Part shown: positions 1-39,560 of the stretch, piece after piece
Position numbering within the stretch: position 1 is the stretch's first letter
How the letters are laid out: each line of letters starts with the position of its first letter
NCBI GenBank assembly: GCA_028709305.1
Contig: JAQVXE010000011.1
Location: 1 to 39,560, forward strand
DNA from: Bacillota bacterium
GTDB lineage: Bacteria; Bacillota; DTU025
Direction of reading: 5' to 3'
DNA length: 39,560 nucleotides
Position numbers and translations under genes: made by a program
Notes under the pieces: generated by a model
The model's database searches: none
What the model was told of the DNA's origin: nothing
The model's input: the letters and a program-made list of their open reading frames with translations, nothing else

Positions 1-71
1 GGCTTCATCAACCATAAGTTGGGACAGCACGTATGGGTCTTGCATCCGCAATAGAATGTATGTTCGGGGCG

Positions 72-80
72 TGGTATAAT
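72..80 (+). promoter_or_regulatory. Extended -10 promoter of the uvrBAC operon
   Basis: The bases TGGTATAAT form an extended -10 element (TGnTATAAT), with the hexamer at 75-80 and a predicted transcription start near 87, about 27 bases before the uvrB GTG. No good -35 hexamer lies 16-18 bases upstream, which is typical of extended -10 promoters. I looked for a Gram-positive LexA/DinR box (GAAC-N4-GTTC) in bases 1-113 and found none. Two short reading frames run in from the left edge and stop at 52-54 and 78-80; I cannot tell whether either is the tail of a gene. Confidence 0.6.
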
Positions 81-113
81 TGAACCGTCATCCACTGAGA
101 GGAGTGGTCTAGA

Positions 114-2123
114 GTGCCCCAATTCCAGTTGAAATCGGGTTTCTCTCCTGCTGGTGATCAGCCAAGTGCCATTGATAGGCTGGTTGCCGGGGTGGAATCG
201 GGCCTGCGCGGGCAAGTTCTGCTGGGCGTAACTGGTAGTGGCAAGACGTTCACAATGGCTAACGTAATTCAGCAGTTGGGTCGCCCTACGCTTGTTATTG
301 CACACAACAAGACTCTCGCTGCTCAGTTGGCTTCGGAGTTCAGGGAGTTCTTTCCCAAGAACGCGGTGCATTACTTCGTGAGCTACTACGACTACTATCA
401 GCCTGAGGCCTACATACCTCAGTCTGACACATATATCGAGAAGGATGCTCAGATCAATGAGGAGATCGATCGAATGCGCCATGCAGCTACGGCTGCCCTT
501 GTTGAGAGGCGTGATGTGATAATCGTGGCCAGTGTTTCGTGTATTTATGGCCTCGGTATGCCGGAGGAGTATTTGAGTCAGGCAATCGTGATAAATAGGG
601 GCGAGTGTTCGGATCGTGACCGCATGCTTCGCAAGCTGGTGGGTATTCAGTACAACCGCAATGACATAGGGATCACTCGAGGCACTTTCCGTGTCAGGGG
701 AGATGTTGTGGAGGTCATACCTGCAAGCGGTGAAGAGGCGATACGCATAGAGTTCTTCGGTGACGAGGTGGACCGCATTTCCGATATTGACCTTATTACC
801 GGCGAGCTTCTGGGGGTTAGGGACTCAGCTTTCATCTACCCTGCAACTCACTACATCACTAGCCGGGAGAGGCTTGATGCGGCGATCGAGTCGATCGAGG
901 TTGAGCTTGCGGAGAGGCTGGCGGAACTGAACCGGGATGGAAAGCTCCTTGAGGCGCAGCGGCTAAGGCAGCGGACCATGTTTGATCTGGAGATGCTTCA
1001 GGAAGTTGGGTACTGCACTGGGATCGAGAACTACTCGAGGCATCTGGCTGGGAGGGAAGCAGGCAGTGCTCCGGCTACGCTGCTCGACTACTTCCCCGAT
1101 GACTACCTCATGTTCATTGATGAGTCTCACGTAACTGTGCCTCAGATAAGGGCGATGTACAATGGCGACCGATCGCGCAAGGAAAGCCTGGTCAACTACG
1201 GGTTCCGGCTGCCGTCTGCCTTCGACAACAGGCCTCTCACATTTGGCGAGTTCGAGGAGAGGATAAATCAGATAATCTTCGTCTCGGCCACGCCTTCTGA
1301 GTATGAGAGATCTGTCAGCAGCCAAGTGGTGGAGCAGATCATTCGTCCTACTGGGCTAGTGGATCCTGCAGTCACGGTGAAGCCTGTCCGAGGCCAGGTT
1401 GATGACTTGATCGGCGAGATCAGGCGCACTGTTGATGAAGGCTACAGAGTGCTTGTTACTACCCTTACCAAGAGAATGGCTGAGGACCTTACGGACTATC
1501 TCAGGGAGATAGGAATCAGGGTGAGATACCTCCATTCGGAGATAGTCACCTTGGAGCGTGTGGAGATCTTGCGCGGGCTCAGGCTGGGCGATTTCGATGT
1601 GCTTGTTGGGATCAACTTGCTCAGGGAAGGTCTGGACCTCCCTGAGGTTGGGCTTGTGGCCATTCTCGATGCTGACAAGGAAGGGTTCCTCAGGTCCAGC
1701 ACATCGCTGATACAGACGATTGGACGTGCTGCTCGCAATGTGGATGGACGTGTGATAATGTATGCTGACGAGATAACCAGGTCTATGCGCGAGGCCCTAG
1801 ATGAAACTGAGAGGCGCCGGTCGGCTCAGATCAAGTTCAATATGGAGCATGGCGTAACTCCGGAGTCCATCAGAAAAGAAGTTCGAGATTTGTCAGAGAT
1901 TCAGCATGTTGCAGACAGATCTGCCGGGGGTCGAGCAGTCGGCAAAGAGCAAGAGGAAGTTCCGGACGCCGATATCGAGTCAATGGACGAGCGTGAGCTG
2001 GCTCGATACATCAAGGTGCTTGAGGATGAGATGAAGACGGCGGCAAGTCTGCTGGAATTCGAACGCGCTGCCGAGATAAGGGACAATATTAGGGATCTCA
2101 GACGGAGGTTCATCGAGTTATGA
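114..2123 (+). CDS. uvrB: UvrABC excinuclease subunit B
   Basis: UvrB is the DEAD-box-like helicase subunit of nucleotide excision repair. It is loaded on damaged DNA by UvrA, verifies the lesion and recruits UvrC. The 669-residue product has the family's usual length. Walker A GVTGSGKT is at residues 38-45, the damage-probing beta-hairpin signature [13 protein letters not shown] is near residue 90, and the helicase motif around [18 protein letters not shown] is present. A C-terminal UVR motif (about residues 630-665) for UvrC binding is present. The GTG start at 114 follows GAGAGGAG with normal spacing and gives a family-like N-terminus. The stop overlaps the uvrA start by four bases (ATGA), so the two are translationally coupled. 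Confidence 0.98.
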
Positions 2124-4996
2124 GCGTAGACAAGATCATCATCAAGGGTGCTCGAGAGCACAATCTGAAGAACATCGATTTGGAGGTGCCACGTGACTGC
2201 CTCGTGGTAGTTACGGGGCTCTCAGGTTCGGGCAAGTCATCGGTGGCTTTTGACACCATATACGCCGAAGGGCAGAGGCGTTATGTGGAGTCTTTGTCTG
2301 CCTATGCCAGGCAGTTCCTTGGTCAGATGAACAAGCCCGACCTTGACTACATCGAGGGGCTGTCGCCTGCCATTTCCATTGACCAGAAAGCTTCGGGCCG
2401 AAACCCCCGCTCAACGGTGGCTACGGTCACGGAGATCTACGACTACATGAGGCTGCTTTATGCGAGAATCGGAATCCCGCATTGCCCCGATTGCGGCAGG
2501 GAGATAGAGCAACAGACTGTCCAGCAGATCGTCGATAGAATCATGGCTATGCCGGAGGGTCTGCGCGTTCAGGTGCTTGGGCCTGTCATCAGGGGAAAGA
2601 AGGGCGAGCACCGAAAGGTCCTCGACGACTTGAAGCGTGACGGATACGTTCGGGTGCGTGTAGACGGCGAGGTCAAGGATCTTGCCGAGGAGATCTCGCT
2701 TGAACGATACAAGATACACAGCATAGAGGCTGTTGTCGACAGGCTTGTGGTCAGGCCAGGTATTGAGACCAGGCTGGCAGACTCCCTTGAGACCGCGCTT
2801 GGGCTGGGCGAGGGGGTCGTGATCATCGATGTTGTGGACGGGGAGGAACTGATCTTCTCCGAGAAGTTGGCATGCCCTGATTGCGGAATAGGCTTTGGCG
2901 AGTTGGAACCGAGGCTTTTCTCGTTCAACAGCCCATATGGAGCATGCCCAGTCTGTTCTGGGCTTGGGGTGAAGATCGATTTCGACCCAGAACTGATTTT
3001 TGATATGGATCGTCCGATTGAAGACGGCGCCATCCTCCCATACAACAGGAATGGCGTGATAGCCGATTTTTACATGGGCAGGGTTAACCAGGTGGCCAGT
3101 GAAAAGGGCATTGACGTTTCTGTTCCCATGTCTGAGCTGCCGGAGTGGGCTATGGAGATGATCATGTATGGGTGTGGTAAGGAGAAGTTCAGGTTCCGGT
3201 ATGTCAATTCGCGCGGACGCACTAAGTACTGGGAATCAAGGTTTGAGGGGGTTATCCCTAATCTTCAGAGGCGCTACAGGGAGACGACTTCCGACAACAT
3301 TAGGGAAGACCTTGAGCGGTTCATGAGCTCCAACCCGTGTTCGGAGTGCGGCGGCGCGAGGCTCAAGCCTGAGGCGCTCGCAGTGACGGTGGGGGGCAAG
3401 TCCATCGCCGAAGTTGCGTCGATGTCAACGATACGGGCACTTCAGTTCTTCGATGGGATGGCCCCGCGGCTAACTGAAAGGGAGAGCATAATAGCCAGGC
3501 AGATCCTCAAGGAAATCAGAGGCAGGCTGGGATTTCTCACCAATGTAGGCCTCGACTATCTCACTCTCGACCGAGAAGCGGGAACGCTGTCGGGCGGCGA
3601 GTCTCAAAGGATCAGGCTGGCCACTCAGATAGGCTCCAGCTTGGTTGGGGTTCTCTACATTTTGGACGAGCCGTCGATCGGGCTTCACCAGCGCGACAAT
3701 GCCCGGCTTATTGAAACCCTCAAGGCCTTGCGTGATCTTGGGAACACAGTCATAGTTGTGGAGCATGACGAGGAGACGATGCGGTCTGCCGATCACATCA
3801 TCGACATGGGGCCCGGAGCGGGCGTGCACGGCGGCGAAGTAGTGGCCGCAGGCACGGTTGAAGAGATAGAAGCTAATCCGGCGTCAGTGACCGGGCAATA
3901 CTTGTCCGGGACGAGACGCATCGAGATCCCGGCAGCCAGACGAGAACCGAATGGAAATAAGCTGGTCATAAAGGGAGCGCGGGAACACAATCTCAAGAAC
4001 ATTGACGTTGCCATCCCGATGGGAGTCTTCGTGTGCGTGACAGGAGTTTCGGGCTCCGGCAAGAGCACTCTAGTAAATGAGATACTCTACGTGCGTCTTG
4101 CGCATGATTTGCATCGGGCTATGACCAGGCCGGGTGCGCACGATGACATTCTGGGCATAGAGCATCTTGACAAGGTCATAGGAATCGACCAGTCTCCTAT
4201 AGGACGCACGCCGCGATCGAATCCGGCTACTTACACTGGCGTTTTCACGCACATCAGGGAGGTCTTCTCAAAGACGCCTGAGGCCAGGGCAAGGGGTTAC
4301 AAGCCCGGTCGCTTCAGCTTCAACGTCAAAGGCGGCAGATGTGAGGCTTGTCGTGGGGACGGGATCATAAAGATTGAGATGCATTTCTTGCCTGATGTCT
4401 ACGTTCCATGCGAGGTCTGCCACGGAGCCAGGTACAATCGAGAAACTTTGGAAGTCAGATACAAGTCCAAAAGCGTATCTGATGTGCTTAACATGACGGT
4501 CGAAGAGGCGCTGGAGTTCTTCACAAACATCCCAGCCATAAAGAGAAGGCTTCAGACCCTCTACGACGTTGGCCTGGGCTACATCAGGCTCGGCCAGCCT
4601 GCCACTACTCTTTCAGGAGGCGAGGCTCAGAGGGTCAAGCTCGCTACCGAGCTGTCGAGGCGGACCAATGGGCGGACTCTCTACGTGCTCGATGAGCCTA
4701 CGACGGGCCTGCACTTTGCCGATGTGCAGAAACTCCTCGATGTACTGCAACGTCTTGTGGATGGCGGAGATACTGTTGTAGTTATCGAGCACAACATGGA
4801 CGTCATAAAAACAGCGGACTACATCATCGACTTGGGGCCCGAAGGTGGCGAGAGGGGTGGATGGGTTGTTGCCACAGGCACGCCTGAGGAGGTCGCGGCG
4901 ACTGCTGGGTCATGTACGGGAGAGTATCTCGTGAAGATAGCTGGAATAGTCCCTGCCCAACTAGAGTTGGAGGCGATGACGGGTGGGCCTAGATAA
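2120..4996 (+). CDS. uvrA: UvrABC excinuclease subunit A
   Basis: UvrA is the damage-scanning ABC-type ATPase that acts as a dimer and delivers UvrB to lesions. The 958-residue protein shows the duplicated ABC architecture. Walker A motifs are GLSGSGKS (residues 33-40) and GVSGSGKS in the second half, each with its own signature (LSGGESQR and LSGGEAQR). Zinc-binding CxxC pairs are present, including CPDCG near residue 115 and the canonical CEACRGDG...CEVCHG module in the second half. The ATG overlaps the uvrB stop and the 3' end overlaps uvrC by 14 bases. No key residue appears to be missing. Confidence 0.98.
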
Positions 4997-6848
4997 CACC
5001 TTGGCTGTCCTTCCCACAAGCCCGGGCGTGTATTTGATGAAGGATGCTATGGGCGAAGTGATATATGTCGGGAAGGCCATCAACCTCAGAAACAGAGTTA
5101 GATCGTATTTTCAGCCTTCTTCCGACCATTCGCCGAAGGTTGCAGCGATGGTCGAGCACATAGCCGATTTGGACTACATTGTAACAGCGTCTGAGTTGGA
5201 AGCCTTGATACTCGAGTGCAACCTCATAAAGAAGCACCGGCCAAGGTACAACGTGAGGCTTCGTGACGACAAGACGTATCCTTTCATCAAGGTCACTACA
5301 GACGAGTCATATCCCGGGGTGTACCTCACTCGAAGGGTCTTGCGTGACGGGTCTCGCTATTTCGGCCCGTACACTGATGCTTCTGCTGTACGCCAAACCC
5401 TTCGCCTCCTCAAGAGGGTCTTTCCGTTGCGGCAGTGCTCCAAGAAGATCGCCCCGGATTCGCCCGCTCCGCGACCCTGCCTCAACTATCAGATCAGGCG
5501 GTGCCTTGGCCCATGTGCCAATCTAGTGGATGTGGATACTTACGGCGAAGTAGTGGATGAGGTAGTGATGTTCCTGGAGGGGCGACAGGATGACCTTGCG
5601 CGCAGTCTCAGGAGGCGCATGGAGGCAGCGGCCGATGCCCTCGATTATGAGCAGGCTGTGGTCTTTCGCGATCAGCTCCAGGCTGTGGAAACGGTCGTAC
5701 AGCGGCAGCGGATAGTATCTGAGGATCGAACCGACCAGGATGTGATAGCGATTGCTCGCGACCAATGGGGGGCATGCATCCAGATTATGTTCGTCCGTGG
5801 TGGGAAGCTTGTCGGCAACGACCACTTCATGCTGGGAGGAGCCGACGGAGCGGATGACGCTGAGACCTTGTCATCCTTTGTGCGAGAGTACTACTCTCAA
5901 ACGGGCTCAATCCCCCGAGAAGTGCTCTTGGAATCCGAAGTAGAAGATGCGGGGATATTGGCGGAGTGGCTGTCGGGCCTCAGGGGGAGAGCGGTGTCGG
6001 TTAAGACGCCCAAGCGTGGTGACAAGCGCAGACTTGTCGAACTTGCTTCAGCAAACGCCGCCGAGTTTCTTGAAAGGACGCGCGCTGCTGAGCAGAGGGA
6101 GGTCCGAGCACGTATCGACGCCCTCGCTGAGCTTTCCGTCCACCTCAAACTTGATGCACCCCCAGATCGGATCGAGTGCTACGACATATCAACTCTCCAA
6201 GGAACTGAGGCGGTAGGCTCCATGGTCGTGTTCGAGGCGGGATTGCCGGCTAAGTCCCAATATCGGCGTTTCAGAATCCGCCATGTTGAGGGGCAGGATG
6301 ACTATGCCATGATGGCCGAAGTGATCCGAAGAAGACTTGCGCGGTCCCTTGGGGATGATCCAGATCCCAAGTTCGGACGCCTTCCGGACTTGATTGTTGT
6401 AGATGGGGGGCGCGGGCAGCTCAATGCGGCGGCTGCAGTCCTTGACAGCATGGGACAGAGGAACATCCCTCTGGTCAGCCTTGCAGAGCGTGAGGAGGAA
6501 ATCTATCTTAGGAATCAGGCTTCTCCCCTCACTTTGCCCTGGGATTCCGGTGCGCTCCACCTCATGCAATACCTCCGCGATGAAGCCCATAGATATGCCC
6601 TTGCTTACCACCGCAATCTAAGAGGGAAACGGAGCATTAGCTCGGAACTGACTGATCTGCCGGGGATAGGGAAGAAGCGGACTATTGCCTTGATGAGAAG
6701 GTTCGGTTCGCTCAACGCGCTTTGCGATGCAACTGTGGACGAAATCGCCGCAACGCCCGGGATGAATGTGCCGGCGGCCAGGACTGTGTTTGCGCATTTG
6801 CATCCCGAGGAAAGTGCCCGGGAGGAGCCTGGACGCAAAGGAGATTGA
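4983..6848 (+). CDS. uvrC: UvrABC excinuclease subunit C
   Basis: UvrC is the dual-incision nuclease of excision repair. The 621-residue protein contains the N-terminal GIY-YIG domain for 3' incision (GVYLM at 15-19, VIYVGKA at 26-32) and a central UVR motif around residues 200-235 that pairs with the UvrB C-terminus. It also has the RNase H-like domain for 5' incision (ECYDIS and [12 protein letters not shown]) and C-terminal tandem helix-hairpin-helix repeats (LPGIGKKRT). The GTG start at 4983 follows GGAGG at 4969-4973 and lies inside the end of uvrA. Having uvrB, uvrA and uvrC in one overlapping operon fixes their stoichiometry. The C-terminal tail is short, charged and unremarkable. Confidence 0.97.
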
Positions 6849-6855
6849 TGACCAC

Positions 6856-7566
6856 ATGGAAATTCCGTCATCTGTATCACCAAAATATTCTTCCATCGCG
6901 GCTACAGCTTGGGTTGATACGAGGATTGGCCCAGTATTTGTCGAAGCAGGGTTGCGCGGCTTGCGCAAGGTTGTCCTTCCTGCTGCAGGTGTCGACATCC
7001 TCAGGAACCTTCCCGCTGGCGAGCAGGCTTTATTTGCTCCTATTGATGCCAAGAGCACTCTTGCCCGCTTGGGCATTGTTGCCTCGATAGTGGATGCGGC
7101 ATCCATGCGCCTAGCTGACGAGTGCAGTGCCGGGCCCAACACGACTTGTCAAGAGGAGGATACGTCTCAAGGGCAGGCATCGCCTGACGAGATTGTGTCA
7201 ACGGTTTCCCGCGACATAAGGCTCTTCTTCGAGGGCCAGCTTGAGCCTGAGAGGCTTCGGTTCGATTTCCCCCTGGAGCTGCCTGGAAGAAGCGAGTTCT
7301 CCCGGAAGGTAATGCTGGGCATGACAAGAATACCTCCTGGAAGAGTCTCCACATACGGTGAACTTGCTGCTCTGTCCGGGCATGCTAAGTCTGCAAGGGC
7401 TGTAGGTGCAGTTGTTGGAGCCAATCCTCTGCCCTTAGTCGTTCCCTGCCATCGGGTGATAGGAGCCGGTGGCAGGCTGACAGGCTATGGGGGAGGGCTT
7501 CCCCTTAAAGTGGCACTGCTCGCCATGGAGCAGATGATACTGGGCGGCAGCGACCTTATCAACTAG
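6856..7566 (+). CDS. ogt: Methylated-DNA--protein-cysteine methyltransferase
   Basis: This suicide repair protein transfers an alkyl group from O6-alkylguanine to its own cysteine. From the ATG at 6856 it is 236 residues. The C-terminal catalytic domain is intact: helix-turn-helix with GRVSTYGELA (162-171), arginine finger in RAVG (181-184), NP (190-191), active-site PCHR with Cys198, and LTGYGGGL. The N-terminal half is divergent but resembles the Ada/Ogt N-domain. A hydrophilic stretch at about residues 85-115 makes it longer than typical 160-180-residue homologues. The start is supported by AAAGGAG at 6838-6844; an upstream in-frame GTG at 6766 would overlap uvrC by 83 bases and is disfavoured. 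It follows uvrC by 7 bases and belongs to the repair operon. Confidence 0.93.
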   Translation: MEIPSSVSPKYSSIAATAWVDTRIGPVFVEAGLRGLRKVVLPAAGVDILRNLPAGEQALFAPIDAKSTLARLGIVASIVDAASMRLADECSAGPNTTCQEEDTSQGQASPDEIVSTVSRDIRLFFEGQLEPERLRFDFPLELPGRSEFSRKVMLGMTRIPPGRVSTYGELAALSGHAKSARAVGAVVGANPLPLVVPCHRVIGAGGRLTGYGGGLPLKVALLAMEQMILGGSDLIN

Positions 7567-7634
7567 GCAGATGGCTTGATGTCCGAAGATGATTGAGCAA
7601 TGCCCGCTTGCCGGCGGACCACGAAATATTGTTG

Positions 7635-7658
7635 ATAAGCTTATTGACATTATTAATG
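7635..7658. promoter_or_regulatory. Two palindromes over the DUF2089 promoter (candidate operators)
   Basis: ATAAGCTTAT at 7635-7644 is a perfect 10-base palindrome touching the first base of the -35 hexamer. CATTATTAATG at 7648-7658 is a perfect palindrome around a central T (CATTA-T-TAATG) in the -35/-10 spacer. Their position would let a bound protein block RNA polymerase. The HTH protein encoded immediately downstream is a natural candidate for autoregulation. The region is AT-rich, so chance palindromes are possible. Confidence 0.35.
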
Positions 7659-7672
7659 AATGGATTTATAAT
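7644..7672 (+). promoter_or_regulatory. Consensus sigma-A promoter of the DUF2089/yvl-like module
   Basis: TTGACA at 7644-7649 and TATAAT at 7667-7672 are both exact consensus hexamers separated by the optimal 17 bases. Transcription would start near 7679, about 25 bases before the ATG of the DUF2089 gene. The 137-base gap after ogt, otherwise without a gene, thus holds the start of a new transcription unit. No convincing intrinsic terminator for the upstream operon is visible here. Confidence 0.9.
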
Positions 7673-7703
7673 ATTAAGCAGAACCGCTAAGGGGGGTGTT
7701 GCC

Positions 7704-8090
7704 ATGGCAAGGCGAGAGGCGTTGGGAAGATGTCCCGTTTGTGGCGAGATATTGGATGTGACCAGGCTGACATGCAGGAACTGCGAAACTGTGATAGAGG
7801 GCCGCTTCAATACTTGCAAATTCTGCCAACTCAATGCGGAACAGAAGAATTTTGTCGAAGTGTTTATCAAGAACAGGGGCAATATCAAAGAAGTCGAAAA
7901 GGAGCTCGGGATCTCCTATCCTACAGTCCGAAACAGGCTTGACGCTGTGATTGGCGCGTTGGGGTATGCAGTTGACAGCTCTGAGGATGATGCTGCAGAG
8001 GCTGCAGCCAGGCGCAAGGAGATCATTGAGTCACTTGCCAAAGGCGAGATAGCTGTAGATGACGCAGTGCGCCAACTGAAAGGGAAATAG
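7704..8090 (+). CDS. DUF2089 zinc-ribbon / helix-turn-helix protein, putative regulator
   Basis: The 128-residue protein matches the DUF2089 pattern. Six cysteines in three CxxC pairs (10/13, 24/27, 38/41) form a zinc-ribbon-like N-terminus. A helix-turn-helix-like segment follows (about residues 58-82, with ELGISYPTVRNRL), then a C-terminal helical hairpin (about 104-126, SLAKGEIAVDDAVRQL). Members of this family are usually treated as DNA-binding regulators, but their molecular role is not firmly established. The ATG at 7704 follows GGGGGG at 7691-7696; an upstream in-frame extension to 7593 lacks a binding site and crosses the promoter. The C-terminal hairpin resembles the N-termini of the next two gene products. 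I infer an autoregulator of this operon. Confidence 0.9.
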   Translation: MARREALGRCPVCGEILDVTRLTCRNCETVIEGRFNTCKFCQLNAEQKNFVEVFIKNRGNIKEVEKELGISYPTVRNRLDAVIGALGYAVDSSEDDAAEAAARRKEIIESLAKGEIAVDDAVRQLKGK

Positions 8091-8120
8091 GTGCTCATCT
8101 GTAATAGGGAGGTTTGTTCA

Positions 8121-9185
8121 ATGGACGACGAGAGAAGGATCGTCCTGAATCTGCTGGCAGAGAAGAGAATCACCGTAGAGGAAGCGGAGCAGCTCTTGGC
8201 CGCGCTGGAAGGCACAACTGAAACTGTGAGCGAAGTCGAGCGCGCAGACGCTGATTCTACATTCATGGACACTCTACCCGACAGGTTGTCCAAGGTCTTC
8301 TCTGAAATGGTAGACGCTGGGCAGGAGCTTCCCGGCCGTCTATCCAAGGCTATGGAGTCGTTGCTCGGCGGCTTTGGATGGAGTCGCCGTGGTGTACAGG
8401 CGGAGAAATGCTTTGCAGAGGACGTGTGCAGCCCGGACATACGTTCTATCGATTTTGCGACCAGAAATGGGAGCATAAGGGTAGTGGCCTGGGATAAGCC
8501 TGGGTACCATGTTGTTGCCAGGGCTCGAGTGGTGGGCGCAGACTCAGAGGAAGAAGCCGAGAGAAGGCTTGATTCTGCAATACGCTTGGTCACGCGCGAC
8601 GGAAAAGCGAGCATAGACTGTGAGGATAGGTTGATCGTGCACTCGCTGTCGATAGAGGCCTATTTTCCGAAAGATCGGACATATGATGTACTTGCGCACA
8701 CCAGAAATGGATCAATCACCCTCGAGAGCCTGAATGGGGGTTCCCTTGATGTGCGCTCATCAAATGGGCGCATGACGCTGGATTCCATAAGAGCTTCGAG
8801 GCTCGCCGCTGCGACCAGCAATGGGTCTGTGACTGCTTCGGGGCACTTTGGCGATGCGAGCATAGAGACTCTTAACGGACATGTGGCAACTACCCTCGAC
8901 TACGAATCTGATGGGCATTTGACCGTCAGGACCAGCAATGGCAGTATACGGATTACGACTTTGAATCGGCCTGACGTGTCATACGAGGTGAACGCAGAAA
9001 CCGCTAATGGAGCAATCAGAGTGTTGGATGAAGACACGGAGGTTCGCTCTGAACTAAGGTCCCCTGTTGGAACTGGCAGGAAGGTCGTTGCTTTGACTGG
9101 GACTAGTGGGCCTGAGGGTGGCGGTGCCAGGGTTAGGGTTGATGCCCGTGCTTCGAATGGGTCCATAAGCATCGAATCTCGTTAG
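8121..9185 (+). CDS. DUF4097 beta-ladder protein with SHOCT-like N-terminus (YvlB/LiaX-like)
   Basis: The 354-residue protein begins with a SHOCT-like helical hairpin (residues 5-30, LAEKRITVEEAEQLL). A linker follows, then a long DUF4097 domain of repeated short beta strands. Eight turns carry an Asn-Gly pair (TRNGSI, TRNGSI, SSNGRM, TSNGSV, TLNGHV, TSNGSI, TANGAI, ASNGSI), as expected for a regular beta solenoid or ladder. There is no signal peptide or transmembrane segment. The architecture resembles B. subtilis YvlB and enterococcal LiaX, both linked to cell-envelope stress. The ATG at 8121 follows AGGGAGG at 8106-8112; an in-frame start at 8091 has no binding site. The molecular function is unknown. 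Confidence 0.9.
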   Translation: MDDERRIVLNLLAEKRITVEEAEQLLAALEGTTETVSEVERADADSTFMDTLPDRLSKVFSEMVDAGQELPGRLSKAMESLLGGFGWSRRGVQAEKCFAEDVCSPDIRSIDFATRNGSIRVVAWDKPGYHVVARARVVGADSEEEAERRLDSAIRLVTRDGKASIDCEDRLIVHSLSIEAYFPKDRTYDVLAHTRNGSITLESLNGGSLDVRSSNGRMTLDSIRASRLAAATSNGSVTASGHFGDASIETLNGHVATTLDYESDGHLTVRTSNGSIRITTLNRPDVSYEVNAETANGAIRVLDEDTEVRSELRSPVGTGRKVVALTGTSGPEGGGARVRVDARASNGSISIESR

Positions 9186-9267
9186 AATATGGCGGAACAG
9201 ATTCTGCGTGGAACCCTGCGTTGTGCCTTGGATGAGATAGGGGTATCAGGGGAGGAGGTGTGGTTTG

Positions 9268-9639
9268 GTGGACAAGGAGAGGAAGCAGGTGCTCGAGATG
9301 GTGCGCGACGGAAAGCTCACGGTTGATGAAGCCCAGAAGATCTTGGATGCTATGATCGAGGGAGACGAGCGCATACGGTCGGTTGCAAGCCCGAAGCGGA
9401 GCCCTAGATTCCTGAGAATTCGCGTCAAGGACGAAGATGGTTCAAAGGTCAACCTGAACATTCCTATATCCCTTGCAAAAGTGATGATGAGATTCGTGCC
9501 CAGCGAAGTCATGGGGACGTTGTCAGATCAGAATGTGGACCTTGACGCCATTCTGGAAGCGGTGCGTGAGGGGGCCGAGGGCCAGCTGATTCATGTGAAA
9601 GAGGAAGATGGAGATGAAGTTGAGATAAGCGTCGAGTGA
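9268..9639 (+). CDS. Small SHOCT-like domain protein
   Basis: The 123-residue soluble protein starts with the same helical hairpin as its neighbours (residues 2-30, VRDGKLTVDEAQKIL). A compact alpha/beta domain follows, with LRIRVKDEDGSKVNLNIPIS and an acidic C-terminus. Similar small proteins accompany DUF4097 and PspC genes in many Bacillota. The function is unknown; a partner or antagonist of the larger DUF4097 protein is an inference from the shared domain. The strong ribosome binding site GGAGGAGG (9251-9258) serves either the GTG at 9268 (9 bases) or a TTG at 9265 (6 bases). I chose GTG. The preceding 82 bases after the DUF4097 gene show no promoter I can defend. Confidence 0.85.
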   Translation: MDKERKQVLEMVRDGKLTVDEAQKILDAMIEGDERIRSVASPKRSPRFLRIRVKDEDGSKVNLNIPISLAKVMMRFVPSEVMGTLSDQNVDLDAILEAVREGAEGQLIHVKEEDGDEVEISVE

Positions 9640-9757
9640 ACTTCGGAAGGCTGAGCCCGTTGATGAGGCAATGTCGGGCTCGGCGACGCGCAGTGAAGGA
9701 ATGTTGTCCGTATTGCTCGAATAATGCAAGATGTCGGACGATGGAGGTATCGGCAGA

Positions 9758-9949
9758 ATGCAGAGGCGACTGTACAGGTCTGTTCGCGATCGAATGCTAG
9801 GCGGCGTCTGTGGCGGATTGGCTAACTATGTGAATGTTGACCCTACACTTATACGTTTTCTGTGGGTAGCTTTCACGTTCTTTACGCGGACGCCAGGGAT
9901 CCTTCTGTATATCATCGCTTGGATTATTGTGCCTGAAGAGCCGATGTAG
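9758..9949 (+). CDS. PspC domain protein (YvlC-like)
   Basis: This 63-residue membrane protein is almost entirely a PspC domain. It has the GGVCGGLANY motif, VDPTLIRFLW, and a hydrophobic C-terminal half that forms a membrane segment ending in VPEEP. PspC proteins sense or transmit envelope stress, and B. subtilis YvlC has this size. The ATG at 9758 is preceded by GGAGGT at 9743-9748 with 9-base spacing. The upstream in-frame ATG at 9731 lacks a binding site and would add nine poorly conserved residues. About 118 bases separate it from the previous gene, without a clear promoter or hairpin. Confidence 0.9.
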   Translation: MQRRLYRSVRDRMLGGVCGGLANYVNVDPTLIRFLWVAFTFFTRTPGILLYIIAWIIVPEEPM

Positions 9950-10007
9950 CCAAGAACGCAAGCTTTGCGAGTGTATTAGGTCTATCATGAAGTGAGGGTG
10001 GTTATGA

Positions 10008-10400
10008 ATGGCTTATAATGAAAACAGGCAACGCGGCATTCCAAAATGGGTCATCAAGTGGCTGGTAAATGCGCTCGCATTGCTCATAGTCTCATATGTT
10101 CCATATCGTGGACTCACACTTGTTCAGATTGACGGGGCAGGAACTGCGCTTATAGCCGCTGCCGTGCTCGGCATCGTGAACACCTTCATCAGGCCGATAT
10201 TCATGATATTCAGCTTGCCCATGCAGGTCTTGACTCTGGGCCTTTTCACGCTGGTAGTAAATGCGCTGATGCTATCCTTGGGGGCCTGGCTCATGGGAAG
10301 CGCATTCAATATTCCGGGGTTTTGGGCGGCAATACTTGCTTCGCTGTTGCTCAGCATTGTAAGCTCTGCCCTGAACCGCCTGATACGAAGGGACAGTTAG
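10008..10400 (+). CDS. Phage-holin-family four-helix membrane protein (YvlD-like)
   Basis: The 130-residue protein contains four predicted hydrophobic helices and the family signature around IVNTFIRPIF and LPMQVLTLGLFTLVVNALML. It belongs to the phage holin 4-TM superfamily that includes chromosomal YvlD-type proteins. It is not evidence of a prophage: there are no phage genes nearby and it sits directly after PspC, as in the B. subtilis yvl operon. The ATG at 10008 follows GAGGGTGG at 9994-10001. A membrane role in the envelope-stress module is inferred from context. Confidence 0.88.
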   Translation: MAYNENRQRGIPKWVIKWLVNALALLIVSYVPYRGLTLVQIDGAGTALIAAAVLGIVNTFIRPIFMIFSLPMQVLTLGLFTLVVNALMLSLGAWLMGSAFNIPGFWAAILASLLLSIVSSALNRLIRRDS

Positions 10401-10403
10401 TAG

Positions 10404-11201
10404 TTGATCCATCTGGTTGCAATGGATCTTGATGGCACTTTGCTGAAATCTGACAAGAGCATCTCCGACACTACTGTTCGGGCTATCAGGGATGCTCATT
10501 CACAGGGAGTCGCATTTGCTGTGGCCACCGGACGAATGTACAGAACGTCACAGCCTGTAGTGAGCGGCCTTCTCGATGAAATGCCGATAATCGCGTACAA
10601 TGGCGCTCTGATAAGGTTCAGCAATTCTGGCCTCACTCTCTTGAGCATGCCTATTGCCGGTCGCGGCGGCGAACGTGTAGTAAGGCGCATGTGGGAGTGG
10701 GGCATCGTCTTTCAGGGCTACCTAGGCGACGACGAGCTGTGGGTTCCAAAAGTTGCGCCTGCTACAGCCGAATACAGCGCCAAATACGGGGCCCCCATAA
10801 ACATCCTCGATAATATTGAGGAGTTCGTGAACCGAGAGGCCTTCAAATACTTGGTGCTCGACGATGAAGAGCGGATTCTGGTTGTCAAAAAAGCCATAGA
10901 CGCCGTGCTTGACTCTGGCTTGCGCACCATGCTGTCAAGTCCAGGAATGATCGAAATAGTAAGATCTGATGTGTCGAAGGGGCGCGCCTTGGCTCATCTT
11001 GCATCTTCCATGGGCATAAGCATGGATAATGTAATGGCTATTGGCGACTCTGGAAACGACATCGACATGCTGTGCGCTGCAGGAGTTGGCGTGGCCATGG
11101 CAAACGCCAGCGATGATGTGAAGGCCCAAGCTGATTATGTGGTTGGCACTAATGATGATGACGGCGTAGCGGAGGCGCTGGAGAGTTTAGTGCTTTCATG
11201 A
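10404..11201 (+). CDS. Cof-type HAD-superfamily phosphatase
   Basis: This 265-residue HAD hydrolase of the Cof/IIB class probably dephosphorylates small phosphorylated metabolites; the substrate cannot be read from sequence. All four HAD motifs are visible: DLDGTLL near residue 8 with the nucleophilic aspartate, ATGR (motif II), the lysine in SKGRALAHL (motif III) and GDSGNDIDML (motif IV). A C2-type cap domain lies between motifs II and III. The TTG start at 10404 is accepted because it places the nucleophile motif at the usual distance from the N-terminus; the upstream GAAGGGA is a modest ribosome binding site. It starts only 3 bases after the holin-like gene. The 112 bases that follow carry no gene or clear promoter. 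Confidence 0.92.
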   Translation: MIHLVAMDLDGTLLKSDKSISDTTVRAIRDAHSQGVAFAVATGRMYRTSQPVVSGLLDEMPIIAYNGALIRFSNSGLTLLSMPIAGRGGERVVRRMWEWGIVFQGYLGDDELWVPKVAPATAEYSAKYGAPINILDNIEEFVNREAFKYLVLDDEERILVVKKAIDAVLDSGLRTMLSSPGMIEIVRSDVSKGRALAHLASSMGISMDNVMAIGDSGNDIDMLCAAGVGVAMANASDDVKAQADYVVGTNDDDGVAEALESLVLS

Positions 11202-11313
11202 ACAGAAAAGCATAGTTTCCAGCAGGTTTTGTCTTCTTCAGGAAGGTGTATGGACGCGAGGGACGAAATGTAATAACGGATAGCCTCGATACTCGTTTCG
11301 GGAGTGTTTGTAC

Positions 11314-12144
11314 GTGAACATGCTCGGTCTGGATCTTACGAGCATAACGCTTGTGCAGGCCTTGACCACAATCGCAGATATTGCGATCGTGGCGTTTCTC
11401 ATGTACACGGTCATTCGCTTCTTCAAGGATACTCAGGCCGTGTCACTGATAAAAGGATTGGCCATACTCTTTGCGGCCAACGCGATTTCAGAATATCTCA
11501 AGCTAGATGCACTCCGCTGGTTGCTGCGGCAGGTCACTACCATGACAATTGTGGCCATACCCATCGTCTTTCAGCCCGAATTTCGCAGGGCCCTTGAGCA
11601 ATTGGGCCGCGGGAGACTCTTCGGCAATCCTATGAAGTCCCTGGATCCCGAAGAGAAGAAGAAGGTTTTGCGTGAGGCAACAAGGGCAGTGGAGATGATG
11701 TCGAAGGAATACATCGGTGCCCTCGTTGTTCTGGAAAGGGAAACCGGCCTTGAGGATCTTGCCTCATCAGGCGTGAAGATCGACAGCCTGGTCTCGGCTG
11801 AGATCTTGATCAACATTTTCTCTCCGAATACGCCGCTCCATGATGGAGCTGTGATAGTGCGAGGCAACAGAATATTGTCAGCAGCGTGCATTCTGCCTCT
11901 CTCAGAAAGGTATGTGCCTGGGCGCAAATTGGGTACTCGGCACAGAGCGGCGCTCGGTCTCAGCGAGCGCACTGATGCGGCGGCCATAGTAGTATCGGAG
12001 GAGACCGGCACCATATCTTTGGCCTGCGATGGGCAGATCGTGCGAGGTTTGAGAGCTGATGAACTGCGTGCCAGACTGGAAAACCTATTCGATCAAGACG
12101 CTAGAGATACTGTTATCTGGAATTTAAGGGGCAATGGGAGATGA
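11314..12144 (+). CDS. cdaA: Diadenylate cyclase CdaA
   Basis: CdaA condenses two ATP to c-di-AMP at the membrane. From the GTG at 11314 the protein has 276 residues. Three N-terminal hydrophobic helices (about residues 12-85) precede the DAC domain, with the catalytic DGA at 177-179 and RHR at 209-211, matching the spacing in B. subtilis CdaA. The GTG is preceded by CGGGAG at 9-base spacing. A TTG at 11308 and an ATG at 11320 are alternative in-frame starts. The stop overlaps the cdaR start (ATGA) and glmM follows, the conserved order in Bacillota where CdaR and GlmM control cyclase activity. Confidence 0.95.
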   Translation: MNMLGLDLTSITLVQALTTIADIAIVAFLMYTVIRFFKDTQAVSLIKGLAILFAANAISEYLKLDALRWLLRQVTTMTIVAIPIVFQPEFRRALEQLGRGRLFGNPMKSLDPEEKKKVLREATRAVEMMSKEYIGALVVLERETGLEDLASSGVKIDSLVSAEILINIFSPNTPLHDGAVIVRGNRILSAACILPLSERYVPGRKLGTRHRAALGLSERTDAAAIVVSEETGTISLACDGQIVRGLRADELRARLENLFDQDARDTVIWNLRGNGR

Positions 12145-13034
12145 AACCTGTTTCTCCGGCAGCCAAGGACGTGTCGTTGAAGATTTTGGCCGTCGTGTTG
12201 GCCATCGCAATCTGGGCTGTCGCAATCACGGATAAGCAAACTGCATCGCCTGATTCCAAAATCGAAGTAGTCGTGCAGGCGCCTGTGGCCCTGAAGAATA
12301 TTCCTGATGATCTGCTGGTGACAGAGCCGCCTGCAGCCGTTACTGTAAGGCTTAGAGGCCCAAGGGGGTTGGAGTCGGCTGCATTGGAGTCTACCGCTGC
12401 TGTGGTTGATCTTGAGAAGGCCGGGCCGGGCGAGAATCTCTTCCCTGTTGAGGTTGTTCCCCCGGACGGGTTCGAGATGGTCAGGATGTCCAGGGCGGTG
12501 GTGGACTTGTCATTGGAGAGGCGTGTTGTCATCTCGTGTCCGGTCAAGGTCGGCCTTGTGACAGCTCCCCACCTAGACTTGGAACTTGGGCAAGGTTTGG
12601 CCGGAGCGTTGCTTCTCTTCTCCGAAGATGAAGCTTGCGATGGCGCCCATGCCACGCCAGACATTCTTGAAGAGGGCGGGGTTGCGGCCAGCCAGGATGT
12701 GGCTGAAGAGGAAAGCGGGCTCATCGAGCCTTCAGATGTAGATGTGGGCCCAGCGGCGGGCCAGGTCACCAATTTGAATGGAGAACCTAATTCAGGTAGG
12801 CCAAAGCGGGTGGACCTACCAGACTTGTCTGTGTCAATATCGGTATTGCCGGGCGAGGTTAGCGTTGCAGGCGCCGACAGCGTAGTGTCGAAGGTGGCGA
12901 GTGTTGTTGCTTTGGTAACTGTCGGGCCCGAGTCTTCGATGGTTGCGCCAGTGCTGACTCTGGATGTTCACGGAGAACCAGTTCCGGATGTGACTGTCTA
13001 TCCGGATACGGTTACAGTCAGCATAACTTACTAG
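12141..13034 (+). CDS. cdaR: CdaA regulator with YbbR domains
   Basis: CdaR is the extracytoplasmic YbbR-domain partner that modulates CdaA. The 297-residue protein has one N-terminal transmembrane anchor (about residues 12-30) and an outward-facing domain of YbbR-like beta repeats, the first at about 38-125. The next repeat begins with ISCPVKVGLV near 131. It is interrupted by an acidic, low-complexity stretch (about 152-228) before the fold resumes with LSVSISVLPGEVSVAG. Sequence similarity within YbbR proteins is low, so assignment rests on the hydrophobic anchor, the strand pattern and the position between cdaA (4-base overlap) and glmM. Confidence 0.88.
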   Translation: MKPVSPAAKDVSLKILAVVLAIAIWAVAITDKQTASPDSKIEVVVQAPVALKNIPDDLLVTEPPAAVTVRLRGPRGLESAALESTAAVVDLEKAGPGENLFPVEVVPPDGFEMVRMSRAVVDLSLERRVVISCPVKVGLVTAPHLDLELGQGLAGALLLFSEDEACDGAHATPDILEEGGVAASQDVAEEESGLIEPSDVDVGPAAGQVTNLNGEPNSGRPKRVDLPDLSVSISVLPGEVSVAGADSVVSKVASVVALVTVGPESSMVAPVLTLDVHGEPVPDVTVYPDTVTVSITY

Positions 13035-13095
13035 GTTTGATGGCAGTGATGATGGCCGTTGCGTGCGGCCTGAGGCAAGAGCGGGGGGTCTTGAT

Positions 13096-14475
13096 TTGGG
13101 CAAACTTTTCGGAACTGATGGAGTCAGGGAGATCGCAAACAAGCTTCTTACGCCTGAGATGGCCTTCAGGCTGGGTCGAGCAGGGGCCTCGGTGGTTGCG
13201 CCGCGAAACGGGCGACGGCAAGTCATAGTCATCGGTGGCGATACCAGAAGGTCTACGGGAATGCTTGGATCTGCGCTATCGGCTGGGATAAACTCAGCAG
13301 GGGTAGATGTTCTTGATGTAGGTGTCATTCCGACTCCTGCTATCGCCTATTTGACTGTCAAGCTCAATGCTGATGCTGGAATTGTGGTTTCGGCGTCCCA
13401 CAACTCTGCGGAGTACAATGGCATCAAGTTCTTTGGACCCGATGGATTCAAGATTCCTGACGAAATGGAACATGAGATAGAGAAAAGGGTATGGGCTCGT
13501 GCCACTGGAACTCCGGGCTCTGCTGCCTGGTCGGAGAATGACGACCTGCCGCGTCCGTCAGGCTCAAGCGTGGGCATGTGCGAAGATATTCAAGATGCCT
13601 GGGAGCTATATGTGGAGCATGCTGTGGAATCAGCCCGTCATGGACTGGATGGATTGCGGGTCGTTCTCGACTGTGCCAATGGGGCGTCATGCCTGACGAC
13701 GCCGGCCGCCTTTCGTGAGCTTGGCGCCACTGTTGTCGTCATAAACGCATCTCCCGACGGCGACAATATCAACAGTGCATGCGGATCTACGCACCCGCAG
13801 GCGTTGGCTGCAGCGGTAGTGGAGCACAGTGCAGACATGGGGTTTGCGCACGATGGTGATGCTGACCGTGTCATAGCCGTTGATGCCGATGGAAACGTTG
13901 TCGACGGCGACCAGATCATGGCCATATGCGCTGTGCACAGGCATTTCCAAGGCGGCCTTCCCGGTCGGGCCATAGTTGCTACGAACTACAGCAACCTTGG
14001 GTTGGCCCATGCCATGGAGTCCATTGGTTGCTCTGTTCTAAGAGCCGATGCAGGCGATAGATACGTGTTGCAGATGATGCTGGAGAAGAACCTCGTAATC
14101 GGTGGAGAACAGTCGGGCCATGTGATATTCTTGGAAACAACTACTACTGGAGATGGGCTGATTACCGCCATCGAAGTTGCTACAGTAGTTGCGTCAACGG
14201 GCAAGCCCCTTGCCGAGCTTGCAGGCGTAATGAAGAAGTATCCCCAGGTCATGGTGAACGTGGGCGTAGCCCGGAAAGAAGACTATCATCGCTCAAAGCG
14301 AATCGCATCAGCAATTGAGGCCGCTGAAGCCGAATTGGGGTCTGACGGGCGCCTATTGGTAAGGCCTTCAGGCACTGAACCCGTGGTGCGCGTGATGGGC
14401 GAAGGGAAGGATGAGGGCGAAGTCCGTCGTGTAGTTGAGTCCCTCGCCGAGATTATCGAGTCGGAGCTTTGCTAG
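13096..14475 (+). CDS. glmM: Phosphoglucosamine mutase
   Basis: GlmM interconverts glucosamine-6-phosphate and glucosamine-1-phosphate for UDP-GlcNAc synthesis, and it binds CdaA in characterised Bacillota. From the TTG at 13096 it is 459 residues and opens with the family N-terminus GKLFGTDGVR. The phosphoserine loop SASHN has Ser101, the metal loop is DGDADR, and the sugar-phosphate-binding motif RPSGTEP is near the C-terminus. The loop reads SASHNSAEYN where SASHNP is usual. TTG is preceded by GGGGGG at 13083-13088 with 7-base spacing; a GTG at 13063 would add 11 residues with no family counterpart. The gene closes the cdaA-cdaR-glmM unit. Confidence 0.95.
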   Translation: MGKLFGTDGVREIANKLLTPEMAFRLGRAGASVVAPRNGRRQVIVIGGDTRRSTGMLGSALSAGINSAGVDVLDVGVIPTPAIAYLTVKLNADAGIVVSASHNSAEYNGIKFFGPDGFKIPDEMEHEIEKRVWARATGTPGSAAWSENDDLPRPSGSSVGMCEDIQDAWELYVEHAVESARHGLDGLRVVLDCANGASCLTTPAAFRELGATVVVINASPDGDNINSACGSTHPQALAAAVVEHSADMGFAHDGDADRVIAVDADGNVVDGDQIMAICAVHRHFQGGLPGRAIVATNYSNLGLAHAMESIGCSVLRADAGDRYVLQMMLEKNLVIGGEQSGHVIFLETTTTGDGLITAIEVATVVASTGKPLAELAGVMKKYPQVMVNVGVARKEDYHRSKRIASAIEAAEAELGSDGRLLVRPSGTEPVVRVMGEGKDEGEVRRVVESLAEIIESELC

Positions 14476-14507
14476 GCAGAGCTGTGGCTCGCTGAGGGGT
14501 CTCAGAG

Positions 14508-14918
14508 ATGGCTTGTGAACATGTGCTTGGTGTGGGAGTAGACATAATTGAGATCCGCAGGTTTCGCCGTATTGCTGCGATGGCGCCCTCAGGGGTTGCC
14601 AGAAGGCTGTATACCGACGAAGAGCTGCTGGATGAGCGCATCGACCGGCCCGAATACCTTGCTTCCAGGTTTGCTGCCAAGGAGGCTGTTATGAAGGCCC
14701 TGGGGCGTGGAATGGGGTCTATAGCATTCACGGACATAGAAATATTCCAGGATGAATACGGACAGCCCCAAGCGAGGCTGATAGGGAGTGCCCGTGCCCG
14801 TGCCGACTCCATTGGCGTGCGCACGGTCATGTTGTCGCTCTCCCACTCAGATGAGATGGTGTGTGCTTTTGCGGTCTCTATTGGAGGTGTTTGCGACGAA
14901 GCTAGCAACTCCGGATGA
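14508..14918 (+). CDS. acpS: Holo-[acyl-carrier-protein] synthase
   Basis: AcpS transfers 4'-phosphopantetheine from CoA to apo-ACP, activating it for fatty acid synthesis. The 136-residue protein shows the two metal-binding signatures: GVGVDIIEI with Asp12 and RFAAKEAVMKALG with Glu59, plus SLSHSDEMVCAFAV. It is slightly longer than the usual 120-125 residues, owing to a C-terminal tail that overlaps the next gene. The ATG at 14508 follows GAGGGG. The acpS-nnr arrangement is common in bacteria. Confidence 0.95.
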   Translation: MACEHVLGVGVDIIEIRRFRRIAAMAPSGVARRLYTDEELLDERIDRPEYLASRFAAKEAVMKALGRGMGSIAFTDIEIFQDEYGQPQARLIGSARARADSIGVRTVMLSLSHSDEMVCAFAVSIGGVCDEASNSG

Positions 14919-16527
14919 AGCAAGGAAGATGGACAAGATAGCTGTTGACTTATATGGAATGGACGGAATAGTCTTAATGGAGAATGCCGGAGCTGCTGTG
15001 GCAAGAGCTGCAGCAGAAGTAGGAGCTGAACGTCGCGGTTGTCTGGCCCCTTGGTGCGGTTGGAGCGCCGGACGGCTTTCAACATGCATATTCGCTGGCA
15101 AGGGCAATAATGGTGGTGACGGTTTTGTTGCGGCAAGGCATCTTGTCGGCTACGGCATCAATGTCTCGGTCTACGTAACTGGGTCCCTGGATGGCATATC
15201 AGGTGCTGCCCGGGCAAACCTGGAGATACTTAGGAATATGGGAGTGGACGTTGTTCCGTTGGCTTCTGAGGAGGCTTGGTCGTCTGCAGCCCATGACCTG
15301 GCATGGGCTGATGTTGCAGTCGATGCCATACTGGGAACGGGCGCAAAGGGAGCGCCTTCTGGGGAGGCGGCAAGGGCCATATCCATGATGAACGGGTCGC
15401 ATGCGCCAATCATTGCTGTAGATCTGCCCAGTGGCGTCGATGCCTACAATGGCAGCATTAAGGGGACATGCGTTACTGCCCATACAACAGTCACGTTTGC
15501 TCTGCCTAAAACAGGGCTATTGACGTATCCGGGCGCAGAACATGTTGGGCGTCTGATGGTCGACCACATCGGGCTGCCGGCTGCGTTGATCGATTCCCGC
15601 GAGATAAAGACGAGCCTTGTTGGGCCTGACGATGTGAGCTCATCTTTGCCGAGGCGAAGGCCGGAGGCGCACAAAGGCGACTGTGGGCGAGTTTTGGTGG
15701 TGGCCGGTTCCAGGGGAATGGCGGGCGCTGCCGCGCTTGCCTCCCGGGCAGCGCTTAGAACTGGAGCTGGCCTGGTGTTTCTTGCCACACCGGAGAGCGT
15801 GGCGAGCCAGGTTTCTGCCGGTAACACTGAGGTCATAGTGATACCGTTGCCCGAGACAAGTCAGGGAGCGATTCACAGAAGTGCCGTAGATCGAATTCTG
15901 GACAAGGCAGCTAGGTGCGATGCGCTGGTTGTCGGCCCGGGCCTCACCGCCTCACAGGACTCCAGCATCATTGTGGAAGCCCTTTCTTCGAAGTGTCGGG
16001 TGCCCATGGTGCTTGACGCAGACGCGCTGAATGTGCTCGCAGGCAGGCCAGAGATTCGCAGGCAATCGGCAGCTCCTGTAATCCTGACGCCGCATCCCGG
16101 CGAAATGAGTCGGCTCACAGGAGCGAAGATCGAAGACATAGAAGCTGACAGGCTGGGCTGGGCCAGACGCGCAGCGTCTCTGTTAGGAGCTGTTGTTGTG
16201 CTCAAGGGCGCACGGACAGTGACGGCGACTCCTGATGGGTTTGCCTACTTGAACCCCACAGGCAATCCGGGCATGGCTACGGCCGGCTCAGGAGATGTGC
16301 TGTCAGGGGTTGTCGGCTCCTTGATGGCGCAGGGGGTTCCCTCGGTGCGAGCGGCAATTTCAGCTGTGTTCTTGCATGGTCTGGCCGGCGATATTGCTGC
16401 GCTTGAAGTTGGTGTTCATGGAATGGTGGCGGGTGACATATTGCTTCGTATCCCCAAGGCATATCATGATACCGTTGAGGAATCTGCCGGGCTGTGGGAA
16501 ATGATGCCAGTAAGGAGAGCTCGATAA
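14887..16527 (+). CDS. nnr: Bifunctional NAD(P)H-hydrate repair enzyme
   Basis: The enzyme repairs damaged NAD(P)H. The N-terminal domain (about residues 5-215) is the NAD(P)HX epimerase, with MENAG at 31-35 and GKGNNGGDG near 71-79. The C-terminal domain is the ADP-dependent NAD(P)HX dehydratase of ribokinase-like fold, with GRVLVVAGS, LTPHPGEMSRL and the GSGDVLSG motif. Total length is about 546 residues. The exact start is uncertain: it lies inside the end of acpS, and TTG 14881 or ATG 14851 are possible, while ATG 14929 would cut off part of the conserved N-terminus. GTG 14887 gives a family-like length. Translation is presumably coupled to acpS. Confidence 0.93.
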   Translation: MFATKLATPDEARKMDKIAVDLYGMDGIVLMENAGAAVARAAAEVGAERRGCLAPWCGWSAGRLSTCIFAGKGNNGGDGFVAARHLVGYGINVSVYVTGSLDGISGAARANLEILRNMGVDVVPLASEEAWSSAAHDLAWADVAVDAILGTGAKGAPSGEAARAISMMNGSHAPIIAVDLPSGVDAYNGSIKGTCVTAHTTVTFALPKTGLLTYPGAEHVGRLMVDHIGLPAALIDSREIKTSLVGPDDVSSSLPRRRPEAHKGDCGRVLVVAGSRGMAGAAALASRAALRTGAGLVFLATPESVASQVSAGNTEVIVIPLPETSQGAIHRSAVDRILDKAARCDALVVGPGLTASQDSSIIVEALSSKCRVPMVLDADALNVLAGRPEIRRQSAAPVILTPHPGEMSRLTGAKIEDIEADRLGWARRAASLLGAVVVLKGARTVTATPDGFAYLNPTGNPGMATAGSGDVLSGVVGSLMAQGVPSVRAAISAVFLHGLAGDIAALEVGVHGMVAGDILLRIPKAYHDTVEESAGLWEMMPVRRAR

Positions 16528-16545
16528 AACTAAAGGTGGTGAGTC

Positions 16546-17691
16546 TTGCTGCAAGCTATGTATCAGCCCGGAATGAGGCCAACGTGGGTAGAGGTTAATA
16601 CGAGGAGCATTGCCAAGAATCTAAGACACATCAAAACGGCATTGCCTCCTGATACACAGATTCTCGCAGTAGTAAAAGCTGATGGATACGGACATGGAGC
16701 TGCGCCAATCGCGATCCGTGCCCTTGAGGAGGGGGTATCCTTTCTCGGAGTGGCCCTTGTGGAAGAGGGCGTTGCTCTTCGAAGGGCGGGGATAGCTGCT
16801 CCTATACTTTTCATGGAGAGCCCATTTCCCTGGCAGGCGCTTGATTTGGTCAAGTATGGGCTGACTGCTACAGTTGCATCCCATGAGTCAGCTGATATGC
16901 TTTCTGATGCTGCGGTAGTGCTTGGCAAGAGAGCCAAGGTGCACATAAAGGTTGACACAGGCATGGGCAGGCTTGGGCTTCCGCCAGTTGCAACAGTAGA
17001 CCTTGTCAGGCATGTGGCGAAGCTGCCTGGGATAGAGATAGAGGGGATCTTTACGCATCTGGCCTGCGCAGAGAGTGACTTGGACATGACACACCGGCAA
17101 CTCGAGCAATTTGACGACATAGGAAGCACGTTGAGCGCAGAGGGATATGAAATTCCCATTCGACACGTGGCAAATAGCGCTGCTGCGCTCTCTTTGCCGG
17201 AAACCTTCTACGACATGGTGCGAGTTGGGGGAATAATGTACGGCCTTTCACCTCTGGGAACAATTGCGCCCCCGGAACCTTGGATGCCCGCTTTATCCTT
17301 TCATACCAGGGTGTCCTATATCAAGCTGGTTGGGCCTCAGACTCCGATAAGCTATGGGGCGTCGTATGTTACGTCAGGCCCTGAACTCATTGCTACCTTG
17401 CCGGTGGGCTATGCCGATGGTTATCCGCGTGCACTTTCCAATGTGGGAGAGGTTCTGATAGCGGGAAAACGCCGTCCTATAGCAGGCAGAGTCTGCATGG
17501 ATCAGGTTATGGTTTCGCTGCCGCCTGACGCAGACGTGAGGGTCGGAGATGAAGTCGTGCTCATTGGCGCGCAGGGAGAGGAGCGGATATTTGCTGAGGA
17601 AATCGCCAAGGCTGCGGGAACAATAGGATACGAGATAGTCTGCGCTATAAGCAAGCGTGTGCCCCGGGTTTATGTGGCAGATGACTGTTGA
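16546..17691 (+). CDS. alr: Alanine racemase
   Basis: Alr makes D-alanine for peptidoglycan and requires pyridoxal phosphate. The 381-residue protein has the PLP-binding lysine in AVVKADGYGHGA (Lys44) and the catalytic tyrosine in SYGASYV (about residue 270). It also has the CMDQ motif of the second domain. The TTG at 16546 lies 5-8 bases after AAGGTGGTGAG; an ATG at 16558 is in frame but too far from that site. The order alr, EndoAI, EndoA is the same as in B. subtilis. Confidence 0.96.
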   Translation: MLQAMYQPGMRPTWVEVNTRSIAKNLRHIKTALPPDTQILAVVKADGYGHGAAPIAIRALEEGVSFLGVALVEEGVALRRAGIAAPILFMESPFPWQALDLVKYGLTATVASHESADMLSDAAVVLGKRAKVHIKVDTGMGRLGLPPVATVDLVRHVAKLPGIEIEGIFTHLACAESDLDMTHRQLEQFDDIGSTLSAEGYEIPIRHVANSAAALSLPETFYDMVRVGGIMYGLSPLGTIAPPEPWMPALSFHTRVSYIKLVGPQTPISYGASYVTSGPELIATLPVGYADGYPRALSNVGEVLIAGKRRPIAGRVCMDQVMVSLPPDADVRVGDEVVLIGAQGEERIFAEEIAKAAGTIGYEIVCAISKRVPRVYVADDC

Positions 17692-17816
17692 TCTTCAAGG
17701 CCGGGTTCCGGCACTTGAGGTGCCATTCCTTTCGAGGCGGGGCGAGCTTGAGGTGAGCCGGAATACTGCCCAGCTAAGAAGGGTAATTGAAGGCTCTTTT
17801 CCATCTGCTCCTCAGG

Positions 17817-17846
17817 TTGACAGTCAAATGTTCACGAATATATAAT
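17817..17846 (+). promoter_or_regulatory. Sigma-A promoter of the EndoAI/EndoA operon
   Basis: TTGACA at 17817-17822 and TATAAT at 17841-17846 are both consensus hexamers with an 18-base spacer. Transcription would begin near 17853, about 48 bases upstream of the antitoxin ATG. It gives the toxin-antitoxin pair a promoter independent of alr. The rest of the 209-base gap between alr and the antitoxin contains no gene I can support. Confidence 0.85.
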
Positions 17847-17899
17847 TGGCTTGTATGTGAACATATATCAGCAGGCACAACTTTGGTGGGGGTGTTCAC
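17828..17899. promoter_or_regulatory. Three TGTTCAC operator half-sites at the EndoAI promoter
   Basis: ATGTTCAC (17828-17835) and its exact reverse complement GTGAACAT (17857-17864) form an inverted repeat with starts 29 bases apart. The first half lies between -35 and -10, and the second lies just past the transcription start. A third copy of TGTTCAC (17893-17899) runs into the start codon region of the antitoxin gene. Ribbon-helix-helix antitoxins typically bind such short repeats and repress their own promoter, so this is a plausible autoregulatory operator. Binding is inferred from position and repetition only. Confidence 0.6.
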
Positions 17900-17900
17900 C

Positions 17901-18176
17901 ATGACGCTTCTTAGAAAGATTGTGGTCAGCATGCCAGTTCGGCTCCTGGAAGAACTGGACGTGTGCGCGAAGCAGTCGGGTCGCAATCGCAGCGAAGTTG
18001 TGCGTGATGCAATGAAGTCGTACTTGTCTCAACAGGCTCGTTCCGACCTGCGCCAGAGGCTGACATATGGATATATTGAGATGGCCTCGATCAACTTGGA
18101 GATGGCACGTGAGTGCGCTGCTGCCGACGACGAGGCCCTCACTGTCTATGAGAGCTTCCTTGCAGGCGGTGACTAG
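17901..18176 (+). CDS. ndoAI: Ribbon-helix-helix antitoxin EndoAI (MazE-type)
   Basis: The 91-residue protein has an N-terminal CopG/RHH DNA-binding domain: strand [16 protein letters not shown] followed by helices with [16 protein letters not shown]. The C-terminal arm contains [13 protein letters not shown], which closely follows the toxin-binding arm of B. subtilis EndoAI, also about 93 residues. It neutralises the EndoA RNase and should repress its own operon. The ATG at 17901 follows GGTGGGGGTG; upstream in-frame extension to 17787 crosses the promoter and is excluded. Confidence 0.93.
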
Positions 18177-18177
18177 C

Positions 18178-18528
18178 TTGGAGATAAGACGGGGCGATGT
18201 GTTTTACGCCGATCTGAATCCAGTAATCGGGTCTGAGCAAGGAGGGCTGCGCCCTGTCTTGGTGGTCCAAAATGATGTTGGCAACTACTATAGTCCAACA
18301 ACAATAGTCGCTGCGTTGACTTCCAGGATCAAGCGGGCGAAGCTTCCTACTCATGTAGAACTTCCCGCTGGGCAAGGGTATCTTGCCATGGATTCTGTTG
18401 TTCTCTTGGAACAGCTGCGCACTATCGACAAGGTGCGCCTGCGGAACCGCATTTGCACTCTCGACGAGGAAGTCATGAAGAGGGTGAACAGAGCGGCTGA
18501 GATCAGCCTGGGCCTTCTCGAAATCTGA
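18178..18528 (+). CDS. ndoA: EndoA / MazF-family mRNA interferase toxin
   Basis: EndoA is a ribosome-independent endoribonuclease that cleaves RNA at short specific sequences. The product from the TTG at 18178 is 116 residues, the same length as B. subtilis EndoA. Residues implicated in catalysis are conserved: Arg25 in GGLRPVLV and Thr48 in AALTSR, along with the LPTHVE strand. It starts one base after the antitoxin stop codon. A GTG at 18169, overlapping the antitoxin end, is an alternative start. The toxin appears intact, so the module is probably functional. Confidence 0.95.
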
Positions 18529-18539
18529 ATCTGATCTCA

Positions 18540-18562
18540 CCCGGCCATGCTGTAAGGCCGGG
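18540..18562 (+). other. GC-rich hairpin after ndoA
   Basis: CCCGGCC (18540-18546) pairs perfectly with GGCCGGG (18556-18562) around a 9-base loop. The stem lies 12 bases after the EndoA stop and 17 bases before the ribosome binding site of the next gene. It lacks a following T-run, so it is not a standard intrinsic terminator. It could be an mRNA-stabilising or processing hairpin that separates toxin-antitoxin expression from the downstream genes. Confidence 0.45.
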
Positions 18563-18589
18563 ATTACTATGTACCGTCGAGGTGATCCT

Positions 18590-19315
18590 GTGACGCCTGT
18601 ATGCTTGGTCTCAAGCGACTGCGAGTCTGGCGCGAGCGGCAAAGTTGCTGTTGCGGTTGATTACGTGAAGGCGATATACAGATCTGGCGGAACTCCGCTG
18701 GTGGCTGCGCCAGCCTTTGGATGCGCGGATCCGGCCAGAGTTGCCCGTGAGATGCTATCCTATGCCCGCGGGTTGCTGCTTACAGGCGGAGATGATATTG
18801 ATCCCAGGCTGTATGGGGAAACCCATCCTCATCCCAAGATAGCCGCTATCAACCCAGTGCGGGATGAGTTTGAGATGGCTCTCGCCGTGGCTGCGCTGGA
18901 GCTTGATATTCCAATTTTGGGGATATGCAGGGGAGCTCAGGTACTCAACGTAGCAGCCGGGGGAGGACTGATCCAAGATATTCCTGGCTGCGTAGACGGT
19001 GCCCACGCACATCGGATCTCTGCGCCCAGGTGGCATCCTACTCATCGAGTCAGACTTGCACACGATTCAACGCTGTTTCGAATATTCAGCAAAGAGGTAA
19101 TTTGGGTGAATAGCTTTCATCATCAAGCCGTTGGCCCTGTAGCTCCAGGATTTGCAGTGACTGCCGTAGCTGACGATGGAGTGGTGGAGGCAATAGAAAG
19201 GCTGGATTCCCGGTTTGTCGTTGGAGTCCAATGGCATCCAGAAGGGCTTGCGGAGCGCGATCCGCAGTCGTTATCTTTGTTCAACGAATTTGTCAATGCC
19301 GTACGGGGAGTGTAG
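18590..19315 (+). CDS. Peptidase C26 / gamma-glutamyl-gamma-aminobutyrate hydrolase family protein
   Basis: This 241-residue class I glutamine-amidotransferase-like hydrolase resembles PuuD. The nucleophile Cys113 sits in GICRGAQ, the catalytic His216/Glu218 in VQWHPEG, and the LLLTGGDDIDP segment is typical of the C26 family. It probably hydrolyses a gamma-glutamyl amide bond; the substrate is unknown because no other polyamine-degradation gene is present. The GTG at 18590 follows GAGGTGA (18579-18585). An ATG at 18569 is in frame but lacks a convincing binding site. The next gene starts 4 bases after its stop. Confidence 0.88.
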   Translation: MTPVCLVSSDCESGASGKVAVAVDYVKAIYRSGGTPLVAAPAFGCADPARVAREMLSYARGLLLTGGDDIDPRLYGETHPHPKIAAINPVRDEFEMALAVAALELDIPILGICRGAQVLNVAAGGGLIQDIPGCVDGAHAHRISAPRWHPTHRVRLAHDSTLFRIFSKEVIWVNSFHHQAVGPVAPGFAVTAVADDGVVEAIERLDSRFVVGVQWHPEGLAERDPQSLSLFNEFVNAVRGV

Positions 19316-19319
19316 TGAA

Positions 19320-20354
19320 TTGCCGACAATGTCTACGCCGCTAGTGTCAGTTTCCAGAGGAGAACTGGTTGAGAGCCTCCACAGGGGCCACATAGCAGTG
19401 GTCGACTCCAGAGGCAAAGTGCTGTGGCAGGCAGGTAACCCTATGTACGTGACTTATTTCCGGTCTTCCGCGAAGCCTCTCCAGGTGCTGCCTATCATTG
19501 AATCAGGTGCTGTAGACCGCTATGCCATTAATGACAGGGAGCTTGCGGTGATGGCCGCATCGCACCATGGGGAGGACTGCCATGTAGAGGCTGTAATGAG
19601 CATTTTGGGCAAGATAGGCCTGGAAGAATCTTGCCTGAAGTGCGGAGTGCACAGGCCTACAAACCAGACGCAGGCTGCTCGCCTAGTGAAAGAGGGCATT
19701 CCTGTTACGCCGGTATACAACAACTGCTCGGGCAAGCACGCAGGAATGCTTGCCTATGCGATGCACAACGGATATCCCATAGATGACTACGTGGATAGGG
19801 AAAGCCCGGTCCAGGTAGACATGTGGAAGGCGGTTGCAGAGATTTCGGGGCTTCCGCCTGAAGAAGTTGTGCGGGGGGTGGACGGGTGCGGAGTCGTCGT
19901 GTTTGGAATGCCCATTGCAAACATGGCCTACGCATATGCGCGACTGGCTGATCCCGACACGTTGCCTGAATGCTTCAGGGATCCGGCGCGGCGCATGACT
20001 TCTGCGATGATTGAGTATCCAAAGATGATCGGGGGCACATTTGACTTCGGATCCAACCTTATGCAAAATGGCAAGGGCGAGGTTTTCGCCAAGGGCGGTG
20101 CCGAGGGACTTTTCTGTGTAGGCATTCCAAGGCTTGGTGTGGGAATAACAGTCAAGATCGAGGACGGAGGGTCCAGGGGGCTGCAGTCTTCGGTCATGGA
20201 GATTCTGCGATTGTTGGATGTTGCTAGCCCCGAGATGCTCAATGACGAGCAAACCTCGATTGCGGTTCCAATCCGCAACTGCCGAAAAGAGGTTGTCGGC
20301 GAAATCACTCCGTGTTTTGAGCTGACGGAAGGTCAATCATCCCTGGTAATCTAA
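19320..20354 (+). CDS. L-asparaginase II family protein (AnsA/Rhizobium type)
   Basis: The product is about 344 residues and belongs to the asparaginase II family (PF06089 type), distinct from E. coli AnsA/AnsB folds. Recognisable segments are YFRSSAKPLQVLP, ASHHGEDCHVEAVM, NNCSGKHAGML and GVDGCGVVVF. These contain the serine, lysine and cysteine residues characteristic of this group. It hydrolyses L-asparagine to aspartate and ammonia; activity is inferred. A TTG at 19320 sits 9 bases after GGGGAG; ATG 19329 is an alternative start three codons later. Confidence 0.88.
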   Translation: MPTMSTPLVSVSRGELVESLHRGHIAVVDSRGKVLWQAGNPMYVTYFRSSAKPLQVLPIIESGAVDRYAINDRELAVMAASHHGEDCHVEAVMSILGKIGLEESCLKCGVHRPTNQTQAARLVKEGIPVTPVYNNCSGKHAGMLAYAMHNGYPIDDYVDRESPVQVDMWKAVAEISGLPPEEVVRGVDGCGVVVFGMPIANMAYAYARLADPDTLPECFRDPARRMTSAMIEYPKMIGGTFDFGSNLMQNGKGEVFAKGGAEGLFCVGIPRLGVGITVKIEDGGSRGLQSSVMEILRLLDVASPEMLNDEQTSIAVPIRNCRKEVVGEITPCFELTEGQSSLVI

Positions 20355-20401
20355 TTGTGCACATTCGAACAATACGCAAACGCACTGCGAGGGAATTCAG
20401 G

Positions 20402-20887
20402 TTGAACATGGACATGAATGAAGACTTGCGGCTCATATCGCGTTCCCCGAATCAGACGGCTGCGCTAGGATACAGTTTGGGCAGAGTGCTGAAACCGGGA
20501 GACATCATCTGCCTTGAAGGCGATTTGGGCGCAGGCAAGACTTGTCTTGCACGGGGGATTGCTCGCGGCCTAGGCGTAGATGAAGCAGTTGTATCCAGCC
20601 CTACTTTTGTGCTTGCACAAGAATACCATGGGCACCTCAAGGTGTACCATCTTGACCTGTATCGGCTCACCTCCAGTGATGAAGTAGAAGAGGCAGGCCT
20701 TGATGAGTACATCTGGGGTGACGGTGTTGCCATCATAGAATGGCCGGGGGTGTACACTCCCTTGCAGGAACATGACAGGCTGGTTGTTAACATCATGTAT
20801 GAGCCAGCGGAAATCGGCCGAAAGCTTGTTTTTGTTCCCTACGGGGAAAGATACCGGCAGCTGTTGGAGGAGATGAGGACGTGCTGA
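20402..20887 (+). CDS. tsaE: tRNA t6A biosynthesis ATPase TsaE
   Basis: TsaE works with TsaB and TsaD to form N6-threonylcarbamoyladenosine at position 37 of ANN-decoding tRNAs. The product is about 161 residues. The Walker A motif GDLGAGKT is at 40-47, followed by SPTFVLAQEY, HLDLYRL and VAIIEWP, all family signatures. GAGGGA (20389-20394) sits 7 bases before TTG 20402; ATG 20408 is a close alternative, and the upstream GTG 20357 adds an unconserved basic stretch. The gene overlaps tsaB by 7 bases. Confidence 0.94.
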   Translation: MNMDMNEDLRLISRSPNQTAALGYSLGRVLKPGDIICLEGDLGAGKTCLARGIARGLGVDEAVVSSPTFVLAQEYHGHLKVYHLDLYRLTSSDEVEEAGLDEYIWGDGVAIIEWPGVYTPLQEHDRLVVNIMYEPAEIGRKLVFVPYGERYRQLLEEMRTC

Positions 20888-21591
20888 TCCTCGCTGTAGA
20901 TACATCTACCATGGTCGGAGGTGTGGCCCTGATTGACCGAGGAGTGCTTGTGGGTGAGCATATCCTGAACGTCAGAGCGACACACTCTGAGAGGCTTATG
21001 TCGGCAGTCAATGCTACGCTTTCAGGGGCTGATGTCGTTCCAGGCGACCTTGATGCCATAGCATGCGGAATCGGGCCTGGTTCATTCACAGGAGTCCGCA
21101 TAGGTGTGGCGGCGGCAAAGGGTATGTCGTACGCTCTCGAGGTTCCCTTGGTGGGCGTCTCGGCGCTGGATGCTTTGGCCTATGGACACAGCCCGGGATT
21201 CTCAGAGGTGTGGTCTATGATCGATGCACGCCATGAGCGTTGCTACTCAGCGTGTTACAAGCCTTCCTCTAGGTTGAGGGCGGCAACGCGGATATCGGAG
21301 TATTCTGTGCGTCCTCTATCTGAGATCCTGAAAGTAGCAGGCGCAGATGGGGGTCGTGTCCTTTTTACTGGAGACGGTGCCCTTGCATACTCTGGCGACC
21401 TGCTTTCGGCCCTTCCTGACCGCGGAGTAGTGCCCCCTGCGGCCTTGGGGATTCTTCGGCCGGCGCAGGTAGGAATGCTGGGCATGGAGATGCTGGAGCG
21501 CGGAGAAGGTGGCGATCCTGCCCGTGTAATGCCCATGTATCTTCGCCCCACAGAGGCTGAGGTCAAGTTCTCCAGGAAGGAGACTCGGTAG
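20881..21591 (+). CDS. tsaB: tRNA t6A biosynthesis protein TsaB
   Basis: TsaB is the inactive ASKHA-fold partner that scaffolds TsaD in t6A synthesis. The 236-residue protein starts ILAVDTSTMVGGVAL and contains the GIGPGSFTGVRIG segment typical of the family, followed by GVSALDALAY. The GTG at 20881 follows GGAGGAGATGAGGAC inside the end of tsaE. TsaD lies two genes downstream in the same operon; TsaC/Sua5, which makes the threonylcarbamoyl-AMP intermediate, is not in the window. Confidence 0.95.
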   Translation: MLILAVDTSTMVGGVALIDRGVLVGEHILNVRATHSERLMSAVNATLSGADVVPGDLDAIACGIGPGSFTGVRIGVAAAKGMSYALEVPLVGVSALDALAYGHSPGFSEVWSMIDARHERCYSACYKPSSRLRAATRISEYSVRPLSEILKVAGADGGRVLFTGDGALAYSGDLLSALPDRGVVPPAALGILRPAQVGMLGMEMLERGEGGDPARVMPMYLRPTEAEVKFSRKETR

Positions 21592-21592
21592 G

Positions 21593-22093
21593 ATGGAACT
21601 GGCTCCGTCGCCCATGAGTCTGAATGACATAGACCAAGTGTTGAAAATCGAGCATCTGTCATTCTCAATTCCGTGGAGCAGGCATGCATTCGTGGACGAG
21701 CTGTTGAGGAATGACCAGGCTAGGTATGTTGTCGTCAGAGATTCGAGCGGCGTTGTGTTGGGATATGGCGGGATGTGGCTCGTTCTTGACGAAGCTCATG
21801 TCACAAACGTTGCAGTCCATCCTGAATACAGACGGCGAGGAATTGCGCGTGCGATAATGAAGGCGTTGATTAAAACAGCGGTTTGCCTGGGAGCTAAGAG
21901 GATGACTTTGGAGACGAGGTTGTCAAACCTTCCTGCCCAAGAGCTCTACCGGAGCTTGGGTTTCGTGGCATCTGGGGTCAGACCTCGGTATTACATCGAT
22001 GATCACGAGGATGCACTGGTTATGTGGCTTGAAGATATGCCTGGGCGCCTGGCGATGATTGAGGATGAAGGGAATGCAATGAAGGATGCATGA
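21593..22093 (+). CDS. rimI: Ribosomal protein S18-alanine N-acetyltransferase
   Basis: This 166-residue GNAT-fold acetyltransferase has the acetyl-CoA binding segment VHPEYRRRGIARAIMKALI and the LETRLSNLPAQELYRSLGF motif characteristic of RimI. RimI acetylates the N-terminus of ribosomal protein S18 in E. coli. Its placement between tsaB and tsaD is widespread in bacteria and supports the name. It starts one base after the tsaB stop, and its end overlaps tsaD by 8 bases. The C-terminal tail is slightly longer than usual. Confidence 0.92.
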   Translation: MELAPSPMSLNDIDQVLKIEHLSFSIPWSRHAFVDELLRNDQARYVVVRDSSGVVLGYGGMWLVLDEAHVTNVAVHPEYRRRGIARAIMKALIKTAVCLGAKRMTLETRLSNLPAQELYRSLGFVASGVRPRYYIDDHEDALVMWLEDMPGRLAMIEDEGNAMKDA

Positions 22094-23156
22094 AGGTGTC
22101 ATTACTCTTGGCATCGAGACTAGTTGTGACGAGACTGCAGCTGCAGTCGTGCGCCAGGGCCGCGAGATTCTCTCTTCGGTGGTTGCATCCCAGATAGAGG
22201 TGCACCGCAAGTACGGCGGTGTTGTCCCTGAGATCGCTTCCCGCCGACACGTGGAAGCGATCCTTCCGGTAATCGATGCGGCTCTGCTGCAGGCAGGGCT
22301 CGCCCTTGATGATATTGACGCCGTTGCAGTGACTTACGGTCCCGGTTTGGTCGGCGCCTTGCTGGTTGGCCTTTCGGCGGCAAAGGGAATATCATATGCC
22401 CTGGGGAAGCCGCTAGTCTGTGTGAATCACATAGAAGGTCACATATGTGCCAATTTCCTTGCCCATCCTGATCTGGATCCACCTATGTTATGCCTTACAG
22501 TGTCAGGTGGGCACACAGAGCTCATCGCCATGCGCGATCATGGGTGCTATGAAGCGCTCGGACGTACAAGGGATGATGCTGCCGGCGAGGCCTTCGACAA
22601 AGTTGCAAGGGTCATGGGCCTTCCGTATCCAGGAGGTCCCGCCCTTGAGCAGCTTGCGAAGTCAGGAGATGCTGATCTGATATCGTTTCCCCGTGCGGAG
22701 GTGGAAGATAGCCCCCTGGACTTTAGCTTTAGCGGACTGAAGACTGCGGTCATCAACTACATTCACAGTGCTGAGCAGAGGGGCGAGAAGATAAGCTACC
22801 CTGATGTAGCTGCAGGGTTCCAGAAGGCGGCCATAGATGAGCTTGTTACCAGAGTTCACCGCGCCGCTGCTTCTACAGGGATGAAAACCATTGCTGTTTC
22901 CGGTGGCGTTGCGGCGAACCAGGCCTTGAGAAAGGCCCTGACGGCTCTGGCCCTGGAAGATGGCTTCAAAGTGCACTATCCTCCGCTCAGTCTGTGCACT
23001 GACAATGCAGCAATGATAGCCTCGGCAGGATACTTCAGATACGCAGCCGGGGAGGTGTCCCCCTTGTCAGCCAACGCGGAGCCGGGTGCCGCATTGACCA
23101 GTCTTCAGCACTGTAGTGGCCAGGTTGCAGCAGGAGGATACACCGGGCGCCTGTAG
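22086..23156 (+). CDS. tsaD: tRNA N6-adenosine threonylcarbamoyltransferase TsaD
   Basis: TsaD transfers the threonylcarbamoyl group to A37 of tRNA. The 356-residue ASKHA-fold protein has GIETSCDET at 9-17, the metal-binding HIEGH with His115 and His119, DDAAGEAFDKVARVMG and VSGGVAANQALR. Length and motifs are standard. The ATG at 22086 overlaps the rimI stop. With TsaE and TsaB upstream, the window encodes the whole catalytic complex, lacking only TsaC. Confidence 0.97.
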   Translation: MHEGVITLGIETSCDETAAAVVRQGREILSSVVASQIEVHRKYGGVVPEIASRRHVEAILPVIDAALLQAGLALDDIDAVAVTYGPGLVGALLVGLSAAKGISYALGKPLVCVNHIEGHICANFLAHPDLDPPMLCLTVSGGHTELIAMRDHGCYEALGRTRDDAAGEAFDKVARVMGLPYPGGPALEQLAKSGDADLISFPRAEVEDSPLDFSFSGLKTAVINYIHSAEQRGEKISYPDVAAGFQKAAIDELVTRVHRAAASTGMKTIAVSGGVAANQALRKALTALALEDGFKVHYPPLSLCTDNAAMIASAGYFRYAAGEVSPLSANAEPGAALTSLQHCSGQVAAGGYTGRL

Positions 23157-23199
23157 AAATAGATTAGCAGGATTTCTCGTTATTTAAGGAGTAGGTATA

Positions 23200-24099
23200 A
23201 TGTCTGAGGTTGGAGAGCGAATGGTGAGGAAAAATGCTAATACCGGGCATTCCAATACGGGCCGGATCTGGGCAATAGTAATTATTGTGGCCGCAGCTGC
23301 ATGCTGTGTGCTCTTCTCTTGGTATGCATCTCTGCCTGCGGAAGATGGGCTCTTCAATGTGCTCATTTTGGGCGAGGACCTAAGTTACACCCGTGAGGGG
23401 GATGTCGTTTCGGCGCCGGGCAGGATGGATACTATCCTGTTGTTGTCAGTAGCCAAAAATTCACGTCAAGTGTCATTGATTTCTATTCCCCGGGACACGC
23501 TTGTGAGATTTCCCAGCGGGAGCAGGCGGCGGATAAACTCCTCTTTTGCAGAAGGAGGGGTGGACCTGGCTCGCCAGCTTGTTTCAGACCTTGTGGGTTT
23601 GCCTGTTCACAGACATGTCACTGTGGACTTTGGAGGGTTTGTCGACTTAGTAGATGTGCTGGGAGGCGTGGAGATAACAGTCGATAGGCAGATGAAACAT
23701 GTGGACAAGGCGGGGGAATACTCTATCGACTTGGCACCCGGGGTCCATCATATGGATGGGGAGATGGCTCTCAATTTCGTCAGGTACCGACAGGACGCTT
23801 TGGGCGACATATCTCGAACTATGCGTCAGCAGGAGTTCGTAAAAGCGCTCATCAGGGAAGCTGCGACCTTCCGGGCCATCTTCTCCTACCCAAAGATTCT
23901 GCGCATAGTCGACGAGCATAGTGATACCGACCTTACGATCAGGGAAATGGTTGCCGTGGGTTGGCGTCTGAGAAAGCTCGAGTCTGACATGATAAACTCT
24001 GCAACGCTGCCAGGCCATTTCAAGGGCGCTTACTGGGATCCGGACACTGAAGGCATTGAGGCGCTCATTCGATCACTTCAAGATTCTGCACAGAGATGA
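23200..24099 (+). CDS. LytR-CpsA-Psr family protein
   Basis: LCP proteins transfer undecaprenyl-linked polymers such as teichoic acids or capsule glycans to peptidoglycan at the outer face of the membrane. The 299-residue protein has a short basic cytoplasmic start and a transmembrane anchor (about residues 22-42). The LCP domain follows with GRMDTILLLSV, SIPRDTLV and the RYRQDALGDISRTMRQQ motif, whose arginines bind the lipid phosphate. The ATG at 23200 follows AAGGAG (23186-23191). The specific polymer cannot be inferred. The 43 bases upstream hold only the ribosome binding site. Confidence 0.93.
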   Translation: MSEVGERMVRKNANTGHSNTGRIWAIVIIVAAAACCVLFSWYASLPAEDGLFNVLILGEDLSYTREGDVVSAPGRMDTILLLSVAKNSRQVSLISIPRDTLVRFPSGSRRRINSSFAEGGVDLARQLVSDLVGLPVHRHVTVDFGGFVDLVDVLGGVEITVDRQMKHVDKAGEYSIDLAPGVHHMDGEMALNFVRYRQDALGDISRTMRQQEFVKALIREAATFRAIFSYPKILRIVDEHSDTDLTIREMVAVGWRLRKLESDMINSATLPGHFKGAYWDPDTEGIEALIRSLQDSAQR

Positions 24100-24112
24100 A
24101 AGGAGAACCGCA

Positions 24113-24853
24113 ATGCGAATAGATGTTTCACTGGTCCCAGGAGAGATCCTGGCCAAGGACGCATCACGATCAGTAGTCGTGGTAATTGATGTCCTGAGAG
24201 CTACGAGCACAATTGTAACGGCATTAGCTTCCGGCTGCGAGGAGGTTATTCCTGCAGAAAGCATAGAGGAGGCCATAGTCCTGGCCAATGGATACAAGAG
24301 ATCCGACTATGTGCTTGGGGGAGAGCGTCGGGGGGTGCCTGTTGAAGGGTTTGATCTTGGCAATTCTCCGCAGGAGTATGATGGCCCTAGGGTAGCTGGG
24401 AAGAAAGTTATCATGGCAACTACCAACGGCACTAACACCATTACGGAGTATGGTATTGCACGGGAGATTTTTGCGGCATGTTTCCTCAATGCTGACGCTG
24501 TTATCGAAGCATGTAGAGCTTATGAGGACTGTGATTTTGTGCTGGTCTGCTCTGGACAGGATGGAAGGTTCTGCATGGAAGACACGCTTTGTGCAGGGCT
24601 CTTGGCCACAAGGCTCGCACAGGAGACGGGCGCGGAGATGTCAGATGCGGCCAGGGCGGCGTCACTTCTATACCAGCACCAGAAAGAGTCGATCGAAGAT
24701 GAGCTGCTTCGCTGCGACCATGGTGCCTATTTGGTCGGAATCGGTTACGAGCAGGATGTGAGGTATTGTTCACGCCAATCCGTTTTGAGCGTTGTGCCAA
24801 AGGTCTATGACAGAAGGGTCATAAGAAAGGCTCGTGGTGGGCCAGAGGAGTGA
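24113..24853 (+). CDS. comB: ComB-family 2-phosphosulfolactate phosphatase
   Basis: The 246-residue protein belongs to the ComB family, whose characterised member dephosphorylates 2-phosphosulfolactate to sulfolactate in coenzyme M synthesis. Conserved segments are VIDVLRATSTIVTAL, LGGERRGVPVEGFDLGNSP, MATTNGT and VCSGQDGRFCMEDTLCAGLL. In bacteria the pathway role is often unclear, though sulfolactate occurs in some endospores. No comA or comC is in the window. The ATG at 24113 follows AAAGGAG at 8-base spacing. The stop overlaps the next start (GTGA). Confidence 0.88.
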   Translation: MRIDVSLVPGEILAKDASRSVVVVIDVLRATSTIVTALASGCEEVIPAESIEEAIVLANGYKRSDYVLGGERRGVPVEGFDLGNSPQEYDGPRVAGKKVIMATTNGTNTITEYGIAREIFAACFLNADAVIEACRAYEDCDFVLVCSGQDGRFCMEDTLCAGLLATRLAQETGAEMSDAARAASLLYQHQKESIEDELLRCDHGAYLVGIGYEQDVRYCSRQSVLSVVPKVYDRRVIRKARGGPEE

Positions 24854-25362
24854 GAGGTTTGCTGAAGGACGTCGAGAGGGACGGGATTGTTAGGTGGGAA
24901 GACGTCGCGGCGTCTAAAGGATGCCCGAGCAGATTGAGGGCTGAGAAAGGCCCGGTGGCGGTCATCGAATGCCTTCAGGAGATCCCCTGCAATCCTTGTG
25001 AAACGGGTTGCTCGTTCGGCGCGATTTCTGTTGGAGATCCAATAACAAACCTTCCCGTTCTGGACGAGGAGAAGTGCAAGGGATGTGGAAGATGCGTCGC
25101 AGTCTGTCCTGGACTTGCTATCTTCATTGAGGACCTGTCGGGGCCCGGCAACGAGGCCAAGGTGACGTTCGCATACGAGTATCTGCCCCTTCCGGAGCGT
25201 GGAGCCGCCGTGCGGGCGACTAACAGGGCTGGACAGGAGATATGTGACGCTACAGTCGTAGACGTCAAGAAACCTAGGGCCTTCAACAAGACTGCAGTCA
25301 TCACGATCTCTGTGCCAAAGGAGTACGTGCACGAAGCCAGAGGGATAGCGTCCCTCCGGTAA
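24850..25362 (+). CDS. Two-cluster 4Fe-4S ferredoxin-like protein
   Basis: The 170-residue protein has two cysteine sets. A classic [4Fe-4S] motif at Cys76/79/82 and Cys86 reads CKGCGRCVAVCPG. A second, less regular group at Cys41/47/50/54 is around IPCNPCETGC. A further Cys25 is isolated. The last 80 residues form a beta-rich domain with no cysteine of the standard motifs. Similar proteins are usually encoded beside FAD-dependent amino-acid oxidoreductases, which are absent here. It is translationally coupled to comB by a GTGA overlap. The function is unknown; electron transfer is inferred. Confidence 0.82.
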   Translation: MRGLLKDVERDGIVRWEDVAASKGCPSRLRAEKGPVAVIECLQEIPCNPCETGCSFGAISVGDPITNLPVLDEEKCKGCGRCVAVCPGLAIFIEDLSGPGNEAKVTFAYEYLPLPERGAAVRATNRAGQEICDATVVDVKKPRAFNKTAVITISVPKEYVHEARGIASLR

Positions 25363-25398
25363 CCACTGTGATCTAGTCATCTTTATATGTTCAGTGCT

Positions 25399-25431
25399 AG
25401 GCCGGTCCGCATTAGGCCTTTGGGCCGGCCT
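25399..25431 (+). other. Inverted repeat in the hpt leader
   Basis: AGGCCGG (25399-25405) is complementary to CCGGCCT (25425-25431) across a 19-base loop that itself contains AGGCCT. It lies in the 95-base gap between the ferredoxin-like gene and hpt, 11 bases before the AGGAGG ribosome binding site. No T-run follows, so it is not a standard terminator. It does not match the purine riboswitch that I can recognise, nor do I see a PurR box. A role in expression of hpt-guaA is possible but unsupported. Confidence 0.3.
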
Positions 25432-25457
25432 GCAAACTTGATAGGAGGAATCGGCCA

Positions 25458-26027
25458 GTGTCTGTGCAGCCCTCAACGCATATCATCGAAGATATTCAGG
25501 AAGTTCTAGTCTCAAAGGAGCAGATACAAGCTAAAGTTGCAGAGATGGGCGAGGTAATATCCAAGGAGTACGAGGGAAAAGACCTACTGATGGTGTGCAT
25601 TCTCAAAGGGGCCCTTGTATTCATGTCGGATCTGATGAGGTGCATATCCATTCCGCTCAGCATCGATACTATGGCCGTGACCAGCTATGGCGCGTCAACA
25701 GTATCCTCGGGAGTTGTGAAGATAGTCAAGGATCTTGATGTTCCCATTGAAGGCCGGCATGTCCTCATTGTGGAAGACATTATCGACACAGGGCTGACCC
25801 TCAGTTACTTGATTTCAGCCTTGAAGAACCGGAAGCCGGCTTCCGTCAAGATCTGCACGCTTCTTGACAAACCTGACAGGAGGAAGGCGCCTATCACTCC
25901 GGACTACAATGGGTTTGTCATACCCGACAAGTTTGTCGTTGGTTATGGCCTTGATTACAGGGAGACATACAGAAACCTGCCTTTCGTGGGCGTGCCCAAA
26001 GATTACGTGTGGAATGAGGAGCATTGA
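25458..26027 (+). CDS. hpt: Hypoxanthine phosphoribosyltransferase
   Basis: The enzyme salvages hypoxanthine and guanine to IMP and GMP using PRPP. The 189-residue protein contains the N-terminal PPi loop [12 protein letters not shown], the flexible-loop SYGAST segment and the PRPP-binding motif [14 protein letters not shown], then the purine-binding [15 protein letters not shown]. All are standard. The GTG at 25458 follows AGGAGG at 25443-25448. It is 6 bases upstream of the guaA-like gene, so both probably belong to one purine unit supplying GMP. Confidence 0.95.
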
Positions 26028-26033
26028 CATCCA

Positions 26034-27032
26034 ATGAAAGAACGACATCCCAAGAATCCTTGCAGCCTGCATGGGGGCGGTGATCCGCGGTCATTCATAG
26101 AGCAGGCGGTATGTTCAATATCACAGCAAGTGGGTTCGGATCGAGCCGTCTGCGGACTATCAGGCGGAGTCGACTCATCCGTCGCTGCGGTGCTTGTCCA
26201 CCGCGCCATAGGCGCCAATCTCACATGCATCTTTGTTGACAACGGTCTTCTAAGGAAGGGCGAAGCCGAAGATGTGGAGAAGGTTTTCCGTGACCACTAC
26301 CATATGAACCTTGTGGTTGTGGATGCTCGGGAGCGGTTCTTGGGGAAACTCCAAGGCGTTATAGATCCCGAAAAGAAAAGGAAGATCATTGGTACAGAGT
26401 TCATACGGGTCTTCGAAGAAGAATCTGAGAAGCTGGGGCATGTGCCCTATCTGGTGCAGGGGACTCTCTTGCCCGACGTGATCGAGAGCGTTTCAAGCAA
26501 GAAACCTGGAGTGAAGGTGAAGTCCCATCACAATGTGGGTGGGCTTCCCGAAGACCTCAGATTTGAGCTTGTGGAGCCGCTGAGGACGCTTTACAAGGAT
26601 GATGTCCGCCTTATCGGGACGGAGTTGGGGCTTCCTGACACCATAGTCAAGAGGCAGCCGTTTCCAGGACCAGGGCTGGCTGTACGGATCATTGGAGAGG
26701 TGACCCAAGAACGGCTGGAGGTTCTCAGAGAGGCCGATGCCATAGTGCGTGAGGAAATCGGTAAGCTTCCTGAGGCAGATGAACTGTGGCAGTATTTTGC
26801 GGTTCTTCCTGCGATCCGCAGCACCGGAGTGAGCGATAGCGACCGCACCTATTCCTACCCCATAGCCATCAGGGCGGTGAAGAGCCCAGACGGAATGAGC
26901 GCGGATTGGGCAAGGCTTCCGTATGCCGCCCTGGAGGAGATTAGCCGGCGCATTGTTGATGAAGTGCCCGGGGTCAACCGGGTCGTCTACGACATCACTC
27001 CGAAACCGCCGGCCACTATTGAGTGGGAGTAG
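26034..27032 (+). CDS. guaA: GMP synthase ATP-pyrophosphatase subunit (no glutaminase domain)
   Basis: This 332-residue protein corresponds to the C-terminal two thirds of GMP synthase, which adenylates XMP and aminates it to GMP. The PP-loop LSGGVDSS is at 42-49. The [37 protein letters not shown]-like ([13 protein letters not shown]) and the C-terminal dimerisation segment [13 protein letters not shown] are intact. The N-terminal glutamine amidotransferase domain of about 190 residues found in usual bacterial GuaA is missing: upstream DNA is hpt. The layout resembles the archaeal split enzyme, in which a separate GuaAa supplies ammonia. No GuaAa is seen in the window. Confidence 0.93.
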
Positions 27033-27041
27033 GGATAGGAA

Positions 27042-27932
27042 TTGAAATCGTGGCGGTTGCGGCCGTCCAGGTCAGTCTTGGCCGACCTAAGCCTGGTGGG
27101 GATATGCGTCATATGGGGAACGAGTTTCGCTATAGTTAAGAGCGTGGTCGGCGACACGAACCCGGCCACTTTCATTGCTGCAAGGTTTGCGCTCGCTGCG
27201 GCGCTTCTCGGGCTCATTGCTGGTCGGCGCCTGCGCAAGCTGGATCGGCAGTTATGGAAGGCAGGATTCGTGCTTGCAGTCCCCCTTATGCTGGGGTTTT
27301 TGACCCAAACCTACGGACTGCAGGGAACAACTGCGTCAAAGGCCGGGTTCATAACGGGAATGCACGTGGTGTTTACGCCCTTCCTCGAGCGAAAAGTTCT
27401 CAAGAATCGCATTATGCCATACCAGACGACAGGCGTTGGCGTTGCAGTTGCAGGGCTTGGATTGCTCATGCTGGACAGGTTATCGCCTCCAACATACGGC
27501 GATCTCCTTGTTCTTGCATGTGCATTTTGCTTTGCTGTCCACATAATCCTCCTCGCCAGGTATTCGCCGACCATGGACGGCTTGCTCCTGTCATTCACGC
27601 AGATGGCATGGGCTGCGGTCTTTTCGGTGTTGGCTGCAGGATCCGATGTAGTTCAGATACTCCAATTCGATAAGGATCTGGTTCTCTCCGTAGCCTACCT
27701 TGGTGCGACAGGAACAGCCCTTGCGTACCTCGTCCAGACCACGGCTCAAAAATATACGCCGCCTACACGGGCAGCCCTGATACTCCAGACCGAACCGGTG
27801 TTTGCATCTATCTTTGCACGGCTATGGTTGGGAGAGCGTTTCAGCATGCAGCAGGCGATTGGGGCCATTCTCATACTGGCCGGCATTCTTCTGTGCCAGG
27901 CAGGCGATATCAGACGATCCAGGGAGGTGTGA
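27042..27932 (+). CDS. EamA-family (DMT superfamily) transporter
   Basis: This 296-residue inner-membrane protein has ten predicted hydrophobic helices arranged as two EamA repeats. The first begins with LVGICVIWGTSFAIVKS and the second near LLVLACAFCFAVHIILL, ending in RLWLGERFSMQQAIGAILILAGI. Family members export or import small metabolites such as amino acids, nucleotides or drugs; the substrate cannot be determined. The TTG at 27042 follows AGGGATAGGA closely, and no better start is nearby. It is followed after 4 bases by tldD. Confidence 0.9.
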   Translation: MKSWRLRPSRSVLADLSLVGICVIWGTSFAIVKSVVGDTNPATFIAARFALAAALLGLIAGRRLRKLDRQLWKAGFVLAVPLMLGFLTQTYGLQGTTASKAGFITGMHVVFTPFLERKVLKNRIMPYQTTGVGVAVAGLGLLMLDRLSPPTYGDLLVLACAFCFAVHIILLARYSPTMDGLLLSFTQMAWAAVFSVLAAGSDVVQILQFDKDLVLSVAYLGATGTALAYLVQTTAQKYTPPTRAALILQTEPVFASIFARLWLGERFSMQQAIGAILILAGILLCQAGDIRRSREV

Positions 27933-27936
27933 TGAT

Positions 27937-29382
27937 TTGAGGATACTGGAGATTGCACTCGACAGTGCCCGTCGCGCTGGAGCAGGGTTTGCAGACGTCC
28001 GGATTCTGCTTCAGGAGGAAGAGGGGCTTTCGGTCCGCAATGGCCTTGTGGAACAGGCTGCAAGCAGCCTGTCGCATGGCATAGGCGTTAGGGCTCTCGT
28101 AGATGGGGCATGGGGGTTTGCCGCAAGCTGTACTGTGAGCGAAGGCGAAGCTGCCAGAGTTGCTGAAGAAGCTGTGGCGATTGCAAGGGCAAGCGCGACG
28201 GTGAGAAAGCGTGACGTTAATCTTGCACCACTCGATCCGGTAGTGGCTGAATGGGAGTCTCCATGCGCCATAGATCCCTGGTCAGTGCCGAGGGCTCGAA
28301 AGATAGATCTTCTCAGGGAAGCTTGCAGTCGCGCAAGGTTGGGTGGAAGTGATGTTCGGTATGCGGCAGCATACATGAGAGCAATAAGGGACGACAAGGC
28401 TTATGCCAGTACTGAAGGGGCACGCATACGGCAAAGGACTACTGTGACGTCGGCGGGAGTCAGGGCGATAGCACTGGGCAATGGCGAGATGCAGGTCAGA
28501 TCGTATCCTGGAACCTTTGAGGGCAATGTGAGGCAGGCCGGATACGAATGGATAGAAGAGATCGACATTGCAGGAGCTGCCGCGGAGACTGGAAAGCAGG
28601 CTCAGGCTCTTCTTTCGGCGGAGCAGTGCCCTGAGATGGAGACCACTCTGATACTGGGAACCAATCAGCTTGCGCTTCAGATACATGAATCGTGCGGGCA
28701 TCCTACTGAATTGGATCGAGTCTACGGCAGTGAAGCGTCATATGCGGGAACAAGCTTCCTTGGCCCTGATAAACTGGGGAATTTCAAATACGGATCTGAC
28801 TTGGTCAACATATATGCTGATTCTACGATTCCGGGAGGGCTTGGTACCTTCGCGTATGATGATGAAGGGGTCGCCTCTGGCAGAACCGACTTGGTTAGGA
28901 AAGGCACCTTTGAGGCATATCTGATGTCAAGGGAGACAGCTGCACGGCTTGGCAAGGTCAGTAATGGCTGCATGAGAGCGAGCGGATGGGACAGGATGCC
29001 CATCATACGGATGACCAACATATGCCTTGAACCGGGAGATGAAACTCTTGAATCCCTCATTCGCGGCACCGATGACGGCATATTCATGGACGGGATAAAG
29101 AGCTGGAGTATCGATGATAGGCGTTTGAACTTCCAATTTGGGACCGAAATCGGCTGGCGAATACGCAATGGTCAGCTTGCTGAGATGGTGAAGAACCCGA
29201 CCTACACAGGGATAACGCCCCAGTTTTGGAATTCCTGCGATGGCATCGCCGGGCCCGATGAATGGGTGCTTTGGGGAGTGCCCAACTGCGGGAAGGGCGA
29301 ACCTAGCCAGATCATGCTGGTCGGGCATGGCACTGCGCCTGCAAGGTTCAGGAATATAAAGGTAGGTGTCGGAAGATGGTAG
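27937..29382 (+). CDS. tldD: TldD-type metalloprotease subunit
   Basis: TldD forms a heterodimer with TldE that degrades unfolded peptides and, in some bacteria, matures peptide toxins such as microcin B17. The 481-residue protein contains the catalytic zinc motif HESCGH (250-255), followed by a glutamate region. It also has the GTFAYDDEGV and MSRETAARLG segments typical of TldD. The TTG at 27937 is preceded by GGGAGGTG at good spacing. A longer frame from 27802 overlaps the transporter and is excluded. The 3' end overlaps tldE by 7 bases. Confidence 0.94.
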   Translation: MRILEIALDSARRAGAGFADVRILLQEEEGLSVRNGLVEQAASSLSHGIGVRALVDGAWGFAASCTVSEGEAARVAEEAVAIARASATVRKRDVNLAPLDPVVAEWESPCAIDPWSVPRARKIDLLREACSRARLGGSDVRYAAAYMRAIRDDKAYASTEGARIRQRTTVTSAGVRAIALGNGEMQVRSYPGTFEGNVRQAGYEWIEEIDIAGAAAETGKQAQALLSAEQCPEMETTLILGTNQLALQIHESCGHPTELDRVYGSEASYAGTSFLGPDKLGNFKYGSDLVNIYADSTIPGGLGTFAYDDEGVASGRTDLVRKGTFEAYLMSRETAARLGKVSNGCMRASGWDRMPIIRMTNICLEPGDETLESLIRGTDDGIFMDGIKSWSIDDRRLNFQFGTEIGWRIRNGQLAEMVKNPTYTGITPQFWNSCDGIAGPDEWVLWGVPNCGKGEPSQIMLVGHGTAPARFRNIKVGVGRW

Positions 29383-30731
29383 GCGAGGAGCGCGCACGCG
29401 AAGTAGTTGAGGCAGCTATCACAGCCTGCAGATCCGATGCTGCCGAAGCGGTGCTCAGGTGTGAGGTTGATAACCTGACCAGGTTTGCGAACTCCGAGAT
29501 TCACCAAAACACTTCGGTTGTAGCTGCCACGTTATACGTGCGCGCCGTGTGCGGCACGCGCGAGGGGTGGGCAACGACTAATCAGTTGACTGCGGAGGCG
29601 GCCCAGGAGACCGCGGCGCGGGCGGTGGAGATCGCCATGGTTCAGCCTGAGAATCCCGATTTTCCGGGTCTGGCAGGGCCGGCGACATACGAGGAAGCTG
29701 ACGGTTACGATGAGGATACGGCGTCGCTGTCATCCAGGGAGAGAGCAGCGCTTGTGCAGGAGATCGTAGCTTCGGCCGACACGCACCAACTTATCGCATC
29801 CGGCGCGCTTCGCACCCGAGTTACCGGTACGGCAATTGCAAATTCCGAGGGCGTTCGTGCATGGATGCAAGGGTCAGATTCTGCAATTAGCACAGTCATA
29901 ATGACCGGGTACGATGCTGATGCCGGGTCAGGCTATGCGGAAGCGGCATCACGGTCCGTTAGCGATCTGGATGTGCGCAGCATTGGGGAGAGGGCTGTGG
30001 AAAAGTGTCTCTCATCAGTAAATCCCGGGAGCCTAGAGCCGGGCGAATACGAAGCCGTACTTGAGCCTGCCGCAGTTGTCGACTGCATGAACACCCTGGC
30101 GTACATGGGCATCAATGGGATATCATTCATAGAGGGAAGGAGTTATGCCAGTGGGCGAATCGGTTCCAAAGTAACTTCAGATATGGTGACTATCGAAGAT
30201 AACTGGCATGACCCAGGACTGCTGCCACTCCCCTTCGATCTCGAGGGGGTTCCGCGGCGTCCAGTAATGCTAATCGAGCGTGGCGTGGCCTCAGGCATGA
30301 TCTTCGACAGATTCTCTGCAAAGAAAGCGGAAACAGAGTCGACAGGGCATGCTCTTGTTGGCGGCGGTCTCCGTGGTGGCTATCCGTTGCACCTCGTGAT
30401 GAGCCCCGGTGAATCATCCCTTGAGGAGATGGTGGCAGGCACCAAGCGAGGCATTTACGTGACTCGGTTTAACTACACAAACGTTGTGCATCCGATAAAG
30501 ACTATTCTTACCGGGATGACACGGGATGGGACCTACCTTATTGAAGATGGTCGCATAGTTCGGCCGCTGCGGAACTTGAGGTTTACTGATTCAATACTTG
30601 ATGGGATTTTTGCAAACATAGTCGCCATGTCGCGCGATACGGAGCTGTTGCCGGTTGCCGGCGGCCGCGGGATATACCGGGCGCCTGCTATTAAGACGGC
30701 TAAGCTTAATTTCATAGGCACGACTGCGTAG
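29376..30731 (+). CDS. tldE: TldE/PmbA-type protease subunit
   Basis: The 451-residue protein is the partner subunit of TldD. It belongs to the TldD/PmbA family but lacks the HExxxH zinc motif, as expected for TldE. Family segments include RFANSEIHQN near the start and VTRFNYTNVVHPIKTILTGMTR near the end. The ATG at 29376 overlaps the tldD stop, so the two subunits are co-translated. No peptide-toxin precursor or RiPP maturation gene is near; a general peptidase role is most likely. Confidence 0.93.
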   Translation: MVGEERAREVVEAAITACRSDAAEAVLRCEVDNLTRFANSEIHQNTSVVAATLYVRAVCGTREGWATTNQLTAEAAQETAARAVEIAMVQPENPDFPGLAGPATYEEADGYDEDTASLSSRERAALVQEIVASADTHQLIASGALRTRVTGTAIANSEGVRAWMQGSDSAISTVIMTGYDADAGSGYAEAASRSVSDLDVRSIGERAVEKCLSSVNPGSLEPGEYEAVLEPAAVVDCMNTLAYMGINGISFIEGRSYASGRIGSKVTSDMVTIEDNWHDPGLLPLPFDLEGVPRRPVMLIERGVASGMIFDRFSAKKAETESTGHALVGGGLRGGYPLHLVMSPGESSLEEMVAGTKRGIYVTRFNYTNVVHPIKTILTGMTRDGTYLIEDGRIVRPLRNLRFTDSILDGIFANIVAMSRDTELLPVAGGRGIYRAPAIKTAKLNFIGTTA

Positions 30732-30755
30732 TGAAGAGGAGCTGACTTTGGACCC

Positions 30756-32234
30756 ATGAATGCGGATTCAACATCGACGAAAGACAGGAAAGTAAGGGTT
30801 AGGATTGCGCCGTCGCCCACAGGCAATTGCCACGTGGGAACGGCTCGCACCGCCCTGTACAACATGCTTTTTGCGCGGAAATACGGCGGCACATTCGTGC
30901 TCAGAATCGACAACACCGACCTTGAACGAAGCACCAAGGAGTCAGAGGAGGGCGTCCTTGAAGGGCTCAGATGGTTGGGCCTCCAATGGGATGAAGGGCC
31001 CGACATAGGAGGGCCTTACGGTCCATATCGCCAGCTGGAGCGGATGGACACCTACAAAGAGACTGTGGAGAAGCTGCTCTCAGAGGGAAAGGCTTATTAC
31101 TGCTATTGCAGCCCTTCCGAGCTTGAGGAGGAGCGTAAAGCGGCGTTGGCCGCCGGAAAGCCTCCTCGATATTCCGGTAAGTGCAGGGAACTTAGTCCTG
31201 CAGACCGCGCAAGGCTGGAGGCGGAAGGAAGAAAGCCTGTGGTTAGGCTTCGGGTCCCTGATACTACTATGTCTTTCGTCGACTTGATCCGTGGGCATCA
31301 GCAGAAGGACATGGCAGAGCGGGGAGATTTCATCATATTCAAGTCTGATGGGACTCCTGTATACAACTTCGCCACTGTTGTAGATGAGCACTACATGGAG
31401 ATGACCCACGTATTCAGAGCAGTGGAGCACCTGACCAATACCTTTGACCAGGTATGTGTCTATGAATCGATGGGATGGGAGCCTCCAAGATTCGGTCACC
31501 TAACCCTCATGCTCAACCCGGATCGCACCAAGATATCGAAGAGGGCAGGGGCGATCTACATTGGCGAGTTCAGGGAAATGGGCTACCTGCCTGAGGCCGT
31601 GAACAACTTCCTTGCGCTTCTCGGCTGGAACCCCGGCACAGAGCAGGAGATATTCAGCATGGATGAGCTCGTGGAGGCGTTCTCTGTCGATACCTTGTCG
31701 AAATCAGATGCGGTATTCGACATAAAGAAGCTGGATTGGTTCAACGGCGTCTACATCAGAAGCCTTACAGTGCCTGACCTGGCATCCAGGGTTCGTCCGT
31801 TCATGGAGGCTGCCGGATACTCAGCGGACGATGCCAGCTATTTGGAGCGGGCAGTTGCCCTCATCACAGACAGGATAGGGAAGCTTACTGAGGCGCCGGA
31901 CTTGCTCGGATTCCTCTTCGTGGACGATGTAGAGCTTGACCCAGCTGCACTCAAGACGAAGGCCAAGTTCTCTTACGCCGACATAGCGCGCGGCCTGAAG
32001 GCGTCAGCTGACGCGCTGGAGAAGGTGTCTGCATGGGAGCATGAACCGATAGAAAAGGCGCTGAGATCTACAGCAGCTGAGCTTGGTTGGAAGGCGGGCG
32101 AGCTGTTGATGCCTGTAAGGATTGCCGTCACTGGTTCCCGAGTCACTCCGCCTCTCTTCGAGAGCCTTGTGGTGCTCGGGCGCGACCGATCCTTGGCTCG
32201 AATCAGAAAAGCAATAGCCCTCTTGGAGGAATAG
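30756..32234 (+). CDS. gltX: Glutamate--tRNA ligase
   Basis: GltX is a class I synthetase charging tRNA-Glu and, in organisms using GatCAB, often tRNA-Gln as well. The 492-residue protein has the HIGH-equivalent PTGNCHVGTART (His26) and the KMSKS-equivalent TKISKRAG. A putative zinc-binding group in YYCYCSP...GKCRE is also seen. The HVGT, FRAVEHL and KISKR wording resembles the Thermus-type GluRS more than the E. coli type. The segment LRIDNTDLERS has Asp where RIEDTD is usual. A gatCAB operon lies downstream and makes a non-discriminating enzyme likely. The ATG at 30756 follows GAGGAG at rather long spacing. Confidence 0.95.
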   Translation: MNADSTSTKDRKVRVRIAPSPTGNCHVGTARTALYNMLFARKYGGTFVLRIDNTDLERSTKESEEGVLEGLRWLGLQWDEGPDIGGPYGPYRQLERMDTYKETVEKLLSEGKAYYCYCSPSELEEERKAALAAGKPPRYSGKCRELSPADRARLEAEGRKPVVRLRVPDTTMSFVDLIRGHQQKDMAERGDFIIFKSDGTPVYNFATVVDEHYMEMTHVFRAVEHLTNTFDQVCVYESMGWEPPRFGHLTLMLNPDRTKISKRAGAIYIGEFREMGYLPEAVNNFLALLGWNPGTEQEIFSMDELVEAFSVDTLSKSDAVFDIKKLDWFNGVYIRSLTVPDLASRVRPFMEAAGYSADDASYLERAVALITDRIGKLTEAPDLLGFLFVDDVELDPAALKTKAKFSYADIARGLKASADALEKVSAWEHEPIEKALRSTAAELGWKAGELLMPVRIAVTGSRVTPPLFESLVVLGRDRSLARIRKAIALLEE

Positions 32235-32238
32235 GCGC

Positions 32239-36580
<4,342 letters not shown>

Positions 36581-36581
36581 G

Positions 36582-36887
36582 TTGGGTGTTTCAAAGGAGG
36601 AGACAGCCCATATTGCTGAGTTGGCCAGATTGAGCTTGGATGAAGCAGAACTTGCCCAGGCTCAGTATGACCTTTCCGAGATAGTCAACTATGTGAACAA
36701 GATTGCCAGCTTGAACACGGACGGGGTAGCCCCGACCGTTCAGCCTTGCGCGGTTCCAAATGTGTGTCGTGAAGATGTGGTCCTCCCTTCACTCAGCCGT
36801 GAGGAGGCACTTGCCAATGCCCCTGACAGGCAAGGCGAGTTTCTCCGGGTTCCCAGCATCATGGAGGGGAAGGGGGTAGACGAATGA
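36582..36887 (+). CDS. gatC: Asp-tRNA(Asn)/Glu-tRNA(Gln) amidotransferase subunit C
   Basis: GatC is the small subunit that stabilises GatA in the GatCAB amidotransferase. The product is about 101 residues and shows the GatC pattern: VSKEETAHIAELARLSL, the DLSEIVNYVNKIASL helix and GVAPTVQP, with a C-terminal EFLRVPSIMEGKG. Start choice is uncertain: TTG 36582 gives the family-like GVSKEE N-terminus and follows GGTGGTGAG, while ATG 36567 overlaps ligA without a binding site. The stop overlaps gatA (ATGA). Confidence 0.93.
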   Translation: MGVSKEETAHIAELARLSLDEAELAQAQYDLSEIVNYVNKIASLNTDGVAPTVQPCAVPNVCREDVVLPSLSREEALANAPDRQGEFLRVPSIMEGKGVDE

Positions 36888-38386
36888 AGCTATGTGACAT
36901 GACAATTCATGAGCTTGCCGAGCTTTTGGAGGCGGGTGAAGTATCATCCAAAGAAATAACGGAGTCTGTCTTCGAACGGATTGACGGGGTAGAGGAATCA
37001 GTCGGCGCATATGTGACAGTCTTGAGCGATGAGGCGCTGGAGCAGGCAGATGCGGCGGACGAGCGAATAGCCCATGCCCGGAAATGCGGAGACTTCTCCG
37101 GCATTAGCCCCCTCACAGGGATTCCCTTGGCCCTGAAGGATAACATCTGCACCAAGGGTATCAGAACGACATGCTCGTCAAGAATGCTTGAGGACTTTGT
37201 GCCGCCATATGATGCCACCGTGGTAGAGCGCTTGCAGGGTTTGGGCGCAGTAATCGTTGGAAAGACCAACATGGACGAGTTTGCCATGGGCTCATCCACT
37301 GAGAATTCAGCATTCCACATTACTCGGAATCCCTGGGATCTCCAGAGAGTGCCGGGCGGGTCAAGCGGCGGATCTGCGGCGGCTGTTGCAGCCGGCGAGG
37401 CAATAGGTGCGCTGGGAACTGATACAGGGGGTTCGGTGCGTCAACCTGCTTCATTTTGCGGTTTGGTGGGTATGAAACCCACGCATGGAAGGGTGAGCAG
37501 GTACGGAGTAGTGGCGTTTTCATCCTCTCTAGATCAGGTTGGACCCATAGCGAAGGATGTTCGGGATTGCGCGATCATGTTGGCTGCCATATCAGGCCGT
37601 GACACGCGGGATGCCTCATGTTCACCGGAACCGGTTCCGGATTACTCCAGTTCTCTGAAGGCTAATATTGAAGGCCTCACAGTCGGAGTTCCTGCCGAGT
37701 TTCGTCATTCAGGGCTCGATAGCGGCATAAAAGAGCTTGTGGATGGCGCCGCTAGAATGCTGGAAGAGGCAGGTGCGAGAGTGGTTGAGGTGTCATTGCC
37801 CCATTCTGAGCACGCGATAGCAGCCTACTACCTCGTTTCCAGTGCAGAGGCCAGCTCGAACTTGGCACGCATCGATGGGATAAGGTATGGGTACAGAGCT
37901 GTGGACGCCTCTGACGTTCAGGAACTGATACGAAGGAGCAGGAGCGAGGCGTTCGGGCCTGAGGTGAAGCGCCGCATAATGCTGGGCACTCACGCTCTAA
38001 GCTCGAAACATTACGAGGAATACTACCTCAAGGCTCAGAAGGTGCGAACTCTGATCATTGGAGACATGAATGAAGCTTTCAAGAAATGTGACTGCATGAT
38101 TTGCCCCACATCTCCAACGGTGGCGTTCAAGGTAGGCGAGAAGCCCAATGACCCAGTGGCTGTCTACCTGATGGACATCTACACCACCATAGTCAATCTC
38201 ACAGGAGTGCCTGCGGTATCTGTACCATGCGGAGCCCTTGACGGGATGCCCGTTGGGGCCCAGCTAATAGGAAGAGCTTTTGACGAGGGCACACTGCTCA
38301 AAATCGCACATAGCCTGGAAAAGGCTTGCGCGATATCAGACAGGCGGGCACCGATTGCAGCCATGGATGGGAGGCGAGGCAAGTGA
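36884..38386 (+). CDS. gatA: Asp-tRNA(Asn)/Glu-tRNA(Gln) amidotransferase subunit A
   Basis: GatA is the amidase that releases ammonia from glutamine for transamidation of mischarged Glu-tRNA(Gln) or Asp-tRNA(Asn). The 500-residue amidase-signature protein contains the Ser-cisSer-Lys triad: Lys85 (LKDN), Ser160 (PGGSSGGS) and Ser184 (DTGGSVRQPA), with spacing identical to characterised GatA. It starts in the gatC stop and its own stop shares one base with the gatB ATG. Its presence indicates indirect synthesis of Gln-tRNA and/or Asn-tRNA. Confidence 0.97.
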   Translation: MKLCDMTIHELAELLEAGEVSSKEITESVFERIDGVEESVGAYVTVLSDEALEQADAADERIAHARKCGDFSGISPLTGIPLALKDNICTKGIRTTCSSRMLEDFVPPYDATVVERLQGLGAVIVGKTNMDEFAMGSSTENSAFHITRNPWDLQRVPGGSSGGSAAAVAAGEAIGALGTDTGGSVRQPASFCGLVGMKPTHGRVSRYGVVAFSSSLDQVGPIAKDVRDCAIMLAAISGRDTRDASCSPEPVPDYSSSLKANIEGLTVGVPAEFRHSGLDSGIKELVDGAARMLEEAGARVVEVSLPHSEHAIAAYYLVSSAEASSNLARIDGIRYGYRAVDASDVQELIRRSRSEAFGPEVKRRIMLGTHALSSKHYEEYYLKAQKVRTLIIGDMNEAFKKCDCMICPTSPTVAFKVGEKPNDPVAVYLMDIYTTIVNLTGVPAVSVPCGALDGMPVGAQLIGRAFDEGTLLKIAHSLEKACAISDRRAPIAAMDGRRGK

Positions 38387-39560
38387 TGCAAGACTATGAA
38401 GTGGTCGTTGGAATAGAAGTCCACGTTGAGCTCGCCAGTGAGTCCAAGGTATTCTGCGGGTGCAGGACGGCTTTTGGGGCTGAACCAAATACGCAGACAT
38501 GCCCTGTATGCCTTGGTATGCCGGGCGCGTTGCCTGTGCTCAACAGAAGGGCTTTGGAGTACGCGATTCGCACTGCCCTTGCCCTCAATTGCTCGATAGT
38601 AGATCGCACCAAGTTCGATCGCAAGAACTACTTCTACCCTGATCTGCCCAAGGGCTATCAGATATCTCAGTATGACTTTCCAATCGGGAGCGACGGGTAC
38701 ATTGATGTAGACGTTGACGGAGAGCCTAAGCGGATCAGGATAAAGAGAGTCCACCTTGAGGAGGAGACGGCCAAGCTGATGCATGCAGGAGATGACATCA
38801 TCTCCGCCAGCCACTCGCTGCTCGACTTCAACAGGTCAGGGATTCCCCTTGTTGAGATCGTCTCAGAGGCCGACATGAGGTCGCCCGATGAGGCAAGGGC
38901 TTATCTTAACAAGCTGCGTTCCATTCTCCTTGCAATAGGTGTGTCCGACTGTAAGATGGAGGAGGGCTCTATGAGATGTGAAGCTAATATCTCAGTGATG
39001 CCCCGTGGGTCCAAGAGGTTCGGAACATTGGTGGAGTTGAAGAATATTGCCTCGTTCAGGGCTGTGCACAGGGCCATACAGTATGAGGCCGCAAGGCAGA
39101 TAGAGATTGTCAGCTCCGGAGGAGAAGTGGCGAGGGAAACGAGGCATTGGGATGATGCTAAGGGTGAGACTGCATTCATGAGGGGAAAGGAAGAGGCGCA
39201 CGATTACCGCTACTTCCCTGACCCGGATCTTGGCCCGATTGTGATCGAAAGGCCTTGGGTGGATAGAATCAGGGATGAGATGCCGGAACTGCCTGATGCC
39301 AAAGGCGAAAGGTATATGCGCGAGTGGGATCTGCCGAAGTATGATGCGTCCCAGATAGCAGACTCCCAAGACCTATCGGAGTTTTTCGAGAAGACCTGTG
39401 CGATTGTGGGAGATGGAAGAGAGGTTGCCAAGTGGATTCTCGGAGAAGTGCTGGCCTCTCTTAACGCGACAGGCATTGAGCTTTCGGAGTCGAAGCTGAC
39501 TCCTGAGCTCATGGCAGAGCTTATAGAGCTTGTGAAGGCCGGGAAGATATCGGGCAAGAT
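38386..39560 (+). CDS. gatB: Asp-tRNA(Asn)/Glu-tRNA(Gln) amidotransferase subunit B (partial)
   Basis: GatB is the kinase subunit that activates the tRNA-bound carboxylate and binds tRNA. The reading frame is open from the ATG at 38386 to the window edge, about 391 codons of a usual 475. The N-terminal VVVGIEVHVEL, zinc-binding cysteines in FCGCRTAFG and CPVCLGMPGALP, DRKNYFYPDLPKGYQISQYD and LVELKNIASFRAV are all typical. The C-terminal YqeY-like domain is cut off by the edge. It starts with a TGATG junction after gatA. Confidence 0.96.
   Translation, partial: MQDYEVVVGIEVHVELASESKVFCGCRTAFGAEPNTQTCPVCLGMPGALPVLNRRALEYAIRTALALNCSIVDRTKFDRKNYFYPDLPKGYQISQYDFPIGSDGYIDVDVDGEPKRIRIKRVHLEEETAKLMHAGDDIISASHSLLDFNRSGIPLVEIVSEADMRSPDEARAYLNKLRSILLAIGVSDCKMEEGSMRCEANISVMPRGSKRFGTLVELKNIASFRAVHRAIQYEAARQIEIVSSGGEVARETRHWDDAKGETAFMRGKEEAHDYRYFPDPDLGPIVIERPWVDRIRDEMPELPDAKGERYMREWDLPKYDASQIADSQDLSEFFEKTCAIVGDGREVAKWILGEVLASLNATGIELSESKLTPELMAELIELVKAGKISGK

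Follow-up and report, generated by a model that had tools for sequence, protein, structure and literature searches.

Gene organization of the locus

An operon led by a DUF2089 regulator gene was found in the window, i.e., the whole stretch of 39,560 nucleotides that was analysed. The genes and features were assigned as follows.

7644..7672, forward strand: sigma-A-type promoter of the DUF2089 operon, TTGACA-17-TATAAT (12/12 consensus matches)
7644..7656, forward strand: candidate operator, 13-bp dyad TTGA-CATTA-TTAA (TTRA-N5-TYAA) overlapping the -35 element, taken from dyad enrichment upstream of DUF2089
7704..8090, forward strand: DUF2089 regulator P0001, with zinc ribbon PF22747 (residues 10-41), HTH PF09862 (residues 43-88) and SHOCT-like tail
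about 8001-8084, forward strand: SHOCT-like hairpin at the DUF2089 C-terminus, turn K-G-E (profile-profile comparison, AlphaFold2)
8121..9185, forward strand: DUF4097 (toastrack) protein P0002, YvlB/LiaX-like (PF13349, 4.5e-9)
8127..8216, forward strand: SHOCT-like hairpin at the DUF4097 N-terminus, turn E-K-R (PF22746, profile-profile comparison)
9268..9639, forward strand: small SHOCT-like protein P0003 (PF22746 match, AlphaFold2 model)
9274..9363, forward strand: SHOCT-like hairpin at the N-terminus of the small protein, turn D-G-K (PF22746, profile-profile comparison, AlphaFold2)
9400..9636, forward strand: unnamed beta-beta-alpha3-beta-beta domain, residues 45-123 of the small protein (AlphaFold2 model)
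9758..9949, forward strand: PspC-domain membrane protein P0004, YvlC/LiaY-like (PF04024, 2.7e-27)
10008..10400, forward strand: four-TM holin-superfamily protein P0005, YvlD/LiaZ-like (PF04020, 3.8e-32)

No terminator-like site was detected before position 11285 in a simple scan of the window. In the Pfam search, P0001 matched the zinc ribbon PF22747 (8.6e-13) and the DUF2089 HTH PF09862 (4.2e-26), and the toastrack domain of P0002 scored 36.5 bits against PF13349, above the cut-off of 22.9. The assignment of P0002 as LiaX was rejected; the LiaX model NF038025 scored 75.1 bits against a cut-off of 350 bits and covered residues 47-312 only, so P0002 is related to LiaX but is not LiaX. In B. subtilis yvl, yvlD is the four-TM gene. 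No useful PDB sequence match was obtained for P0001 and P0003.

Downstream of the operon (11308-13034), a HAD hydrolase gene is followed by cdaA, i.e., diadenylate cyclase with a DAC domain, and by a ybbR-like gene. The latter had no Pfam match at 1e-5. Homologues of cdaA were also present in the loci L157, L169, L170, and L173-L176.

The SHOCT-like hairpin in three consecutive proteins

The first-pass annotation had claimed that one helical-hairpin motif is shared by the C-terminus of the DUF2089 protein and the N-termini of the DUF4097 and small proteins, and had proposed a profile-profile comparison. Because circularity was to be avoided, the segments were cut by position and without any hairpin profile, giving 10 segments and 45 pairs. 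The relation was far above background for all three pairs: DUF2089-tail and DUF4097-N showed a probability of 97.8 (E 8.6e-13), DUF2089-tail and small-N 97.8 (E 1.1e-12), and DUF4097-N and small-N 99.3 (E 5.1e-20). The 41 control pairs did not exceed 23.2, and one further pair was a trivial overlap. The claim of a single motif in three consecutive proteins is thus borne out.

In the Pfam scan, P0003 matched PF22746 (SHOCT-like_DUF2089-C) with 36.7 bits at a cut-off of 27. P0002 missed this cut-off when proteins were scanned (23.3 bits, E 4.8e-5) and passed it when the genome was scanned (28 bits), and the P0001 tail gave no match. At family level, PF22746 was found in 36/43 aligned DUF2089 sequences (E of 0.01 or lower) and in 42/42 aligned small proteins, with P0001 and P0003 counted in, respectively. 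The hairpins also found each other when profiles were built from one side. A profile of effector hairpins alone recovered 35 DUF2089 proteins, and one of DUF2089 tails alone recovered 80 non-DUF2089 ORFs, the small protein of the window among them (17.8 bits, E 0.0023); each gave 0 matches in 13,100 reversed decoys.

A two-helix hairpin was seen in both proteins modelled with AlphaFold2. In P0003, the helices span residues 3-13 and 19-38, with pLDDT by ten-residue block of 90, 97, and 92 (residues 1-30) and 64 (31-40). In the P0001 tail, they span residues 93-113 and 118-126, with blockwise pLDDT of 91, 96, and 84 (residues 101-128) and 70 (91-100). Similarity by chance or by convergence among short amphipathic hairpins might be suspected, since the likeness between single sequences is weak (P0003 against P0002, E 0.2) and PF22746 misses the P0001 tail. 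However, this explanation is contradicted by the profile-profile result and by the strong profile links without reversed-decoy matches, and we regard it as highly improbable. The three hairpins are of common ancestry, and the module is PF22746.

Turn residues and charge swap

All hairpin classes could be placed in one register, in which they have their hydrophobic positions in common and nearly always a Gly at the turn, with class-specific residues flanking the turn. The Gly is conserved in 100% of DUF2089, 97% of DUF4097, and 92% of small proteins in the family alignments. This corrects the "Gly or basic turn" of the first-pass annotation; the Lys of the DUF4097 protein in the window is an exception.

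The usual turn is [KR]-G-E in DUF2089 and [DE]-G-K in the effectors. With the phylum and named sets pooled, so that some genomes occur in both, position 14 was acidic in 171/189 DUF2089 hairpins and basic in 141/155 small-protein hairpins and 98/105 toastrack N-terminal hairpins. Counted per family, acidic DUF2089 and basic effectors at position 14 were found in 40/53, and the reverse charges at position 12 in 32/53. Family f11 (L137, L138, and L156) is an exception to the swap, with an R-G-E turn in both effector and DUF2089 hairpins. Where a second toastrack protein has its hairpin at the C-terminus, the turn charge is mostly that of the effectors, which means that location at one or the other chain end does not account for the swap. 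Three arrangements are compatible with such a pattern: heterotypic pairs in parallel orientation, homotypic pairs in antiparallel orientation that are insulated from the other class, or salt bridges within one chain. No mention of a class-specific turn charge swap was found in the literature searched, and it seems to be new.

Conservation of the operon

DUF2089 was present in 140 of 398 genomes of the phylum. The survey took 120 loci from these 140 genomes and the window (121 loci), omitting part of the genomes with short contig ends as well as some others; 7 loci with less than 2.5 kb downstream were then dropped, giving a table of 114. By an iterated profile, 101 loci were scored as tailed and 13 as tailless. 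The make-up of the operon is conserved: 100/101 tailed loci carry a further hairpin-bearing gene on the same strand within -3 to +5 kb, and 1/13 tailless loci does. Among the 101 tailed loci, the small protein was found in 87, toastrack in 54, both in 44, YvlD in 52, and PspC in 18; the toastrack count was taken from this survey alone, as the named set inflates toastrack calls through short proteins. The small protein (87/101, against 54/101 for toastrack) is thus the commonest DUF2089 partner, of which no mention was found in the literature searched. At genome level, PF22746 matched in 128/140 genomes with DUF2089 and 18/258 without it; since the model recognizes DUF2089 tails as well, part of this co-occurrence is expected by construction.

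Several loci depart from this pattern. L064, L066, and L096, tailed or visibly tailed, have no hairpin neighbour, and the tails of L064 and L096 are visible but below the threshold of the profile. Tail scoring is also affected in L170 (G005), where tail and HTH are encoded in different reading frames and Ns lie close by, i.e., an assembly error or a frameshift, and in L144, L145, L147, L149, and L151. These five are divergent DUF2089 paralogues without hairpin neighbours that end in a different hairpin-like stretch of the ALIKRLALDEKIDFDTAKLLI type. In L068, L070, L085, L088, L095, L121, and L134, the operon is longer and has four or five hairpin genes, among them one for a second toastrack with a C-terminal hairpin.

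The C-terminal domain of the small protein is conserved along with DUF2089 operons. No recurrent Pfam family was found among the members of its alignment, and Foldseek gave no match at E 0.001 or better. The OSR1 CCT fold, the best in the VIA comparison, was rejected as too weak (Z 4.3).

The DUF2089 regulator and its candidate operator

The modelled HTH of P0001 (residues 37-90) was most similar in fold to VraR (Z 7.7) and LiaR (Z 7.3). DosR (7.6), SigK (6.9), and sigma region 4 (6.8) lie within one Z point, and all scores are below Z 8. In the model, VraR and LiaR rank first but are tied with other NarL-type and sigma-4 domains. With this HTH ranking and liaXYZ-like genes downstream, analogy suggests that DUF2089 may fill the role of LiaR without a kinase or receiver. 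No functional study of a DUF2089 regulator was found in the literature searched.

The dyad TTRA-N5-TYAA was first spotted in the regions upstream of DUF2089, and its enrichment counts there describe this discovery set. Within 300 bp upstream of the 121 DUF2089 genes, 133 dyads were counted against 6.3 expected, and 26 pairs were exactly 21 bp apart. Per region, 1.22 dyads were observed against 0.11 after shuffling of 20-bp blocks. The dyad coincides with the -35 element in 34/76 DUF2089-upstream promoters and in 4/214 of the remaining promoters at these loci (p 7e-19). Restricted to AT-rich subsets, the fractions were 0.585 of 41 and 0.028 of 36. At least one dyad was present in 83/107 tailed loci and in 2/14 scored as tailless, whereas 24/107 tailed loci had none within the 300 bp scanned. 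The window holds one clean dyad only. When inverted repeats around the -35 were scored in general, the score did not exceed that of shuffled sequence, in contrast to the specific dyad.

The dyad was also searched in whole genomes, which extends beyond the discovery set yet overlaps it. The tandem pattern gave 27 sites in 398 genomes, against 5 control sites. Placed by coordinates, 14 of these lie upstream of DUF2089, 9 elsewhere, 1 between DUF2089 and the small gene (G173), and 3 at contig ends (G010, G035, and G164). A single dyad with a -10 element occurs once in the window's own genome, at the DUF2089 promoter. In its order, this pattern was found in 9/12 genomes at one site each, 8 of them upstream of DUF2089. 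It is not specific over the whole phylum, where 81/398 genomes have it and most among the sites listed are not upstream of DUF2089.

From its sequence and placement, the dyad is a candidate autoregulatory operator with DUF2089 probably as the binder, and it could also serve another regulator. Its position over the -35 would speak for repression, and the in-phase repeats would speak for cooperativity. No mention of this site was found in the literature searched, and the words "operator", "palindrom", and "charge" are all absent from the main text of Ravi et al. (PMC11237479). The site seems to be new.

Possible roles of the hairpin

The first-pass annotation had further suggested that the regulator and the effectors bind each other or compete for a common partner. 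This is plausible from the sequences, in that the module is real, co-encoding is near-universal, and turn charges are opposite, but neither covariation nor hairpin-specific coevolution accompanied them. In its strict form, regulator and effector hairpins would bind directly, and free effector hairpins would titrate DUF2089 off the operator. The near-obligate co-encoding in tailed loci, the class-level charge inversion at positions 12 and 14, and its independence from the chain end argue for such binding. Against it, among 163 distinct operons no pair of DUF2089-tail and effector-hairpin positions showed charge covariation beyond the 95% permutation-maximum level; the D14-E14 correlation was r -0.19 (uncorrected p 0.035), and even the best-scoring pair lay at the 95% null level. 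In the mirror-tree analysis, hairpin-specific coevolution was not above control segments, i.e., the partial correlation of tail and small protein was 0.200 (p 0.003) against 0.195 for the zinc ribbon-small control, and that of tail and toastrack N-terminal hairpin was -0.062 (p 0.747). Lys at position 14 is also kept in 5/8 effectors of genomes without DUF2089, and family f11 is acidic in both partners. Pairing within one protein was considered as well, and only a weak second hairpin match was found, in L131. Direct binding with titration is judged somewhat unlikely.

Alternatively, each hairpin may attach the protein that carries it to a membrane partner, e.g., PspC, or to the inner face of the membrane, without hairpin-hairpin contact. 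This was stated as a prediction by Ravi et al. (2024), who describe the hairpin as a membrane anchor (PMC11237479). The occurrence of hairpins on diverse soluble domains and the frequency of membrane proteins in the operon, i.e., YvlD and PspC, agree with it. However, a permanent membrane tether is awkward for a DNA-binding protein, about half of the tailed loci have no detected YvlD neighbour, and the charge swap is left unexplained; independent anchoring is possible, though less likely than not. If hairpins pair like with like, the swap would insulate the self-assembly of DUF2089 on tandem operators from that of the effectors. The 21-bp operator repeats, being in phase, suggest cooperative binding, and dyads are commoner upstream of tailed than of tailless DUF2089. 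Ancestry confounds this association, the tailless set being made up of divergent paralogues. Either the HTH or the zinc ribbon could supply cooperativity, and a classical SHOCT domain was reported as monomeric, with no self-association in a CD4 fusion test (PMC3581485). Like-with-like pairing is judged unlikely.

The best explanation overall, put forward with moderate confidence, is that the SHOCT-like hairpin is an assembly module repeated in the regulator and effectors of an envelope-stress operon of the yvl/lia kind. DUF2089 would repress its own operon through the dyads over the -35, which in many cases recur in phase at a 21-bp spacing. Judged from the gene context, the toastrack, small, PspC, and four-TM proteins may act at the membrane, where the effector hairpins would assemble the soluble proteins. 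Putative hairpin contacts, either between DUF2089 molecules on tandem sites or between DUF2089 and effectors, could couple the envelope state to repression. By analogy, DUF2089 would thereby do without a kinase the job of LiaR in the classical lia system. A full scheme can be drawn, in which DUF2089 as kinase-free stand-in for LiaR represses cooperatively through its tail on phased dyads, and effector hairpins of opposite charge, freed on membrane disturbance, capture the tail and lift repression; taken as a whole, it is quite improbable.

Comparison with known systems

The gene order DUF4097, PspC, and 4-TM/holin is shared by yvlABCD of B. subtilis and by liaXYZ of E. faecalis, for the latter as described in PMC11601895; yvl is the counterpart in B. 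subtilis (PMC9239133). In Enterococcus, liaXYZ is under the control of the response regulator LiaR (PMC11601895), whereas the operon in the window is led by DUF2089. The four-gene DUF2089-Toastrack context of Ravi et al. (2024) contains the same ZnR-HTH-SHOCT-like DUF2089 and Toastrack, with SHOCT-like hairpins at both ends of the context and Toastrack proteins with an N-terminal SHOCT-like domain, as found here; a lia-like function was already suggested for it (PMC11237479). The passages of that paper on this context make no mention of the C-terminal domain of the small SHOCT-like protein (PMC11237479). The classical SHOCT domain of Eberhardt et al. (2013) is also a short amphipathic two-helix module on unrelated proteins (PMC3581485). 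The SHOCT-like form, often N-terminal here, is its divergent homologue according to Ravi et al. (PMC11237479).

PF22746 describes the same hairpin as that of the small protein, the DUF4097 N-terminus, and the DUF2089 tails of relatives. The module itself is no different from it and is already in print, and the class-specific charge swap is added here; the operator dyad and the swap are the parts that look new. If the preferred reading of an assembly module is true, many Bacillota would regulate an envelope-stress operon through one small protein. Its sensing element would be a 25-residue hairpin copied onto the regulator's own effectors. The candidate operator makes the DUF2089 regulator testable straight away.
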